Assembly (NCBI GenBank): GCA_947493695.1
Contig: CANLSF010000007.1
Span: 248,001-312,000 of the forward strand
Direction of reading: 5' to 3'
Length of the DNA stretch: 64,000 bases
Source of the DNA: an uncultured Kiloniellaceae bacterium
Lineage (GTDB): Bacteria > Pseudomonadota > Alphaproteobacteria > Kiloniellales > Kiloniellaceae
Part shown: positions 1 to 64,000 of the stretch, piece after piece
Layout: the number at the start of each line of letters is the position of its first letter
Position numbering within the stretch: the stretch's first letter is position 1
The notes under the pieces: generated by a model
The model's database searches: none
Told to the model about the DNA's origin: nothing
The model's input: the letters and a program-made list of their open reading frames with translations, nothing else
Position numbers and translations under genes: made by a program

Positions 1-577
1 GGACGTCATGTGATGGCTCGGCCCTTTGCTTCAGCTTCTGCGCGAGCTCCGGCGTGCAAACGGGAAACAGACGGTCTTCGGCAAGCACGCTGCACTCCGC
101 TCCTTCCGGCACCTCATTGAGAAAAAACAAGGCCAGGTCGAAAGATTCGCGCTGCAGGTTCGGCGGGCGCTCCAGCGCGGTCACTGAAATCAGAAGCTCG
201 GGGAAATGCGCCCGCAACGCCGGCAAGCGGGGCGACAGCCAAAGCTGCGCCACAGAGGGTAATGCGGCAATGCGGATCGAGCCCGGCATACCGGCGCGGC
301 GCAACTCCTGCGCCGATACCCCCAAGGCGTCGAAGGCCGCCGTCAGGGACGGCAGGGCGGCGCGTCCAACATCGCTCAAACGGACCCCCTGGGCCTTGCG
401 TTCGAACAGCCGGCAGCCGGCCCATTCCTCCAACAGCTTAATCTGCTGCGCAATGGCGCCGGGCGTGACCAGCAGTTCTTCACCGGCCAGAACAAAACTC
501 TCGTGCCGGGCTGCCGCCTCGAAGGCGCGCAGCGCCTTGAGCGGCATCGCCTTGGGTCTGGGAGGGTCAACGGCCAT
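1..577 (-). CDS. LysR-type transcriptional regulator, partial (C-terminus beyond window)
   Basis: The minus strand is open from an ATG at 577 to the window edge, giving 192 codons of a LysR regulator. The N-terminus (about residues 10-70) carries the winged helix-turn-helix with the GcvA-like pattern 'PLKALRAFEAAARHESF' followed by 'TPGAIAQQIKLLEEW'. The start of the effector-binding domain follows ('RIAALPSVAQLWLSPRLPAL'). About a third of the protein is missing off the left edge. It is divergent from the SHMT-like gene at 718, the usual arrangement for a LysR protein controlling its neighbour, so that enzyme is the inferred target. The effector is unknown. Confidence 0.85.
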   Translation of the reverse strand, partial: MAVDPPRPKAMPLKALRAFEAAARHESFVLAGEELLVTPGAIAQQIKLLEEWAGCRLFERKAQGVRLSDVGRAALPSLTAAFDALGVSAQELRRAGMPGSIRIAALPSVAQLWLSPRLPALRAHFPELLISVTALERPPNLQRESFDLALFFLNEVPEGAECSVLAEDRLFPVCTPELAQKLKQRAEPSHDV

Positions 578-717
578 ACAACACCAAAAATCAGACTCAT
601 TTTTTCTATGCCTAGATTCGACGATAACTGGTTTGCGATCTCACCGCCATAGATGGATTCTACCCTCCATAAATGAGGTCCGAACCCTCGGCCTCAATTG
701 CAGAGCGGAAAGAAAGC

Positions 718-2040
718 ATGCCGAAGCTAACGCAGCGAAACTGGGTTCCCGCAGCCGTAGAAAGCTATGTCCAATCCATTGCCACAGAGACCGCGCACGC
801 GGAAGCGGAGGCTGTCTCACGCCGGATCGATGCACTGATAGAGGAAAACCGCGCGATCCATGAGCGCGACTGCATCAACCTCAACCCGGCAACCAATATT
901 ATGAATCCCAAGGCCGAGGCCGTTCTGGCGCAGGGTCTGGGTTCGCGGCCCTCGCTTGGCTATCCCGGCGACAAATATGAAATGGGCCTGGAAGCTATAG
1001 AGAAAATCGAGGTTATCGCCGCGGAGCTGGCCGCTGAAATATTTGAAGCCCGCTATGCCGAGATCCGGGTGGCGTCCGGAGCGCTCTCCAATCTTTATGC
1101 CTTCATGGCAACCGCCCGACCGGGCGATGCGATTATCGTACCGCCGGGAGAAATCGGCGGCCACGTCACACATCACACTGCAGGCGCGGCTGGCCTTTAC
1201 GGCGTCGAGATCCACAGCGCACCGGTCGACGCGTCCGGCTACAGCGTGGATATCGATGGCCTGCGCGCACTGGCACAGCGGATCAAACCCAAACTGATCA
1301 CCCTGGGTGGAAGCCTCAACCTCCTGCCCCACCCGGTTGCCGAGGTTCGCGCGATCGCCGATGAGGTCGGGGCCTATCTGTTGTTCGACGCCGCCCATCT
1401 CTGCGGCATGATCGCCGGTGGTAGCTGGAAGAATCCGCTGCACGAAGGCGCGCACCTGATGACCATGAGCACCTATAAATCACTCGGGGGACCGGCGGGC
1501 GGTTTGATCGTCACCAATGATGCAGGTCTCGCCGAACGTCTGGATTCGATCGCCTTCCCCGGTTTGACCGCAAACTTTGACGCCGCCAAATCTGCCGCGC
1601 TCGCGATCAGCCTGCTCGATTGGCGCGAACATGGCACAGCCTATGCAGAAGCGATGACAGAAACCGCCAGCGCCCTGGCCCAGGCGCTCCTGCAGGAAGA
1701 TTTACCGCTCTTCACGACAGAACACGGCATCACCAATTCTCATCAGTTCGCAATCAGGGCCGCGGACTTCGGCGGTGGTCAGGCAGCCGCAAAGCGTCTG
1801 CGTAAAGCCAACATCCTGACTTGTGGAATCGGCCTGCCGATAGAAGTGGTAGACGGCGATATGAACGGACTGCGCATCGGCACGCCGGAGATTGTCCGCT
1901 GGGGGATGACTGCGCGCGACATGCCGGAATTGGCCGGGCTGATAGCACGGGGCCTCTTGGCGGAAGATCCTGCGCGGGTTGCGACCGACGTCACCGCGTT
2001 CAGAAGCAGCTTTCGCCGTCTTCACTTTATCCGGCAATAG
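718..2040 (+). CDS. Serine hydroxymethyltransferase-like PLP enzyme
   Basis: This 440-residue protein belongs to the fold-type I PLP family closest to serine/glycine hydroxymethyltransferase. Visible landmarks are 'YPGDKYEMG' (substrate/dimer region), 'FDAAHLCGMIAGG' (PLP-binding Asp and His), 'STYKSLGGPAGG' with the likely Schiff-base Lys254, and 'LRIGTPEIVRWG' matching the carboxylate-binding Arg segment. In housekeeping GlyA the residue before the lysine is His; here it is Tyr253, so this is a divergent paralogue. Activity on serine, alpha-methylserine or another beta-hydroxy amino acid cannot be decided. An ATG at 673 is also in frame, but 718 is preferred because of a purine-rich ribosome site at 707-713. 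It is divergent from a LysR gene and convergent with hutG. Confidence 0.75.
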   Translation: MPKLTQRNWVPAAVESYVQSIATETAHAEAEAVSRRIDALIEENRAIHERDCINLNPATNIMNPKAEAVLAQGLGSRPSLGYPGDKYEMGLEAIEKIEVIAAELAAEIFEARYAEIRVASGALSNLYAFMATARPGDAIIVPPGEIGGHVTHHTAGAAGLYGVEIHSAPVDASGYSVDIDGLRALAQRIKPKLITLGGSLNLLPHPVAEVRAIADEVGAYLLFDAAHLCGMIAGGSWKNPLHEGAHLMTMSTYKSLGGPAGGLIVTNDAGLAERLDSIAFPGLTANFDAAKSAALAISLLDWREHGTAYAEAMTETASALAQALLQEDLPLFTTEHGITNSHQFAIRAADFGGGQAAAKRLRKANILTCGIGLPIEVVDGDMNGLRIGTPEIVRWGMTARDMPELAGLIARGLLAEDPARVATDVTAFRSSFRRLHFIRQ

Positions 2041-2063
2041 TGAAACCGCGTCAGAAGCGCGCG

Positions 2064-2858
2064 TTACGCGTCCCGGGCCCAGGCGGCAACCGATTCCAGA
2101 AAGCGCCTTAGCACCGGCCGCACACCGGTTGCCAGGTCTTCCCGGAAGCCGAAGGGCGGATCTTCGTTCATGTAAGTTGCCCAGGACTGTTCGAGCTGGA
2201 TGGCATGGACGTTGTTCGCGGGATCACCGTAGTGGCGCGTGATGTAACCGCCCTTAAAACGCCCGTCGATCATAAAGCTGTAGTCCGCCGTGACCTTGGC
2301 AATGTCGCCAAGCCGGTTCAGCAACTCGGGCGCCGCAGTCACGCCGCCGCCGCTGCCAAGATTGAGATCGGTCAGACGTCCTTCGAAAAACCGGGGTACT
2401 TCGCTGCGGATCGAATGGGCATCCCAGAGGACGGCAACGCCGTGTTTTTCTCTGATCGCAGCCAGTTCACTGGCGATCTTATCGTGGTAGGGTTGCCAGA
2501 CGCCGACCCTGCGCTCTTCGATTTCCACTTCATCAGGCAGCTCGCCCTGCCGGTAGAGAGGCGCTTCCGAAAAACTACTGGTCGGACAAAGCTCCGTATT
2601 ATTGGCGCCGGGATAGAGAGGCTGGCCGGTCGGGTCGCGGTTTAAATCGATCACGTAGCGGGAATGGGTCGCCCGAATCGCCCCGATACCAAGATCTTCA
2701 AGGAAGTCGTAGAGCTGGGGCAGATGCCAGTCGGTGTCCGGAACTTCAAGCGCAGCCGGCGTCATCCGCGTCTGCAGTTTTGGCGGTATGAAAACGCCAC
2801 TGTGGGGCATCGACAAGAGGACCGGTACGGTCCCGGGCTTAAAGACGAAGGGCTCCAT
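2064..2858 (-). CDS. hutG: N-formylglutamate amidohydrolase (deformylase)
   Basis: This 264-residue protein is an N-formylglutamate amidohydrolase, which releases formate and glutamate in the five-step histidine degradation branch. Family landmarks are 'MPHSGVFIPP' near the N-terminus, 'RYVIDLNRDPTGQPLYPG', 'VLWDAHSIRSEVPRFFEGRL' and 'DLNLGSGGG'. The chosen ATG at 2858 has a GAGAG ribosome site just upstream and matches the family N-terminus; an in-frame ATG at 2963 would add 35 unrelated residues and run towards the hutC operator. It is divergent from hutC, with a HutC-type palindrome at 2982-2997 between them. The next gene, on the opposite strand, is the SHMT-like enzyme. Confidence 0.9.
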   Translation of the reverse strand: MEPFVFKPGTVPVLLSMPHSGVFIPPKLQTRMTPAALEVPDTDWHLPQLYDFLEDLGIGAIRATHSRYVIDLNRDPTGQPLYPGANNTELCPTSSFSEAPLYRQGELPDEVEIEERRVGVWQPYHDKIASELAAIREKHGVAVLWDAHSIRSEVPRFFEGRLTDLNLGSGGGVTAAPELLNRLGDIAKVTADYSFMIDGRFKGGYITRHYGDPANNVHAIQLEQSWATYMNEDPPFGFREDLATGVRPVLRRFLESVAAWARDA

Positions 2859-2981
2859 TGATCTCTCGTTTTCTTCCAGAGTCTGATCGTTTATCGCTGA
2901 AGAGATGAAAATACGATCAGCATCCCTCTTCAATGCCTCTTCCTCGCCCGTCTGGCAAGCCATGCTGGTCAGATGCGGTGA

Positions 2982-2997
2982 GCTTGTCTATACAAGC
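2982..2997. promoter_or_regulatory. HutC-type operator between hutG and hutC
   Basis: GCTTGTCTATACAAGC is a 16-bp inverted repeat with one mismatched pair. It shares the CTTGT-n-TATACAAG arrangement with the perfect palindromes at 15261-15276 and 19873-19898. It lies in the divergent hutG/hutC control region, 96 bp upstream of the hutC ATG, as expected for an autoregulated GntR/HutC repressor. Confidence 0.7.
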
Positions 2998-3092
2998 GAG
3001 TGCGGTGAACTTGGAATTCGGGATAACGTTAAGATGAAACTCTCCGGCCCTGCAACCGGTGTGCCCGTCTCCCGGAGAATGGAAGTGGCGCT

Positions 3093-3815
3093 ATGACAGC
3101 CTCTCAGAGTGACAGCAGCCCCCCTGCCTATCAGCAGGTCAAAGACCACATTCTGGACCGCGTTCTGAAGGGCGATTGGCCGGAGGGCGCCCGCGTGCCC
3201 TCTGAAAACGAGCTCACCCGTACCCTCGGTTTTTCGCGCATGACCGTCAATCGGGCCCTGCGGGAACTCACCGCCGAAGGCTGGTTGACCCGCACCCAGG
3301 GCGCCGGAACCTTCGTCGCCGAAAGCCGCCCTCAATCGGCGGTGCTGGACATTCGCAACATCGCGGACGAGATTCGCGAACGCGGGCACGAGTATTCATC
3401 CGAAATCTATCAATTGCGCGCCGAGACTGCCGGCAGCGTCGAAGCCGGCTTGCTGGGACTGGAAGAAGGCACAGAGATTTTTCATTCCCTGATCGTCCAT
3501 TACGAGAACGGTCAGCCGGTCCAGCTTGAAGACCGTTTCGTCAATCCTGCGGCGGCGCCGGACTATCTGAGTCAGAATTTCCGAAGCATCACGCCCTACG
3601 AATACCTTATGAAAGCCGCGCCCTTGAGCGAGGCGGAACATGTCATCCAGGCCATCCAACCGGAACCGGAAACCGCCCGCCTGCTTTCTATCAATCCGCA
3701 GGCGCCCTGCCTGCTGCTCAAACGTCGGACCTGGTCGGGCGGAAAGTCCGTCACCTACGCCCGCCTGGTGCACCCGGGGGACCGTTTTCAGCTCTGGGGG
3801 CGTTTCAGCAGTTGA
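3093..3815 (+). CDS. hutC: Histidine utilisation repressor, GntR family
   Basis: This 240-residue regulator has an N-terminal GntR winged helix (about residues 10-78: 'AYQQVKDHILDRVLKGDWPEGARVPSENEL', shown here only to identify it, then 'SRMTVNRALRELTAEGW') and a C-terminal UTRA effector domain (about 95-235, ending 'LLLKRRTWSGGKSVTYARLVHPG'). This is the HutC architecture; family members repress hut genes and release DNA when urocanate binds. hutG next door, hutU under a matching operator 17 kb away and the palindrome at 2982-2997 support the assignment. The ATG at 3093 has a GGAAG ribosome site upstream. Confidence 0.88.
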   Translation: MTASQSDSSPPAYQQVKDHILDRVLKGDWPEGARVPSENELTRTLGFSRMTVNRALRELTAEGWLTRTQGAGTFVAESRPQSAVLDIRNIADEIRERGHEYSSEIYQLRAETAGSVEAGLLGLEEGTEIFHSLIVHYENGQPVQLEDRFVNPAAAPDYLSQNFRSITPYEYLMKAAPLSEAEHVIQAIQPEPETARLLSINPQAPCLLLKRRTWSGGKSVTYARLVHPGDRFQLWGRFSS

Positions 3816-4010
3816 TGACCGTTTCGGCGCGTCAATCATTATGACGCCCTGCTCTGCTCAATCGCATCTCCGCCTCAATCCCTCGAAATAACAACGCAAT
3901 CCGACCCCGGAATTGCCGCGAAACCACGTCCTATTCGTTCTGCCGACGCCCCGAAGATGCTTTTTGCGTCCCGGGCACCCAGCACACGCGCGAGACAAGG
4001 ACAAACCAAT

Positions 4011-5495
4011 ATGCTGAGCAAACGCATAATTCCGGCAGTGACGGAGAAGCATTCATTTAAAATGAAAATCGGGATGGCTGTCGCGCTCGCCGCCAGCAGC
4101 GATATTCTGCTCTACGAACATGAGACCGGATGGAGTCTTGCTGTCCTGGCATGGTTGTTCCTGGCCGTGTTAGTGGCGTTCAACCCTCCAGATTTGAGCT
4201 TCAGACAAAGCCGGGTGATTGGCGCAGCCACGCTGCCACTGACCCTCGCACTGGTCGAAGCCCCAAGCGTTATCCCCTGCTTACTCATCCTCTTGAGCGC
4301 GATTGCACTCTCGCTGCCGCGAACCACGGCCTGGCCAGGCACCGCGGGCCTGTGGCTCTGGCACATCCTGAACTTCGCCCTGCAGCTCCCGGCCCGGCTT
4401 TTCATTGACCTGCGGCGTGTGCGTGAAGTCAGACGAAAGCGCCCAAGGGCCCGAGTCTTCAACAGCATCCTACGCAACTGGGCTCTGCCGCTTGGTGTCG
4501 GGATCATCTTCTCAGTGCTGCTGATCCAGGCCAACCCGGTGATTGATTCCTGGCGTCCCGAGCTCGACTGGGAAAAGCTGCTTTCCTTCTTCCATCCTCA
4601 GCGATTGCTGTTCTGGTTGACGAGTTTCGTTGTGATCTGGGCATTCCTGAGGCGCTATCAATCGCCTCAGCCACCGGGTAGCCGCTTCATAGTTCCTGCG
4701 CTTCGTACGGGGGTCGACAAGTTTTTTTCACCTGGCGCCGTAGTACGGGCCCTTATCCTCTTTAATCTGATCTTTCTTGCCCAGACAGGAACCGACCTGA
4801 CCTATCTCTGGTCCGGGGAGAGCCTGCCGGAGGGTTTAACCTATGCGGGATATGCTCATCGAGGTGCCTATCCACTGATCGCGACGGCTCTGCTTGCCGG
4901 CCTCTTTACTCTAATTGCATTCCGGAATGGCACTTCCTTGCAAAACACGAACTTCGTCCGGCACCTGGTCTTTCTCTGGATCGGGCAAAACATATTCCTG
5001 ACGGTCAATGCAATCTGGCGCACGGTGAGCTACGTCGAGGTTTACGGTTTGACCTACCTGCGGATCGCAGCTCTCCTATGGATGGGTCTGGTCGCTTGCG
5101 GGCTCGGCTTCATTATCTGCAAAATTGCATTTGGCAAGTCATTGCGATGGCTCACATCCGTGAATGCCATAAGCCTGCTCGCCGTTCTTTTCGTGTGCAG
5201 CTTTATGAATTTCGGCGGCCTCGTCGCTGACTACAATGTCAGAAACAGCGCGGAACTCGGTGGATCCGGCCAGCTTGTTGACTTCAACTATCTCGAGGAG
5301 ATCGGACCAGACGCACTGCCCGCTTTGAATCTCTATCTCCGCGAGGCCTCCCTGAAGCACGTTAAATGGCGCAGGGCACGCCATCTCGCAGGCACCTTAG
5401 AACGCAGATTGCACAAGACCACCGAGGACTGGCGCGGCTGGAGTTTTCGGCGGCAACGCCTTTTGAACAGCCTTGGAGGCGATGGTGCAACTTAG
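4011..5495 (+). CDS. DUF4173-type polytopic membrane protein
   Basis: This is a 494-residue integral membrane protein with about ten hydrophobic segments. The block 'YAHRGAYPLIATALLAGLF' and the following 'RHLVFLWIGQNIFLTVNAIWR' are, to my recollection, typical of DUF4173 proteins; no biochemical role is established. A basic, non-hydrophobic tail follows the last helix (about residues 430-494). The ATG at 4011 is preferred over 3957 because of an AAGGA site nine bases upstream and because a hydrophobic start follows. LemA and two DUF3137 genes lie immediately downstream on the same strand after a 195-bp gap that holds an AT-rich likely promoter, so it may be a separate unit. Confidence 0.7.
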   Translation: MLSKRIIPAVTEKHSFKMKIGMAVALAASSDILLYEHETGWSLAVLAWLFLAVLVAFNPPDLSFRQSRVIGAATLPLTLALVEAPSVIPCLLILLSAIALSLPRTTAWPGTAGLWLWHILNFALQLPARLFIDLRRVREVRRKRPRARVFNSILRNWALPLGVGIIFSVLLIQANPVIDSWRPELDWEKLLSFFHPQRLLFWLTSFVVIWAFLRRYQSPQPPGSRFIVPALRTGVDKFFSPGAVVRALILFNLIFLAQTGTDLTYLWSGESLPEGLTYAGYAHRGAYPLIATALLAGLFTLIAFRNGTSLQNTNFVRHLVFLWIGQNIFLTVNAIWRTVSYVEVYGLTYLRIAALLWMGLVACGLGFIICKIAFGKSLRWLTSVNAISLLAVLFVCSFMNFGGLVADYNVRNSAELGGSGQLVDFNYLEEIGPDALPALNLYLREASLKHVKWRRARHLAGTLERRLHKTTEDWRGWSFRRQRLLNSLGGDGAT

Positions 5496-5690
5496 TCGGC
5501 GGTTCGAGTGCAGCTTTTAGCCGGAAAATTTCATCCTTTCTGTAAACTTGCTTTTGTTAAGCTTTGTTTACCAATCAGTATGTATTTGTAGATCGGCAAA
5601 TAAATCTCGAAAAGCGATAGCGCCTCGACTAAGAATAGTGAGCGTATTTCGGGCTTCGCTGAATCCTAAACCTTCGGGGGGAGTGACAGG

Positions 5691-6269
5691 ATGGAATTAG
5701 GAACGCTTTTACTGATTGTCGTCGTACCTGGCGTCGTTCTCTATATCTGGTACGCCAAGTTGATCAGTCGTCGAAATACGGCGCGTGAAGCGCTGTCTTC
5801 CGTCGATGTTCAACTTAAAAAGCGGCACGACCTGCTCCCCAACATCTTGAAGCTCGCCGGGCGTTTCATGACGCATGAGAAAGAGTTACTCGAAGGACTG
5901 ACAGCTCTTCGGGTCCGTGTCGACGCAGATTATGATCGGGCCGACCCCGCAGCTGTGCAGGCCCACCTCAGCGCAGGTCAGGAGCTACAAAGCGGCATGG
6001 CCCGCTTCTTCGCAGTCGCCGAGGACTATCCTGATCTCCGCTCCGCCGAGACCATCTCAAAAGCCCAGGACACCTTTACCGAGGCGGAAGCCCACATCTC
6101 AGCCGCGCGGCGTTTTTACAATGCTGCGGTCTCCGATCTGAACAATGCCGTCGAGATTTTTCCCGGCAGCATGATTGCAGGCTGGGCAAATGTGAAGGCC
6201 ATGCCCTTTTGGGAGATGGAAAATACCGACCATCGCGCGGCAATAAATGTTGACGACCATCTGAAGTGA
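5691..6269 (+). CDS. lemA: LemA family protein
   Basis: This 192-residue protein has one N-terminal membrane helix (residues 3-22) followed by a long helical domain of the LemA family. Landmarks are 'YAKLISRRNTAREALSSVDV', the conserved block 'KKRHDLLPNILKLAGRFMTHEKELLEGLTALR' (split here only to name it) and 'ARRFYNAAVSDLNNAVEIFPGS'. LemA proteins are membrane-anchored with the helical domain outside the cytosol; their molecular function is unresolved. A GGGGGGAG ribosome site precedes the ATG. It heads a tight three-gene unit with the two DUF3137 genes (12-bp gap, then an overlap), a pairing seen in many bacteria. Confidence 0.9.
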   Translation: MELGTLLLIVVVPGVVLYIWYAKLISRRNTAREALSSVDVQLKKRHDLLPNILKLAGRFMTHEKELLEGLTALRVRVDADYDRADPAAVQAHLSAGQELQSGMARFFAVAEDYPDLRSAETISKAQDTFTEAEAHISAARRFYNAAVSDLNNAVEIFPGSMIAGWANVKAMPFWEMENTDHRAAINVDDHLK

Positions 6270-6281
6270 TCGGGGGAGAAA

Positions 6282-7226
6282 ATGCAGTTGCCATCGACAC
6301 CCCAAGCACGTGCCCTTCTGGACAGGTTCGAGGATGTCTTCGACGGAGAAATCGCGCCGCGCCTGCAGGCGCGTGATCACGAACGTCTCACACTGAAAAA
6401 ACAGAACGGCCGGAACTGGTTCCTGGTTATCGCCGTTGCCGGTATCTCGGCGGTCCTGGTCTTTTTTCTCACACGCGACACCGATTCCCTTTTCTTTGCG
6501 CTCCCTACCGGTGCTGCCGCCTACTGGCTTCTCATCGCGAGGCCCACCAAACGGCTGACCGATAGCGTTAAACACGCCATTTTTATTCCGCTCTGTGACG
6601 CGCTTAATTTTACCTACCATCTCCGGCCCGATGGTTCGAACGCGGGTTATTTCTGTGAACTCGACCTCGTAGGCACCTTCAATCAAAGTCATTTCGAGGA
6701 CGAGGTATCCGGTCACTATGAAGGGCTCCGTTTTTCGCTGGTCGACGCGCACTTAAAGGACAAGGACGACGAAAATACCCGCACGGTTTTCCACGGCCTG
6801 CTGGCCGCCTTCGAGATGAGTAAGAACTTCCACGGGCGCACTATCGTACGCCGCGACGGTGGCATGGTTGGTAATTTTCTGGGTGGCATTGGGAACGAAC
6901 TGGAACGCGTTGCTCTGGAGGATCCAAGATTTGAGCGCGCATACGAAGTCTATTCGAGCGACCAGGTCGAGGCCCGCTATCTACTGACACCGGCCTTCAT
7001 GGATCGCCTCCTTGCGCTGGAAGAACAACTCGGCTCAAAGGTTCGCCTTGCCTTTGACCGCAACTCGTTGCTTATGTCCATCGAACTGAACCGTGACGCC
7101 TTCAGCATCGGCAAACTGGACGCACCCCTGGCAGACAAAAGGCGTTTGCAGGGAATTGTAACGGACCTGACCATGATCTTTGATGTGGTTGAAACGCTTC
7201 GCCTGAACGCAGAGATAAAGCTTTGA
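6282..7226 (+). CDS. DUF3137 domain membrane protein (copy 1)
   Basis: This 314-residue protein has two adjacent membrane helices (about residues 45-64 and 67-85) and a large C-terminal DUF3137 domain. Blocks such as 'FIPLCDALNFTYHLRPDG', 'DLVGTFNQSHFEDEVSGHYEG' and 'TVFHGLLAAFEMSKNFHGRT' resemble the Galanin-like and LemA-associated DUF3137 family; function is unknown. It follows lemA after 12 bp and its stop overlaps the start of a paralogue, so translation of the three is probably coupled. The second copy aligns along its full length, which points to tandem duplication. Confidence 0.8.
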   Translation: MQLPSTPQARALLDRFEDVFDGEIAPRLQARDHERLTLKKQNGRNWFLVIAVAGISAVLVFFLTRDTDSLFFALPTGAAAYWLLIARPTKRLTDSVKHAIFIPLCDALNFTYHLRPDGSNAGYFCELDLVGTFNQSHFEDEVSGHYEGLRFSLVDAHLKDKDDENTRTVFHGLLAAFEMSKNFHGRTIVRRDGGMVGNFLGGIGNELERVALEDPRFERAYEVYSSDQVEARYLLTPAFMDRLLALEEQLGSKVRLAFDRNSLLMSIELNRDAFSIGKLDAPLADKRRLQGIVTDLTMIFDVVETLRLNAEIKL

Positions 7227-8206
7227 ACGATAAGGCCGCTGAATCCGACCAAACTCTCCCGGCACACTCCGGAGTCCGCCTGGACACTGAGACCGCCGTG
7301 AACATCTACAACGAAGGTATCGCGCCGCGACTGATCGAGCTGGTCAAGAAAAGCCGGGCCCGTAAGCGCAGCGATGAATTGACCTGGATTGCGTCGATCG
7401 GGATCGCGCTGGTGGTGGGCAGTCTCGCGTATCTGGCAACCGGCGCAATCAACGGACTTTTGCTGGGTGTGTTGGCAGGTGGTGGCGCACAGTGGGCCCT
7501 GAGCAAGCGTCCCAGGCCGGACATCAGGCTGGCCATGCGGCAGGAGATCTACAAGCCGCTCTGTGACGCAGCAGGCATTTCCTACGCGCTTGCACCCATG
7601 CAATCAAATGCGGAGAGCTTTGCCAGTTTCGGGTTGGTCGGCAGCTTTGACAACTCTCGCTTTGAGAACCAACTGGCTGGATCCTACAAAGGTATCGTCT
7701 TTTTGCAGACCGACGCCATGCTCACGCAGAATGGCGCGGAACATGCGTCCATCGTGTTCAACGGCCTGCTCTCGGTGTTTGAGTTGCCGCGGCGGTTCCA
7801 GGGACAAACGCTGGTTCTGAAAAACGACGAGCACCTTCAAAAAGTCGCAGAGGCTTTTCAGGCCCCGCCGGAAAGAGTGGAGCTGGGTGACTGGACCTTC
7901 GAGCAGAGTTTTGAAATCTACGCCACCGATCCCGAAGAAGCCCGCGCCATTATCACACCGGTCCTGCGTGGACAGCTGCTGGCGTTACAGCAGATGCTGG
8001 GCTTCGATATTCAGTTGGCCTTTACCGGCACGACCATGATCATGTCTGTCGATTTAAAAGCAAACGCCTTCGACATCACCGACCCCGACTGGCCGGCAAA
8101 CGACCCTCGCCGCCTCCATACCGCGCTGACACGCTTTCAGGCGATATTCGAAACCCTCGATGTGCTGCAACTGAATCCCCAGCGCAAATCATCCTTTCCA
8201 ATTTGA
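7223..8206 (+). CDS. DUF3137 domain membrane protein (copy 2)
   Basis: This 327-residue protein is a paralogue of the gene just upstream, with the same order: N-terminal helix ('EGIAPRLIELVKKSRARKR'), two membrane helices (about 53-90), then the DUF3137 domain with 'EIYKPLCDAAGISYAL', 'FGLVGSFDNSRFENQLAGSY' and 'IVFNGLLSVFELPRRFQGQT'. It starts with TTG at 7223, overlapping the preceding stop codon as TTGA, a sign of translational coupling. Sequence divergence from copy 1 is considerable, so the duplication is old. The gene ends 138 bp before a convergent chemoreceptor gene. Confidence 0.78.
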   Translation: MNDKAAESDQTLPAHSGVRLDTETAVNIYNEGIAPRLIELVKKSRARKRSDELTWIASIGIALVVGSLAYLATGAINGLLLGVLAGGGAQWALSKRPRPDIRLAMRQEIYKPLCDAAGISYALAPMQSNAESFASFGLVGSFDNSRFENQLAGSYKGIVFLQTDAMLTQNGAEHASIVFNGLLSVFELPRRFQGQTLVLKNDEHLQKVAEAFQAPPERVELGDWTFEQSFEIYATDPEEARAIITPVLRGQLLALQQMLGFDIQLAFTGTTMIMSVDLKANAFDITDPDWPANDPRRLHTALTRFQAIFETLDVLQLNPQRKSSFPI

Positions 8207-8344
8207 GCGGCCTGTACGACGCCCTTGTGTGTCCCTCGGATATCGTTGCGAAAGCTTTGTGATGCTCAACATTACCGCAGCGCCTGTGCCGACCATGCAA
8301 CGGACAAAGACATCATAATTGGCATGCGCTTCAACTTTGCCGCT

Positions 8345-9496
8345 CTACACAACCTCTCGCGCTGAAACGAGAAACCTGTCGACCTCGCCGCGAAGCATTT
8401 CAGCCTGTTGCGAGAGTTCCGCCGCCGCCGCGTTAACGTCGCCCGACGAGCGGCTCGTTTCCTCCGCCGAGGTGGTCACGATCGCGATGTTCTTTGTAAT
8501 ATCAGTCGTGCCTATCGACGCCTGTTCAATATTGCGCGCGATTTCCGAGGTCGCAGCGGTTTGCTCGTTCACTGCCGTCGAAACCCTGCAATTGGATTCA
8601 TTGATTTCTGAAACCTTGGACGCGACCCCCGAAATCGCCGCAACCGTCGAGTTCGTCGCCTCCTGGATGCTTTGAACGAAACGCCCAATTTCCTCCGTCG
8701 CGCTCGATGTCTGTTGTGCCAAATTCTTGACCTCACCGGCAACAACCGCAAAGCCCTTGCCTGCCTCACCAGCCCGAGCCGCTTCAATAGTCGCGTTAAG
8801 GGCAAGCAGATTGGTTTGCTCAGCAATGTCGTTGATCAGATTAACAGCTGCCTTGATCTGCTCTGCAGCCTCCTGCAGCTCGGTCACCTGCGTGCCCGCA
8901 TTGGTCGAGATATCAGTTGCTGTATTGGTGATCTCGGATGCGACGGATACCTGCCGGCTGATCTCCTGAATGGATGAGGAAAGCTGTCCCGAAGCCGCGG
9001 CGACAGTCTGCACATTTGTCGCTGCTTCCTCGGCAGCAGCCGCAACACTGGTCGAGCGTTCACTGGTATTCTCAGCCGCACCGAGCAGGGACTGCGAAGA
9101 CGAGCTCAATTCTGTAGCCGCGCTGGATACAGTTTCGACAATGCCTGCAATAGAGCTTTCGAACTGGTTCGAGATCCCGGCGAATTCCTGTACTTTCTGT
9201 TCTATGGATTTCAACGCTCTGTTGACCGTTTCTGCCGAGTGACGGAAGGCCCCCTGCATCCCCGTAACCTCGATCTTACGGAAATACATGTTGTTGCTGA
9301 CATGGTCCATACAGGTCGCAGATTCGCGTAGATAGGCATCACAGCGATCAATCACGTCATTAACGGTGTGAAGCAACTCTCCCAGCTCTCCATTCGCATT
9401 GATGTTGGTGAGCCGCACTTCAAAGTCGCCGGCGACGACACGTCGCAGTAACTCGCGCGAGCGTTTGATTTCCTGAGCATCTCTCCTTGCAAACAT
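8345..9496 (-). CDS. Soluble methyl-accepting chemotaxis protein, partner of Aer-like PAS protein
   Basis: This 383-residue protein lacks any membrane segment. Residues about 10-95 form a HAMP-like module ('[20 protein letters not shown]', '[20 protein letters not shown]', '[17 protein letters not shown]'). Residues about 110-383 form the coiled-coil MCP signalling domain with the hairpin tip '[20 protein letters not shown]'. It should relay signals to CheA/CheW in the cytoplasm. An ATG at 9496 with GGGAG upstream is preferred; a TTG at 9502 is in frame. It lies two bases after the stop codon of the upstream Aer-like PAS gene. That module order (PAS, HAMP-like, MCP) normally occurs in one polypeptide. 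Confidence 0.85.
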
Positions 9497-9498
9497 TA

Positions 9499-10038
9499 TC
9501 AAGCTCCCAGCGAAAACATAAATTGGTTGAAGTTCATTTTGGCGTCATCGATGAGCTGCTGAATTCTCTTGCAGCCATCCTGAAGCCCCTGCTTGGGGCT
9601 GGCTGCAGCCCGCTCGATCTCGAGCAATTCCCGATACAAGGGAATGATGTGGCCCTCGAGAATTTTCCGATTGGGAAATCGCCGGTTCGAGTGATATCCG
9701 GTGATCTCGCCATTCGTGCCAAAACTGGGCGTCACATGAGCGTAGACCCAGTAGTTGTTCCCACTTGCCGCCCTGTTGTTGACGTACGCGAAAATTTCCC
9801 TGCCGTCCCTGATCGTGCTCCACAGCAGTTCGAAGACACTGCGTGGCATCTCCGGGTGACGCACGATGTTGTGCTGCTGTCCGATGCATTGCTTCTCGCT
9901 CATTTCGGCCATCTTGAAGAACAGCCGATTGCCGTAGACCAGCTTCCCGGTCAGGTCGGTTTTCGAGACAATCATGTCATCACATGAAAAGGTTGTTTCC
10001 TTCCCCGTAAGCTGCGCTTCGCCGTACAAACCCATCGC
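9499..10038 (-). CDS. Aer-like PAS sensor protein
   Basis: This 179-residue protein consists of an Aer-type PAS domain (about residues 15-130) and a helical tail. Signature pieces are '[14 protein letters not shown]', '[20 protein letters not shown]', '[13 protein letters not shown]' and '[11 protein letters not shown]', which match the FAD-binding PAS of the redox and energy-taxis receptor Aer. The tail '[16 protein letters not shown]' is the linker usually joining PAS to an MCP domain. The ATG at 10038 has an AGAGGTG ribosome site; an upstream in-frame start at 10086 is less likely. The stop codon is two bases before the ATG of a soluble MCP, so the two probably act as one receptor. FAD binding is inferred. 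Confidence 0.85.
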
Positions 10039-10741
10039 ATCACCTCTTAGATCACGTAATTCTTTTACCTGCCACCAGACTGTCAACAGAGCATACCGAT
10101 GCTCGTCGAAGCAGTTTTGCGTGGTTCAGATAATTACACTACATGTCTAAAGATTGTTTAAACGCGTTTAAAAAGAACTTAAACGATCATTTTTGCATTT
10201 TTTTGGAGAACAAAAATTAATTTTATTTCCGCATTACGTGTAGTTCTTTTGTCAAAGCCGCCTTATTTTTTTTATGCTGCTTTTACAGGATCCATATTTT
10301 GGCTGGACAATGTCGTCCCCGCTTCGGGACGATGTCTTGCAGGATTTTTACGAGTCCAAAGCCACGAGGTTTTCGCCGATGAGTCATCTCTTGTGAATCC
10401 CGGAAACTGAGCAGACCTTGCTTTCGCCAAGAGTCTCCTGCACGCGCTCGGGGGGATACAGGCCTGGTTTGCAGGCTGAGCGATCGCATGGCCGTTCCAC
10501 GTCGTGAATGATCGACGCAGAGCGCTCCATTTGGCGGTTTGTTCCATTGATTGAGTCTGGAGGGCCTTCGGTTCCGCCAGGGTACTGCTTTTCCGGTTAC
10601 AGCATCACCGCGCAAGGTGGCGCGGACCGCGATACTCTACGCAGATAAGCACCACTTCAATTCCTGGCAAAAAGCGCATAGGAGGCGCATAGACTGGGGA
10701 CGCGAGAACGGCCAATTGGTCGTCGTTTGGCAGATGGAAAC
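10039..10741. other. Intergenic region, no convincing gene
   Basis: Several short open frames on both strands here show no recognisable protein and no good ribosome site. The part at 10130-10270 is strongly AT-rich and probably holds the promoter of the PAS-MCP pair. The rest (10270-10740) has the window's normal composition but no feature I can name. Confidence 0.5.
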
Positions 10742-10781
10742 AAAAAAAGCGCCGCCCTCCTGCTAAAGGAGAAACGGCGCC
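10742..10781 (-). terminator. Rho-independent terminator of the double-PAS chemoreceptor gene
   Basis: Read on the minus strand, GGCGCCGTTTCTCC pairs with GGAGGGCGGCGC across a seven-base loop, followed by a run of seven T. It lies about 30 bases after the stop codon at 10812, so it should end that gene's transcript. Confidence 0.8.
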
Positions 10782-10811
10782 TTTGACAAGCTCTCAGCGG
10801 CAGGAGTTTTA

Positions 10812-12290
10812 TCAGCCCGCCCCAGTGTTCTTCAGAAAGGCTTCGGTCTCGCCCTGCAGCGACTCTGCCTGTCTGGAGAGTTCACTCGCAGCGGACAGCA
10901 CGTCGCTGGCGATGCGACCGGTCTCGGATGAGATCTGGGCAACTTCAGCAATGTTGCTGGAAACCTCACGGGTGGCCGCGCCCTGCTCCTCGATCGCAGA
11001 AGAAATCCCCGTGGTCACCTCGTTGATTTCCAGGATCTTCTGAGAGATGGACTCATTTGCAGAGACCGCAACGCCGGTGGCAGTCTGGATCTCGGAAATC
11101 TGCTGGGAAATCTCCTCCGTCGCCTTCGCCGTCTGGTTGGCCAGCGCCTTGACTTCGGAGGCAACCACCGCGAAGCCCTTTCCGGCCTCGCCGGCGCGCG
11201 CCGCCTCAATCGTGGCGTTGAGCGCCAGCAGGTTGGTCTGCTCTGCGATATCCTGAATCATATTTACGACTTCGCCGATCTTCTGCGAAGCCTCGACCAG
11301 TTCCCTGATGCGGTCGCTGGACTCTGTGGCTGCCGTTGTCGCGGTCTGCGCCATCTGCGTCGCCTGGGCGGTCTGCCCGGCGATTTCATTGATCGCAGCG
11401 TTCAACTGCTCGGCAGCCGAGGCAACGGCCCCCGTGCCCTTATCCGCCTGCTCCGCATTGCCCTGCATCGAACCGGCGCTGGATTGCATTTCCGTTGCGG
11501 CCGCGGAGACACCGGCAACAATGTTCTGTACGTTCTGCGCCATATTGACGTTGCTGGTCACGACGGACCACGACAGCATGGGGCCAACATATTCACCGGA
11601 TTCACTGCGCAGGGCGGAAACCTGCAGATCCAGACGCTCATCGCCCAGCTTGATGACGGTGCGGTGCGGCAGGTTCGCTGGATCTGCCAGCAGATTGCGC
11701 TGATGCGACGGGTTCTTATGGAAGATGTCGATACACTTGCCTTTGAGCTCGGCAGCCGGTGCAGGAAGCAGATGGTTCAAAGGCGTCAACGTCTCGATGC
11801 TGGTCTTGTTGATGTAAGTGATTTCGAAAGTCTTCGGATCCGCCATCATCACATTGATAGGCATCTCATCGAGCATCCCCAACAAGCGCGCTGTCTGCTC
11901 TTCCTTCTCGACCTGCTTGGTGATGATGCTCCAGGTCAGCATCGGGCCGACATAGGTGCCCTTGGCGTCATAGAGTGCCGTCACATAGAGATCCAGCCAC
12001 TCGCCACCAATGGTGATCCGGGTTTGATGCGGCAAGTTGGAAGGATCCGCCAAGAGTGCACGTTGGTGTGAAGGGTTCTTGTGAAAGATGTCCACCGACT
12101 GTCCGACGATTTCATCTGCCTTTATCGGAAGCACATCCTCAATGCTTTTCAGCGCCGTCATCGAGGACTTGTTTGCATAAGTGATGGTGAAGTCGTCGAG
12201 ATCGCAGGTCATCACACTCACGGGCATCAGATCGAGCATCTGACCGAACAGCTCACTCGCACCGGACCGCTTCTTCATTGCCGAAAACAT
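10812..12290 (-). CDS. Soluble chemoreceptor with two PAS domains
   Basis: This 492-residue protein has no membrane helix. Two PAS domains (about residues 15-125 and 135-245) share the phrase '[10 protein letters not shown]', then 'LLADP.NLPH', then 'GPML.WS', so they arose by internal duplication. They are followed by an MCP signalling domain (about 255-492) with '[20 protein letters not shown]'. It should sense a cytoplasmic cue, perhaps redox state or a small ligand; the conserved His and Cys positions in the PAS modules are candidates but no cofactor can be assigned. An ATG at 12290 and a GTG at 12296 are both possible starts behind the same GGGAG site. Confidence 0.88.
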
Positions 12291-12819
12291 AGCCACTTTG
12301 CTCCCACTACAGATATCAGTCTCACGTATTTTCTGTAGAGAAGCATGTACTCGATTAAAATTTTCCTAAAATTTAAGTATGTTTTAAATAGAAATAATCT
12401 AACGAGAATCTACTTTTGCTCATTTGCTTTAAATTTACGAACTTCTATTGGTTGTATTTAAAATACACATACCGGGATATGAACAATCACTGATAGATAT
12501 CGCGAAAAAATAATTCCAAAAGAACGCACTACAACTAACGTTCTCACTGTTCACGTACCCCTGGAACAAATGCCATTGAAAACCCAAGGTTTTCACTCTG
12601 CCCCAGCCGACGTGAAACACAGTCAGGTAAAACCCACAGCACAGCGGAAACACCCGGAGGTTACATAGGCGTGTGATCGCCCGGTCGAACCGATATCGCC
12701 AGACGATTTGCCTCAATGGAAAAAAAACCAGCGAAGGAGGTAATTTTCCAATTGAAAATTTCCCCGCCTTGGCCTCACGGGGCAGGCGCAACACTGCCTA
12801 CAGACACCCCCTAATGCTC
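12291..12819. other. Intergenic region, AT-rich, no gene seen
   Basis: The stretch 12300-12540 is much richer in A and T than the coding sequence around it and should contain the promoter of the double-PAS receptor. Short open frames here carry no recognisable protein motif. Confidence 0.5.
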
Positions 12820-12861
12820 CAAAAAAAAAAGAAAAGCCCCGCCGGTAGTCCGGCGAGGCTT
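12820..12861 (-). terminator. Rho-independent terminator of the membrane chemoreceptor gene
   Basis: On the minus strand AGCCTCGCCGG pairs with CCGGCGGGGCT over a four-base loop with one G-U type pair. A tract of T broken by one C follows, corresponding to the A-run at 12821-12835. It lies about 50 bases beyond the stop codon at 12913. Confidence 0.8.
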
Positions 12862-12912
12862 AAATAGCTGTGACGCATACATCGTGGCGGCGACATTACC
12901 CCTGGCAGAGCA

Positions 12913-14670
12913 TCAGGCGGCTCTGATCTGGGCAAGGAAGCGGTCGATCTCCTGGGCCAGAATCTCTGACTGGGTTGATAACTCACCTGCAGCCTGGAGA
13001 ACCTGATTGGCGGCTTGACCTGATTCGCCGGCGGCATCGGTCACACTCGAGATGTTCGAGTTCACGTCTTGCGTGCCCTGCGCCGCCTCCTGAACATTCC
13101 GGGCAATTTCATTTGTCGCGGCCCCTTGCTCCTCAACCGCGGCGGCAATGCTGGTTGAGATATCATTCACCTGATTGATGGTCGTGCTAATGTTTTCAAT
13201 CGCCTTCGTGGTGTTGCTGGTCACCTCCTGCATACCCGCAATATGGCTGGAGATCTCCTCGGTCGCCTTGGCCGTCTGCGTCGCCAGATTCTTGACCTCC
13301 GAGGCAACCACGGCAAAGCCCTTGCCGGCTTCTCCGGCCCGTGCCGCCTCAATCGTCGCGTTCAGCGCCAGCAGGTTGGTTTGCTCGGCAATATCGTTGA
13401 TCAGGCTGATGACCTCGCCGACTTTCTCCGCCATCTGCGCCATGTCCTGCACGGTTTCCGTGGTCTTGCCTGCCTCATCCACCGCCTGTCCGGTGATCGA
13501 AGAGGATTGATTTACCTGACGGGTGATTTCGCTGATCGAGTTGGAGAGTTCTTCTGTCGCGCTCGCCACGGCATTGACGTTTCCGGCTGCTTGTTGAGAC
13601 GCCGAAGCGACCGCCGTCGCCTGTGTCGCAGTCTCTTGAGCTGTCGATGTCATAGCCTGAGCGGAGGATTGCAACTCGGTTGAAGCCGATGATACGACCT
13701 GGACAATTCCGCCGACGGAACTTTCAAGATCTTTCGCCATGGTCAGCAGGGCCTCTTTGCGAGCATGCTCCCCACGTTCTTTCTCACGGGCAGCTTCCGC
13801 GGCGAGATCCTGGTTTTCGACCAGCTTCAACCGGAAAATTTCTAGAGATTTGGCGACTTTGCCGATTTCATCCTCTGAATGCACGGTCACTGAATTATCT
13901 GTCTGTCCGGAAACGAGGCCGTCAAGCGCAACTACCAGCTCACGAAGCGGCTTGGTGATCGCCGTCCTGACGAGAATCACGGCCAGTGCGAGGCTGATCC
14001 CTAACGCCGCCAAAGAGAGAATAATAAGAAGATTTAGCGTCTCTTTCTCGTGACGCTCGATCGTGAGCATCGCCCCGCCCGTAAAGGCGACGATCTCGGC
14101 CTGGAGATCCTCCAGTGTGTGATTGAGCTTCTCCTCGGCCTCTTCGATTGGCCCCTCTTTCAAAATGGCCTGCTCGATATCCCCAGCCGATAGAAGCGCA
14201 AAAATCTCAAGCGCATGTTCGTCAAACAACGCGTGATCGGCCTCGATCTTCGTCAGTACGTCGAGGATATGCTGGAACTCCTTCGTTTCTTCAGGCGTAT
14301 GCGCGTGATGCAAAGCCTGCTCGGCAAGGACTTCACCCTTCTTGATCTCCTTGTCGACTTTCGCGGCCAAGGTCTCAAACACCGAGACGGAGTGTTCAAA
14401 CTTTTCAGCGGCATGCGTATCGTGCGCCATGGCTTCGCCGTAACGGATCGCCCGTTCGTAGTTAATCGACTGTTCGAGCTGATGGATGGTGATCTGGCTG
14501 ATGATTTCCGTCAGAGGAATGTCCTGCTCAGCGACGGTCTCGATTTCAACTCCAATCCGCGCCATCTGGGTAATCGCCACGCCTGCGACTGCGCTAAGCG
14601 CCAGAAGGCATAAACCGACGATTCCAAAAATCTTGCCGCTAACACTAAAACTCTTAATACGCTTCAGCAT
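12913..14670 (-). CDS. Membrane methyl-accepting chemotaxis protein
   Basis: This 585-residue receptor has a first membrane helix (about residues 13-33), a periplasmic helical domain of about 180 residues (35-215), a second membrane helix (about 216-240), a HAMP domain ('[16 protein letters not shown]') and an MCP signalling domain (about 330-585) with '[20 protein letters not shown]'. The sensing domain has four-helix-bundle length and includes '[20 protein letters not shown]' and a His/Glu-rich part near '[17 protein letters not shown]'; the ligand is unknown. No CheR-docking pentapeptide ends the protein ('FLAQIRAA'). The gene stands alone with its own terminator. Confidence 0.92.
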
Positions 14671-15260
14671 CGGTCTCTCTTTCCGTCTCCTTGTTGGACG
14701 CAGCCAACTAACTCCGAAGAAAAATTCGGACGAAAGTTGCTACACCAGGGAAGGCAATCAGAGCCACTGCGTATGGCGAATACAGGGGGTTCGCCCGGCC
14801 TTTTTTCTCAAAACCTTTGCAATTGCGCTAAAGACACTGTCGCTTTAGCGCGACAATGCCTGTGATGTCTCTGCGCCACGCAATAAATAGAGCCGAATTC
14901 AGATTAAAATTTCGCTAAATTTATCCTCTAGATTTCATAATTACCCTTCTTATTTGTATTATACCGCTCATTCAAACCGCCTTTAGTTGCCAAAGAGTTT
15001 TAATGTTGAGGATTTAAACTTGAAAACCAGCAATCAGCACATGAATTTATATCGAGATAACATGCACTATAAATAAGCTGACATAGCGAAAACCGAAGCC
15101 ATAACATCGTGATTGCAGCTTTACGTAGAAACCTGGCATCGCCCCCACTTTCTAACACCTCAACTTAAAAAAACGACATTCGTCGCGTCACAGTTCGAAC
15201 AACGCCGATCAGGTGAAGAAATCCGCCTGAGATTTGACTCCCGAAAATTCCCTTGCCTAT
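14671..15260. other. Divergent control region of the chemoreceptor and ABC operon
   Basis: No gene is seen. The region contains the compact hairpin cluster at 14825-14855, a strongly AT-rich stretch at 14890-15080 and, at its right end, the HutC-type palindrome just upstream of the transporter operon. Confidence 0.5.
14825..14855. repeat. Overlapping inverted repeats, mutually exclusive hairpins
   Basis: GCGCTAAAG at 14825-14833 pairs perfectly with CTTTAGCGC at 14843-14851. TGTCGC at 14838-14843 pairs perfectly with GCGACA at 14850-14855. The two pairings share bases and cannot form together. No T-run follows on either strand, so an ordinary terminator is unlikely. It lies about 155 bp upstream of the chemoreceptor start at 14670. 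Confidence 0.5.
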
Positions 15261-15276
15261 ACTTGTATATACAAGT
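15261..15276. promoter_or_regulatory. HutC-type operator upstream of the ABC transporter operon
   Basis: ACTTGTATATACAAGT is a perfect 16-bp palindrome 90 bp before the substrate-binding-protein ATG. It shares its TTGTATATACAA core with the hutU operator at 19873-19898 and is close to the hutG/hutC site. This places the transporter in the inferred HutC regulon. Confidence 0.75.
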
Positions 15277-15366
15277 GAACAAAAATCACTGCGCAGGAAG
15301 CCAGACGGAATGATACGAGGCAGCGAATCAACGCTGTATCGATCCATCAGGGAAACAGGATTAGAC

Positions 15367-16530
15367 ATGCAGGAAAAACTCATCAGAACAACAGCCTTTG
15401 CAGCCCTTCTGGGCGCATCGGCAGCTATAGGATTGTCCGGCACAGTGCTCGCGGACAGCGTCAAAATCGGAATCAATGTGCCGCAGACCGGCTTCGCAGC
15501 TGCGGACGGAAAGTCGGCGCTGATTGGCGCACAACTGGCCGCCGAGCAGGCCAATGCAAACGGTGGCGTGAACGGCAAGGACGTTGAACTGGTTGTCTAC
15601 GACGATCAGGCATCGCCCAAATCCGCCGTACCGATCGCAACCAAGCTGGTCGAGCAGGACGAGGTCAAGATTGCGATCTCCGGCAGTTATTCGGGCGCGA
15701 CCCGGGCCGCAGCCGGTGTCTTTCAGGAAGCAGGCGTTCCCTACATCTCGGCCTTTGCCGTGCATCCCGAGATTACCCGTTCAGGAGACTATGTCTTCCG
15801 AACCAGCTTCGTCGGCGAGGTCCAGGGTCGCGCAGGTGCGAAACTGATCGGTGAAAGCCTCGGCAAGAAGAAAGTCACGCTGATCACCCTGAAGAATGAC
15901 TTCGGCAAGTCGCTGGCCAACGGCTTCAAGGAAGCCGCGGAGAAGTTCGGCATCGAAATCGTCAGCGAGTACGAGTACTCCATCAAGGACCGCCAGTTCG
16001 GCCCCATCGTGGCCAAAGTGAAATCCGATGCGCCTGATGCAATCTATGCCTCGGGCTATTTCTTCACCGCCGGTCCCCTGGTTTCGCAGCTGCGCTCCGG
16101 CGGTATCGATGTTCCCGTCATCGGGCAGGAAGGCTACGACTCCCAGAAGTTCATCGAAATCGCGGGCGGTGCCTCGGAAGGCGTGATCATCACCACTTCT
16201 CTGGATCGGGATTCAGACTCGCCTGAAGCAAAATCCTTCATAGCTGCCTTCGAGGAAAAAGCCGGTTACAAAGCCGACATGGTGGCAGCTTCGGGGCACA
16301 CCGCCATGAAGGTCGCGATTGCCGGTCTGCGCAAAGCAGGCAGTGACGATCCCAAGGCGATCCGCGACGCGATTGCCGGCCTGACGCTGGAAGCCTCCAC
16401 CGGCACCATTTCCTTCAACGGCCTGGGAGAAGTGCGCAAGGATGTGCAGGTCCAGGTGGTGAAAGACGGCAACTGGCACCGCCACTCGATCATTAGCGAT
16501 CCGGATCTCCTGGCCCCGCCAGAAAAGTAA
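15367..16530 (+). CDS. Branched-chain-type ABC transporter substrate-binding protein, probably for histidine or urocanate
   Basis: This 387-residue periplasmic protein has a signal peptide (about residues 1-27, ending 'GTVLADS') and the two-lobed Peripla_BP_6 (LivK-like) fold: 'VKIGINVPQTGFAAADGKS', 'AAEQANANGGVNGKDVELVV', 'YISAFAVHPEITRSGDYVFR', 'FGKSLANGFKEAAEKFGIEI'. It should capture the ligand for the permease encoded downstream. The HutC-type palindrome upstream and hutU at the end of the cluster suggest histidine, urocanate or a related compound rather than leucine. The ATG at 15367 has an AGGA site upstream and begins the signal peptide; the open frame extends to 15253 without one. 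A terminator-like hairpin follows at 16543. Confidence 0.9.
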   Translation: MQEKLIRTTAFAALLGASAAIGLSGTVLADSVKIGINVPQTGFAAADGKSALIGAQLAAEQANANGGVNGKDVELVVYDDQASPKSAVPIATKLVEQDEVKIAISGSYSGATRAAAGVFQEAGVPYISAFAVHPEITRSGDYVFRTSFVGEVQGRAGAKLIGESLGKKKVTLITLKNDFGKSLANGFKEAAEKFGIEIVSEYEYSIKDRQFGPIVAKVKSDAPDAIYASGYFFTAGPLVSQLRSGGIDVPVIGQEGYDSQKFIEIAGGASEGVIITTSLDRDSDSPEAKSFIAAFEEKAGYKADMVAASGHTAMKVAIAGLRKAGSDDPKAIRDAIAGLTLEASTGTISFNGLGEVRKDVQVQVVKDGNWHRHSIISDPDLLAPPEK

Positions 16531-16542
16531 GCTGAGCCCGAA

Positions 16543-16602
16543 AGGCCGCTCTTTTTTCCTGTCATAACACGCTGGCGGGGAACAGAGCGGCCTCATTTTT
16601 TT
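16543..16602 (+). terminator. Terminator-like hairpin between binding protein and permease genes
   Basis: AGGCCGCTCT at 16543-16552 pairs perfectly with AGAGCGGCCT at 16584-16593, and a run of seven T follows at 16596-16602. The loop is long (31 bases). Lying between the binding-protein gene and the permease genes, it probably lowers downstream expression or protects the upstream mRNA end. Confidence 0.6.
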
Positions 16603-16629
16603 GCCGCACCCTCTCTCAAGGTTTCCTTC

Positions 16630-17490
16630 ATGCTCGCTTTCGAACTCCTGCTGCAAGGTCTGGTGCAGGGCAGCATCTACGCCCTGATTGCGGTCGGCCT
16701 GACCCTGGTCTACGGCCTGCTGCGCATCCTGCATGTGGCCCATGCCGGGCTCTTCACATTGGGCGGCTACATCGGCGTATTAATCACCAACGCCACCGGG
16801 AGTCTGGCACTCGCCCTGCTGGTTGCCATGCCGGCCATGGGTCTGCTTGGGGTCGCGATCTACCGGACCTGTTATGAGCCCTTGCTCGGGCGTCCGCCCT
16901 ACGTCGCCCTGATTGCCTCGATCGGGTTGTTCATCATGATGGAGGAACTCTTTCGTCTGATCTTCGGGCCTTACGGCATTTCCTTTACCGCCCCACCCCT
17001 GCAGAACACGGTTGCAGTCCTTGGCGTCAACCTGAAGGAAGCCGAGCTGGCGACCATGATCGGCGGGATCGTACTGATCGGCGGTCTGGCCCTGCTCACC
17101 TTGCGCACACGTATCGGCACAGCATCCCGCGCAACGGTCACCGACCCCAAAATGGCGGAGGCCTTCGGTGTTAACATCGCGCGCATCCGCGACATCAACT
17201 TTTTCGTCGGCTCCGCCCTCGCCGCCTCCGCAGGCGTCATGGTTGCCCTGCTGAACAATCTGGTGGAACCCACTATGGGCAGCGTCCCCAGCTACAAAGC
17301 CCTGGCGATTATCGTCCTGGGCGGGCTCGGCGATCTGCGCGGCACCCTGATTGCCGCACTGGCGCTGGGCGTCATCGAGGCCTTCGGCACCATTTATCTG
17401 GGTAACCTGCTCGATCGGGACGCTATCGCCTTCGCGTTTCTGATCGCCGTTCTGATGCTGCGGCCTCAAGGCCTCTTCGGGAAGGGATGA
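16630..17490 (+). CDS. livH: Branched-chain-type ABC transporter permease LivH
   Basis: This 286-residue inner-membrane permease has about eight helices and LivH family blocks: 'LVQGSIYALIAVGLTLVYGL', 'LRILHVAHAGLFTLGGYIG', 'KMAEAFGVNIARIRDINFFV' and 'AIIVLGGLGDLRGTLIAALA'. It pairs with the LivM permease three bases downstream to form the channel. A hairpin separates it from the binding-protein gene. The symbol follows the family; the substrate is inferred to be histidine or urocanate from the HutC-type operator at the head of the cluster. Confidence 0.88.
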   Translation: MLAFELLLQGLVQGSIYALIAVGLTLVYGLLRILHVAHAGLFTLGGYIGVLITNATGSLALALLVAMPAMGLLGVAIYRTCYEPLLGRPPYVALIASIGLFIMMEELFRLIFGPYGISFTAPPLQNTVAVLGVNLKEAELATMIGGIVLIGGLALLTLRTRIGTASRATVTDPKMAEAFGVNIARIRDINFFVGSALAASAGVMVALLNNLVEPTMGSVPSYKALAIIVLGGLGDLRGTLIAALALGVIEAFGTIYLGNLLDRDAIAFAFLIAVLMLRPQGLFGKG

Positions 17491-17493
17491 TCC

Positions 17494-18357
17494 ATGGCTT
17501 ATGAAATCACCCTTCTGACAGCCATGGGCATTGCGGTCATCTTCGCCCTCAGCCTCAATCTCATCACTGGCTTCTGCGGGCAGATCAGCCTGGGGCACGC
17601 GGCCTTCTATGGTATTGGCGCCTACTGCGCGGCCATGATCACCAAGAGCGGCCTTCCCTTCCCCCTTGCGCTGGCCGCCGGGTTCCTTCTGGCAGGCGCG
17701 ATCGGAACGGTGGTCGGAATCGCCTCCCTGCGGGTCCGCCACGACTTCCTGGCGATCACGACCATGGGGGTCGGTTTTCTCTTTCTCGGTATCGTCCGGC
17801 AACAGGACTTTCTGGGCGGCGAGATGGGCCTCTCGGGCATTCCCAGCAGCGGTCTCTCCAAGCCGGCCTTCATGACATTAGTTTTGGTGATCGCCGCGGC
17901 GGTCGCCACTTTCAGCATCTACCTCAAACGCTCCTGGATGGGCTACGTCTTTGATTCGGTCGCAGACGACGAAGACACCGCACGGATGATGGGGATCGAC
18001 GTATCGCGTTACAAACTCGTGGCCTTTGCCATGGGCACGGCGCTGGCCGGGCTGGCCGGCGGACTCTATGCCCATAACATCCGCTTTATCGACCCGGAGA
18101 GTTTCGGCTTTGTGGAATCCATCACGGTCCTCGCCATGGTGGTGGTCGGCGGCATCGGCTCCGTCTGGGGCGTGATCCTGGCTGCGGCGGTGCTTTCTGT
18201 CATGCCGCTCTGGCTGCAGTTTATCTCGGACTACAAGCTGCTGCTTTACGGTGCGCTCCTCTTTGCCGTGATGCGCTTTAGCCCCAACGGCATGGCGGGA
18301 ATGGTCACGGCGATTTTGCGACGAAGCAAAACGACAGGAACGGGAGGCAAGGCATGA
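17494..18357 (+). CDS. livM: Branched-chain-type ABC transporter permease LivM
   Basis: This 287-residue permease has about nine membrane helices and LivM landmarks: 'SLNLITGFCGQISLGHAAFY', 'HDFLAITTMGVGFLFLGIV', 'SVADDEDTARMMGIDVSRYK' and 'MVVVGGIGSVWG'. It starts three bases after livH and its stop overlaps the ATG of livG by four bases, so translation is coupled. It forms the second half of the membrane channel. Confidence 0.88.
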   Translation: MAYEITLLTAMGIAVIFALSLNLITGFCGQISLGHAAFYGIGAYCAAMITKSGLPFPLALAAGFLLAGAIGTVVGIASLRVRHDFLAITTMGVGFLFLGIVRQQDFLGGEMGLSGIPSSGLSKPAFMTLVLVIAAAVATFSIYLKRSWMGYVFDSVADDEDTARMMGIDVSRYKLVAFAMGTALAGLAGGLYAHNIRFIDPESFGFVESITVLAMVVVGGIGSVWGVILAAAVLSVMPLWLQFISDYKLLLYGALLFAVMRFSPNGMAGMVTAILRRSKTTGTGGKA

Positions 18358-19127
18358 GTGTGCTGCTCTCGGTCAAGGACATCACCGTACAGTTCGGCGG
18401 CGTCACCGCGTTGGAAAACGCCGGATTCGATCTGCAGTCCGGTGAGTTGCTGGGCCTGCTGGGTCCCAACGGTGCAGGTAAGACCACCATGATGCGCAGC
18501 ATCACCGGGGTCGTCACACCGCAGGCCGGTGAGGTCACTTTGGAAGATCGCGTGATCACGAAACTGCCGATCCATCAGCGTGTGCGCCTGGGTCTCGGTC
18601 TTTCGCAACAGATCGTGCGTCCCTTCCGCAGCATGAACGTGATCGATAACGTGACCCTCGCGGCCGGGCATGCAAAAACCCTCTCCCCCCTGGCCGCCCT
18701 CGGTCACCGTCAACGCGATGCCGAACGGGAACGTGCGTACGAGCTATTGCAGAGGGTCGGGATCGCCGAAGTGGCGGAGTCCGAGCCTTCATCGCTGCCG
18801 CTGGGCATGTTGAAACGCCTGGAGGTCGCCCGGGCTCTTGCTCTGGATCCAAAACTGCTGTTGCTCGACGAACCGCTCGCCGGACTGAACCATCTGGAAG
18901 CGGGACGCCTGGCCGACACCATCGTCGCTCTGAACCAAAGTGGGCTTTCCATCATTCTGATCGAACATAATCTGAGCGAGGTAATGCGCATTTGCCAGCG
19001 GCTGGTGGTTCTCGACAACGGCCGCAATCTTGCCTCAGGCGAACCCCGCGCCGTTATGGATGACCCGGCAGTGCAGGCCGCCTATCTGGGGACCGCCGGC
19101 AAGGTGGAGGAGACCGCCGATGCTTAA
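18354..19127 (+). CDS. livG: ABC transporter ATP-binding protein LivG
   Basis: This 257-residue ATPase has Walker A 'GPNGAGKTT', Walker B 'LLLLDEPLAGL' and the switch His in 'IILIEHNLSEV'. Between them the C-loop reads 'LPLGMLKRLEVARAL' where the usual form is LSxGxxRRLEIARAL, so the first Ser/Gly positions are altered although the overall LivG shape is kept. It energises the LivHM permease from the cytoplasmic side. Its last eight bases overlap the livF start. Confidence 0.88.
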   Translation: MSVLLSVKDITVQFGGVTALENAGFDLQSGELLGLLGPNGAGKTTMMRSITGVVTPQAGEVTLEDRVITKLPIHQRVRLGLGLSQQIVRPFRSMNVIDNVTLAAGHAKTLSPLAALGHRQRDAERERAYELLQRVGIAEVAESEPSSLPLGMLKRLEVARALALDPKLLLLDEPLAGLNHLEAGRLADTIVALNQSGLSIILIEHNLSEVMRICQRLVVLDNGRNLASGEPRAVMDDPAVQAAYLGTAGKVEETADA

Positions 19128-19827
19128 ACTGGAAAACCTGAAGTGTGGCTACGGCGCCTTTACCGCCGTACACGGCCTCAGCCTCGAAATTCCACAAGGC
19201 GAGATCTTTGCACTGGTCGGCGCCAACGGGGCAGGCAAAACTTCGACCATCATGACCATTGCCGGTCAGGTCGAACTGCAAGGCGGCAGCATTTCCTTCG
19301 ACGGCCGCGATATCTCCCAAATGCCTGCCCGCGAGAGAGTGACTGCGGGGATCGCGCTGGCACCCGAAGGCCGCCGTCTCTTTGCGGACATGTCGGTCGA
19401 GGAAAACCTGACCATGGGGGGTTACAGCCGCCCACGGACTGCGGAGGCGAAAACCCGCGAGATGGTCCTGGAGACCTTTCCGCGCCTGAAAGAACGCCTG
19501 CAGCAACGCTCCGGCTCGCTCTCCGGCGGTGAGCAGCAGATGCTGGCCATCGGGCGGGCGCTCATGGCCGGTCCGAAGTTCCTGATGATCGACGAGGTTT
19601 CTCTCGGCCTGATGCCCAAGATCGTCGATGTCTGTTACGACGCCATCGAAAAGCTCAAGGCACGGGGCATCACCATCCTGCTGGTCGAACAGAACACCCA
19701 ACGGGCCCTGGCCGTTGCCGACCAGGTCTGCGTGCTGGAATCCGGGCGCAGCGTCTGGATGGGCTCGGCCACCGAAGCCCGCGACGACCCGGCACTGATC
19801 GAAGCCTATCTGGGCCTCGCAAGTTAA
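19120..19827 (+). CDS. livF: ABC transporter ATP-binding protein LivF
   Basis: This 235-residue ATPase has Walker A 'GANGAGKTS', signature 'LSGGEQQMLAIGRAL', a Walker B region 'FLMIDEVSLGLMP' and 'LLVEQN' near the switch. It is the second nucleotide-binding subunit of the importer. The ATG at 19120 lies inside the end of livG and matches the family N-terminus ('MLKLENLKCGYGAFTAVHGL'); earlier in-frame starts would only translate livG sequence out of frame. The hutU gene follows after 93 bp with its own operator. Confidence 0.9.
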   Translation: MLKLENLKCGYGAFTAVHGLSLEIPQGEIFALVGANGAGKTSTIMTIAGQVELQGGSISFDGRDISQMPARERVTAGIALAPEGRRLFADMSVEENLTMGGYSRPRTAEAKTREMVLETFPRLKERLQQRSGSLSGGEQQMLAIGRALMAGPKFLMIDEVSLGLMPKIVDVCYDAIEKLKARGITILLVEQNTQRALAVADQVCVLESGRSVWMGSATEARDDPALIEAYLGLAS

Positions 19828-19872
19828 ATTCCGGCAAACAGAGGCAGGGTAAGACTCCGTCTCGACAGCGCG

Positions 19873-19898
19873 ACTCAAGTTGTATATACAACTTGAGT
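19873..19898. promoter_or_regulatory. HutC-type operator upstream of hutU
   Basis: A perfect 26-bp palindrome is centred on TGTATATACA (19881-19890), with arms ACTCAAGT and ACTTGAGT. It ends 22 bp before the hutU ATG. It is the longest and most symmetrical of the three HutC-type sites. A repressor bound here would block the promoter or transcription start. Confidence 0.8.
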
Positions 19899-19920
19899 TC
19901 CGATATTCTGGAGAGACCTC

Positions 19921-21606
19921 ATGACCACCACATCCGGCCCCCACAACCGCCAGGACAATCAGCGCCAGATCCGCGCCCCGCACGGCAGCGAACTGACCGC
20001 GAAGAGCTGGCTGACGGAAGCCCCATTGCGCATGCTGATGAACAATCTGGATGCCGAGGTTGCCGAACGTCCAAGTGAACTGGTGGTTTACGGCGGCATC
20101 GGCCGAGCGGCGCGCGACTGGAACAGCTTCGACGTTATCACACGCAGTCTGAGAGAACTGAACGAGGACGAGACCCTGCTGGTCCAGTCCGGCAAACCGG
20201 TCGGCGTTTTCAAAACCCACGCCGATGCCCCACGTGTTCTGATCGCCAACTCCAATCTGGTGCCACACTGGGCGAACTGGGATCACTTCCATAAGCTCGA
20301 TAAGGCCGGCCTGATGATGTACGGCCAGATGACGGCAGGCTCCTGGATCTATATCGGCAGCCAGGGCATCGTGCAGGGCACGTACGAAACCTTCGTCGAG
20401 GTCGGACGTCAGCACTATGACGGCAATCTGACCGGGAAATGGATCCTCACCGGTGGTCTGGGCGGCATGGGTGGCGCGCAACCGCTCGCAGCCACGATGG
20501 CCGGCGCCTGTATGCTGGCGGTCGAATGCCAGCCCAGCCGGATCGAGATGCGCCTGGAAACCGGCTACCTGGATCATAAAGCCGACAATCTCGACGACGC
20601 ACTCGAGATGATCTCCACCGCCTGCGCCGAAGGCCGCGCCATTTCAGTTGGACTGCTCGGCAACGCGGGTGAGGTGTTCCCGGAACTGGTCAAACGCGGT
20701 GTGCGCCCGGATGTCGTCACCGACCAGACCAGCGCCCATGACCCCCTGAACGGTTACCTGCCGATTGGCTGGAGCCTCGACCGCTGGGAGCGGACCCGGG
20801 AAAGCGATCCCGCCGAGGTCACAAGGGCCGCCAAGGAATCCATGAAGGTTCAAGTCGAGGCCATGCTTGAATTCCACAAGCAGGGCGTCCCGACCCTCGA
20901 CTACGGCAACAATATCCGTCAGATGGCGCTTGAGATGGGCAGCGAGCACGCCTTCGATTTTCCTGGTTTCGTACCCGCCTACATCCGTCCGCTTTTCTGC
21001 CGCGGCATCGGCCCCTTCCGCTGGGCAGCGCTCTCCGGTGATCCGGAGGACATCTACAAGACCGACGCGAAGGTCAAGGAACTGATCCCCGACAATCCGC
21101 ATCTACACAACTGGCTCGATATGGCCCGCGAGCGCATCCAGTTCCAGGGCCTGCCCTCACGCATCTGCTGGGTCGGCCTTGGCGAACGGGCGCGGCTGGG
21201 TCTGGCCTTCAACGAGATGGTGGCCAAGGGTGAGCTCTCAGCACCTGTCGTGATTGGCCGCGATCATCTGGATTCCGGTTCCGTTGCCAGCCCCAACCGC
21301 GAGACCGAGGGCATGAAAGACGGCTCCGATGCGGTCTCCGACTGGCCCCTGCTCAACGCTCTGCTCAATTGCGCGAGCGGCGCGACCTGGGTTTCGCTGC
21401 ATCACGGTGGCGGAGTCGGCATGGGCTTTTCCCAGCACTCCGGCATGGTCATCGTTGCCGACGGCACCGATGACGCTGCGCGCCGCCTGGAACGGGTCCT
21501 GACCAATGATCCCGCGACCGGCGTCATGCGCCACGCGGACGCCGGTTACGACATCGCCATCGACTGCGCCCGCGAGCACGGTCTGAACCTGCCGATGCTG
21601 GATTGA
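19921..21606 (+). CDS. hutU: Urocanate hydratase
   Basis: This 561-residue enzyme converts urocanate to imidazolone propionate using tightly bound NAD+ in the cytoplasm; it is the second step of histidine degradation. Full-length family sequence is present: '[19 protein letters not shown]', '[20 protein letters not shown]', '[17 protein letters not shown]', '[20 protein letters not shown]', and the catalytic cysteine Cys416 in '[20 protein letters not shown]'. A GGAGAG ribosome site precedes the ATG. hutH and hutI are not in the window. The 26-bp palindrome just upstream should make it HutC-controlled. Confidence 0.97.
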
Positions 21607-21649
21607 TCGGCAACCTCGAAACAACACCTTGTTGTCAGTGCAACGATCG

Positions 21650-21681
21650 AAAAAACTCGGGAGGTATAAACCTCCCGAGTT
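21650..21681 (-). terminator. Rho-independent terminator of the symporter gene
   Basis: AACTCGGGAGG pairs perfectly with CCTCCCGAGTT across a six-base loop. On the minus strand the stem is followed by six T (the A-run at 21650-21655). It lies 30 bases past the symporter stop codon and may also slow hutU read-through from the other side. Confidence 0.8.
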
Positions 21682-21711
21682 GATCTGCCGTCCACTCATG
21701 AGACCCGAGCG

Positions 21712-23667
21712 CTATCCCCGGGACTGTTCCGGTGCAAGGTCGCCGATGTCCTCCGCAAGAACCTCGATCTCCTTCTCGGGAACCGTGGACATTTCCATCT
21801 TGTAGGCCAGGAACCACATCATGGCGCAACCAAGCAGCCAGAAGATGATCTGCCAGGCCCAGATCGAAGGAATACCGAAGGTCCAGTTCGCGGCATCGTT
21901 TGGCGCCCCGAAGATATCGTTGCCTATGACTGCACCCGGACCGATGCCAAAGAACATCCAGGCCAGGGTCACTGCCCAGGCGATCGGCACCAGCTTCTTC
22001 TTCTCAACGGACAGGCTGGCGTGCTCACGCAGGAAGTTGTGATAGACCATGCGATGCTGGGTATCGTCCGCATTCTGGGTCATCATGCAGACCGGAATTA
22101 AGACTGCGAGATTGCAGATAATCCCCCAACCTGCGGAGTGGATCGTGAGTGGCCAGCGCCCCCAGGGCAGCGCACCGCCAGTAATCTGCTGACCGATGGT
22201 CTCGGTAAAGATCACGCCGATCAAGCCCGCCGCAAGGCCCCAGGTCGCCCCTTGACGGGTGATCCAGGGGAACCAGGTGACGGCGGCAAGCGCAGGCCAC
22301 ATCTGGAACCCGAACGCCACCGCCAGACCGCCAAGCAAAACCAGCGCATCGCTCGAGAAGGTCGCGACCAGTAGGGCCGAGATGACGATGAAGGCAACGC
22401 CGATGCGACCAAACAGCTTTTGCGTGGCGTGATCAGCCGTCGGGTTGAGGTAACGCTTGTAGAGATCCCGGGTGAGCATGCCGCCCGCGGTCGACATGTA
22501 GGCAGCGCCGGTCGACTGCATCGCTGCAAGCGCGCAGACCGCCAGCAGGCCGACCAGCCAGGGAGCGGCGTCCGCGATCTGATTGAAGTAGTAAGGCACA
22601 AGGGAATCCGGGTTCGCTGAAATCGACTCCCCGTCCAGAACATTGGAAAGCGCGAGACCAGCCTCCGTCACCGCCGGGTTGGCGCCCAGCAGATGCGCGC
22701 CCATACCCTGGAAGGCGGTGAAGAAGAAGAGAATGCCACCGATGCAGAAGGAAGATGCCCAAACCTGTTGAGGCGCAAAGGGTTTCGGACTGGCATTGCC
22801 AAAGGCCCACATGGTAAAGGCCGGTGCTGACTGAATTCCCATCAGGGCAAACATGTAGGTCAGCACCATGACGCCGGTCCAGAGACCGCCCACCGGTGCC
22901 TCCTTTCCAAGGCCTGCGGTAAACTGAATCACGCCCGGAATGGCGAAGTAAGCATTGTATGCGTCGCCGGGTGTGGTGCCCCACTTGCCGACATCGGACG
23001 CCGCCAGATTGGCAAAGCCCTGGTTCAACGCGGCCCAGCCGCCTGCCAGGTCCAGCGCGATCAGGCCCGTGATCATGATCCCGACAGCCAGAAGAATGCA
23101 CTGAACGGTATCCACATAAGCCACCGCCCGCAGACCGCCGGAGGCGACATAAATGAGCACCACTGCCGAAAGCAGCCAGGTGCCCGCGGTCTTGGAAATC
23201 AGATCGTCGGTCAGAACGTTGAAGAGAAAACCGGACGCGCCGAGCTGAACTCCCAGATAGGGAATGGAGAAAAGCAGAGCCACTAGAACGACCAGAATCC
23301 GGATTGCATCGCCCCGGAAGTAATCCGAGAGCATTTCACCCGGTGTCACATAGCCGAAGCGTTTGCCCAGCATCCACTGGCGCTTAAGAAACATGACGCC
23401 GGTAAAGGGAATGGTCACCGCGTAAAACGACGCGTAGGCGTATTGGAAACCGTCACGATAAACCAGTCCCGGATGCCCCATGAAGGTCCAGCCCGAGAAG
23501 GATGTGGCCGTCGCTGCAAGAATGAAGACCCAAATCGAAAGTCTGCGTCCCGCGATGAAATAATCACTCGCGGTCTTCGCCGTCATAGCCCCTTTGATGC
23601 CCCAGAAAACGCAATAGGCCCAATAGAGTCCCACGAAGACGAAGAGCCAGATTACTTTTGGTGCCAT
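21712..23667 (-). CDS. Sodium:solute symporter, probably for a short-chain monocarboxylate
   Basis: This 651-residue SSS-family transporter has about 13-14 membrane helices. Landmarks include 'SDYFIAGRRLSIWVFILAAT', 'TATSFSGWTFMGHPGLVYRD' and 'MQSTGAAYMSTAGGMLTRDL', the Na+-site region. It is divergent from a short-chain-fatty-acid type regulator with acs beyond it, so acetate, propionate or a similar acid is the inferred substrate; proline- or pantothenate-type cargo cannot be excluded from sequence alone. A GGGAGGAG ribosome site precedes the ATG and a strong terminator follows. Confidence 0.85.
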   Translation of the reverse strand: MAPKVIWLFVFVGLYWAYCVFWGIKGAMTAKTASDYFIAGRRLSIWVFILAATATSFSGWTFMGHPGLVYRDGFQYAYASFYAVTIPFTGVMFLKRQWMLGKRFGYVTPGEMLSDYFRGDAIRILVVLVALLFSIPYLGVQLGASGFLFNVLTDDLISKTAGTWLLSAVVLIYVASGGLRAVAYVDTVQCILLAVGIMITGLIALDLAGGWAALNQGFANLAASDVGKWGTTPGDAYNAYFAIPGVIQFTAGLGKEAPVGGLWTGVMVLTYMFALMGIQSAPAFTMWAFGNASPKPFAPQQVWASSFCIGGILFFFTAFQGMGAHLLGANPAVTEAGLALSNVLDGESISANPDSLVPYYFNQIADAAPWLVGLLAVCALAAMQSTGAAYMSTAGGMLTRDLYKRYLNPTADHATQKLFGRIGVAFIVISALLVATFSSDALVLLGGLAVAFGFQMWPALAAVTWFPWITRQGATWGLAAGLIGVIFTETIGQQITGGALPWGRWPLTIHSAGWGIICNLAVLIPVCMMTQNADDTQHRMVYHNFLREHASLSVEKKKLVPIAWAVTLAWMFFGIGPGAVIGNDIFGAPNDAANWTFGIPSIWAWQIIFWLLGCAMMWFLAYKMEMSTVPEKEIEVLAEDIGDLAPEQSRG

Positions 23668-23885
23668 GTCAGGCTCCTCCCTCTTTTCTGATCGAGTAAG
23701 AGAGCTTGATTTCGATCTTCGCGTTGATGCGAAGGGTCGCTCTCTTATCAGTCTTTAAGACGGGATCGAACCTCGCCCAATGACCCCGACACCACCGTGG
23801 AGAGAAGCGCATCCAATGAGACGGTCAAATGGAATTGCTCTTGTAAAGAATCCACAGACCGGAAAAATTTACTATAACACCTTGA

Positions 23886-23948
23886 TTTTGCAAGAAATTA
23901 ACTGTAAAAACAGTACCTAGCTATTTTACAATTTGTAACGTTTGTAAA
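23886..23948. promoter_or_regulatory. Cluster of TTTGTAA/TTTTACA-type repeats, candidate ScfR-family operator
   Basis: The divergent symporter/regulator region contains TTTTGCAAG (23886-23894), the palindrome ACTGTAAAAACAGT (23901-23914), and then TTTTACAA, TTTGTAAC and TTTGTAAA (23924-23948). The last two repeats start nine bases apart. A similar nine-base direct repeat of TTTTTACAA lies upstream of acs at 25577-25594. This is the expected position for autoregulation and symporter control by the adjacent XRE regulator; binding is inferred. Confidence 0.5.
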
Positions 23949-23974
23949 CTCGCGCGGCGGTCGAGGAATGTTCG

Positions 23975-25516
23975 ATGGCCAAAAAAGCGTTATTAGGCAG
24001 TAAGGTACGCCGGTTACGCCGGGAGCGGAACCTGACCCAGCTTGAGATGGCCAAGGGCGTGGGAATTTCTGCGAGCTATCTCAATCTGATTGAACACAAT
24101 CAGCGTCCATTGACGCTTCCTTTGCTGTTCAAGCTTTCAGAGACCTATGGAGTCGATCTTCAGTCCTTTTCGCAAGACGACGAAAGTCGCCTGCTCGCCG
24201 ACTTGAGTGAACTCTTCGGCGACGCCTTCTTTCGCGACACCTCGATCAAACGCGACGAGCTGAACGAAGCGGTCCGGACAGCGCCGGCGATTTGCCAGGC
24301 AATCCTGATGCTCTATCACGCCTACCGCAATTCCCGCAGCGAAATCCAGGCCCTGGGCGAGCGTCTGTCCGGTGACTCCTTCTTCGCCAGTTCGACTCAC
24401 GAACTCCGCACGCTTCTGACTTCGATCCTCTCCTTCTCCGAGATACTTCAGGATCATGAGAATCTGGATCCCGAACAACGCCAGCGCTTCATCGATGTGG
24501 TGGCGGGCGAGAGCCGGAAGCTCTCGTCTCTTATGACGCGGATGATTGAACAGACCTCGCTCGACAGTTTGCCACGCAACGATCAGGACACACCGCCCGC
24601 AGAGGACCTGGACGACTTTATCCATCAACACAACAACCACTATCCGGACCTCGAGGAAATCGCCGAAGAATTGCGACGCGATGCCGGACTGGGTCCTGAG
24701 GAGACCGACCCTGAGCGGCGCTTCAGTACGCTTGCCGCTCTCTGGCGTCGGCTTGAGACCTCGGCCCTACCCGATATGGATGCCGCACCTGGCCGGTGCC
24801 GGACCCTGAGCGGGCGCTGCTTCCGCCTGGCGCAGAAGATCGCGGCGCGCCATTACAGTTCCAGACTGGAGCAGCTGATCGCCGCCTCTCACCTCACGTC
24901 AGGCGCAGCGCGCGACTTGGCACGTGAGGTCACGGCAAACTACGTCGCGGCGGCCGTCATGATGCCTTACCGACACTACCTCGCCGTCGCACGGGACCTG
25001 CGCTACGATCTGGAACAGTTGACCTGGCGGTTCGGGGTAAGTTTCGAGCAGGCCTGCCAACGGCTTTCGAGTCTGCAGAAACCGGATAACAAGGGACTGC
25101 CCCTTCATTTTGTCCGGGTTGATATCGCGGGCAACATCTCCAAGCGCTTTTCCGCGTCCGGCCTGCGCATCGCCCGCTATGGCGGCGCCTGCCCCCGCCT
25201 CAATCTCCACTCCGCATTTTTAACCCCCGGTCAGACCAATGTTCAGGTCTCGCAAATGCCCGACGGGAGCACCTATCTCTGCCTCGCCCGCAGCATCGTG
25301 AAAACGGAAGGCGGTCATCACAGCCCGAAAAGCCACTATGCGATCGGGATCGGGTGCGACATTAAATACGCCACCGACATCGTGTACGCGGACGATATCA
25401 ATCTCGGCAACAGCAGCATCGTCGTGCCGGTCGGCGTCAGCTGCCGCCTCTGCGAACGGCAAAACTGCCGCCAGCGGGCCTTTCCTGCGATCCTGGGCGA
25501 GACCGTGTCCACATGA
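23975..25516 (+). CDS. ScfR-like XRE regulator with embedded histidine-kinase H-box
   Basis: This 513-residue protein begins with an XRE helix-turn-helix (residues 8-63, 'LTQLEMAKGVGISASYLNLI'). A segment at about 132-195 looks like a HisKA dimerisation domain with the H-box 'SSTHELRTLLTSILSFSEIL' (His142); no kinase ATPase domain follows. The C-terminal part (about 270-513) resembles the DUF2083 region of short-chain acyl-CoA regulators and ends with a cysteine cluster, C490, C493 and C498. No IrrE-type HExxH is seen. Its position between a symporter and acs fits control of acetate or propionate use. A GAGGAA ribosome site precedes the ATG. Confidence 0.82.
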   Translation: MAKKALLGSKVRRLRRERNLTQLEMAKGVGISASYLNLIEHNQRPLTLPLLFKLSETYGVDLQSFSQDDESRLLADLSELFGDAFFRDTSIKRDELNEAVRTAPAICQAILMLYHAYRNSRSEIQALGERLSGDSFFASSTHELRTLLTSILSFSEILQDHENLDPEQRQRFIDVVAGESRKLSSLMTRMIEQTSLDSLPRNDQDTPPAEDLDDFIHQHNNHYPDLEEIAEELRRDAGLGPEETDPERRFSTLAALWRRLETSALPDMDAAPGRCRTLSGRCFRLAQKIAARHYSSRLEQLIAASHLTSGAARDLAREVTANYVAAAVMMPYRHYLAVARDLRYDLEQLTWRFGVSFEQACQRLSSLQKPDNKGLPLHFVRVDIAGNISKRFSASGLRIARYGGACPRLNLHSAFLTPGQTNVQVSQMPDGSTYLCLARSIVKTEGGHHSPKSHYAIGIGCDIKYATDIVYADDINLGNSSIVVPVGVSCRLCERQNCRQRAFPAILGETVST

Positions 25517-25576
25517 TCGTCTCCAGCTTTCCAGCACAAGACGCCAGCTTGGCTCACCGACGCCCTAGCGGTAGAA

Positions 25577-25594
25577 TTTTTACAATTTTTACAA
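25577..25594. promoter_or_regulatory. Tandem TTTTTACAA repeats upstream of acs
   Basis: TTTTTACAA is repeated head to tail (25577-25585 and 25586-25594). A possible promoter lies downstream, with TTGACT at 25654-25659 and ATATTT at 25677-25682 spaced 17 bp apart. The repeats resemble those in the regulator/symporter control region, and their position upstream of the -35 box would suit an activator. Confidence 0.5.
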
Positions 25595-25760
25595 ACAACG
25601 GTCTGTCTGAGAGTAAATAATTTTCCAATTTTTCCTTATAAAACATAATGTTATTGACTTACTCTCGATTCTGTAAATATTTTTACCCCTGCGTGCGAAA
25701 GACCCGAGCATTAAACTCCGGGCTAAAACAACCTGCGGCGCGACAAGGGAGAGGCACTTG

Positions 25761-25862
25761 ATGTCCGACGATCGGAAAGTGAAATCCGGAAACGGCCTCT
25801 CCTGGCTCTGGCTGCTTGCCGCGCTCGCCGTTCTTGTCGCGGTTGGCGTCGCGACAGGTTGA
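25761..25862 (+). CDS. 33-residue single-span membrane peptide
   Basis: A short frame starts with ATG at 25761 behind a strong AAGGGAGAGG ribosome site and encodes a charged N-terminus (MSDDRKVKSGNG) and one hydrophobic helix (about residues 13-31, 'LSWLWLLAALAVLVAVGVA'), then stops. It lies between the candidate acs promoter and the acs ATG, 68 bp before acs, so it should be on the acs mRNA. Such leader-position membrane peptides can regulate or accompany a transporter or enzyme, but no function is known. The charge distribution and ribosome site are the evidence that it is real. Confidence 0.6.
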   Translation: MSDDRKVKSGNGLSWLWLLAALAVLVAVGVATG

Positions 25863-25930
25863 ACAGCGCATAAAAAAACAGACCGCCGAAACCCAATAAA
25901 AAGACCAATCGGCCATCGGGAGGAAACATC

Positions 25931-27877
<1,947 letters not shown>

Positions 27878-27904
27878 TAAGCCAGAACGATATCGCTCAA
27901 AAGC

Positions 27905-27943
27905 AAGGGCCCGCGTCTTTCAGGACACGGGCCCTTTTCTTTT
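27905..27943 (+). terminator. Rho-independent terminator of acs
   Basis: AAGGGCCCGCGTC pairs with GACACGGGCCCTT over a six-base loop with one mismatch, followed by TTTTCTTTT. It starts 28 bases after the acs stop codon. Confidence 0.85.
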
Positions 27944-27972
27944 GCACTCGCTCATAAGGGTGAGCGCCGAGA

Positions 27973-30087
27973 CTATGCCGCCCGCAGTCTGGCCAGGAAC
28001 CTCTCGAGCTCCTCACGCAACGTATCCGACTGTGACGTCAAATCCCCAACGACATTGACAACTTTTGAAGCAGCGTCGCCGGACTGCTGGGCCGCGGTAT
28101 TCACCTCAATAATGTTCGAAGAAACATCCTGAGTGCCCGATGCGGTCTGCTGGATATTTTGAGCGATATCCTGTGTCGCGGCATTCTGCTCTTCAACCGC
28201 TGCAGCAACCTCAGTGGTCATGGTGTTGATCTTGGACATCGCCTCGACCACCCCTTCAATCTCGCTCACGGTCCGCTGCGTCGAATCCTGCATGGTGCCG
28301 ATCTGCTGACTGATTTCTTCAGTTGCCTTGGCCGTTTGATTGGCCAGAGACTTGACCTCTGAAGCTACCACCGCGAAGCCCTTCCCGGCTTCGCCAGCGC
28401 GGGCCGCCTCAATCGTGGCATTCAACGCCAGCAGGTTGGTCTGCTCAGCAATGTCGTTAATCAGGTTCACGACGTCACCGATCTTCTGTGCACCCTCAGC
28501 CAGGCCTTTCACCGTGGTGTTGGTGGACTCCGCCTGACCCTTGCCGGTTGAGGCAACATTGGCGGCATCCGCAACCTGACGGGCGATCTCCTGGATCGAG
28601 TTGGAGAGCTCCTCAGCCGCGGAAGCCACTGTTTGGGCGGTCACCGTTGCTTCTTCCGAAGCTGCGGCAACCGTGCTTGCCCGGCTTGTGGTCTGTTCGG
28701 AGGCTGCCGAAAGCGATTGCGCCGTGACCTTCATCTCGTCCGCGGCACTACCAACGCCGTCAACCACATTCTTCACACTGGATTCGAGGTCGTCCGCCAT
28801 CTGCAAGGTTGCCTGGCGTTTTTCCTGCTCAGCGCTCTCTTCCCTGCGAAGCCGTTCTTCACGCAGACGGTTGGTCTCGATGGCATTCTCTTTGAATACC
28901 TGCACGGCCTGCGCCATCACGCCGATTTCATCACCGCGGTTCTGTGCGGGCACCTCCGCAGAAGTATCGCCATCAGCGAGGCGGCGCATGGCAGTCGTCA
29001 TCTCGATGATTGGGCGAGAAATCGCGCGGCCGGTCAAGAATGCGAGCAAGATGCCGATAATGATTGCAGCAATAGCAACCACCTCGACCGCGATCACCTC
29101 AAGCTGCATCGTTTCTGTTGCTTGTGGCCCCAATGCATCCTGAGCCGCCTTGTTCGAAAGTTTGATCTGCTCCACTTCATTGGCAAGTTTGGGACCGATC
29201 ACATCGAGTGTTCCTTCGATGAGATTATTCCGGCTAAAGATAGTCTCAACGACGCCACTAAAGGTAGACTTGTATCTCCCCGCCAGTTCAACCACCTTGG
29301 TTGCGAGTTCACGACGTACCGGGTTCTGAAGCTCGCTCAGCATTTCCGAAGCGGTCCGCTCGAAGTCATTGAGTTCCTGATTGGAACGGTCGGCGCTTGC
29401 CTGCTTGTTATCGACCAGGAAGCGGTTCGAATAGAGCCGGGCCAGCAACAGATGGCGTAGCGAAATGCCAGCGCGGTAGGCGGCCGTTGCATCGCCGTCA
29501 TCGAAAGCGCTTTTCATGATCTTGGTCAGCGTGCGTTCCGATTCCGGGCCAATCGCGTTGAGCTGATCAACGAGCTCATTGCGCTGCTTCACGAACCCGG
29601 TAACCTCCTCGAAGGTAGAGCGATAGGTTCCGATTTCATCCGCTGCGGCAACAATTCCAGCCAGATGCTCACTACCCTGGAAGAGTTCTTCTGCACCATG
29701 GATAATGTCTTCGGTGGTAGAGGCGCGTTTCCTGACCACGTCGGCGGCTTCCTCCGAATTGTGAAGAATGTAATTCTTCACACCCAGGCGCGCCGAGAGC
29801 AGGTTCGCCTGAATCCGCCCCATCTGGTTGGTCTGGCGCGCTAAAGTCCTATACTCCTTGAACTGGCTGTTTGCATGCGAAAGGCCGAAGAAGCCAAGGC
29901 CACTCACGATTACAAGAAAGGCCAGCACAGCGCCGGATCCTAGGCCGATTTTCTTGCCAACCGTCAGGTTGGTAAAAAGATTGCCACGGGACTTGGCTGA
30001 CTTTGCAGCTTTGTCTTCCTGAGCCATTGAAGGCTGAGCATTTTCTTCGGAGACTTCCGAGCGGTTCATTACACCATCCTCAGACAT
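27973..30087 (-). CDS. Membrane chemoreceptor with HBM-size sensing domain
   Basis: This 704-residue receptor has an unusual charged cytoplasmic N-terminus (residues 1-45), a first membrane helix (51-70), a 260-residue helical periplasmic domain (71-330), a second helix (331-351), HAMP ('[17 protein letters not shown]') and an MCP signalling domain (about 450-704) with '[20 protein letters not shown]'. The length of the sensing domain and its opening ('[20 protein letters not shown]') resemble the helical bimodular (HBM) class, whose known members bind organic acids or polyamines. It lies just after acs, which suggests but does not prove an organic-acid ligand. An alternative ATG lies at 30069. 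Confidence 0.88.
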
Positions 30088-30992
30088 GGTACGTTATCCT
30101 CTGTTGTATTGACGGTGCCTTGCACCACTTCGTGCAAAACCCAGTAATCGATATCTAAATTCGAAATTCGTCACCGAAAACAGACAAACCCTGCGCTTAA
30201 TCGAAAAACACAGGAAACCTCACGTCTTTTTCTTTCAAACCAACTAAAGAAAACTGGGAGTTTCTCACCTGTTTTATTTTTTTAACTCACGCAAAGAGAT
30301 ATCTGTCTTTGTTTTTACTAGTATTTTTTATAAAAATTAAAAGTGAGTAAAATTTAATCAATACTACTTCTTGGTTTATCCACTCACCTATAGACAAACA
30401 CTCTCTTGTTTCCAGAGGTGGAAATTCGCTTTCGAATGAACCGGCAAACAACGACAAATACAGCAAAGGTAGAATTCGCCAACTGTTCGGCTCGCACCTT
30501 TGTTATGCATTTAAAATAATTGAATTTATTCGATATCGCGAATTTACTTGAGCGAATATTCAACCCTTGTAGTCCTGACGAGACGCACAATCTCAAAAAG
30601 ATTTTTGGCGGCGCATAAATCCTTTTGTGATTGTAGTCAGTAGATTAAACCTTAACGAAGGTGACGGAATCTCAATTGAGGACTTACGCACGCAAGGGCC
30701 GTACCTGTGTGTAAAGCTGGGTGAAAGTGAGATGCGTTTCGGACGCATCAACCCCGCGCTCCCCGACCACAACGAGGCTTCAAGGCAGCCCGTCAACAGG
30801 GTCAGCTCACCCGGCATGCAGATCCAGGTGTTTTGACGAAACCAGAAACTGGTGTCGATGAAGCGCAATCTGCCCCAGGGCTTCCAACGTCAGGTTTGAG
30901 AGAGGTGTGATGGGTTACGATGCTCTCAATCGTTGGCTCGCGCGCCTGAAGGCATAACCGAAATCAAGCCTTCCGGGCGCTCAGCTCGCCAC
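30088..30992. other. 905-bp region without a convincing gene, strongly AT-rich in its first half
   Basis: From about 30160 to 30560 the base composition is far richer in A and T than the surroundings and no long frame exists; the promoter of the receptor at 30087 is probably here. From 30600 to 30960 the composition returns to normal and overlapping short frames occur on both strands (for instance 30593-30868 minus and 30627-30836 plus), but none resembles a known protein. A decayed gene is possible. Confidence 0.5.
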
Positions 30993-33185
30993 TTAGCCGG
31001 CGCGGATCAGCTGCACGAATTTATCCGCTTCCTGCTTCAGCAGATTTGCCTGCTGGGATAGATCGCCGGACGCCGTGCTGATCTCGGAAGACGAACTGCC
31101 GGTCCGGGTCACGGCATCGGTGATACCCTGGATATTCGACGTCACCTCCTGGGTCCCGGAGGCCGCCTGCTCGGCATTTCTGGCAATCTCCTGGGTTGCC
31201 GTTCCTTGCTCTTCGATAGCGGAAGCAATGGATGTGGCAATCTCATCCACTTCGGCCACGACCTCGGTAATCTCTGCAATCGCCTTCACGGCATCCTCGG
31301 TCGCGTTCTGAATACCATTGATCTGCTCAGAAATTTCCTGCGTGGCCTTGCCGGTCTGACCTGCGAGATTCTTCACTTCACTGGCCACCACTGCAAAGCC
31401 CTTGCCCGCATCACCCGCGCGGGCCGCCTCGATGGTGGCGTTGAGCGCAAGGAGGTTGGTCTGTTCGGCAATCGCCGTAATCAGTTCGACCACCGCACCA
31501 ATCCGCTCAGCTGCCTCGGCAAGTCCCTTCACAACTTCATTTGTGGCCTTAGCTTTGCCGACGGCATCGTTGGCGACCTCAGAAGACTTGTTCACCTGAG
31601 CGCTGATTTCATTGATTGAAGAGGAGAGCTCTTCGGTAGCAGAAGCAACGGTATTGACGCTGGCCATCGCCTGCTCCGCCCCTCTGGCGACAACGTTCGA
31701 CATTGAACTGGCATCGGTAGCCGTCTCCGACATTGCCTGGGCCGAGGCATGCATCTGTTCGGAAGAGCTGGAGACTGTATTAAGCGCATTTCCGATCACC
31801 TCCTCGAAATCGCCTGCCATCTTGAGCATCAAGTCGCGTTTCTGCCCTTCAGCTTCTTCTTTCAGCCTTTCCTGCTCGCCCTGCATCCGCTTCGCTTCCA
31901 GGGCATTGTCCTTAAAGACCTGGACGGTATCGCCCATGCGCGCGATTTCATCGCTGCCATCGCGCGGCACGTCCGTGGTCAGATCGCCGCCGGCAAGCTT
32001 CTCCATGCTGCTGCTGACATTCAGCAGACGGCGAACGAGATTGCGGCCGACATAAAGCCAGGCGATGAGCACGGCCGCGAGAAAGCTCACGACAGCGACG
32101 ATTCCAAGCTGAAGCTTGCCGCCCTGTACAACGCCATGGGAATTATCTGCAGCGCTCTCGCTGCTCTGCTGGGCTGAATCGGCGAGAGCCTGGACACTTG
32201 CGCTCAGTTCACTCGAGAGACTGCGACTTACTTCAAGCGCTTCAAAGATTTTCTGCCGCGCCTCGAGTTCATTCATTCGATGATCAAAGACCGTTTTATC
32301 GCCCTCACCCAAGGCCTGCAGTTTGGCCAGTGACTCGACGACCTTGGCACGCACAGGCGAGTCAGAGGCCATACCGGCACGCAGGAATCGGGCAACAGCA
32401 GCTTCAAATTCAGACCTCGCACCCCAGACGCTATCGAGACTCGGCAGGTTGGCGGCTTGCGCCAGCTTCCCGGCGACCAGGTTTACCTGCGCTTCCATCT
32501 CCAGATAAATCCGAAGATCCCGTAACCCACCGTCGAGCAAACGCTTTAAACCGGCTTGAATCTCGGCGCGTTCCGTCATTTGCGGAATGAACTGTGCTTC
32601 AGTTGAGAGAACCGCGTTCGAGCCAATGAGTGCCGGCTTGATATTGCGCAAGACCTCCTCATGCACCTGTTCTACATCCAGGACCGACTGGCTGGCGGCA
32701 CTGCGGGCCGCGAGCTTTGCCGCAACCGCCTTATCCATAACATCGATTTGCGCCGTCAAGTTGTTGAGGATAGTCGTCAAGGCCTCCTTGTCGACATGCC
32801 CACCCTTGAGGCCGTTGATTCGGATCGTAAGCGTTTCAATCTGCTTGCGCAGGTCTGAGATAAGCTGCTCGCGCTCCGCATCACTCGTCACATTGGACAG
32901 GGCCGGTGCCGTAGCCGTAATCAGCGTGGTTTCCTGCGCGAGCGTCAGGGAGTCCGTAATCTCGGGAATGGCCTCAGCGGTAATTGTCGTGATGGCTTTG
33001 GAAACCTCATCCATGCCCTTCCAGGCAATGCCACTGGCAAGAACCGTCAAGGCAGCAACAAAGCCAAACGCCATAAACAGCCGCTCGCGGACGCCCAGAT
33101 TGAGCATCGGTTTCTTTGCCGCCAGCTTCGTTTCGTTTTTAACGGTCGATAATTGACCGGCATTTGGCTTTTTAATCTTAAACAT
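30993..33185 (-). CDS. Membrane chemoreceptor with large helical sensing domain
   Basis: This 730-residue receptor has a cytoplasmic N-terminus, membrane helix 1 (about residues 35-55), a roughly 295-residue all-helical periplasmic domain (63-357), membrane helix 2 (358-380), HAMP and an MCP signalling domain (about 480-730) with '[20 protein letters not shown]'. The sensing domain is long enough for a helical bimodular or TorS-like fold; the ligand is unknown. The ATG at 33185 is preferred because the 33 extra residues from 33284 are unlike a receptor N-terminus. It is the fifth MCP gene in the window on the minus strand. Confidence 0.88.
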
Positions 33186-33525
33186 AGTCTCGTTACCCCG
33201 ACGTCGAGAAAAGCAAAGCCAAGTTCTCAATAGAATCAAATGCATGCGTAAACATGAACACCTTGGCTCCAAGCGTGGTACCAAAACGGTGTTATAATAT
33301 AGTTAAATGCATCTATTACCGGTTGTCTTATGGGGTGCCCGCCAGGGCAGGCTGTCGTGGGTTTTTGACGCCGTCTTTTGTCCGGTCGCCTACGGGAAAT
33401 ACAAGAAATCTCCTGCCTGCTCCCATGACGCTTGCCACTGCTTCAATGTCGGCTTAATTTGCGCGCCGCTCTCTTCAGCATCGGCGCCGTATAAGCCGTA
33501 TCCTCAAGGATTTTAACCCAGGCCT
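33186..33525. other. Divergent intergenic region, nothing identified
   Basis: This 340-bp region between the receptor and bmt must hold both promoters. I see no clear operator, RNA element or small gene in it. Confidence 0.45.
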
Positions 33526-34614
33526 ATGTCAAACCGTCTCACCGAGCTCCTCAGCCAGCGCCCACTGCTCCTCGCAGACGGCGCCACGGGCACCAACTTC
33601 TTCGCCGCAGGCCTTCAGACGGGCGATGCACCGGAAATGTGGAATGTCGAGCAGCCGGAGAAGGTCCGCGACCTTCAGCAGGCCTTTGTCGACGCGGGAT
33701 CGGATATCATCCTGACCAACACCTTTGGCGGCACCCGCAACCGCTTGAAGCTCCATCAGGGCCAGGACCGGGTTCGCGAAATCAATATCGCCGCGGCCGA
33801 AATCAGCTGTTCTGTTGCGCGTAACGCGGGACGGGAAGTTGTGGTTGCCGGCTCCATGGGCCCGACGGGAGATCTTTTTGTTCCCCTGGGCGAACTCACC
33901 ATGGAACAAGGCATCGCTGCCTTTACGGAGCAGGCGGAAGCCCTGGCAGAAGGCGGCGTGGATGTCCTCTGGATTGAGACGATATCAGCCGTCGAGGAAG
34001 TTCAGGCGGCTGTGACAGCCGCCGCGACAACCGGCCTGCCCGTTGTCTGTACATTCAGCTTCGACACCAATGGGCGTACCATGATGGGTGTCACGCCCGG
34101 CCAGGTGGCCTCCCTGATGCAGACCCTGGAGTCCTTACCCGTCGCGTACGGCGGAAACTGCGGTGTCGGCGCGGCAGAACTGGTAGCTGCTATTTCCAAC
34201 ATGTCCGAGGCCGCGCAGCCCGGCGACGTTCTGGTTGCCAAGAGCAACTGCGGCATTCCCGAATATGTTGACGGCGCTATCCGCTACAACGGTACGCCTG
34301 AACTCATGGCCGAGTATGTTCAGATCGTTGCCGACGCGGGTGCGAGGATCATTGGCGGCTGCTGCGGCACGTCACCTGACCACCTGCGCGCCATGCGCAG
34401 TGCGATGGATGGCTATGTGAAAGGCGAGAAACCAAGCCTGGATAACATCATCGCGCGACTGGGTCAGATTTCGACAGGTGCCGAGGAACAGCATCGCAGC
34501 GGACCTCTCGGCGAGAACCCCGCCGGTCAGAATGCCGACAAAGGCCGTAGACGCCGTGGCCGCGACCCCAAGCGCAAAGCCGCAGATGACGGTTCTTTCC
34601 CGGGCGGCGAATAA
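33526..34614 (+). CDS. bmt: Betaine-homocysteine S-methyltransferase
   Basis: This 362-residue zinc enzyme of the homocysteine S-methyltransferase family transfers a methyl group, here probably from glycine betaine, to homocysteine to make methionine. It shows 'LLADGATGTNFFAAGLQTGD', 'DIILTNTFGGTRNRL', and the zinc ligands Cys212 ('GGNCGVGAAEL') and Cys279/Cys280 ('IIGGCCGTSPDHLRAM'). About 50 residues after the barrel form a polar, basic, probably disordered tail ('KGRRRRGRDPKRK'). The choline-to-betaine genes 5-12 kb away support the betaine assignment; dimethylglycine oxidation genes are not in the window. Confidence 0.87.
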   Translation: MSNRLTELLSQRPLLLADGATGTNFFAAGLQTGDAPEMWNVEQPEKVRDLQQAFVDAGSDIILTNTFGGTRNRLKLHQGQDRVREINIAAAEISCSVARNAGREVVVAGSMGPTGDLFVPLGELTMEQGIAAFTEQAEALAEGGVDVLWIETISAVEEVQAAVTAAATTGLPVVCTFSFDTNGRTMMGVTPGQVASLMQTLESLPVAYGGNCGVGAAELVAAISNMSEAAQPGDVLVAKSNCGIPEYVDGAIRYNGTPELMAEYVQIVADAGARIIGGCCGTSPDHLRAMRSAMDGYVKGEKPSLDNIIARLGQISTGAEEQHRSGPLGENPAGQNADKGRRRRGRDPKRKAADDGSFPGGE

Positions 34615-34627
34615 CAGAATCTGAACA

Positions 34628-35305
34628 TCAGGGAAGACGCACGGACTCGGGCACAAAGAAGAGGTGGTCCTGCTCTTCCTTGGCCAGGTGACAGCCGATG
34701 CAGTATTCAACCTTCTGTGCCCCGCGCCCCTTGGTCTCTCCAAAGAGCTTACCGTTCGGCATTATCATCATGTAGCGCCAATCGCCGCTGACCCGATTAA
34801 AGCCTGCGGGCATTTTCTCCATGATGAACAGCGGTCCGATATCGACCGTACCGTCCTTTGCGACAGAAAAACTGTCCTTCGCAAGTACAGATCCGACCGG
34901 CAGAATACCTGCCGCCTCATAACGTCCATAATCCTTAGCGACGTCATTCGCATAGTTGTTAACATAGCGCGCGCCGTGGGTCGCCGAGCGATAAGGCGCG
35001 GTATTGTAGAGCCCCCAGTCCCGATAAGGTGGCGTTGTTTCACGCACACCACCGCCGTAGGACCGGTAAATATCGTCCCGCACCTCGCCATAAATCCGGC
35101 CTGCTTCATCCGCCGAAAGACGAAGAGTGTTTTTGACCCTGAAATGACGACGGGGTTTCTCTGGATCGCCGCTAATCTGCGCAATCTGGCCTGGGGACCA
35201 ACCGGGGCGAGCGCCCTCACCAGCCGTAAGGGGCACCGAAATCACTACGAACAATGAGGAGAGCGCCGCGGCAACGCCTGGGTTTCGGCAGAGATACTTT
35301 AACAT
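34628..35305 (-). CDS. Cytochrome P460 family protein, exported
   Basis: This 225-residue protein has a signal peptide (about residues 1-28) and a C-terminal cytochrome P460 domain ('YANDVAKDYGRYEAAGILPV', 'GSVLAKDSFSV', 'GPLFIMEKMPAGFN', 'WRYMMIMPNGKLFGETKG') with one c-type haem site, Cys202-Ile-Gly-Cys205-His206. Characterised P460 enzymes oxidise hydroxylamine or handle NO, and related cytochrome c'-beta proteins bind NO; the role here is unknown. A GAGGAG ribosome site precedes the ATG. It is convergent with bmt, 13 bp apart, and has no operon partner. Confidence 0.85.
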   Translation of the reverse strand: MLKYLCRNPGVAAALSSLFVVISVPLTAGEGARPGWSPGQIAQISGDPEKPRRHFRVKNTLRLSADEAGRIYGEVRDDIYRSYGGGVRETTPPYRDWGLYNTAPYRSATHGARYVNNYANDVAKDYGRYEAAGILPVGSVLAKDSFSVAKDGTVDIGPLFIMEKMPAGFNRVSGDWRYMMIMPNGKLFGETKGRGAQKVEYCIGCHLAKEEQDHLFFVPESVRLP

Positions 35306-35721
35306 TGGAACAGACTCCTCGAAGATAAGTCACAAGGCGCCTCATCAACTCAGTCGGAGTTTTACCGTCAGGAAGCCAACCTCACGCTTCGTGTTATCCC
35401 CCGGGCGAACCAGCAATTCGCGATCCCGCAACCAGGAGCCTAGCACCCGCCCCGTTCACGCCTCTGTCACAAGTATGTGACGGTCGGGGGCCCGACAGGC
35501 CCTTAAGACCGGCGATGGCATTCGCCTGCGGCATAGCTGGCATGTCCTGTCCCGGGTTGTGCCGCAGCGTCGCCGAGCTATTTTCACGCCTAAATCCGAG
35601 AAATGATTTCCGTGCGCCTTGCGAAGCTATTCCCGGCGCCCCGGAATAATGCGATCCGCTGGCAAATCTGTCGGCGCCGATCTCGCCCCGTGAACGTGAC
35701 ACATGAGGAATCAAAGCAAAA
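35306..35721. other. Intergenic region, nothing identified
   Basis: The 416 bp upstream of the cytochrome P460 gene hold no credible gene. Promoters for the cytochrome and for the small gene at 35722 should lie here, but no clear boxes stand out. Confidence 0.4.
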
Positions 35722-35988
35722 ATGAAGTCCACGCCAGCGCGCAAGAATTCCGAAGACTCAAAACCCGAAACTCTGAACTATGCCGAGGCCTTCGCCGAGA
35801 TGACCCGGCTGAACAAGCAGGGCGAAAAAGTCTACGTCCTGAAGAAAATCAATCACAGCGCCTTTAAGGTCGTTCCCCGCCCGCAGCTGAGCCTGAAAAA
35901 GCCTCCGCAGCTTAAAATCTGGCTCTCTACGCAAAGTCACTGGAGAGAAGAAACCTGCTCACCCGGAAACGGAAGCGTTCCTGATTAA
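35722..35988 (+). CDS. Small hypothetical protein
   Basis: An 88-residue, basic, soluble protein without recognisable motif could be encoded here. It starts 'MKSTPARKNSEDSKPETLNY' and contains 'KQGEKVYVLKKINHSAFKVV'. An AGGA lies about 12 bases before the ATG, somewhat far. Its end overlaps the convergent HAD gene by four bases. The last 20 residues look unlike folded protein, so the frame may be wrong or the gene shorter. Confidence 0.4.
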   Translation: MKSTPARKNSEDSKPETLNYAEAFAEMTRLNKQGEKVYVLKKINHSAFKVVPRPQLSLKKPPQLKIWLSTQSHWREETCSPGNGSVPD

Positions 35989-36707
35989 CTCGGAACGCCG
36001 GTGAGCAGGCTCTCGAGCTCGACAATACTCTCCAGCACATGGTCGGCGTGGCCTTCCAGTTCTTCGCGCAGGGAAGTGCCTGTCAAAACCCCTACGACCA
36101 TCCCGACATTCGCCGAGCGCCCCATCTCTATGTCGTGGAGATTGTCGCCAACGACCATAACGTCGGATGCATCCAGGCCAGTCGAGCTGCAAAAGCCCTG
36201 GACCAAACCGGGTCCCGGTTTCGCGCCGTAACCTGAATCGTATCCCGCCAGGAAATCGAACATTCCGATCACACCGAAACGGCCAAGGCTGCGCTGCGCC
36301 CCTTTCTTGCTGTCATTGGTCGCAACGCCAAGGGTCAGCTCCCGCCGCCTTAAATTTGCGAGGAAGGGAACAAGGTCGGTGACGGGAGACGCCGCGTCCC
36401 GTCCGTTTCGCTCGAACACCTCATCGATCACCCGCAAGATCGCTTCGACCGGTTTGTGAGAACGGTGACCGTTCAGAGCAAGCGACCAGCACTGCGCAAT
36501 TTCCCAATTGCTCCCCGCCGCGAGCGCAGAACCAGTCCGTATCCGGTCTTCGTGCGGATCATATCCTCCCGCCAGCAACAGACGCTGTCCGACAACCTCG
36601 TCGCCATCGGCTATGGCTAGCGCAGCTTCCCGGTTCGCCGGCATCCAGGTGGCATAATAATCTAGTAGCGTTCCGTCCTTATCGAACAGGATTCCTTTAA
36701 TCGCCAT
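35985..36707 (-). CDS. HAD-superfamily phosphatase, phosphoglycolate phosphatase-like
   Basis: This 240-residue cytoplasmic hydrolase has HAD motif I 'FDKDGTLLD' (nucleophile Asp9 and acid/base Asp11), motif II at 'LGVATNDSKKGA', a motif III lysine in 'YGAKPGPG' and motif IV 'VMVVGDNLHDIEMG'. A helical cap lies between motifs I and II. It resembles Gph-like phosphoglycolate phosphatases, but such enzymes vary widely in substrate, so the exact reaction is open. A GGAG site precedes the ATG. It is 70 bp downstream of the flavoprotein gene on the same strand and may be cotranscribed. Confidence 0.82.
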   Translation of the reverse strand: MAIKGILFDKDGTLLDYYATWMPANREAALAIADGDEVVGQRLLLAGGYDPHEDRIRTGSALAAGSNWEIAQCWSLALNGHRSHKPVEAILRVIDEVFERNGRDAASPVTDLVPFLANLRRRELTLGVATNDSKKGAQRSLGRFGVIGMFDFLAGYDSGYGAKPGPGLVQGFCSSTGLDASDVMVVGDNLHDIEMGRSANVGMVVGVLTGTSLREELEGHADHVLESIVELESLLTGVPS

Positions 36708-36777
36708 GGCGACTCCAATTTCTAATGTGATCGCCGTATACTAGCGCAATTGCCGTTCGCAAACACATAACCACGCC

Positions 36778-37911
36778 TCAAAAAGCCTGATCGATAAGTG
36801 GTCGCCAACCGGATGCCAGGACTTTAGGCCCCAGTCGCTTCATCAGGCTATTCCGCAGAAATACCAGTGGTGACGCCTTCAAACGGGCAAGACCCATCCT
36901 CTTCAGCGACTGCTGCTGCACCCAATGCGCTCTGGGAATACGGCGTTTCTCGTATCGGCTCAACGCGGTGGTAAGGTCTGAATTTTCGCGTAACGACTCA
37001 GCGAGCACCAGAGCATCTTCCATCGCCATGGTCGCACCCTGGGCCATGGTGGGAAGCGTGCCGTGAGCCGCATCACCAACCAGTGCGCATGCGCCCCGAA
37101 CCCACTGCGGCACGATCATCTGGGCCAGACCACCCGCAAGGATAGGCTCATCCTCTTCCAGGCGCGCAAGCAAGGCGGGAACCGATCCACCGAAATCCGC
37201 AAAGGCAGATCTCAAGAACGCGTTGCCCTGCTTCGCAAGCGTGCCATCGGGATCGACAATGGACGCAAAGACGTAAGCGCGTCTCGAACTGACCGGCATC
37301 ACAAGTAACACCGTGCCCTGCCCCAACATAAAATGCGGCTCCGCCTGTCCTGGCGGCAATTCGGTCATCCAGCGCCAACAGGAAATCCCTGCTGACACCG
37401 GCGCCAGGTCTGCCCCCCAGAGCATTGCACGCGTGGCAGAATTGATTCCGTCGGCAGCAACGATCAGATCATAGCTTGATTGCGCCCCATCGCTGAAAGT
37501 TACCTGCGAAGGTTCACTCGCACCCTCGGTTTCACCGTCAACTCCCGTGACCTCACAACCGAATTTTACCGAAAGATCCGGCAGCTCCCGTCGCAGAATT
37601 TGATGAAAGGCTGCACGCGAGATCGCTTGAAAGACCGGCCAGGAGCCATCCTGAAGCTCCAGATCGAAAAGGCGTCCGGCCCGATTATCCAGATAGCGAA
37701 TGCGTGGAAGGGCGAAAGACGCGGCCGCAACCTGTGCGTAAATCCCAAGCTGCTCCATCGGGCGCACGGCGTTACCGGGCAGGTGCAATCCCGCCCCTTC
37801 CGCGCGCCAGGCCGGCGCTTTTTCGACCAGGTCGATTTCGTGCCCGTCCCCCTTCAAAGCGAGGGCGGTCGAAAGTCCCGATATCCCGCCACCGCAGATC
37901 AGAATGCGCAT
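36778..37911 (-). CDS. FAD-dependent monooxygenase, aromatic hydroxylase type
   Basis: This 377-residue flavoprotein has the N-terminal dinucleotide-binding motif 'ILICGGGISGLSTALAL', the second-strand Glu in 'IDLVEKAPAWRAEGAG', the motif 'YDLIVAADGINSATR' (DG motif) and the C-terminal FAD motif 'ALVGDAAHGTLPTMAQGATM'. These define the class A single-component hydroxylases (PHBH, UbiH, salicylate hydroxylase). The substrate is not evident from neighbours. The gene lies downstream of choV on the same strand after 106 bp, but a functional link to choline is not obvious. Confidence 0.83.
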   Translation of the reverse strand: MRILICGGGISGLSTALALKGDGHEIDLVEKAPAWRAEGAGLHLPGNAVRPMEQLGIYAQVAAASFALPRIRYLDNRAGRLFDLELQDGSWPVFQAISRAAFHQILRRELPDLSVKFGCEVTGVDGETEGASEPSQVTFSDGAQSSYDLIVAADGINSATRAMLWGADLAPVSAGISCWRWMTELPPGQAEPHFMLGQGTVLLVMPVSSRRAYVFASIVDPDGTLAKQGNAFLRSAFADFGGSVPALLARLEEDEPILAGGLAQMIVPQWVRGACALVGDAAHGTLPTMAQGATMAMEDALVLAESLRENSDLTTALSRYEKRRIPRAHWVQQQSLKRMGLARLKASPLVFLRNSLMKRLGPKVLASGWRPLIDQAF

Positions 37912-38017
37912 TGATAGCCGGTCCCTTTGGATTTGTTTTTAAGGTCGGCCACTTATGCCCCGATCAAACGGAGGTTGTGAAGCGCAATCTGCTTCGCGTG
38001 TGTTTGCGCGTAAGAGA

Positions 38018-39247
38018 CTATGCCTCTGGCGCCTCGGCCTCATGATCGGCCAGTGAGGCTTGACGCAGAATACCGTGATAGATCTCTTCGTCTCCGACCA
38101 CGCCAACGACCCTTCCGGCATCGCTCAGCACAACCGGACAGCCGGTCGCCTTGCGGATTTCGATGGCTTTGCGCATGGAGAGCGACGGCGGCGCGGTGAT
38201 GAGCATACCATCATGATAGGCCTCCTGCGGCATGTCCTCGTCGAAGTCCTGAAGCACGGCCCGCTCGCCACCACAGGATACTTCACTCAATCCGCCCTGA
38301 TCATCCAGGCGGGCGCGGAAGTAATTCTGCGGATCAAGGATAATGTCATCGCCTTCCCGGCGCAGCCGCTCGAGCGGTGTCATCAGCGACTCGCCACGCA
38401 GAACGTTGATCGGGTTCATATGCGCAACGAACTCGGCCACGTATGCGTTGGCGGGTTTCAGCACGATCTCCTCGGGCTCGCCGTATTGCACGATGCGGCC
38501 GCCTTCCATGATCGCGATGTGGGTTCCGATCTTCAGGGCTTCGTCCAGATCGTGACTGACGAAGATGATCGTCTTCTTGAGCTTGCGTTGCAGCTCCAGC
38601 AGTTCGTCCTGCAGGTGATCGCGGATCAGCGGATCCAGCGCGGAGAAAGGCTCGTCCATCAGAAGAATATCAGCGTCGGTGGCAAAGGCGCGCGCCAGAC
38701 CGACACGCTGCTGCATGCCGCCGGAGAGCTCTTGACCGTACTTGTCCTTCCAGCGATCCAGGCCGACCATCTCGAGCTTTTCCGCAACGATGGCATCGCG
38801 CTCGGCCTTTGGCATGCCCTGTAATTCCAGCCCGAAGGCGACATTCTCCTGCACCGTACGCCAGGGGAGCAGCGCAAACTGCTGAAACACCATGGCCACT
38901 TTGTGCATGCGCAGATCGCGCAGGGTTGTGGCATCGCAGGAAGTCACATCAACCCGGCGCTCGCCGTCATGTACCAGCACCTCACCGCGCGTAACCTTGT
39001 TCAGGCCATTGACGGCCCGCAGAAGGGTCGACTTGCCGGAGCCGGACAGCCCCATCAGAACGCAGACCTCGCCCTCTTCAATGGCGATCGAAGCGTTCGC
39101 GACACCGAGAATGTTACCCGTCTTCTCCTGGATCGAATCGCGGCTTTCACCGGCATCCAGCAACGGCAATGCCACCTCCGGTTTTTTCCCGAAGATGATA
39201 TCGACGTTCTTGAACTCAACGGCGCTTTTGGAAGTATTCCCCGTCAT
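38018..39247 (-). CDS. choV: Choline ABC transporter ATP-binding protein
   Basis: This 409-residue ATPase of the glycine betaine/proline (ProV) class has Walker A 'GLSGSGKSTLLRAVNGL', signature 'LSGGMQQRVGLARAFATDAD', Walker B 'ILLMDEPFSALDPL' and the switch region 'IIFVSHDLDEAL'. Residues about 285-409 form the C-terminal regulatory part with CBS-like repeats, which sense ionic strength in related systems. Its ATG overlaps the choW stop by four bases. With choX and choW it forms a choline importer next to the choline oxidation genes. Confidence 0.92.
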   Translation of the reverse strand: MTGNTSKSAVEFKNVDIIFGKKPEVALPLLDAGESRDSIQEKTGNILGVANASIAIEEGEVCVLMGLSGSGKSTLLRAVNGLNKVTRGEVLVHDGERRVDVTSCDATTLRDLRMHKVAMVFQQFALLPWRTVQENVAFGLELQGMPKAERDAIVAEKLEMVGLDRWKDKYGQELSGGMQQRVGLARAFATDADILLMDEPFSALDPLIRDHLQDELLELQRKLKKTIIFVSHDLDEALKIGTHIAIMEGGRIVQYGEPEEIVLKPANAYVAEFVAHMNPINVLRGESLMTPLERLRREGDDIILDPQNYFRARLDDQGGLSEVSCGGERAVLQDFDEDMPQEAYHDGMLITAPPSLSMRKAIEIRKATGCPVVLSDAGRVVGVVGDEEIYHGILRQASLADHEAEAPEA

Positions 39248-40098
39248 GTCTTGTCTCCGCCCTTGGCAACGTCGCGCTGCTTGCAGAAACGATCCAGCAG
39301 GATCGCGACGATCACGATAGCAAGCCCCGCCTCAAAGCCGTTCGCCACATTGCCCTGGTTGAGGGCCCGGACCACCGGAACACCGAGACCGTCAGCTGCC
39401 ACCAGCGCAGCAATCACGACCATCGAAAGGGACAGCATAATGCATTGGGTCAGCCCGGCCATAATCGTCGGCATGGCGTGGGGCAATTCGACTTTCCAAA
39501 GCAGTTGTTGTTTGGTCGCGCCAAAGGATTCACCGGCCTCGACCAGCGCCTTGGGCACGGAAGAAATCCCCAGGTAGGTCAAACGGATCGGTGCGGGGAT
39601 GACAAAGACCACGGTCGAGATCAGGCCGGGCACGACGCCAAGTCCGAAAAGAATCAGAGTGGGGATCAGGTAGACGAAGGTTGGGATGGTCTGCATGAGA
39701 TCCAGTACAGGTCTCAGAAAGACATAAAGCCTGGGTCGGTGCGCGGCGGCAATACCGACCGGCACGCCAATCGCCATGCAAACCACAGTGGCGTAAATCA
39801 CCAGCGAAAGGGTTGCCAGCGTCTCTTCCCAATATCCCAGGTTGATGATCAGCAGCAAAGACAGCACGACGCCGATCACCAGAGCGACGGAGCGATGCAG
39901 CCAAAAGGCCAGTCCCGCAATCAACGCAACCAGCACCAGAGGATGGCACCATTGCAGGATGTCGGTCAGCCCTTCGATCAGAAAACTGAGAACATCTGCA
40001 ATAAGATCGAACAGCCAGGCGAAGCGCGCATTCAGCTCGTCTACGAACCACTCGACTGATTTGCCGAGCGGAAGTTTATTCTCGGTCAGCCAATCCAT
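39244..40098 (-). CDS. choW: Choline ABC transporter permease
   Basis: This 284-residue permease has about six to seven membrane helices and the ProW-type blocks 'AIGVPVGIAAAHRPRLYVFL', 'DLMQTIPTFVYLIPTLILFG' and 'SFGATKQQLLWKVELPHAMP' (the coupling-helix region contacting the ATPase). A GGGGGAGG site precedes the ATG. A hairpin at 40148-40181 separates it from choX, and its stop overlaps choV. Confidence 0.92.
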   Translation of the reverse strand: MDWLTENKLPLGKSVEWFVDELNARFAWLFDLIADVLSFLIEGLTDILQWCHPLVLVALIAGLAFWLHRSVALVIGVVLSLLLIINLGYWEETLATLSLVIYATVVCMAIGVPVGIAAAHRPRLYVFLRPVLDLMQTIPTFVYLIPTLILFGLGVVPGLISTVVFVIPAPIRLTYLGISSVPKALVEAGESFGATKQQLLWKVELPHAMPTIMAGLTQCIMLSLSMVVIAALVAADGLGVPVVRALNQGNVANGFEAGLAIVIVAILLDRFCKQRDVAKGGDKT

Positions 40099-40147
40099 GG
40101 CGCCGCCTCCCCCGCGTAACTATTCGATTTTCATATCGCTAAACAAT

Positions 40148-40181
40148 AAAAGCGGCAGAGCCCGCAGGGACTCCGCCGCTT
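40148..40181 (-). terminator. Terminator-like hairpin between choX and choW
   Basis: Read on the minus strand, AAGCGGC pairs with GCCGCTT, with a further inner GAG/CTC pairing, followed by TTTTATTG. It begins 16 bases after the choX stop codon and 49 bases before choW, so it probably gives higher expression of the binding protein than of the permease. Confidence 0.65.
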
Positions 40182-40196
40182 GTCAAAAACCCGGAC

Positions 40197-41159
40197 TTAG
40201 AGGCCCAGGTGTCCTTTAACAGCCGCAAGGCCGTCGCCGCCATCAGCCGTCGTGACCCCGGCCAGCCAGCCGTCGAGCACATCGCCATTGGCTTTCAGCC
40301 AGGCTGTCGCTGCATCGTTCGGCTCCTGGCCATCATTCAGGATCGCGCCCATGATTTCGTTCTCCATGGCCAGGGAGAATTTCAGATTGCCCAGCAGTTT
40401 GCCGACATTCTGGCACTCTGCAGTGTAACCCTTACGAACGTTGGTGAAGACCGTTGCGCCGCCCAGGTTCGGACCGAAGAAATCGTCACCACCGGTCAGG
40501 TAGGTCAGTTTGAAGTCCGCGTTCATGGGATGCGGCTCCCAGCCCAGGAACACAATAGCGTCTTCCTTGCGCTGGCTGCGCTTCACCTGGGACAGCATGC
40601 CCTGCTCCGAAGATTCAACGACCTTGAAGCCCTTCAGACCAAAGGCATTGTCGTCGATCATCTGCTGGATCAGACGGTTGCCGTCATTGCCGGGCTCGAT
40701 GCCGTAAATCTTACCATCCAGCTCGTCCTCGAACTTGGCGATGTCGGCAAAGCTCTTCAGGCCTTTTTCAGCCAGATAGCTCGGAACAGCCAGCGTGTAC
40801 TTGGCCCCTTCCAGGTTCGCGCCAATTGTCTCGACCGAGCCTTCGTCGCGATACTTGGCAATATCACCTTCCATGGTCGGCATCCAGTTGCCGAGGAAGA
40901 CATCGATATCGCCATTCTTCAGGCTTGCGTAAGTGACCGGCACGGAGAGCAAATTGGCTTTGGGTGCATAGCCCAGGCCCTCGAGCACGACCGAGGTCGC
41001 CGCCGTGGTCGCCGTGATATCGGTCCAGCCCACATCGGAAAAATTAACCGCATTGCAGCTTTCCGGATCGGCGGCGACAGCTGGATTGGAGCTCATTCCG
41101 CTGCTCAGTGCCAGAACCGAAACCGCACTGACGGCCAGCATATGTTTCCACAAATTCAT
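40197..41159 (-). CDS. choX: Choline ABC transporter substrate-binding protein
   Basis: This 320-residue periplasmic protein has a signal peptide (about residues 1-29, ending 'NPAVAA') and the ChoX/ProX-type fold. Family landmarks are 'NFSDVGWTDITATTAATSVV', 'DIDVFLGNWMPTMEGDIAKY', 'KIYGIEPGNDGNRLIQQMI' and 'VFLGWEPHPMN', where aromatic residues line the quaternary-ammonium pocket. Two Cys (residue 35 and in 'GYTAECQNVGKLL') match the disulphide seen in ChoX. It is the first gene of choXWV and is divergent from betI, with a BetI-type palindrome between. Confidence 0.93.
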   Translation of the reverse strand: MNLWKHMLAVSAVSVLALSSGMSSNPAVAADPESCNAVNFSDVGWTDITATTAATSVVLEGLGYAPKANLLSVPVTYASLKNGDIDVFLGNWMPTMEGDIAKYRDEGSVETIGANLEGAKYTLAVPSYLAEKGLKSFADIAKFEDELDGKIYGIEPGNDGNRLIQQMIDDNAFGLKGFKVVESSEQGMLSQVKRSQRKEDAIVFLGWEPHPMNADFKLTYLTGGDDFFGPNLGGATVFTNVRKGYTAECQNVGKLLGNLKFSLAMENEIMGAILNDGQEPNDAATAWLKANGDVLDGWLAGVTTADGGDGLAAVKGHLGL

Positions 41160-41629
41160 TCCCAGTCTCCCAATTTTTCGTTTTCTAAATCATAGCGATG
41201 TCTGCGGTGTCTGCACCGCTGCCAAGATAACTCGGATGTCAGCATCAGGCCATTCCGCGCCAGTGTACTTCGCCATCTGCCGCCTGTCCCCTGTTGCAGA
41301 GGTCTAATCTGCAGGACCGGGGCAAATTGCACGCAAAAGTGGGAAGTTTTGGACCCAGGATAGGACACCCCTGGTTGACTGCCTGCGCGTAAGAACGCCG
41401 GTTAAAGCCAAAATTTCCCCTTAAACTCCCCTCGCGAGCGGCTAAGCCGTCTTCATTCCGGGGACTCTTGCGTATTTTAATTGAACGTTCAATAAAAATA
41501 AAATAGACCCAGTTTGCGGCGCTAAAGAACCAGTCGCAGGCGCAGAGCCGCGACGACGTCTTTGCGGGATAGCCGATCGCGGTTAGCCGTCAGGTCGCGC
41601 GCGTGACAGCCCGCCATGGAGAAGGTGCG
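41160..41629. other. Divergent control region choX / betI
   Basis: This 470-bp region carries the BetI-type palindrome at 41480-41493 near an AT-rich stretch. Short open frames here (for instance 41156-41368 minus) are not credible genes. Confidence 0.5.
41480..41493. promoter_or_regulatory. BetI-type operator
   Basis: ATTGAACGTTCAAT is a perfect 14-bp palindrome 137 bp upstream of the betI ATG, flanked by AT-rich sequence. Its ATTGAACGTTCAAT form agrees with the TTGAAC-type inverted repeats known for BetI sites. It is placed to control betI-betB-betA and possibly choXWV. Confidence 0.7.
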
Positions 41630-42259
41630 ATGCCAAAGGTTGGAATGGAGGATATCAGGCGGCGGCAGCTGATCGATGCCACGATCGCCTCGATCCATGA
41701 AGATGGCTTCGGAGCCACCACCATCGCCAGAATCAGCAAACGCGCCGGCCTCTCTTCGGGAATTGTCGCCCACTACTTCAACGACAAGGCCGGTCTGCTT
41801 GAAGCCACCTGGCGCTCGATTGCAGAGGACCTGCGCATCGAAACCGTACGCAGGCTCAAAGATGCGCATACACCGGAAGAGCGGATCCGCGCCGTCATCG
41901 ATGCGAATTTTGCCCCGGCGCAGTTCGTGCCGGAAGTCGTATCGGTCTGGCTGACCTACTGGGCGTTGGTGCCGCAAACGCCGACGCTCAAACGCGTCCA
42001 CGCGATAAACGAGCGCCGCATGATCAGCAACTTCCAGCACGCGCTGAAACCGCATCTGCCGGAGGACCGGGTCAAGGCAGTCGCAACAGGACTCGCAGCG
42101 CTGATCGAAGGCCTCTGGCTCCGCTGCGCGCTCTCCTCTGGCGGCGTGACGCCCGAAGACGCAGCGGCGATTGCCAGAGACTACGCGAACGACCAATTCA
42201 AGAAACACGCGGCGGAGTCTTCCCCTGGGAGTATCCGCAGCATTCAATCCGTAACCTAA
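41630..42259 (+). CDS. betI: Choline-responsive TetR-family repressor
   Basis: This 209-residue TetR regulator has an N-terminal helix-turn-helix (about residues 8-55: 'RRQLIDATIASIHEDGFGAT', 'SKRAGLSSGIVAHYFNDKAG') and the BetI effector domain ('VIDANFAPAQFVPEVVSVWL', 'HAINERRMISNFQHAL', 'GLAALIEGLWLRCALSSGG'). BetI represses the bet genes and releases DNA when choline binds. The ATG at 41630 has a GGAGAAGG site; an upstream start at 41603 is weaker. It is first in the betI-betB-betA operon, 40 bp before betB. Confidence 0.92.
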   Translation: MPKVGMEDIRRRQLIDATIASIHEDGFGATTIARISKRAGLSSGIVAHYFNDKAGLLEATWRSIAEDLRIETVRRLKDAHTPEERIRAVIDANFAPAQFVPEVVSVWLTYWALVPQTPTLKRVHAINERRMISNFQHALKPHLPEDRVKAVATGLAALIEGLWLRCALSSGGVTPEDAAAIARDYANDQFKKHAAESSPGSIRSIQSVT

Positions 42260-42299
42260 GGTCTTTTAAGACTTCACCGCACACACCGGAACCCAGACC

Positions 42300-43763
42300 A
42301 TGAGCCTTTTGCCTGAACAACCGCTCTACATTGACGGCCGCTATCGCGACGCACTCTCCGGCGAGAGCTTTGAGACGATCAATCCGGCCAACGGCGAGAC
42401 GATCTGCAAGATTCATGTCGCCGGGCAGGAAGATGTCGATGTGGCCGTCGCCGCTGCGCAGAAGGGTTTCGAAGTCTGGTCCGCCATGACCGGCACGGAA
42501 CGCGGGCGTATTCTGAACGATGCTGCGCGCCTGCTGAAGGAACGCAATCGCGAACTGGCCGAACTGGAGGTCCTGGACAGCGGAAAACCGATCCAGGAAG
42601 CCGAGGCCGTCGACGTGATCTCCGGCGCGGATTGCATCGAGTATTACGCCGGACTGGCCGCCACCATCAAAGGTGAGCACATCGATCTGGGCTCCGCCTT
42701 TGCCTACACCCGCCGCGAACCGCTGGGCGTCTGCGCCGGCATCGGTGCCTGGAACTATCCGATCCAGATCGCCTGCTGGAAATCCGCCCCTGCCCTGGCC
42801 TGCGGCAACTCCATGATCTTCAAACCGGCAGAGCTGACGCCACTCTCCGCCCTCAAGCTGGCCGAGATCTACAGCGAAGTCGGATTGCCCGATGGTGTAT
42901 TTAACGTCGTGCAGGGCTTCGGTACGACCGGCCAGATGCTGACCCGCCACCCGGGCATCGCGAAGGTCTCCCTGACCGGCGAAGTCGGAACCGGCAAGCG
43001 CGTCATGGCGGACGCGGCGGCAAGCCTGAAAAAAGTCACCCTGGAACTTGGCGGAAAATCGCCTCTCATCATCTTTGAGGATGCGGATCTGGACAATGCG
43101 GTCTCCGCTGCCCTGATGGCGAACTTCTATACCCAGGGCGAGATCTGCTCCAACGGGACGCGCGTTTTCGTCCACGCGAAGATCATGGAAGCCTTCAAGG
43201 AAAAGCTGATCGCGCGGGTGTCACGCATGACGATCGGCGACCCCATGGATCCGGATACCCACGTGGGTGCGCTGATTTCCCGCGAACATACGGAAAAGGT
43301 ACTGTCCTACATTGAGATTGGCCGCAAGGAAGGTGCCGAGGTGATTGTTGGTGGCGGCCGCCCGAGCGATCCCAAACTCGCTGACGGTAACTTCGTGGAA
43401 CCGACCGTCTTCGCCGCCTGCCGGGACGACATGCGCATCGTGCGCGAGGAAATTTTTGGTCCTGTTATGGCGCTGCTGAGTTTCGAGGACGAAACCGAAG
43501 TTATCGCCCGCGCCAATGATACCGAGTTCGGTCTGGCCGCCGGTGTCTTTACCCGGGATCTTACCCGCGCCCATCGCGTGATCGCGAAACTTGAGGCTGG
43601 CACCTGCTGGATCAACAACTACAATATCACGCCGATTGAGATGCCATTCGGTGGTTACAAGCAATCGGGCGTAGGCCGTGAAAACGGCTCTGCCGCCGTC
43701 GAGCACTACACTCAGATCAAAAGCGTTTATGTGGAACTGGGCGACGTCGACGCCCCCTACTGA
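42300..43763 (+). CDS. betB: Betaine aldehyde dehydrogenase
   Basis: This 487-residue NAD(P)-dependent aldehyde dehydrogenase oxidises betaine aldehyde to glycine betaine in the cytoplasm. It has the general base Glu249 in '[10 protein letters not shown]', the catalytic Cys283 in '[12 protein letters not shown]', and the BetB-typical '[20 protein letters not shown]' and '[20 protein letters not shown]'. Length matches BetB. It sits between betI and betA. Confidence 0.96.
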
Positions 43764-43815
43764 TCCCTTTGGAACTGATCGAGCCGTCAGATGGTTCCGA
43801 TCCGAAATCGAGTTG

Positions 43816-45474
43816 ATGCAAATTATGAAAAAAACTGATTACATCATTGTAGGAGCTGGATCTGCCGGCTGCATTCTGGCCAACCGCCTTTCCGCCGATC
43901 CGGATACTTCCGTTCTGCTGCTTGAGGCTGGACCAAAGGATAACTCCTGGAAGATCCAGATGCCCGCGGCGCTGACCTACAACCTCGATAACGACAAGTA
44001 CAACTGGTACTACAAGACCGAGCCCCAGGCCCACATGAATGACCGGCAGCTCTACTGGCCGCGCGGCCGGGTTCTCGGCGGATCCTCGTCACTGAACGCC
44101 ATGGTTTACGTGCGCGGCCACGCCCTGGATTACGATCGTTGGGTCGAGGAAGGCGCAGCCGGCTGGTCCTACGCGGACTGCCTGCCCTACTTCCGCAAAG
44201 CCGAGACCCGGCAAAAGGGTGGCGACGCCTATCGCGGCGACGATGGCCCCCTGCATGTCTCCACGGGCAGCAATCCGAACGAACTCTTTGACGCCTTCAT
44301 TCAGGCAGGTGTCGATGCGGGCTATCCCGCGACCGACGATATGAACGGCTATCAGCAGGAAGGCTTCGGGCGGATGGATATGACCATCCATAACGGCAAG
44401 CGCTGGAGCACTGCCTCCGCCTACCTGCGCCCGGCCCTGAACCGCAGCAATCTGCAGGTCGAGACCGGCGCCCTGACGACACGCATCCTTTTCGAAGGCA
44501 CGCGTGCGGTCGGGATCGAATACCTTCAGAACGGACAGGTTAAGCAGGCCCATGCGGACCGGGAGGTGCTGCTTTGCGGCGGTGCGATCAACTCGCCGCA
44601 GCTCCTCATGCTCTCGGGGATCGGCAAGGCGGACGACCTCAAGACCCTCGACATTCCCGTTGTCGCTGATCTTCCGGGTGTCGGCCAAAATCTTCAGGAT
44701 CATCTGGAGCTTTACGTTCAACAGGAATGCACCCAGCCGGTTTCACTCTTCGATGCGATGAAACCGCACAACATGGTCAAAATCGGTATCCAGTGGTTCC
44801 TGTTCAAAACCGGTCTCTGCGCCTCAGCACATCTGGAGGCCGGTGCCTTCATCCGCAGTCAGGCCGGGGTGAAGCATCCGGACATTCAGTATCATTTCCT
44901 GCCCGCCCTGGTGAACGATCACGGTCGGGATCAGGGGGACCGTCACGCATTCCAGGCCCACGTCGGTCCCATGCGGCCCACCAGTCGCGGTTACCTCAAG
45001 CTGGCCTCCAGCGATCCGCGACAGCATCCGATCATTCAGCCAAATTGCCTGGAGACGGAACAGGATCGCCGCGAGATGCGTGACTGTGTGAAATTGACCC
45101 GGGAGATCTTCGCGCAGAAGGCTTTCGACCCATATCGCGGCGCTGAATTGAAGCCTGGACCTGCAATCAAGACGGACGCCGAGATTGACGCCTTCGTGCG
45201 CGAGAAATCGGATAGCGCCTACCATCCCTCCTGCACCTGTAAAATGGGTAAGGACGAGATGGCTGTGGTGGACCATTCCACCCGGGTGCACGGTGTCGAG
45301 AATCTCCGCGTTGTCGACGCCTCGATTATGCCGAGTATCGTCAGCGGCAATCTGAACGCCCCCACCATCATGATCGGCGAGAAGGCGGCGGACATTATCC
45401 TGGGCAACCAGCCGCTCCAACCCTCCAACGCACCCGTCTATCAGGCGGCGAACTATGAAACGGCGCAGCGCTGA
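43816..45474 (+). CDS. betA: Choline dehydrogenase
   Basis: This 552-residue GMC oxidoreductase oxidises choline to betaine aldehyde. The FAD-binding motif 'YIIVGAGSAGCILANRLSAD' is at the N-terminus, followed by the GMC signature 'YWPRGRVLGGSSSLNAMVYV', 'GGAINSPQLLMLSGIG', and the catalytic His region 'DSAYHPSCTCKMG' near the C-terminus with the second signature 'VVDASIMPSIVSGNLNAPTI'. Starts at 43816 and 43825 are both possible; the longer frame from 43678 only adds residues overlapping betB. It lies 52 bp after betB. Confidence 0.96.
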   Translation: MQIMKKTDYIIVGAGSAGCILANRLSADPDTSVLLLEAGPKDNSWKIQMPAALTYNLDNDKYNWYYKTEPQAHMNDRQLYWPRGRVLGGSSSLNAMVYVRGHALDYDRWVEEGAAGWSYADCLPYFRKAETRQKGGDAYRGDDGPLHVSTGSNPNELFDAFIQAGVDAGYPATDDMNGYQQEGFGRMDMTIHNGKRWSTASAYLRPALNRSNLQVETGALTTRILFEGTRAVGIEYLQNGQVKQAHADREVLLCGGAINSPQLLMLSGIGKADDLKTLDIPVVADLPGVGQNLQDHLELYVQQECTQPVSLFDAMKPHNMVKIGIQWFLFKTGLCASAHLEAGAFIRSQAGVKHPDIQYHFLPALVNDHGRDQGDRHAFQAHVGPMRPTSRGYLKLASSDPRQHPIIQPNCLETEQDRREMRDCVKLTREIFAQKAFDPYRGAELKPGPAIKTDAEIDAFVREKSDSAYHPSCTCKMGKDEMAVVDHSTRVHGVENLRVVDASIMPSIVSGNLNAPTIMIGEKAADIILGNQPLQPSNAPVYQAANYETAQR

Positions 45475-45527
45475 CCACATCGGCTTGAGATGATTCAGCG
45501 GCAAGCGACTTTTTACGGGAGAAGAAT

Positions 45528-45950
45528 ATGAGTGACGCCTTCGAACTCCATTCGCAACTGGCGGCGGATTCCTTCGCTATCGCCAAATGGCCGCTCTGCG
45601 AGGTTCGTCTGATCAACGATGCCAACTACCCCTGGCTAGTCCTTATTCCGCAGAAGCCGGGCCTTAAAGATTTCGACGACCTTTCTCCGGCGGACATGGC
45701 GCTGGCGGGCGAGGAAATCCGGGCGGCTTCAAAGGCATTGAGACAACTATATCAACCCGACAAGCTGAACGTCGCAGCCCTCGGCAATCAGGTGCCTCAA
45801 CTGCACATCCATGTGATCGCGCGTTTTCACAGCGATGCCGCCTGGCCAAATCCCATATGGGGTGTTGCACCCGCAAAGGCCTACAGTGACCAGGACGACG
45901 AGAGAGTGGTAGCCATTAAGGAAGCGCTGCTCGGAAAAATCGGGGTTTAG
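45528..45950 (+). CDS. HIT-domain protein
   Basis: This 140-residue HIT-superfamily protein probably hydrolyses a nucleotide conjugate. The histidine-triad strand reads 'PQLHIHVIARFHSDAAWP', so the first His of HxHxHxx is Gln, while the second, catalytic-type, and third His positions are kept. Conserved partner blocks are 'PWLVLIPQKPGLKDFDDL' and 'LNVAALGNQVPQLH'. A GGGAG site precedes the ATG. It follows betA by 53 bp on the same strand and may be cotranscribed, without a clear functional link. Confidence 0.85.
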   Translation: MSDAFELHSQLAADSFAIAKWPLCEVRLINDANYPWLVLIPQKPGLKDFDDLSPADMALAGEEIRAASKALRQLYQPDKLNVAALGNQVPQLHIHVIARFHSDAAWPNPIWGVAPAKAYSDQDDERVVAIKEALLGKIGV

Positions 45951-46079
45951 CGCGTTTCACGTTCGATCAGATACATCTACTTGATGACAGGTCCGAGGCG
46001 GCGTTTGCGCAGCGCAGCGCGTTCGGATTGGCAGAGAATGCTATTAAACGCCGCATGCGCAGCTGGTTGTCGATTTCGG

Positions 46080-46418
46080 TTAACGCGACCGTCCGTCAAC
46101 GAGCGAGGGATTCAGGATGAAGAGTGCCCCGTTTTTCTTCAGCCGCGTTTCGAAACCCGGATCAGCGAAATGGGCAATCACAACCGTTTCGAAGCCACCG
46201 TCGCGGACAATCTTGCCTTTGGCCCGCTCAACCGAGGTCGCAATCTGTTCCTGGGTCATGTCAGGACGGAAAACCACAGCAAACTGGCCCCGGTCGCTTT
46301 GCGGGATAAGCGTCAAGGCAAATACGCCAATGCAGGTCAATGCCAGGAGGACGGCAATTGGGATAATAGCCTTCCACGACAAGGCGGGACGCTGCGGCGT
46401 AAGCTCGAGTACGGTCAT
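46080..46418 (-). CDS. Single-span membrane protein, unknown
   Basis: This 112-residue protein has a short cytoplasmic start, one membrane helix (about residues 16-37, 'IIPIAVLLALTCIGVFALTL') and a soluble C-terminal part ('QFAVVFRPDMTQEQIATSVE', 'GKIVRDGGFETVVIAHFADP', 'FETRLKKNGALFILNP'). The alternating hydrophobic pattern of the soluble part suggests a small alpha/beta domain on the outer face. No function can be given. A frame on the opposite strand at the same place lacks such a pattern and is rejected. Confidence 0.65.
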   Translation of the reverse strand: MTVLELTPQRPALSWKAIIPIAVLLALTCIGVFALTLIPQSDRGQFAVVFRPDMTQEQIATSVERAKGKIVRDGGFETVVIAHFADPGFETRLKKNGALFILNPSLVDGRSR

Positions 46419-46695
46419 ACCTAAGAATCCAAGGTTAACTGCTGGTCTCTATTAACTACCCGGATTCGATTTAAAAACCATAAACAACAAGACGATATCT
46501 TCGATTTTAAGGTTACTCGGAACCGGATCCTCCTTCTCTCGGCATCTTAACCATAAGGGCCTCACGGGAAATACAGCCTTTCTTTGGTTAAAATGACTTG
46601 AAGTCACTCGCCGATGCTGAGACTTAACGCACAGGAAATTTCTTAACAGCCGCTCGCCTTCCGAGCGACGGTAAAAACGCCATGGAAAAACTCAA

Positions 46696-47607
46696 ATGAC
46701 CGACTTGATTGATCTGCACCCGGATGTCGCCGACGCGCTTAATAACGGCAAAGCTGTGGTTGCCCTGGAATCAACCATCATTTCCCACGGCATGCCCTAC
46801 CCCACCAATCTGGAGGTCGCGCAAAGGGTTGAAAACATCATCCGGGAGGCAGGCGCAATTCCGGCGACTATCGGCCTTTTGAACGGTCGGATTAAGATAG
46901 GTCTGACTGCGGAAGAACTGTTGGTGTTCGCACAGGCCGATGACGTGGCCAAGGTCAGCACCCGGGACCTGGGGCTGGTTATTGCCAACGGCAGCAAAGG
47001 CGCGACCACCGTGGCAGCAACTATGATCGCGGCGGCGCTGGCAGATATTCGAGTTTTCGTGACCGGCGGACTGGGTGGTGTCCATCGCGGTGCAGAGCAG
47101 AGCTACGACGTCTCTGCCGATCTGACCGAACTTGGCCGTCAGCAGGTCGCCGTGGTCTGTGCGGGCGCGAAGGCGATCCTGGATCTGCCGAAAACGCTGG
47201 AAGTGCTGGAAACCGGCGGTGTCCCTGTCATCGGATACGGCACCCCCGACTTCCCGGCCTTTTACACCCGGACATCCGGCATTCCCCTCTCCGCCCGGGT
47301 CGAGACGGCTCAGGAAGCGGCGCGCGCCATGAAATCGCATTGGGATCTCGGGCTTACCAGCGGGCTCGTGCTGGCCAACCCTTTGCCGGAAACCGACGCA
47401 CTGGAGCAGGATCAGGTGGAAGCCTATATCGGCCAGGCGTTAGCTGAAGCTGACGCCGAGAGAATCACGGGTAAAGATGTAACTCCATTCCTGCTTCGGC
47501 GCCTGGGCGAACTGAGCAGTGGCCGAACCCTTCAGGCCAACATTGCGCTGGTCGAGAACAACGCACGGCTTGGTGGGCAGCTTGCGGTCGCCTTTGCAAA
47601 CCTATAG
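46696..47607 (+). CDS. psuG: Pseudouridine-5'-phosphate glycosidase
   Basis: This 303-residue enzyme cleaves the C-C glycosidic bond of pseudouridine 5'-phosphate to uracil and ribose 5-phosphate. Family landmarks are 'ALESTIISHGMPYPTNLEVA', 'GAIPATIGLLNGRIKIGLT', 'DLGLVIANGSKGATTVAATM', 'VFVTGGLGGVHRGAEQSYDV' and 'SGLVLANPLPETDALE'. The length is normal. It usually works with a PfkB-family pseudouridine kinase (PsuK), which is not next to it here. A five-codon frame, ATG to TGA, at 46682-46699 overlaps the start. Confidence 0.94.
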   Translation: MTDLIDLHPDVADALNNGKAVVALESTIISHGMPYPTNLEVAQRVENIIREAGAIPATIGLLNGRIKIGLTAEELLVFAQADDVAKVSTRDLGLVIANGSKGATTVAATMIAAALADIRVFVTGGLGGVHRGAEQSYDVSADLTELGRQQVAVVCAGAKAILDLPKTLEVLETGGVPVIGYGTPDFPAFYTRTSGIPLSARVETAQEAARAMKSHWDLGLTSGLVLANPLPETDALEQDQVEAYIGQALAEADAERITGKDVTPFLLRRLGELSSGRTLQANIALVENNARLGGQLAVAFANL

Positions 47608-47704
47608 GGCGGCACCAACACTCCGCCTCTCCGATTAGAGCAGATCAAACTCGCACAGAATGCCATGGGCAATCTGTCGTTGCTGTGAATCTGCTCTCAT
47701 TGCG

Positions 47705-47728
47705 AAACCCGGCCCAGAGACCGGGTTT
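47705..47728. terminator. Possible bidirectional terminator between psuG and the fasciclin gene
   Basis: AAACCCGG at 47705-47712 pairs with CCGGGTTT at 47721-47728 over an eight-base loop. The flanking T/A tracts are short, so efficiency is uncertain. It lies between convergent genes. Confidence 0.45.
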
Positions 47729-47734
47729 AACCGC

Positions 47735-48226
47735 TCACCATACCGGCAGAATGACGTTATCAATTGCGTGGATCACGCCATTGGAGCTTGGAATATCGGT
47801 TTCTACCGCCTCGGCGGCGTCAACCAGGATCTCGTCGTAACGCCCTTCGACCTCGATGACGTCGCCTTGAAGGGATTCAATGCGTGTCACGCGGCCTTCA
47901 AAACGACCGGATTCATAACGCCCCTTCGCAAGATGATAGGCAACGAGGCGCACCAACTGGTCGCGGTTCTCGGGTTCTAGCAGAGCCTGTACGGAGCCTT
48001 CGGGTAGGCGTTCGAAGGCCTCATCTGTCGGCGCAAAGACTGTGTAGGGACCATCCTTGTCCAACTGTTCGCTGAGGCCCGCGGCTTCAATCGCCGAGGC
48101 CCAAATGGCAAATTTATCCGAAGCCTCGACGGTCTCCATCAGGGTTTCTGCTCGCGCGGCGCCAGCCGTAAAAGCCAACGTCAGGGCGAGCATCGGAAGC
48201 GCGACGAATCGCGTTTTCACTCGCAT
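47735..48226 (-). CDS. Secreted fasciclin-domain protein
   Basis: This 163-residue protein has a signal peptide (about residues 1-26, ending 'GAARAE') and one fasciclin (FAS1) domain with the two classic motifs: 'GPYTVFAPTDEAFERLP' and 'NGVIHAIDNVILP'. FAS1 proteins mediate adhesion or surface interactions; the bacterial role is usually undefined. The ATG at 48226 has a GGGAG site and opens the signal peptide, whereas a start at 48280 would not. Confidence 0.9.
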   Translation of the reverse strand: MRVKTRFVALPMLALTLAFTAGAARAETLMETVEASDKFAIWASAIEAAGLSEQLDKDGPYTVFAPTDEAFERLPEGSVQALLEPENRDQLVRLVAYHLAKGRYESGRFEGRVTRIESLQGDVIEVEGRYDEILVDAAEAVETDIPSSNGVIHAIDNVILPVW

Positions 48227-48828
48227 ATCTATATCTCCCAATAAGGGGACCTCGCCGGTGTAACCTGAAGCCGGTTTCACGGGCGGGCCGAATCAATGGC
48301 ATCTCGCCAGTATTGAAACTTAAGTGGTTGTATCTGCGCGTGATACAACTGGCTGACCCGGCAAATTCGACTGTCTCACCGGATTGTGAGCGAACTCATT
48401 TTCCCTCGAGGCGTAAAACGGCACGAAGCCGGGGTTGCATTCGGTACGGAAGAGGCTGCGGCAAGCACCACTGATCGTCGTTTGTTTACAGAAAAGGTTA
48501 ATTTTTGACCGTAAGCCACAGTTAATGAACGGGTTCAAAGACGAGTGCCGTAAAGACAGTGCGTGTAACATCGCTGAACGAGGGGTTTTTCCCTGAGGCA
48601 AAGAAAATTTATCGATTAGCCGTTCTGGAAGGTGATCGAATTGCGATCCTGCTGCGTATAGCTAGCAGGAAAATTGCTTTGGTAACGTTTTATGCAGCGC
48701 ACAATCCCGTCAGGCCTAAACATGCTCTTGAAGCTTCATTCGGCAAAACCGCCTATCGTCAAGGCAGGCAAGGCGTCGGCTGCCAACGTTAAACCAAACC
48801 AAGGACATTACGTGACCCAGGGTGCGCT
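48227..48828. other. Intergenic region, no convincing gene
   Basis: About 600 bp without a recognisable gene. A 77-codon frame at 48559-48792 has no motif and poor start context. The promoter of the lipid-modification operon at 48829 should be in the right half. Confidence 0.45.
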
Positions 48829-50196
48829 ATGAAAATTGCTGTTGTTGGAACCGGCGTATCGGGCTTGGGCGCAGCGTGGGCGCTCGCGAAAGAGCACCAG
48901 GTCGTGGTTTACGAACAGAGCGATCGGCTCGGTGGACATGCAAACACAGTGTCTGTTGCCATACCCGGCCGAGAGGAAAAGGTCGACGTAGACATTGGGT
49001 TCATCGTTTACAATGAACTCAACTACCCGAACCTGGTGCGCCTGTTCAACCGCCTGAGCGTACCGACGGAAGCGAGCGACATGTCGTTCTCGGTTTCGCT
49101 CGACAAGGGTTCCTTCGAGTATGAAGGCAGCCTGAGCGGCCTGCTTGCGCAGCCTCAGAATCTGCTGAAACCATCTTACTGGCGGATGCTGAATGATTTG
49201 CGCCGCTTTTACCGCGACGCGCCTGCCCTGCTGGATGGCAACGACGATATCGGCCCTTCGCTCGGCAAGTACCTTAACGACAACAACTACGGCATGGAGT
49301 TCATCAGAGGGCATCTGCTGCCCATGGGGGCCGCCATATGGTCGACGCCTCCGGAGCAAATGCTCGATTATCCGGTCAAGAGCTTCGTGGCCTTCTGCGA
49401 AAACCACCGTCTCTTATCCTACAGCAACCGCCCGCAGTGGCGAACCGTCAAGGGCGGCAGCCGGAGTTATGTCTCACGCGTCGGCGACGCCCTCTCCAGT
49501 GGCAAGCGCGAGAGCGAGATCAGATTAAACGCGGCCGTGATTAGCCTGCAACGGCACGGTAACGGCGTAAGCCTTCGCGACGTCAACGGGCATAATGAAA
49601 ACTTCGACCAGGTAGTACTCGCATGCCACGCCGACCAGGCCCTCGCGATCCTGGGACAGGACGCCGCCGCCGAGGAGCGCAACATCCTCTCCGCCTTTCA
49701 CTACAGCGACAACAGAGTGGTGCTCCACAGCGACAGGAACCTGATGCCACGGCGCAAACGCGCATGGGCGAGCTGGAACTACCTCTCGGATCAGCCTTTG
49801 GGGGCCCTTGACGACCTGAGCCTGACCTACTGGATGAACCGCTTGCAAAACATTGATCCCTCGATACCTCTGTTCGTAACCCTGAATCCCGGAGAGCGGC
49901 AGATAAGCGGCCCGATCCACAAGGATGTCATCTTCAAGCACCCGCTCTTCGACCGCGGTGCACTGGAGGCACAGCGCAGGTTGAACCGAATCCAGGGACA
50001 GTCCGGTGTTTGGTTTTGCGGCAGTTACTTTGGGCATGGATTTCATGAAGATGGCTTACAATCCGGCTTGACCGTGGCCGCGGCATTGGGCTCTCCTCCT
50101 GAGTGGTTTGAGGAGATTACCCCCCGCAGCACAGCGGCCCGGCACGCAGTCCCGGCGCAACCCGCTGATCTTGGAACAGTGATGGCTGCCGAGTAA
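48829..50196 (+). CDS. FAD-dependent amine-oxidase-like oxidoreductase
   Basis: This 455-residue flavoprotein has the N-terminal motif 'IAVVGTGVSGLGAAWALAKE', the second GG signature 'DRLGGHANTV' and blocks typical of COG2907 proteins ('DVDIGFIVYNELNYPNLVRL', 'HLLPMGAAIWSTPPEQMLDY', 'CGSYFGHGFHEDGLQSGL'). It is first of three tightly spaced genes with DUF1365 (10-bp gap) and a CFA-type methyltransferase. Homologous operons occur widely in proteobacteria, and related genes act in fatty-acid modification of membrane lipids, so an acyl-chain desaturation or oxidation role is inferred. Confidence 0.87.
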   Translation: MKIAVVGTGVSGLGAAWALAKEHQVVVYEQSDRLGGHANTVSVAIPGREEKVDVDIGFIVYNELNYPNLVRLFNRLSVPTEASDMSFSVSLDKGSFEYEGSLSGLLAQPQNLLKPSYWRMLNDLRRFYRDAPALLDGNDDIGPSLGKYLNDNNYGMEFIRGHLLPMGAAIWSTPPEQMLDYPVKSFVAFCENHRLLSYSNRPQWRTVKGGSRSYVSRVGDALSSGKRESEIRLNAAVISLQRHGNGVSLRDVNGHNENFDQVVLACHADQALAILGQDAAAEERNILSAFHYSDNRVVLHSDRNLMPRRKRAWASWNYLSDQPLGALDDLSLTYWMNRLQNIDPSIPLFVTLNPGERQISGPIHKDVIFKHPLFDRGALEAQRRLNRIQGQSGVWFCGSYFGHGFHEDGLQSGLTVAAALGSPPEWFEEITPRSTAARHAVPAQPADLGTVMAAE

Positions 50197-50206
50197 GGGT
50201 TCGGAT

Positions 50207-51022
50207 ATGCAACGCCAGAATGACCCCGAAGGCGGAACGGCACGCCAGCCCGAGAGCGCTTCCTGCCTCTACTATGGTCGCGTCATGCACAAGCGCCTGC
50301 GGCCTTTTTCGCATCGTTTCAGCTATCGCTCCTTCTCCATGCTGATTGATCTCGATGAACTCGCCGGCCTCGATCGGAAATTGCGGTTCTTCTCTCACAA
50401 CCGGCCAAACATCTTTTCCTTTCACGATAGCGACCATGGTGCGCGTGACGGAACACCGCCGCGCGCATGGCTGGACGAAAGACTTGCAGAGCGTGACATC
50501 GCGTTGGACGGCGGGCAGGTCCAGGTCCTCTGCATGCCGCGAATCCTGGGCTATGTCTTCAATCCGCTTTCGATCTGGTTCTGCCGGGACCGGTCCGGCC
50601 GCCTGAAGGCTATTGTTTATGAAGTCAGAAACACATTCGGCGAACAGCATTGCTATGTTGAACCCGTCGAGAAGAACTGGAACGAAGGCGACGCGTTGAT
50701 CCAGAGCTGCGACAAGGCTTTCTACGTCTCTCCCTTCATCGGTATGAAAGCGCGATACAATTTTCGCCTCAAGATTCCCGCTCAGGTTCTTTCCGTCGTT
50801 ATCCGGCAGCAGGTTCCCGAAGGAGAGATGCTGGTTGCGACCCAGAAGGGCAAACGGGCCGAGCTCTCGTCCCTCGCCCTCCTCTCGACATTGCTGCGCT
50901 ATCCCCTGATGACCTTCAAGGTAACCGGCGCAATCCACTGGGAAGCTCTGCGGCTCTGGTTCAAGGGCGCACGCTTTCAAAAACGCCCGAACGCAACGGC
51001 GAAAGATGCAGCAAATGTCTGA
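50207..51022 (+). CDS. DUF1365 family protein
   Basis: This 271-residue protein belongs to DUF1365 (COG3496). Recognisable blocks are 'YYGRVMHKRLRPFSHRFSYR', 'GGQVQVLCMPRILGYVFNPL', 'SIWFCRDRSGRLKAIVYEVR', 'NTFGEQHCYV' and 'KAFYVSPFIGMKARYNFRL'. No catalytic mechanism is established. It regularly lies between the FAD oxidoreductase and the CFA-type enzyme, as here, so it probably takes part in the same lipid-modifying step. Confidence 0.88.
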   Translation: MQRQNDPEGGTARQPESASCLYYGRVMHKRLRPFSHRFSYRSFSMLIDLDELAGLDRKLRFFSHNRPNIFSFHDSDHGARDGTPPRAWLDERLAERDIALDGGQVQVLCMPRILGYVFNPLSIWFCRDRSGRLKAIVYEVRNTFGEQHCYVEPVEKNWNEGDALIQSCDKAFYVSPFIGMKARYNFRLKIPAQVLSVVIRQQVPEGEMLVATQKGKRAELSSLALLSTLLRYPLMTFKVTGAIHWEALRLWFKGARFQKRPNATAKDAANV

Positions 51023-51126
51023 ACCCTATACTTGATAAGAAAACCGGAGGGCAGCGGATGCGCCTGGCCATATGGATCAAAAACAATCGCGCCGCAGGCG
51101 CAGACTGAACGACGAGGAAGAATACA

Positions 51127-52326
51127 TTGGGGCTGTACAAGACCATAACTTACCGGCAGATCCACAAACTGCTCAACCTGCTGGGCTCAACCCTGACCAA
51201 GGGTGCGATCGACATCACGCTGCCCGACGGCAGTACCCGTCGCTTCGAGGCAGACGTGAAAGGCCCGGAAGCGGAAATCCATATCACGACACCCAAATTC
51301 TTCTCCTGTTTGGTTACCGGAGGTCACCTCGGCTTTGCGGACGCCTACGTCGCGGAGTACTTCCAGACACCTGATCTCGTCGCATTGCTGGAATTCGGCG
51401 AAGCCAATCAGGACGCCTGGGACGATGTTCTGGCGGGGCGGCCCCTGCCCAGGCTCATCAGCCGACTGCATCATCTCTTGAACTTTAATTCCAAAACCGG
51501 TTCACGCCGCAACATCTCGCAGCACTATGACCTGGGGAACAACTTCTACCGGCGCTGGCTCGACGAAAGCCTGACCTACTCCTCGGCGATCTTCGCGCGG
51601 CCTGACGAACCGCTTGAAACTGCGCAGTCGAACAAATACCGGCGACTGTCGGAAATAGCGCATGTCGCACCCGGACAACATGTCCTGGAGATTGGATGCG
51701 GTTGGGGCGGTTTCGCGAGCTACCTAGCCCGAGAGCATGACTGCAAGGTCACCGCGGTCACGATTTCGAACGAACAGTACGACTTCGCCTGCCAGCGCAT
51801 TCAGGCAGACGGTCTGAACGAGCGGGTCGAGATCCAGCGCCGCGACTACCGGGACATCGATGGCAGCTTCGACCGGATAGTCTCCATCGAGATGCTGGAA
51901 GCCGTGGGTGTGCGCTATTGGCCGGTCTTCTTCGATAAGCTGCGTAACAGCCTGAAGCCCGGCGGAATAGCAGCGTTACAGGCCATCACCATCGCGGATC
52001 ATGCCTGGGAGGGCTACAGCAGGAACACCGAGTTCATTCAGCGTCACATTTTTCCCGGCGGCATGCTGCCATCACCGGAAATCATCGCCCAGCAATCCGC
52101 CCGCGCGGGTCTGAACTATAAAACCGACAACGACTTCGGTTGGCACTACGGCGAGACTCTTCGGCGCTGGCGCAGCAGTTTCGATGACGCCTGGCCCAGC
52201 ATCGCCTCGCTTGGATTCGACGAGCACTTCCGGCGCCTCTGGACCTACTACCTCGCCTATTGCGAGGCGGGGTTTAACGTCGGCCGCATTGACGTCAAAC
52301 AGTTCGCGCTTCAACGACCTCTGTAG
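51127..52326 (+). CDS. cfa: Cyclopropane-fatty-acyl-phospholipid synthase family methyltransferase
   Basis: This 399-residue protein has an N-terminal lipid-binding region and a C-terminal SAM-dependent methyltransferase domain with 'VLEIGCGWGGFASYLAREHD', 'QHYDLGNNFYRRWLDESLTY' and 'IVSIEMLEAVGVRYWP'. It methylates unsaturated acyl chains in membrane phospholipids, to a cyclopropane or a methyl-branched product. It starts with TTG at 51127 behind a GAGGAAG site; no ATG fits. Being downstream of the FAD oxidoreductase and DUF1365, it belongs to the specialised operon type rather than a solitary housekeeping cfa. Confidence 0.9.
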   Translation: MGLYKTITYRQIHKLLNLLGSTLTKGAIDITLPDGSTRRFEADVKGPEAEIHITTPKFFSCLVTGGHLGFADAYVAEYFQTPDLVALLEFGEANQDAWDDVLAGRPLPRLISRLHHLLNFNSKTGSRRNISQHYDLGNNFYRRWLDESLTYSSAIFARPDEPLETAQSNKYRRLSEIAHVAPGQHVLEIGCGWGGFASYLAREHDCKVTAVTISNEQYDFACQRIQADGLNERVEIQRRDYRDIDGSFDRIVSIEMLEAVGVRYWPVFFDKLRNSLKPGGIAALQAITIADHAWEGYSRNTEFIQRHIFPGGMLPSPEIIAQQSARAGLNYKTDNDFGWHYGETLRRWRSSFDDAWPSIASLGFDEHFRRLWTYYLAYCEAGFNVGRIDVKQFALQRPL

Positions 52327-52363
52327 CCGTTTCGGATTAAGTCAAAACCACCTGAAAGAGAAT

Positions 52364-52837
52364 TTAAGCACCCCTTGGTTCATCAAAATCGATAACGATC
52401 ATGATCATATCGACGGTCACGCCATCCGTAGCCAAGGGTAACGCCAAACGCTGGTAGATGATGAAGTTCTTTTCGGGAATCGGCATGGGGGTTCGCGCGA
52501 GATCCACGCGTCCCTTGTCCACCAGATCGGCATAGCTTTTAAGATGCTCGCCAAAGAATTCCGCGTCATAAATCTCGTCAAACCAGGCCCCGGTCGAATC
52601 TCGTCCAAAGCGCTCGACGATACCTGTTCCGACCAGGCGGTGCCGAAAACGGTAATTTTTTCCATCTCTTACAACATCGACCAGATTCAACCACGGGAGC
52701 ACCGAAGGTAACTCCAGAGGATCTATCGCATCTCGCCCGGGGAGAAGATCACCGGATTTTTTTGAACGCCAGTATCTGTATGCCTCCTGATGCAAAGGGC
52801 TTTGCAAGCGCGGCAAAACATCATCACCATTACCCAT
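52364..52837 (-). CDS. PAS-domain protein
   Basis: This 157-residue cytoplasmic protein fits the short PAS_5 family found in multiple copies in alphaproteobacteria: 'HQEAYRYWRSKKSGDLLPGR', 'DAIDPLELPSVLPWLNLVDV', 'NYRFRHRLVGTGIVERFGRD', 'GAWFDEIYD' and 'YQRLALPLATDGVTVDMIMI'. No output domain is fused, so its partner and ligand are unknown. An earlier in-frame ATG at 52891 is possible; neither start has a strong ribosome site. It is convergent with cfa, 37 bp away. Confidence 0.75.
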   Translation of the reverse strand: MGNGDDVLPRLQSPLHQEAYRYWRSKKSGDLLPGRDAIDPLELPSVLPWLNLVDVVRDGKNYRFRHRLVGTGIVERFGRDSTGAWFDEIYDAEFFGEHLKSYADLVDKGRVDLARTPMPIPEKNFIIYQRLALPLATDGVTVDMIMIVIDFDEPRGA

Positions 52838-53668
52838 ATTATTTTTTGCCTGTCCCCACCTGTTTCCTCCGCCTTTGCTGGCGCACACCATACCACTGTA
52901 TGCAAGCGGACGAAGTGTTTTGTCAATGCTTCATACGTCCATTGCGAGTAGAACTTATATTCTCTGCTTGATTGAATTAAGACCCGACACCGAAGGAGCC
53001 AGCAGCACTGCGCGCATTGAGCAAACAGCAACCTGAATTCGGACAGCGCCTGCGTTTCGCGCGTATGTTTTTAAGGTCGAGCCGTTTCAAGGGTTCCAGT
53101 GAAAAGGAACAGGCTCCTGAGTTGAGAAGATCTTAAGTTATCAAGCCGAAATCTAGTGTTCCCCCTGGAAACAGAATAGCCAAGCTGTCTCCCGACCATT
53201 TCCCCAGGGCGAGTCCGCACCTCCTGCACATATTTATTAAACCAATTATTTGGATCCCTTTGGCTTATTTATTTACATTAATTGTTAAGTGCCCGCGAAG
53301 ATACGATTTTCTTTTCACATACGGAAGGCAAGGTCGATCAGAGACAAAACTTGTCGTAAAACGAAACGAAAAATCCATTTAAACCACTGATAATTATATA
53401 TTTACCACAAAAGAAATCGATACCCGGGCAACATTGCCCCGCCACCATCGCACCTGCGAACTCAGAGCAAGAAGTCTCCGAATCCAAGTTTTCGAGACAA
53501 CTGTGACACGAGACCAATGCTGAAACCGCGCAAACCAACCGGCAGTCAAACAGGGAGCTTATCTGACGCGCGATTACTTTAGCCTACAACGCCTGAACTC
53601 CCCTTCAGACGTGTTTTGACCAGAAGATGCCCATCGATCAGGAAGGCCGTTCCAACTTTTGCTGTGGC
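52838..53668. other. Intergenic region, no gene seen
   Basis: About 830 bp with several AT-rich patches (around 53230-53420) and only short frames without motifs. The promoter of the PAS gene should be in its left part. I found no RNA gene or repeat. Confidence 0.45.
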
Positions 53669-54448
53669 TCACTCGCGCGGCAGAACCTTGCGCATCAGCG
53701 CGAAAAACAGCGGATACGGCAGGAGCTTCAGGGTTTTGAGTATATATGCGAGACGACGTGGAAAGATCACCTCGAAGCGTCGCGACTCAAGCCCCGCCAC
53801 CATCGCCTTCGCCGCGTCGTCAACCGCCATAAGAAACGGCATGGGAAAGGGATTCTTGTCCGTCAGGGGTGTTTTGACGAAGCCCGGATTTACAATCTGC
53901 AGCTTGATCCCGAGTTCGTCACACTCCGGTTTCAGAGCCTCCGCCATGTTGATCAGTCCTGCCTTGGTGGCGCCGTAGCCTGCCGAGGTCGGCAGTCCGA
54001 GGTATCCGGCGACTGACGAAACCAGGGCAACATGCCCGCATCCGCGCGAAATCATCCCAGGCAAGACCGTTTCCAGGCAATAGACGCAGCCCATCAAATT
54101 AAGTTCGATCAGGGCGCGGACATCATCTGCGGAGAAGCCCTTCGCCATCACCTCACGATGAGTTCCTGCATTCAGCAGAGCCAGACCGATTGGACCGGCC
54201 TCGGCCTCGATCGCTTTGACCGCGCTTGCAACCGCCTCCCTGTCCGTCACGTCGAGCGGATAGACTGCAAGCGTTCCCGACTCTCCTGCGAGCTCCCGGG
54301 CCAAATCTGCAAGGGCCTCGCCCCGGCGGGCGGACACCACAACACTATATCCTTGCGACACGAGCAAAGACGCGACGGCGCGCCCAAGGCCCGAGCTTGC
54401 CCCTGTAATCCAGATGCAACTCCCGTTCTCGACAAGCTTTTTCGCCAA
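53669..54448 (-). CDS. Short-chain dehydrogenase/reductase
   Basis: This 259-residue SDR has the cofactor motif 'WITGASSGLGRAVASLL', 'LLNAGTH' (NNAG position), the catalytic Ser in 'VALVSSVAGYLGL' and the YxxxK pair in 'GYGATKAG'. A hydrophobic C-terminal segment ('LKLLPYPLFFALMRKVLP') suggests membrane association. It uses a TTG start at 54448 with GAGGGA upstream. SDRs of this type often accompany the CFA/DUF1365 operon, which lies 1.3 kb away on the other strand; the substrate is unknown. Confidence 0.85.
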   Translation of the reverse strand: MAKKLVENGSCIWITGASSGLGRAVASLLVSQGYSVVVSARRGEALADLARELAGESGTLAVYPLDVTDREAVASAVKAIEAEAGPIGLALLNAGTHREVMAKGFSADDVRALIELNLMGCVYCLETVLPGMISRGCGHVALVSSVAGYLGLPTSAGYGATKAGLINMAEALKPECDELGIKLQIVNPGFVKTPLTDKNPFPMPFLMAVDDAAKAMVAGLESRRFEVIFPRRLAYILKTLKLLPYPLFFALMRKVLPRE

Positions 54449-54732
54449 AACTGAAATTCCCTCGCTCGAAGCACCCTACTGATCCGCCCGTCGGCGGCAC
54501 TTCCAATATCGAAATACAGTGCGCCTAACGCGCAGTTGCACAAGCCCAATCGGATTCAAGAGAGTCTACGTACCTGATGACGCTTTGGATCCTACCAGAT
54601 CACTCACTTGAATAATTGAATTGGTCACTGATTGCCGCACCCCAGAGTTTAATCCTTCGGTTCCGCATCGAATTAAAAGTAAATCTCACGTGTCTGAGAG
54701 TACCTTAACGTCGAATCCAGACGTGCTTTATT

Positions 54733-54761
54733 CCCTCACATTACTGTCATTTCTCTGTAAC
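54733..54761 (+). promoter_or_regulatory. Candidate PhoB box upstream of phoX
   Basis: CTGTCAT at 54744-54750 and CTGTAAC at 54755-54761 form direct repeats with the 11-bp period of Pho boxes (7/7 and 6/7 matches to CTGTCAY). A weaker third unit, CCCTCAC, starts 11 bp before. The site is 117 bp upstream of the phoX ATG. Confidence 0.6.
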
Positions 54762-54877
54762 ATACCAATCCTACAAGAAGCCCAAGAGATACCCGAATTC
54801 GGGATTGTTAGAACCTCCGGCCGTTATTGTGGAACTGTGGACTCTCGTGACAGCCGGACATGCAGTGGAGGTGCAGC

Positions 54878-56875
54878 ATGAAGACGAATGACACACAGGG
54901 TTTGACGCGCGCAGAAGCGTTTGAGCAGTCAGACGACATCCCCAGCAACCCCTCGACAGCGCCCACAATCGGCGACGTTATCGCATCGCGTTTCGGACGC
55001 CGCGACGTCTTGAAGGGGGCGTTGGCCGTCACCGCGATTTCCGCCGTTTCCTCTTTGATGGCCGGGACCAGCAAAGACGCACTGGCCGCCAAGGCAAGCT
55101 TCAGCTTTTCGGAGATCAACCACGGCGTCGACGAGACCCATCACGTGGCCGAAGGCTACGACGCGGATATCCTGATCCGCTGGGGCGATCCGATTTTCCC
55201 CGATGCGCCTGAATTCGATCCGATGAAGCAGACCGTTGCCGCGCAGTTGAAGCAGTTCGGCTACAATAACGACTTCGTCGGTTATGTCGGCCTGCCTTTC
55301 GGCTCCGACAACCCTGACCATGGCCTGCTTTGCGTCAATCATGAATACACCAGTGAAGAAGTCATGTTCCCAGGATTGGGCCGTCAGGACCGCGACGCCA
55401 AGTTCGCCGGCATGACCCAGGAACTGATTGACATCGAAATGGCCGCGCACGGCGGCTCGGTGATCGAGATTAGAAAGGGCACCGATCGCAAATGGAGTCT
55501 GGTCAAGGACAGCAAGTATAACCGGCGCATCACCGCCAGCACGACCGAGATGACGGTCGGTGGGCCCGCAGCCGGACACGAGCGCCTGAAGACCTCAGCA
55601 GATCCGGCCGGGATGAAAATCTTCGGCACATACAACAACTGCGCTGGCGGCATGACCCCCTGGGGCACCTATCTGATGGCCGAAGAAAACTTCCATGGCT
55701 ACTTCAACGGCGAATTGCCGGAAGACCACAAGGAAGCCGCAAATCACAAGCGTTATGGCGTGCCTGGCGGCTGGTACGCCTGGGGTGACTATGACGAGCG
55801 TTTCAACGTGAGCATGGAACCGAACGAGCCGAACCGCTTCGGTTGGGTCGTTGAAGTCGATCCCTTCGAGCCTGACTCCATCCCGGTCAAACGGACCGCC
55901 CTGGGGCGCGCAAAGCATGAAGGTGCAGAGCCGATTATCAACAAAGACGGCAAGGTCGTGGTCTACTCCGGCGACGACCAACGCTTCGACTATCTCTACA
56001 AGTTCGTCAGCGCGGGCACCTACAACGCAGACGACCGTAAGGCCAACATTGGCTTACTTGATGAAGGCACGCTCTACGTCGCGATGTTCGAAGAAGGCGG
56101 CATGACTTGGCTGCCGCTTGTGCATGGCAACGGCCCGCTGACCGCCGACAACGGGTTTAACGATCAGGGAGACGTGGTCATTGAAGCACGGCGCGCCGCC
56201 GACCTGATGGGCGCAACCCCGATGGATCGGCCGGAAGATGTTGAACCAAATCATAAGACCAACAAGGTCTACGTCATGTGCACAAACAACTCGAAGCGCA
56301 AGGAAGATCAGGTCAACATCGCCAATCCGCGTCCCTCCAACACCTTCGGTCATATCATTGAGCTGAGCCCGCCGGACGGCGATCACAGTGCAGAGAAGTT
56401 TGCCTGGGACATCCTGGTAAAATGCGGTGATCCGAATGTGGCTGAAGTGGGCGCCCAGTGGAACCCTGCCACCAGCGAAAACGGCTGGTTCGGTTCGCCG
56501 GACAACTGCGCCGTCGATCACGCTGGCCGCCTCTGGATCTCAACGGATCAGGGCAGCAACTGGTCGAAGTCCGGCACCGCCGACGGTATCTGGGCGATGG
56601 AGACCGACGGCGAGTTGCGCGGCACCGGCAAGATGTTCTTCCGGGTTCCAATTGGTGCGGAGATGTGTGGCCCACGCTTTGCGCCGGACGATAAGTCGCT
56701 GTTCCTTGCAGTCCAGCATCCGGCAACAGACGGCACTAAAAACTATCCGGGTTTCGAAAAGAACTCGACCTTTGAGGAGCCCGCGACCCGCTGGCCTGAC
56801 TTCAAGGACGGTGTTCCGCCACGGCCTTCCCTGGTCGTGGTCACCAAAAAGGACGGCGGCGTTATCGGGATATAA
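54878..56875 (+). CDS. phoX: PhoX-family alkaline phosphatase, Tat-exported
   Basis: This 665-residue protein has a twin-arginine signal (Arg41-Arg42 in 'SRFGRRDVLKGALAVTAIS') and a full DUF839/PhoX beta-propeller domain: 'GLPFGSDNPDHGLLCVNHEY', 'AGGMTPWGTYLMAEENFHGY', 'GRAKHEGAEPIINKDGKVVV', 'SGDDQRFDYLYKFVS' and 'WISTDQGSNW'. PhoX is a Ca2+/Fe3+-dependent phosphatase of the periplasm, folded before export, releasing phosphate from organic esters. A GGAGGTG site precedes the ATG at 54878. The Pho-box candidate upstream suggests induction by phosphate limitation. A strong terminator follows. Confidence 0.93.
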   Translation: MKTNDTQGLTRAEAFEQSDDIPSNPSTAPTIGDVIASRFGRRDVLKGALAVTAISAVSSLMAGTSKDALAAKASFSFSEINHGVDETHHVAEGYDADILIRWGDPIFPDAPEFDPMKQTVAAQLKQFGYNNDFVGYVGLPFGSDNPDHGLLCVNHEYTSEEVMFPGLGRQDRDAKFAGMTQELIDIEMAAHGGSVIEIRKGTDRKWSLVKDSKYNRRITASTTEMTVGGPAAGHERLKTSADPAGMKIFGTYNNCAGGMTPWGTYLMAEENFHGYFNGELPEDHKEAANHKRYGVPGGWYAWGDYDERFNVSMEPNEPNRFGWVVEVDPFEPDSIPVKRTALGRAKHEGAEPIINKDGKVVVYSGDDQRFDYLYKFVSAGTYNADDRKANIGLLDEGTLYVAMFEEGGMTWLPLVHGNGPLTADNGFNDQGDVVIEARRAADLMGATPMDRPEDVEPNHKTNKVYVMCTNNSKRKEDQVNIANPRPSNTFGHIIELSPPDGDHSAEKFAWDILVKCGDPNVAEVGAQWNPATSENGWFGSPDNCAVDHAGRLWISTDQGSNWSKSGTADGIWAMETDGELRGTGKMFFRVPIGAEMCGPRFAPDDKSLFLAVQHPATDGTKNYPGFEKNSTFEEPATRWPDFKDGVPPRPSLVVVTKKDGGVIGI

Positions 56876-57007
56876 CCATCGCGTGTTGCTGTTTTCTCGA
56901 ACCACAGGGTTTCAAATCTTCGTTCGAGATCAGCGGCATGCAGCTCGGGGCCAACGGATTTTAAATCAAGTTCGCCGCAAAGGGCTCTAAGCTGAAATTG
57001 ATGTACA

Positions 57008-57043
57008 AAAAGGGCGGTTGGCACATACCAACCGCCCTTTTTT
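57008..57043 (+). terminator. Rho-independent terminator downstream of phoX
   Basis: AAAGGGCGGTTGG pairs with CCAACCGCCCTTT over a six-base loop, and a T-run completes the structure (57038-57043). It lies about 130 bases after the phoX stop codon. Confidence 0.85.
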
Positions 57044-57151
57044 CCGTCCTCACATCCGCTTTAACGAACTTGAAACGACCGGGGCGAGAGAATAAGTGCT
57101 GGAGTCGATGCCGTATCGCCTTAAAATTACTCCAGGCTCCGATCGATTTTT

Positions 57152-57793
57152 ATGCTAGGCAAACGCCCCATGACGTTCTCGCCACGCTTTTTACCCAATC
57201 GCCTGCTGCTAGCGACCGCCGCGGTTGGCCTGCTGACGCTTCTGCCCCGCCAGGCGGACCCGCATCCTCACGTCTGGATCGACACGGTCGTCAAGCCCCA
57301 GTTCATCGAAGGTAAACTGGCCGCCTTTGAAATCGACTGGACCTTTGACGAGCTGTACTCTTTCCTGGTCATCGACGATTTCGACGGGGATAAGAACGGC
57401 ATACTCGATGGAGATGAACTGGAAGCTCTTGCCAAGGCCAGCGTGAGCACTCTGGGCTCATCCAATTTCTTCACGCGGGTAACCTTGGATAACGAACCAC
57501 TCAGGAACATCGAGTTCGAAAATCTGACCGCCACCACGTATCTGGAACGTATCAGTTACCATTTCACAGCGAAGCTTGAAGAGCCGGTCGATATTCGCAC
57601 ACGCGACGTCACCTTCGCCACCTACGACGAAAACTACTACATCGAAATCCTGCTCAACGAAGACGATCCGGTGCGCTTTGAGGGCAACTGGCCGAAGGCC
57701 TGCCGCTTTGAGATCGGACGGGACGAAGTGAATAGAATCTATTTTGATCTGGTTGCCCCGACAGTCGTCAGGTTCCCCTGCCTCACCTCTTAG
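57152..57793 (+). CDS. DUF1007 periplasmic protein with EF-hand-like loop
   Basis: This 213-residue protein has an N-terminal hydrophobic export signal (about residues 16-33) and a DUF1007 domain starting at 'DPHPHVWIDTVVKPQF' with a His-x-His pair. Residues 78-89, DGDKNGILDGDE, match the EF-hand loop pattern (D1, D3, N5, G6, L8, E12). DUF1007 proteins usually accompany NicO-type metal exporters, as here (67-bp gap), and may act as periplasmic metal-binding partners. The start is uncertain between 57152 and 57170; neither ribosome site is strong. Confidence 0.82.
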   Translation: MLGKRPMTFSPRFLPNRLLLATAAVGLLTLLPRQADPHPHVWIDTVVKPQFIEGKLAAFEIDWTFDELYSFLVIDDFDGDKNGILDGDELEALAKASVSTLGSSNFFTRVTLDNEPLRNIEFENLTATTYLERISYHFTAKLEEPVDIRTRDVTFATYDENYYIEILLNEDDPVRFEGNWPKACRFEIGRDEVNRIYFDLVAPTVVRFPCLTS

Positions 57794-57860
57794 TTTGCTG
57801 GACTGCCGAGAGGTGGTTTACCCAGCCCGCTCCAACAGAAATTCGCGATAGTTAGGTTTC

Positions 57861-58958
57861 ATGCCCGTCTCACTGCGCCACCTGATCACCGCCCTGATCT
57901 GCCTTTTCGCGTTTGCCGTCGCCACTTCGGCGCAGATTAATCCAGCCTCCGCGCAAATTCTTCAGGGCAACGACAGCGAAAGCGCAGCGCCCACAGGTCT
58001 GCCCGGCCTCTCGCAAAGCGCAGATCAGCAAGCGGCCCCCAACGCCCTTGAGCGCTTTATCCTGCAGGTGCGGCAGAAGCAACAGGAGCTGCAGCGCGAT
58101 CTGGTCAAGGTGATCCGGGAGATGAAGAGCGACGAGACCAACAGGTCGCTCTACCTTCTGCTCTTCGCCTCCTTTATCTACGGAATTTTTCACGCGGCCG
58201 GTCCCGGGCATGGCAAGATGGTGATCTCCTCCTACCTGCTGGCCAGCGAAGATCAGCTGCGGCGCGGCATCAAGCTGACCTTCCTGTCATCAGCCGCCCA
58301 GGCGGTTTCAGCAATTCTACTGGTCGGCGTCCTTGCCATCGCGCTTGATCTCTCGCGCCTCGAAGTCACCAGCCAAACCAGAACGCTGGAGATCGCCAGC
58401 TACATTCTGGTGGTCGGGATTGGCCTCTGGATGCTCAACGGCGCCGTCCGCGGCAAGGGCTGCGGCCACGACCATGGGCACGGCGGACACACGCACGCGG
58501 ACCATAGTCACCATGATCACGCGGATCACGGTCACGCCGGTCACAGTTGCGGGGGCCACCACCACGCAGAGCATGCGCACGCCACTCACGAACCTTCCCC
58601 GGATGCAGCGAAGCAGGTTACGGGAACCGGCCTGCGCCAGTACCTGGGCATAATTCTCGCGGTCGGTATTCGTCCCTGCAGCGGCGCGGTGATTGTCTTG
58701 CTCTTCACCCTGGCACAGGGATTGTTGCTGGCCGGTGTCGCGGCAACCTTTGCGATGGCCTTGGGCACCGCAATCACGGTCGCCACGCTCGCCATTCTCA
58801 GCGTGACATCCCGTAAGGTCGCCCTGCGCATGGCCCATAAGGACTCCCCCTGGCAGCGCCGGGTTCAAATCGGCATGTCGGTTGCGGGTTCGCTTCTGGT
58901 CATTGCGACCGGCGCGATTCTTCTGATCGCAACCCTGGATCAGACGACTCTGCTCTAA
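57861..58958 (+). CDS. NicO-family nickel/cobalt transporter with His-rich loop
   Basis: This 365-residue protein has an N-terminal signal/anchor, a polar stretch, and six membrane helices of the NicO (RcnA/NixA-like) family: 'FIYGIFHAAGPGHGKMVISS', 'LASEDQLRRGIKLTFLSSAA' and 'LGIILAVGIRPCSGAVIVLL'. Residues about 198-245 form a His-rich loop with more than 15 His and two Cys (starting 'GCGHDHGHGGHTHADH'), a clear metal-binding segment. Efflux or uptake of Ni, Co or Zn is plausible; direction and ion are not decided by sequence. It forms a pair with the DUF1007 gene. Confidence 0.87.
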   Translation: MPVSLRHLITALICLFAFAVATSAQINPASAQILQGNDSESAAPTGLPGLSQSADQQAAPNALERFILQVRQKQQELQRDLVKVIREMKSDETNRSLYLLLFASFIYGIFHAAGPGHGKMVISSYLLASEDQLRRGIKLTFLSSAAQAVSAILLVGVLAIALDLSRLEVTSQTRTLEIASYILVVGIGLWMLNGAVRGKGCGHDHGHGGHTHADHSHHDHADHGHAGHSCGGHHHAEHAHATHEPSPDAAKQVTGTGLRQYLGIILAVGIRPCSGAVIVLLFTLAQGLLLAGVAATFAMALGTAITVATLAILSVTSRKVALRMAHKDSPWQRRVQIGMSVAGSLLVIATGAILLIATLDQTTLL

Positions 58959-59160
58959 AGAGAGCGCATCCCCAGACCGGCACACGCGCTTGTGAGAGAC
59001 ATTAAAATGTGAGGCAAATCAGGATGTAACAGGATCCTGATCATCGAAAACACAGCCATTGCCTCCCGTCCCTGCCGCGCAGCTAAAGGAAAACAGCCCT
59101 TATCGCGGCAAAATCCTCTATCCTTTGGGTAACCCGATCCAATGTCCCGAAGGTCACTAT

Positions 59161-59988
59161 ATGCGGACAGTATTTCTGCGCAGCCTCCTTCCCTTCACTG
59201 CTCTCGCTTGGCTTTTTTTCGGGCCGTCTCTTTCATCAAAAGCAATCGCGGAGAACGTTGCGTTGGAATTGGTCCTCGCGATCGATGTCTCCTCCAGCGT
59301 GAATGAAAGCGAATATGACCTGCAGATGTCCGGGTTCGCCGAAGCCTTTCGGCACCCAGCCGTCGTCACGGTGATCGAGAGCCTCGGCAGTAAGGGCATG
59401 GTGGTGACCCTGGTACAGTGGTCAGGCGCGGAAACCTATGTACAGGCCATCGACTGGACGCGAATCAAAGATCGCGCGTCATCAGAAGCCTTTGCGGATC
59501 AGGTCCAGAACGCACCCAGATTGATTGAGGGAGGTGCCACCGCCATTGGCGACGCCATGCTGTTTGCCAGAGCTCTCATAGAACTCAATGGCTTTACCGG
59601 CACCAAGAGAACCGTCGATGTCTCCGGCGACGGCGTCGCCAACCAGGGCAAACAACCCGCCGTGGCGCGAGCCCTGCTGAACGCCGATAACATTACAGTA
59701 AACGGTCTGGCGATCCTGAACGAGGAGCCAAGGCTCGGCGCATACTACAAGGCGGGCGTGGTCGGCGGCCCCAACGCCTTTCTGGTTACGGCAAGCGATT
59801 TTGAGGACTTTGCCCGCGCTATCAGGATCAAATTAATCACGGAAATCGATGGACCGCTGATCTCACGAAATCTGGACGGCATTGAATTTGTCGGCGATCA
59901 GAGAGAGCACGCGCTGGCCAGCCACCCGCCTGTTACGGAAACATCAGAGCTGAAGGAAAGCAAACCCCATGCACGTCGTTATTTTTGA
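59161..59988 (+). CDS. DUF1194 secreted protein, VWA-like
   Basis: This 275-residue protein has a signal peptide (about residues 1-27) followed by a DUF1194 domain resembling a von Willebrand A fold, with the MIDAS-like 'LVLAIDVSSSVNESEYDLQM' (DxSxS) and later 'GGATAIGDAMLFARALIEL' and 'RTVDVSGDGVANQG' (a DxSxDG element). Metal-dependent protein binding in the periplasm is inferred. The ATG at 59161 has AAGG upstream and opens the signal peptide; the frame runs to 59059. Its end overlaps the next gene by 20 bases. Confidence 0.85.
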   Translation: MRTVFLRSLLPFTALAWLFFGPSLSSKAIAENVALELVLAIDVSSSVNESEYDLQMSGFAEAFRHPAVVTVIESLGSKGMVVTLVQWSGAETYVQAIDWTRIKDRASSEAFADQVQNAPRLIEGGATAIGDAMLFARALIELNGFTGTKRTVDVSGDGVANQGKQPAVARALLNADNITVNGLAILNEEPRLGAYYKAGVVGGPNAFLVTASDFEDFARAIRIKLITEIDGPLISRNLDGIEFVGDQREHALASHPPVTETSELKESKPHARRYF

Positions 59989-60319
59989 ACTCGAGCCGAA
60001 AGCGGGATCCCGCGAAGATTATCTGGGCATTGCCGCCAGCCTGCGCGACGAGCTCGAAAAGGTTGATGGCTTTCTCTCTGTCGAGCGTTTTTCCAGCCTG
60101 ACGACCGAGGGGAAACTCCTTTCCGTGTCCTTTTGGCGGGATGCCGACGCAGTGGCGGCGTGGCGGCAGGAACAGCATCATCGCAAGGCACAAGCCAGGG
60201 GTCGCGGCGAACTCTTCGCCGACTACCGGCTGACGGTCGCCCAGGTCGAACGGCAGTATGGACTGCATGACAGAGCCCAGGCCCCATCACGTGATGAGGC
60301 GCCATCAGTGGAGCAATAA
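59969..60319 (+). CDS. Antibiotic biosynthesis monooxygenase-fold protein
   Basis: This 116-residue protein has the ABM ferredoxin-like fold: 'MHVVIFELEPKAGSREDYLG', 'LEKVDGFLSVERFSSLTTEG', 'LLSVSFWRDADAVAAWRQEQ', 'HHRKAQARGRGELFADYRL'. Members include cofactor-free monooxygenases and haem-degrading enzymes; the Trp and His of the last block are the usual pocket residues, but no reaction can be assigned. An AAGGAAAG site inside the end of the DUF1194 gene precedes the ATG, so translation is coupled. Confidence 0.82.
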   Translation: MHVVIFELEPKAGSREDYLGIAASLRDELEKVDGFLSVERFSSLTTEGKLLSVSFWRDADAVAAWRQEQHHRKAQARGRGELFADYRLTVAQVERQYGLHDRAQAPSRDEAPSVEQ

Positions 60320-60348
60320 CTCACTCACCTTTTCGGGGGAGCAAGCAG

Positions 60349-60789
60349 ATGAAATTCAGGCCTCTTCAAAAAAGCTTTTCTATCGCCGTGCTGTTGCTCT
60401 TTCTGCCTGCCACTCATGCCTGGTCGAGTGGTCTTTCCGTCCCTGCAGATGTCATCGCGATCTACCAGAGCAACACGGTTCTGGTCGACGCCTATCCCTG
60501 GCCCGGCATGACCCTGCGGGTCGTGGTGCGCCTGGCGAGCATTGATGTGCCCCGCACGCCCGGTCAGTGTCAGTCGGAATCCAAGCGGGCGGCGGCAGCA
60601 CGGCGCTTCACGGAACGGCAGATCGGCAGCCTGATCTCGTTGAACGGCGTACGCGAAGGAGATGATGCGGGTTCGGTCCGTGCGAACATCACAACGCAGG
60701 AAGGGATGGATCTGGCGCAGATGCTGATCGAATCCAACTTCGCCCGCCCTCATGACGGGGGAGAATCGCAGGGCTGGTGCAGGAATTAG
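60349..60789 (+). CDS. Secreted SNase-like (thermonuclease fold) protein
   Basis: This 146-residue protein has a signal peptide (about residues 1-26, ending 'HAWSSG') and a compact domain resembling the staphylococcal nuclease fold: 'TLRVVVRLASIDVPRTPGQC', 'SKRAAAARRFTERQIG' and 'GMDLAQMLIESNFARPHDGG'. The usual catalytic Arg/Glu pattern is only partly present ('RLASIDVPRTPGQCQSE'), so nuclease activity is uncertain. A GGGGGAG site precedes the ATG. It is 29 bp after the ABM gene and convergent with a LysR gene. Confidence 0.7.
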   Translation: MKFRPLQKSFSIAVLLLFLPATHAWSSGLSVPADVIAIYQSNTVLVDAYPWPGMTLRVVVRLASIDVPRTPGQCQSESKRAAAARRFTERQIGSLISLNGVREGDDAGSVRANITTQEGMDLAQMLIESNFARPHDGGESQGWCRN

Positions 60790-60801
60790 TGTGGTGGAAC
60801 A

Positions 60802-61713
60802 CTAGTTCCTGGTTTCCTTACGTTTCAGATTTTCGGCAGCCGCTTCGGCGAGCAGAAACGCCCTGAAGGCCTGAACCTTGGGCTTCCTGATCGCGTCCGG
60901 CGGCATCACAAGATAGTAGCCGATATTAGACTCTAGAGAGAGTTCGAAGGGACGCACCAACCTGCCAGAGGCCAGATCGTCACCAATCAGGGCGATGCGC
61001 CCCAACGCGACACCGCGACCACCTGCGACCGCCTCGATCATCACGGAAGCATCATCGATCGTCGTTCCCCGGTGTGGATCGACATCCTCAACACCCGCGA
61101 GCGTCAGCCAGGACACCCAGGCTTCATAGTTTTCCTCGTGCAGCAGATTATGATGTTTCAGATCTGCAGGTGTGCGCAGCGGGTTCGGACCCTTCAACAG
61201 GGCGGGACTGCACACTGGCGCCATATCGATGTCGACCAGAAACTCCGACGTAACGCCGGGCCAGGAGCCCCCACCCGCCCGGACCGCAACATCGATTTCG
61301 TCAACAATGAAATCGACCAGCTGCAAGGAGTGGTGAAGCCGCAAATCGATCTCCGGATGCAGCTTCCAGAAGCGTTCCAGGCGCTTCACCAGCCATTTGG
61401 ACGAAAACGCAGGCGTGAGCGAAACCGACAGGTTCATATCGTCGGCGCCGCGCTGCAAGTCGCGGATCGTCGCCGCGATCCGGTCAAAGGACTCGCTCAG
61501 CACCGGCAGGAGCTTTTGTCCCTCTTCGGTCAAGAGCAGCTTTCTGGTCAGCCTGTGAAAGAGCTTGAAGCCAAGCTGCTCCTCCAGGGATTTCACCTGA
61601 TGGCTGACCGCGGCCTGGGTCACATTCAATTCCCTGGCCGCCTCGGTGAAACTAAGACTGCGGGCGCCCGCTTCAAAGGAACGCAAGGCGTTTAACGGAG
61701 GAAGTCGGCGCAT
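60802..61713 (-). CDS. LysR-type regulator, GcvA-like
   Basis: This 303-residue regulator has an N-terminal winged helix-turn-helix (residues 5-65: 'PPLNALRSFEAGARSLSFTE', 'ELNVTQAAVSHQVKSLEEQL') and a periplasmic-binding-like effector domain. The pattern is that of GcvA and similar regulators. The target gene is not obvious: the divergent side holds only a doubtful small frame and a secreted protein, while the genes behind it face the other way. Confidence 0.88.
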   Translation of the reverse strand: MRRLPPLNALRSFEAGARSLSFTEAARELNVTQAAVSHQVKSLEEQLGFKLFHRLTRKLLLTEEGQKLLPVLSESFDRIAATIRDLQRGADDMNLSVSLTPAFSSKWLVKRLERFWKLHPEIDLRLHHSLQLVDFIVDEIDVAVRAGGGSWPGVTSEFLVDIDMAPVCSPALLKGPNPLRTPADLKHHNLLHEENYEAWVSWLTLAGVEDVDPHRGTTIDDASVMIEAVAGGRGVALGRIALIGDDLASGRLVRPFELSLESNIGYYLVMPPDAIRKPKVQAFRAFLLAEAAAENLKRKETRN

Positions 61714-61839
61714 ATCACTTTCGATTCATAAAATAGTTTTTCTAATCTATATATGAAGAAAGATCGTTTGTCGAAAACTGCCACAGCACACAAATAATAA
61801 CACTCAAAGGAATTGAAACGGGATTTTTTACGATCCCCC

Positions 61840-62085
61840 ATGAATAAGGATTATTATATCGTGGATCTAATTTTTCGCGGTGTCTCGCACGCCGCCGGGG
61901 TCGAAATACCGTCGGGAAAACACCTGCCGTGGGAGAAGATTGAGCGGAAATCAACTCGATTTGACGGGGGTGTCACACGCATGGGAGCAAAATCGCGGAA
62001 GCTTCTTCAGCCCTTCATCAGCAAGAGTCTCGGTTTTCTCGGTCACCGCCTGATCCGCGCCTCGGAAGCGTTGGCATCACATTGA
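61840..62085 (+). CDS. Doubtful small frame
   Basis: An 81-residue frame starts with ATG at 61840 with a poor ribosome site; a TTG lies upstream at 61813 and a better-spaced ATG at 61981, behind GGGGGT, would encode 34 basic residues ending 'HRLIRASEALASH'. No family is recognised. It lies divergent to the LysR gene. It may be non-coding. Confidence 0.22.
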   Translation: MNKDYYIVDLIFRGVSHAAGVEIPSGKHLPWEKIERKSTRFDGGVTRMGAKSRKLLQPFISKSLGFLGHRLIRASEALASH

Positions 62086-62188
62086 CGGAGCGAACATCCG
62101 GTTCCCGAACCGCCTTTTTAACAATTCCTGGTCGTGCTATTACCGATCCAATTCAATGACTGGCTAAATTGCTTTGGAGGAACAGGTA

Positions 62189-62893
62189 GTGCATTCGGCG
62201 TGTAACCTCAGACGACTTTTAGTAGGTTTTTTCGCTCTCTTTTCATTTTCCCTCACCGGCGTTGCAGCAGATGCCGCAGACATCGCAGACTATTTACCCA
62301 ACAACAGTGTGATTCATGGGCGCGTCATGGCAACTGCAGTTCCGCAGGAAGTCGATTCTCTGACGCAGAAGTTTCAGGCCGCGATGCAAAACGACCTTGA
62401 ATGGTTCCAAGCCTTTTTTGCTGAAAACGGTAAGGTACATCCCATTCCGTATCACCCGAGGATTGGCCTTACGGAAGTAGAATTTCGGCGCTATCTGGAA
62501 CTCGTCGCGGACCTAAAATGGCAAAAAATTGGCGCAATCACCTTAACGATCAAGCATCTCAAGAACGGTGGCATTCAGTTACTCTCAGAGGGGGACACCA
62601 GCCCTTTAAATGAAATACGCATATTCCCAGGCAAAGGCTTTGTGGAAACCAGTTATGGTAATCTCAACGAGTTTTCGGAAGTCAGTAGTAGTAATCCCGA
62701 CGGAGCAATCGGCCGCTGGTCCGGGGCACAATGGAAGAAATCTGAAAGAGTAAATGACAAGTTGGTTGCCGTGAAGCTCGCCATTGGCAAACGGACGGAT
62801 CATGGCGACGGCATCATCTACTATGACGTTAAGGATTTTACGCACGGCGTTGGCGAGAACTATAGCTACGTTGTGCTTTACCCATTGCAGTAA
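62189..62893 (+). CDS. Secreted protein of unknown function
   Basis: This 234-residue protein starts with GTG at 62189 behind a strong GGAGGAA site six bases away; an in-frame TTG at 62174 is unlikely. A signal peptide spans about residues 1-30 ('LLVGFFALFSFSLTGVAADA'). The mature part begins 'ADYLPNNSVIHGRVMATAVP' and contains 'LTEVEFRRYLELVADLKWQK' and 'GENYSYVVLYPLQ' at its end. I do not recognise the family. Its codon use and base composition are more AT-rich than those of the neighbouring genes, which may point to acquisition. Confidence 0.7.
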   Translation: MHSACNLRRLLVGFFALFSFSLTGVAADAADIADYLPNNSVIHGRVMATAVPQEVDSLTQKFQAAMQNDLEWFQAFFAENGKVHPIPYHPRIGLTEVEFRRYLELVADLKWQKIGAITLTIKHLKNGGIQLLSEGDTSPLNEIRIFPGKGFVETSYGNLNEFSEVSSSNPDGAIGRWSGAQWKKSERVNDKLVAVKLAIGKRTDHGDGIIYYDVKDFTHGVGENYSYVVLYPLQ

Positions 62894-62987
62894 AACCTAC
62901 GCCGCATCGTCGGAGAGTCTTCTCTCAGGTGACCACGCTTCAGACACCCTTGCTAATTACAGGGGGCGCTCAAAATGCTGGCCTTAC

Positions 62988-63692
62988 TTACTTCCTTTCC
63001 CCCAGCCAGTTATCCAGAAAGCCGCCGAGCCAGTCTTCCAGTGGCGCGTCATGCTGCCGACTGTCAGCGTTCTGCCGCTCGGCTGAATGGGCGCCGGGTT
63101 CGGCCAGCATATGTGCGGCATCGGTAATCCAGCGCTGAGAGATCTCTGTCGTCACCTCAGGGTGGAACTGTATTCCGTAAATCTTCTCGCTCAGACGATA
63201 AGCCTGATTGGGAAAGACCGATCCAGTGGCCAGCAGTTCGGCACCGCCGGGCAACTCGAAACCTTCCTTGTGCCATTGATAAACGTGCATCGGGGCGTTG
63301 AGAAAGCCGTTCGCGGCCGCGGTCGGCTTAATCTCGACATAGCCGATTTCATGCGTCCTTTCCGGATGCATGGACACCTTTGCCCCCAGGCTTTTGGCCA
63401 GCAATTGTGCACCGAGACATATCCCAAGATAGGGCTTTTCAGCCGCAACCCAGCGCCCGACCCAGTCGATCTCCTCGGCTATATAGGGCGCAGAATCTCC
63501 ATCGTTCGCACTTTCCGGACCGCCATAAACGACCGCCGCGGCAACATCCGACAGTTTTGAAGGGTCAGGCAACGCATCGCCACGACCGGGAGAAATCCAC
63601 TGAATCTCAAAGCCACGCTCCGAAATCATACGCGACGCCCGATCGTCACGCTTACCGACGGGATGATCGATCAGAATTACTTTTCGCGGCAC
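62988..63692 (-). CDS. Class I glutamine amidotransferase-like protein
   Basis: This 234-residue protein has the GATase fold with nucleophile Cys92 in 'YLGICLGAQLLAKSLGA' and the His177/Glu179 pair in 'IYGIQFHPEVT', so the triad is complete. It resembles stand-alone GMP-synthase-like amidotransferases, whose acceptors may be gamma-glutamyl compounds; the substrate is not predictable. It starts with GTG at 63692, six bases after GGAG. The C-terminal tail (about 205-234) is polar. Confidence 0.85.
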   Translation of the reverse strand: MPRKVILIDHPVGKRDDRASRMISERGFEIQWISPGRGDALPDPSKLSDVAAAVVYGGPESANDGDSAPYIAEEIDWVGRWVAAEKPYLGICLGAQLLAKSLGAKVSMHPERTHEIGYVEIKPTAAANGFLNAPMHVYQWHKEGFELPGGAELLATGSVFPNQAYRLSEKIYGIQFHPEVTTEISQRWITDAAHMLAEPGAHSAERQNADSRQHDAPLEDWLGGFLDNWLGERK

Positions 63693-63780
63693 TCACTTCT
63701 CCCCAGAACTCTGCGCACAGACCCAAAGATTTAGGGTGTCACTGGCAAAAGGCCAATGCCAGAGGGATTTCATCGTCGGA

Positions 63781-64000
63781 TCAGGTTTTCGGTCGGGCCG
63801 CCAGAAAAGCGCGCATATGAAAGGCGGCCTGCTCCGGCTGATAGCGAAAGTCCGTGCCCACAGGACAGGCCCGTCGCGCCCGGCAACCGAGCGCAATACA
63901 ATCCTCGCCCTCGGGCTGCGCAATATGAGCCGCACAGACCGGCACGTCATAGCTCTGGCTGGAAAAAGCCGATACCGGACAGGCGGAGAGACAGGGCTGG
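63781..64000 (-). CDS. 4Fe-4S ferredoxin-like protein, partial (N-terminus beyond window)
   Basis: The minus strand is open from the right edge to a TGA at 63781, giving 73 codons with a cysteine-rich sequence: 'CLSACPVSAFSSQSYDVPVC', 'EGEDCIALGCRARRACPVGT', then 'YQPEQAAFHMRAFLAARPKT' at the end. The CxxxCP and CxxxxCxxxxxCP spacing indicates iron-sulfur cluster ligands. To my recollection this C-terminal pattern is that of a conserved alphaproteobacterial ferredoxin-like protein; the rest lies off the window. It is upstream of the GATase gene on the same strand, 88 bp away. Confidence 0.75.
   Translation of the reverse strand, partial: QPCLSACPVSAFSSQSYDVPVCAAHIAQPEGEDCIALGCRARRACPVGTDFRYQPEQAAFHMRAFLAARPKT

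Follow-up and report, generated by a model that had tools for sequence, protein, structure and literature searches.

A putative acyl-CoA-responsive regulator of the ScfR family with an embedded HisKA domain, a possible docking site for a stand-alone receiver, in an uncultured Kiloniellaceae bacterium

Transcriptional regulators of the ScfR family, such as RamB, PrpR and PccR, combine a helix-turn-helix, an IrrE/M78-like domain and a C-terminal ScfR domain with four cysteines that ligate a [4Fe-4S] cluster. These domains and cysteines, possibly along with most of the residues contacting CoA and, to judge from candidate sites, the two-box logic of the operators, recur in a regulator encoded in the window, the whole stretch of 64,000 nucleotides from an uncultured Kiloniellaceae bacterium that was analysed. 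Unlike the described members of the family, the window regulator carries a HisKA domain of approximately 65 residues between the linker of the helix-turn-helix and the M78-like domain, and regulators of this fused type belong with a kinase, designated K1 here, and a receiver. The acetate two-component system CrbS/CrbR (MxtR/ErdR) resembles this gene set by its transporter-like kinase and by acs as the likely target, but CrbS is described as a hybrid, whereas a receiver domain was detected in none of ten K1 kinases scanned with Pfam; moreover, the receiver of the set is devoid of an output domain, and the ScfR regulator is proposed to serve as the output instead. The DivL-DivK pair of Caulobacter likewise combines a decayed HisKA domain, as a potential dock, with a receiver that stands alone, yet DivL still has its CA domain and exerts its effect on the kinase CckA, whereas the fused HisKA domain is part of a DNA-binding protein without a CA domain, in which docking would have to be assumed. 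Decay of the HisKA domain as in DivL was found across the fused family; the window regulator itself retains the histidine, glutamate and arginine of the H-box. A further ScfR protein, the uncharacterised Pden_1785 of Paracoccus denitrificans, is located beside a two-component system according to excerpts of PMC10370305. Stand-alone receivers are numerous in Alphaproteobacteria and represent 29 of the 76 response regulators in one species, with mostly obscure outputs, as far as the accessible part of PMC13344952 describes them. ScfR regulators, CrbS-like kinases, stand-alone receivers and HisKA pseudokinases are thus each known; among open-licence papers, no description was found of their combination, of a HisKA domain inside an ScfR regulator or of the gene set.

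The window regulator and its domains are specified by the following features:

23975..25516, + strand: XRE-HisKA-M78-ScfR regulator, ATG start, 513 amino acids, domains from Pfam
24005..24163, + strand: XRE helix-turn-helix HTH_3, residues 11-63 (Pfam, 47.8 bits, cut-off 23)
24380..24568, + strand: HisKA/DHp domain PF00512, residues 136-198 (Pfam, 39.5 bits, E 5.7e-10, gathering cut-off 26.9)
24398..24400, + strand: His142 in the H-box STHELRTLL, with Leu147 in place of the proline
24896..25069, + strand: IrrE/M78-like domain (Peptidase_M78), residues 308-365 (Pfam, 48.9 bits)
25073..25492, + strand: ScfRs PF09856 C-terminal domain, residues 367-506 (Pfam, 194.1 bits, cut-off 24)
25190..25192, + strand: Cys406, equivalent of the PrpR [4Fe-4S] ligand Cys363 (pairwise alignment)
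25442..25468, + strand: C490-x2-C493-x4-C498, equivalent of PrpR 447-C-x2-C-x4-C-455 (alignment)

Judged from its sequence, the protein is an ScfR-family (RamB/PrpR-like), presumably acyl-CoA-responsive transcription factor that seems to have captured a DHp domain. The HisKA-like segment noted in the preliminary description of this DNA exceeds the gathering cut-off of Pfam, reaching 43.2 bits when scanned alone, and the claim that an ATPase domain is absent holds as well, since no HATPase match was obtained up to E = 10 in the entire protein. Accordingly, the regulator is not a kinase despite its HisKA domain. The H-box had been called intact, which applies to His142 but not to the proline of the kinase motif HELRTPL, which is replaced by Leu147. 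In phmmer searches, residues 135-199 matched histidine kinases with a best E value of 6.7e-4, and the C-terminal part matched PrpR structures with 1.6e-62. The score of the regulator for the RamB equivalog NF038139 (377.4 bits) is below the curated cut-off of 700 bits, and no Rfam match was present within the 64-kb window.

An AlphaFold2 model, for which fused proteins were aligned in 71 rows, reaches a mean pLDDT of 87.8 and predicts a DHp-like hairpin of the helices 135-160 and 166-195, whereas residues 207-513 superpose on the PrpR chain 6cz6_A with Z 34.8 and an rmsd of 2.4 over 298 residues. A fold search with the whole model returned helix-turn-helix, PrpR and IrrE/PprI rows and no kinase row. 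When the HisKA segment was submitted alone to Foldseek, ranks 1 to 21 were all histidine kinases, with DivL at rank 15, but the best E value was only 0.011 and no match reached 0.001. With VIA-align, FAT domains (Z up to 12.4) outranked HK853 (Z 10.0, rmsd 1.9 over 68 residues), a likeness that was dismissed as helical-bundle noise.

The cysteines Cys406, Cys490, Cys493 and Cys498 correspond in the alignment to the four [4Fe-4S] ligands of Mycobacterium tuberculosis PrpR, as named in the accessible part of PMC6765138, and a cluster is predicted on this basis. The C-terminal CxxCxxxxC motif, previously regarded as a possible metal or redox site, is therefore real and already explained as an expected feature of the family. 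With respect to the CoA contacts of PrpR, four of the five positions mapped through a single pairwise alignment are retained (F283, R381, K390 and K452), and the same alignment places Gln362 of the window regulator at His319 of PrpR, which stacks on the CoA adenine.

The genome of the window bacterium encodes four ScfR proteins, comprising the window regulator, a second fused regulator (C1:320522; L053:4017-5585) with a more decayed HisKA domain (VHRMLT, 21.5 bits, under the cut-off) and two proteins without the insert (L001 and L002). Further fused regulators were searched in 61 genomes of the order and in 385 alphaproteobacterial genomes of the class by means of a profile of regulator residues 1-235, which is matched over nearly its whole length by fused proteins, whereas the matches of unfused proteins stop near 119-137. 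Whole-protein Pfam scans of 11 fused proteins placed HisKA over the cut-off in four (the window regulator, L006, L007 and L015), under it in L004 and detected none in L010, L020, L140, L254, L321 and L258; scanned alone, 38 of 56 fused segments matched HisKA at E <= 0.01. Additionally, an hhalign comparison of 18 divergent regulator segments, most of them picked for lack of the HELR motif, with unrelated kinases from the genome of the window bacterium yielded a probability of 93.7 and an E value of 2e-7 over 60 columns, the histidine being aligned on that of the kinase H-box. In a tree calculated without the insert, one branch (SH-aLRT 98) separates 37 fused from 12 unfused proteins, the latter drawn only from the family of the window bacterium, which suggests a single origin of the fused regulators. 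In a tree of the HisKA domain with 102 rows, built from a small number of columns, most forks are weak. Fused regulators also occur in betaproteobacterial records (Rhodocyclus tenuis L256 and Burkholderiales/Rubrivivax L250-L253 and L258), suggesting transfer or mis-binned contigs; the Rhodocyclus tenuis regulator contains glutamine in place of the H-box histidine.

The closest match of the HisKA segment outside the regulators in the genomes G000 to G003 is a kinase of about 980-1020 amino acids. These K1 kinases, termed CrbS-like here and presumably of the type known as STAC, contain HisKA and HATPase domains in ten of ten scans, whereas the Pfam SSF family was detected at E <= 0.01 in four; for their membrane part, a match with an E value of 6.4e-83 was obtained to the solved chain 10ed_A, which bears the name histidine kinase. 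The H-box and the ATPase motifs are maintained: every one of the 67 distinct partner-kinase domains whose type was caught by the search pattern has the residues H, E, R, T and P, and further partner kinases outside this pattern have an SHEV or SHEMRTPM H-box and intact ATPase motifs.

In the 385 alphaproteobacterial genomes, the fused regulator and a full-length K1 kinase occur together in 44, the regulator alone in one, K1 alone in nine and neither in 331, with the absences being soft because only the best candidates per genome were scored. One of the 45 regulator matches is partial, namely that of the regulator-only genome (G123), which is 68% complete. The 44 genomes with both genes belong to 21 families, and in 37 of them regulator and kinase are located within 10 kb of each other. 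The usual order, on one strand, is regulator, receiver, small protein and kinase. Among 162 regulator loci, the next genes on the same strand include a receiver in 127, a kinase in 118, both in 114 and neither in 31, five of the last group having less than 1 kb of sequence downstream; for the 155 distinct regulators left after de-duplication, the numbers are 121, 113 and 109 for receiver, kinase and both. Of 80 named loci, 65 contain all three genes, five regulator and receiver, and ten the regulator alone; represented among them are Thalassospira, Devosia, Ruegeria, Sulfitobacter and Rhodobacter capsulatus as well as some records of Betaproteobacteria (Rhodocyclus tenuis, Rubrivivax and other MAGs of Burkholderiales), with the gene set being present in genomes of Rhodobacter capsulatus or Ruegeria at L321, L299, L308, L310 and L323. 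The preliminary description had proposed that the HisKA-like segment serves only for dimerisation or receives phosphate from a separate kinase. The link to a separate kinase is borne out by this co-occurrence and by the conserved gene set, but the stand-alone receiver had not been foreseen.

The receivers extend by at most 34 residues past the receiver domain in 127 of 127 cases, which leaves no room for a DNA-binding output; 12 of these mechanically defined open reading frames reach more than 60 residues upstream, where their starts are uncertain. The acidic pair and the motifs LDvMLP, LTA and KPF are conserved in the consensus of the 127 sequences, and Response_reg was the only Pfam domain in three of three receivers scanned. 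A receiver is likewise located near those K1 kinases that lack a fused regulator, in nine of nine loci and mostly at a distance of 2-3 kb, so that the pair of kinase and receiver can exist without the fused regulator. The receiver is consequently not solely an accessory of the regulator, an observation that counts against docking as set out below. An apparent restriction of the receiver to K1 loci with a fused regulator (about 2 of 9 versus 21 of 21 with flanks of 1.5 kb) disappeared when larger flanks were used. The small hydrophobic protein of about 90 amino acids between receiver and kinase (for instance L170:5619-5909 and L129:3568-3846) belongs to no Pfam family over the cut-off, and in genomes with K1 and receiver but without a fused regulator an open reading frame of about 690-700 amino acids lies between both (L362:4164-6266, L365:4151-6229 and L366:9433-11511).

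Neither a receiver nor a kinase adjoins the window regulator. The K1 kinase of its own genome is encoded at C5:426177, and a receiver precedes it by approximately 0.4 kb (L035). A separate stand-alone receiver (L053:6973-7341) accompanies the second fused regulator. Receiver and kinase adjoin the regulator in the nearest relatives outside the genus that keep the H-box residues H, E and R (L294 and L306), and likewise in L138. The window regulator has separated from the set of regulator, receiver and kinase in its own genome.

The window regulator was compared with the kinases of its genome in the region around the H-box. Positions are counted from the H-box histidine (H), and H+7 and H+12 are taken here to be receiver-specificity positions on the basis of EnvZ/PhoQ work. 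The positions H+8, H+11, H+15, H+34 and H+37 were added from the HK853 substitutions given in PDB titles (4jau and the H260A entries). The window regulator (TSSFIVE) is identical to the K1 kinase of its own genome (TSSFIVE) at all seven positions, whereas the runner-up attains four of seven in this comparison, which covered 56 of the 62 kinases of the genome, six loci being missed by the pattern. Since both domains are identical at 27 of 48 positions in the region, versus 18 of 48 for the next best kinase, the identity at the specificity positions partly reflects descent. That the SSF-type kinase has the nearest kinase domain in the genome would also suit a mixed dimer, in which the HisKA domain of the regulator pairs with that of K1, either anchoring the regulator at the membrane or presenting His142 to the ATPase domain of the kinase. 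Such an arrangement would require a membrane protein to swap partners with a soluble DNA-binding dimer and leaves the stand-alone receiver unexplained, and we regard it as highly improbable.

Since the receiver is devoid of an output domain, the kinase is complete and the regulator contains a decayed copy of the receiver-binding domain of this kinase, the regulator is suggested to represent the output of the receiver. The HisKA domain captured from a CrbS-like K1 kinase would thereby be a receiver docking site that joins membrane sensing to acyl-CoA sensing, a reading to which we assign a probability of about 0.5. In this apparently widespread three-part design of reversed polarity, likewise judged about as likely as not, the membrane-bound K1 kinase would phosphorylate the stand-alone receiver, which would dock on the degenerate HisKA domain of the regulator and alter its DNA binding, so that the membrane signal and the intracellular state of acyl-CoA and the [4Fe-4S] cluster might be read jointly by a single acyl-CoA-sensing transcription factor. 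The HisKA domain, normally a giver of phosphate, would now stand on the receiving side of gene control, providing one class of stand-alone receivers with an output. The binding of phosphorylated DivK to the pseudokinase DivL, described in the accessible part of PMC4211667, is a precedent for a decayed HisKA domain that recognizes a phosphorylated stand-alone receiver. In the scheme proposed here, we infer the docking, the flow of phosphate, the ligand and the sign of regulation, setting them beside the domain make-up, the gene set, the co-occurrence, the kinase and receiver motifs, the specificity identity and the candidate operators that were observed at the sequence level. If the HisKA domain is indeed a receiver dock, one conserved receiver class would gain a direct route to DNA, the presence of a kinase domain inside a metabolic one-component regulator would be accounted for, and transporter-coupled and acyl-CoA sensing would converge on a single protein.

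The alternative that His142 is phosphorylated, either by back-transfer from the receiver or directly by the kinase, and that the phospho-histidine form alters DNA binding, was weighed by the composition of the H-box in 158 distinct aligned fused sequences, including the window regulator. The histidine is retained in 149 of them, far more often than the glutamate at H+1 (47 of 158; 48 with Glu or Asp) and the arginine at H+3 (18 of 158, with leucine in 127), and this conservation of histidine exceeds the need of pure docking. Only eight sequences combine the histidine with E/D at H+1 and R/K at H+3. The window regulator is one of these, having glutamate and arginine at the two positions, and its genome encodes both a kinase and an intact receiver, which would be suitable for a phosphorelay. 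On the other hand, the H-box proline (H+5) is missing in all 158 sequences, and the histidine is replaced by phenylalanine in four, glutamine in three and tyrosine in two, corresponding to at least four changes on the tree. Moreover, a K1-type kinase is encoded no more than about 8 kb away from the regulators without histidine at L161, L164, L165 and L169. A phosphorelay therefore appears somewhat unlikely and no more probable than docking without catalysis, since the histidine was lost at least four times and the catalytic positions H+1, H+3 and H+5 have decayed to the extent given above. The four loci just named represent a single lineage with phenylalanine for the H-box histidine (SSFRLRT), in which acs shows 73-76% identity within the locus.

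The residues that are best conserved in the fused HisKA domain are those of the bundle core, with Ile at H+15 in 100%, Phe at H+30 in 93% and Leu at H+41 in 98% of 81 fused sequences and Leu at H+16 also among the most conserved positions, while the catalytic residues decay. This pattern is compatible with a mere dimerisation module, in which the HisKA four-helix bundle spaces the pair of helix-turn-helix domains and has no signalling partner. The paralogues L001 and L002 of the own genome manage without a HisKA domain. Dimerisation alone accounts neither for the co-occurrence with one kinase type in 44 of 45 genomes nor for the shared gene set and the complete identity at the specificity positions, and it is opposed by the retention of Arg at H+10 in 87% and of Ser at H+11 in 92% of the 81 sequences, the serine being found in 146 of all 158. 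We consider this explanation unlikely. The lower half of helix 1 is conserved together with the bundle core, with Glu at H+14 in 92% of the 81 sequences.

Docking of the receiver, the reading preferred here, is also confronted with contrary observations, among them the lack of an adjoining receiver or kinase at the window regulator. The exchange R553A (H+3) in DivL abolishes binding of DivK, and this position is leucine in most of the fused regulators, although it is arginine in the window regulator. Furthermore, the specificity positions drift across the fused family, with Ala at H+8 in 89 and Phe at H+12 in only 42 of 158 sequences. In 51 pairs, the identity of a regulator to its own kinase (0.363) hardly differed from that to other kinases (0.351), with the own kinase ranking anywhere from 0 to 50 of 51; 12 of 66 kinases, intact ones with SHEV or SHEM missed by the pattern, had first been left out of this comparison. 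Mutual information with average-product correction, calculated between regulator and receiver from 127 rows (about 88 effective), was not concentrated on the HisKA domain. The positive control of kinase versus receiver (111 rows; L251, L292 and L302 dropped because the H-box was not found) showed no focus either, and covariation is thus uninformative.

The genetic surroundings of the regulator were inspected for potential targets and operators, which comprise:

21712..23667, - strand: sodium:solute symporter, divergent, 651 amino acids
23933..23947, + strand: candidate operator TTGTAACGTTTGTAA, between symporter and regulator
25580..25594, - strand: candidate operator TTGTAAAAATTGTAA, upstream of acs
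25931..27877, + strand: acs, acetate--CoA ligase (1031 bits, cut-off 725)

The usual half-site of ScfR regulators is TTTGCAAA. A box TTGTAAA/TTTACAA was derived from frequent 8-mers in 18 intergenic stretches between symporter and regulator, and it occurs 177 times within 300 bp upstream of 162 regulators, compared with 9.2 occurrences expected from shuffles. After exclusion of 16 discovery loci, the box was present in 98 of 139 distinct upstream regions. Among the control regions of the scan upstream of the 162 regulators, 116 of 1282 had a box; these belong to mechanically defined open reading frames of which many are not real genes. A second TGTAA is most often 32 bp away (31 counted), and at the window locus the distances are 9 and 31 bp. 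The doubling at 32 bp agrees with the two boxes of ScfR operators described in excerpts of PMC10370305. What the family as a whole appears to share is one TTGTAAA box, in many cases with a second one at a spacing of 31-32 bp.

The window contains eight boxes versus 1.8 expected, and the intergenic stretches on both sides of the regulator account for five of these. The 9-bp tandem TTGTAANNNTTGTAA has exactly two perfect matches in the genome of 6.46 Mb, at 23933-23947 and 25580-25594 of the window, a result that is partly circular because the tandem was read off the same locus; with one mismatch, 16 matches were obtained versus 14 with the reversed control. Of the three further genomes from the genus, G001 has one tandem at the orthologous regulator and G003 one elsewhere, and among 16 more distant genomes it matched in only three, not above the control.

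The link of the regulator to acs proposed earlier is supported by the candidate operator upstream of this gene. The window acs shares 97.6% DNA identity with a second copy (C1:658786; G000:C1:658786-660729) from base 25945 on, whereas the upstream regions differ and no box was found within 420 bp of the second copy. Other members of the genus have one close acs orthologue and one of 71-73% identity, and the orthologue in G001 has another location without a box. Since the box is present near the window acs and absent at the second copy and in G001, it appears that an additional acs came under the control of the window regulator in the source species.

Homologues of the symporter with 77-87% identity were detected in 20 of 163 relative loci scanned, mostly beside operon-type regulators, and a urocanase is encoded next to the symporter at 19921-21606. 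A possible open reading frame of 33 codons (25761-25862, + strand) between the candidate operator and acs includes a hydrophobic segment of the kind usual in membrane peptides, and the 704-amino-acid product of the open reading frame downstream of acs (27973-30087) looks like a methyl-accepting chemotaxis protein.
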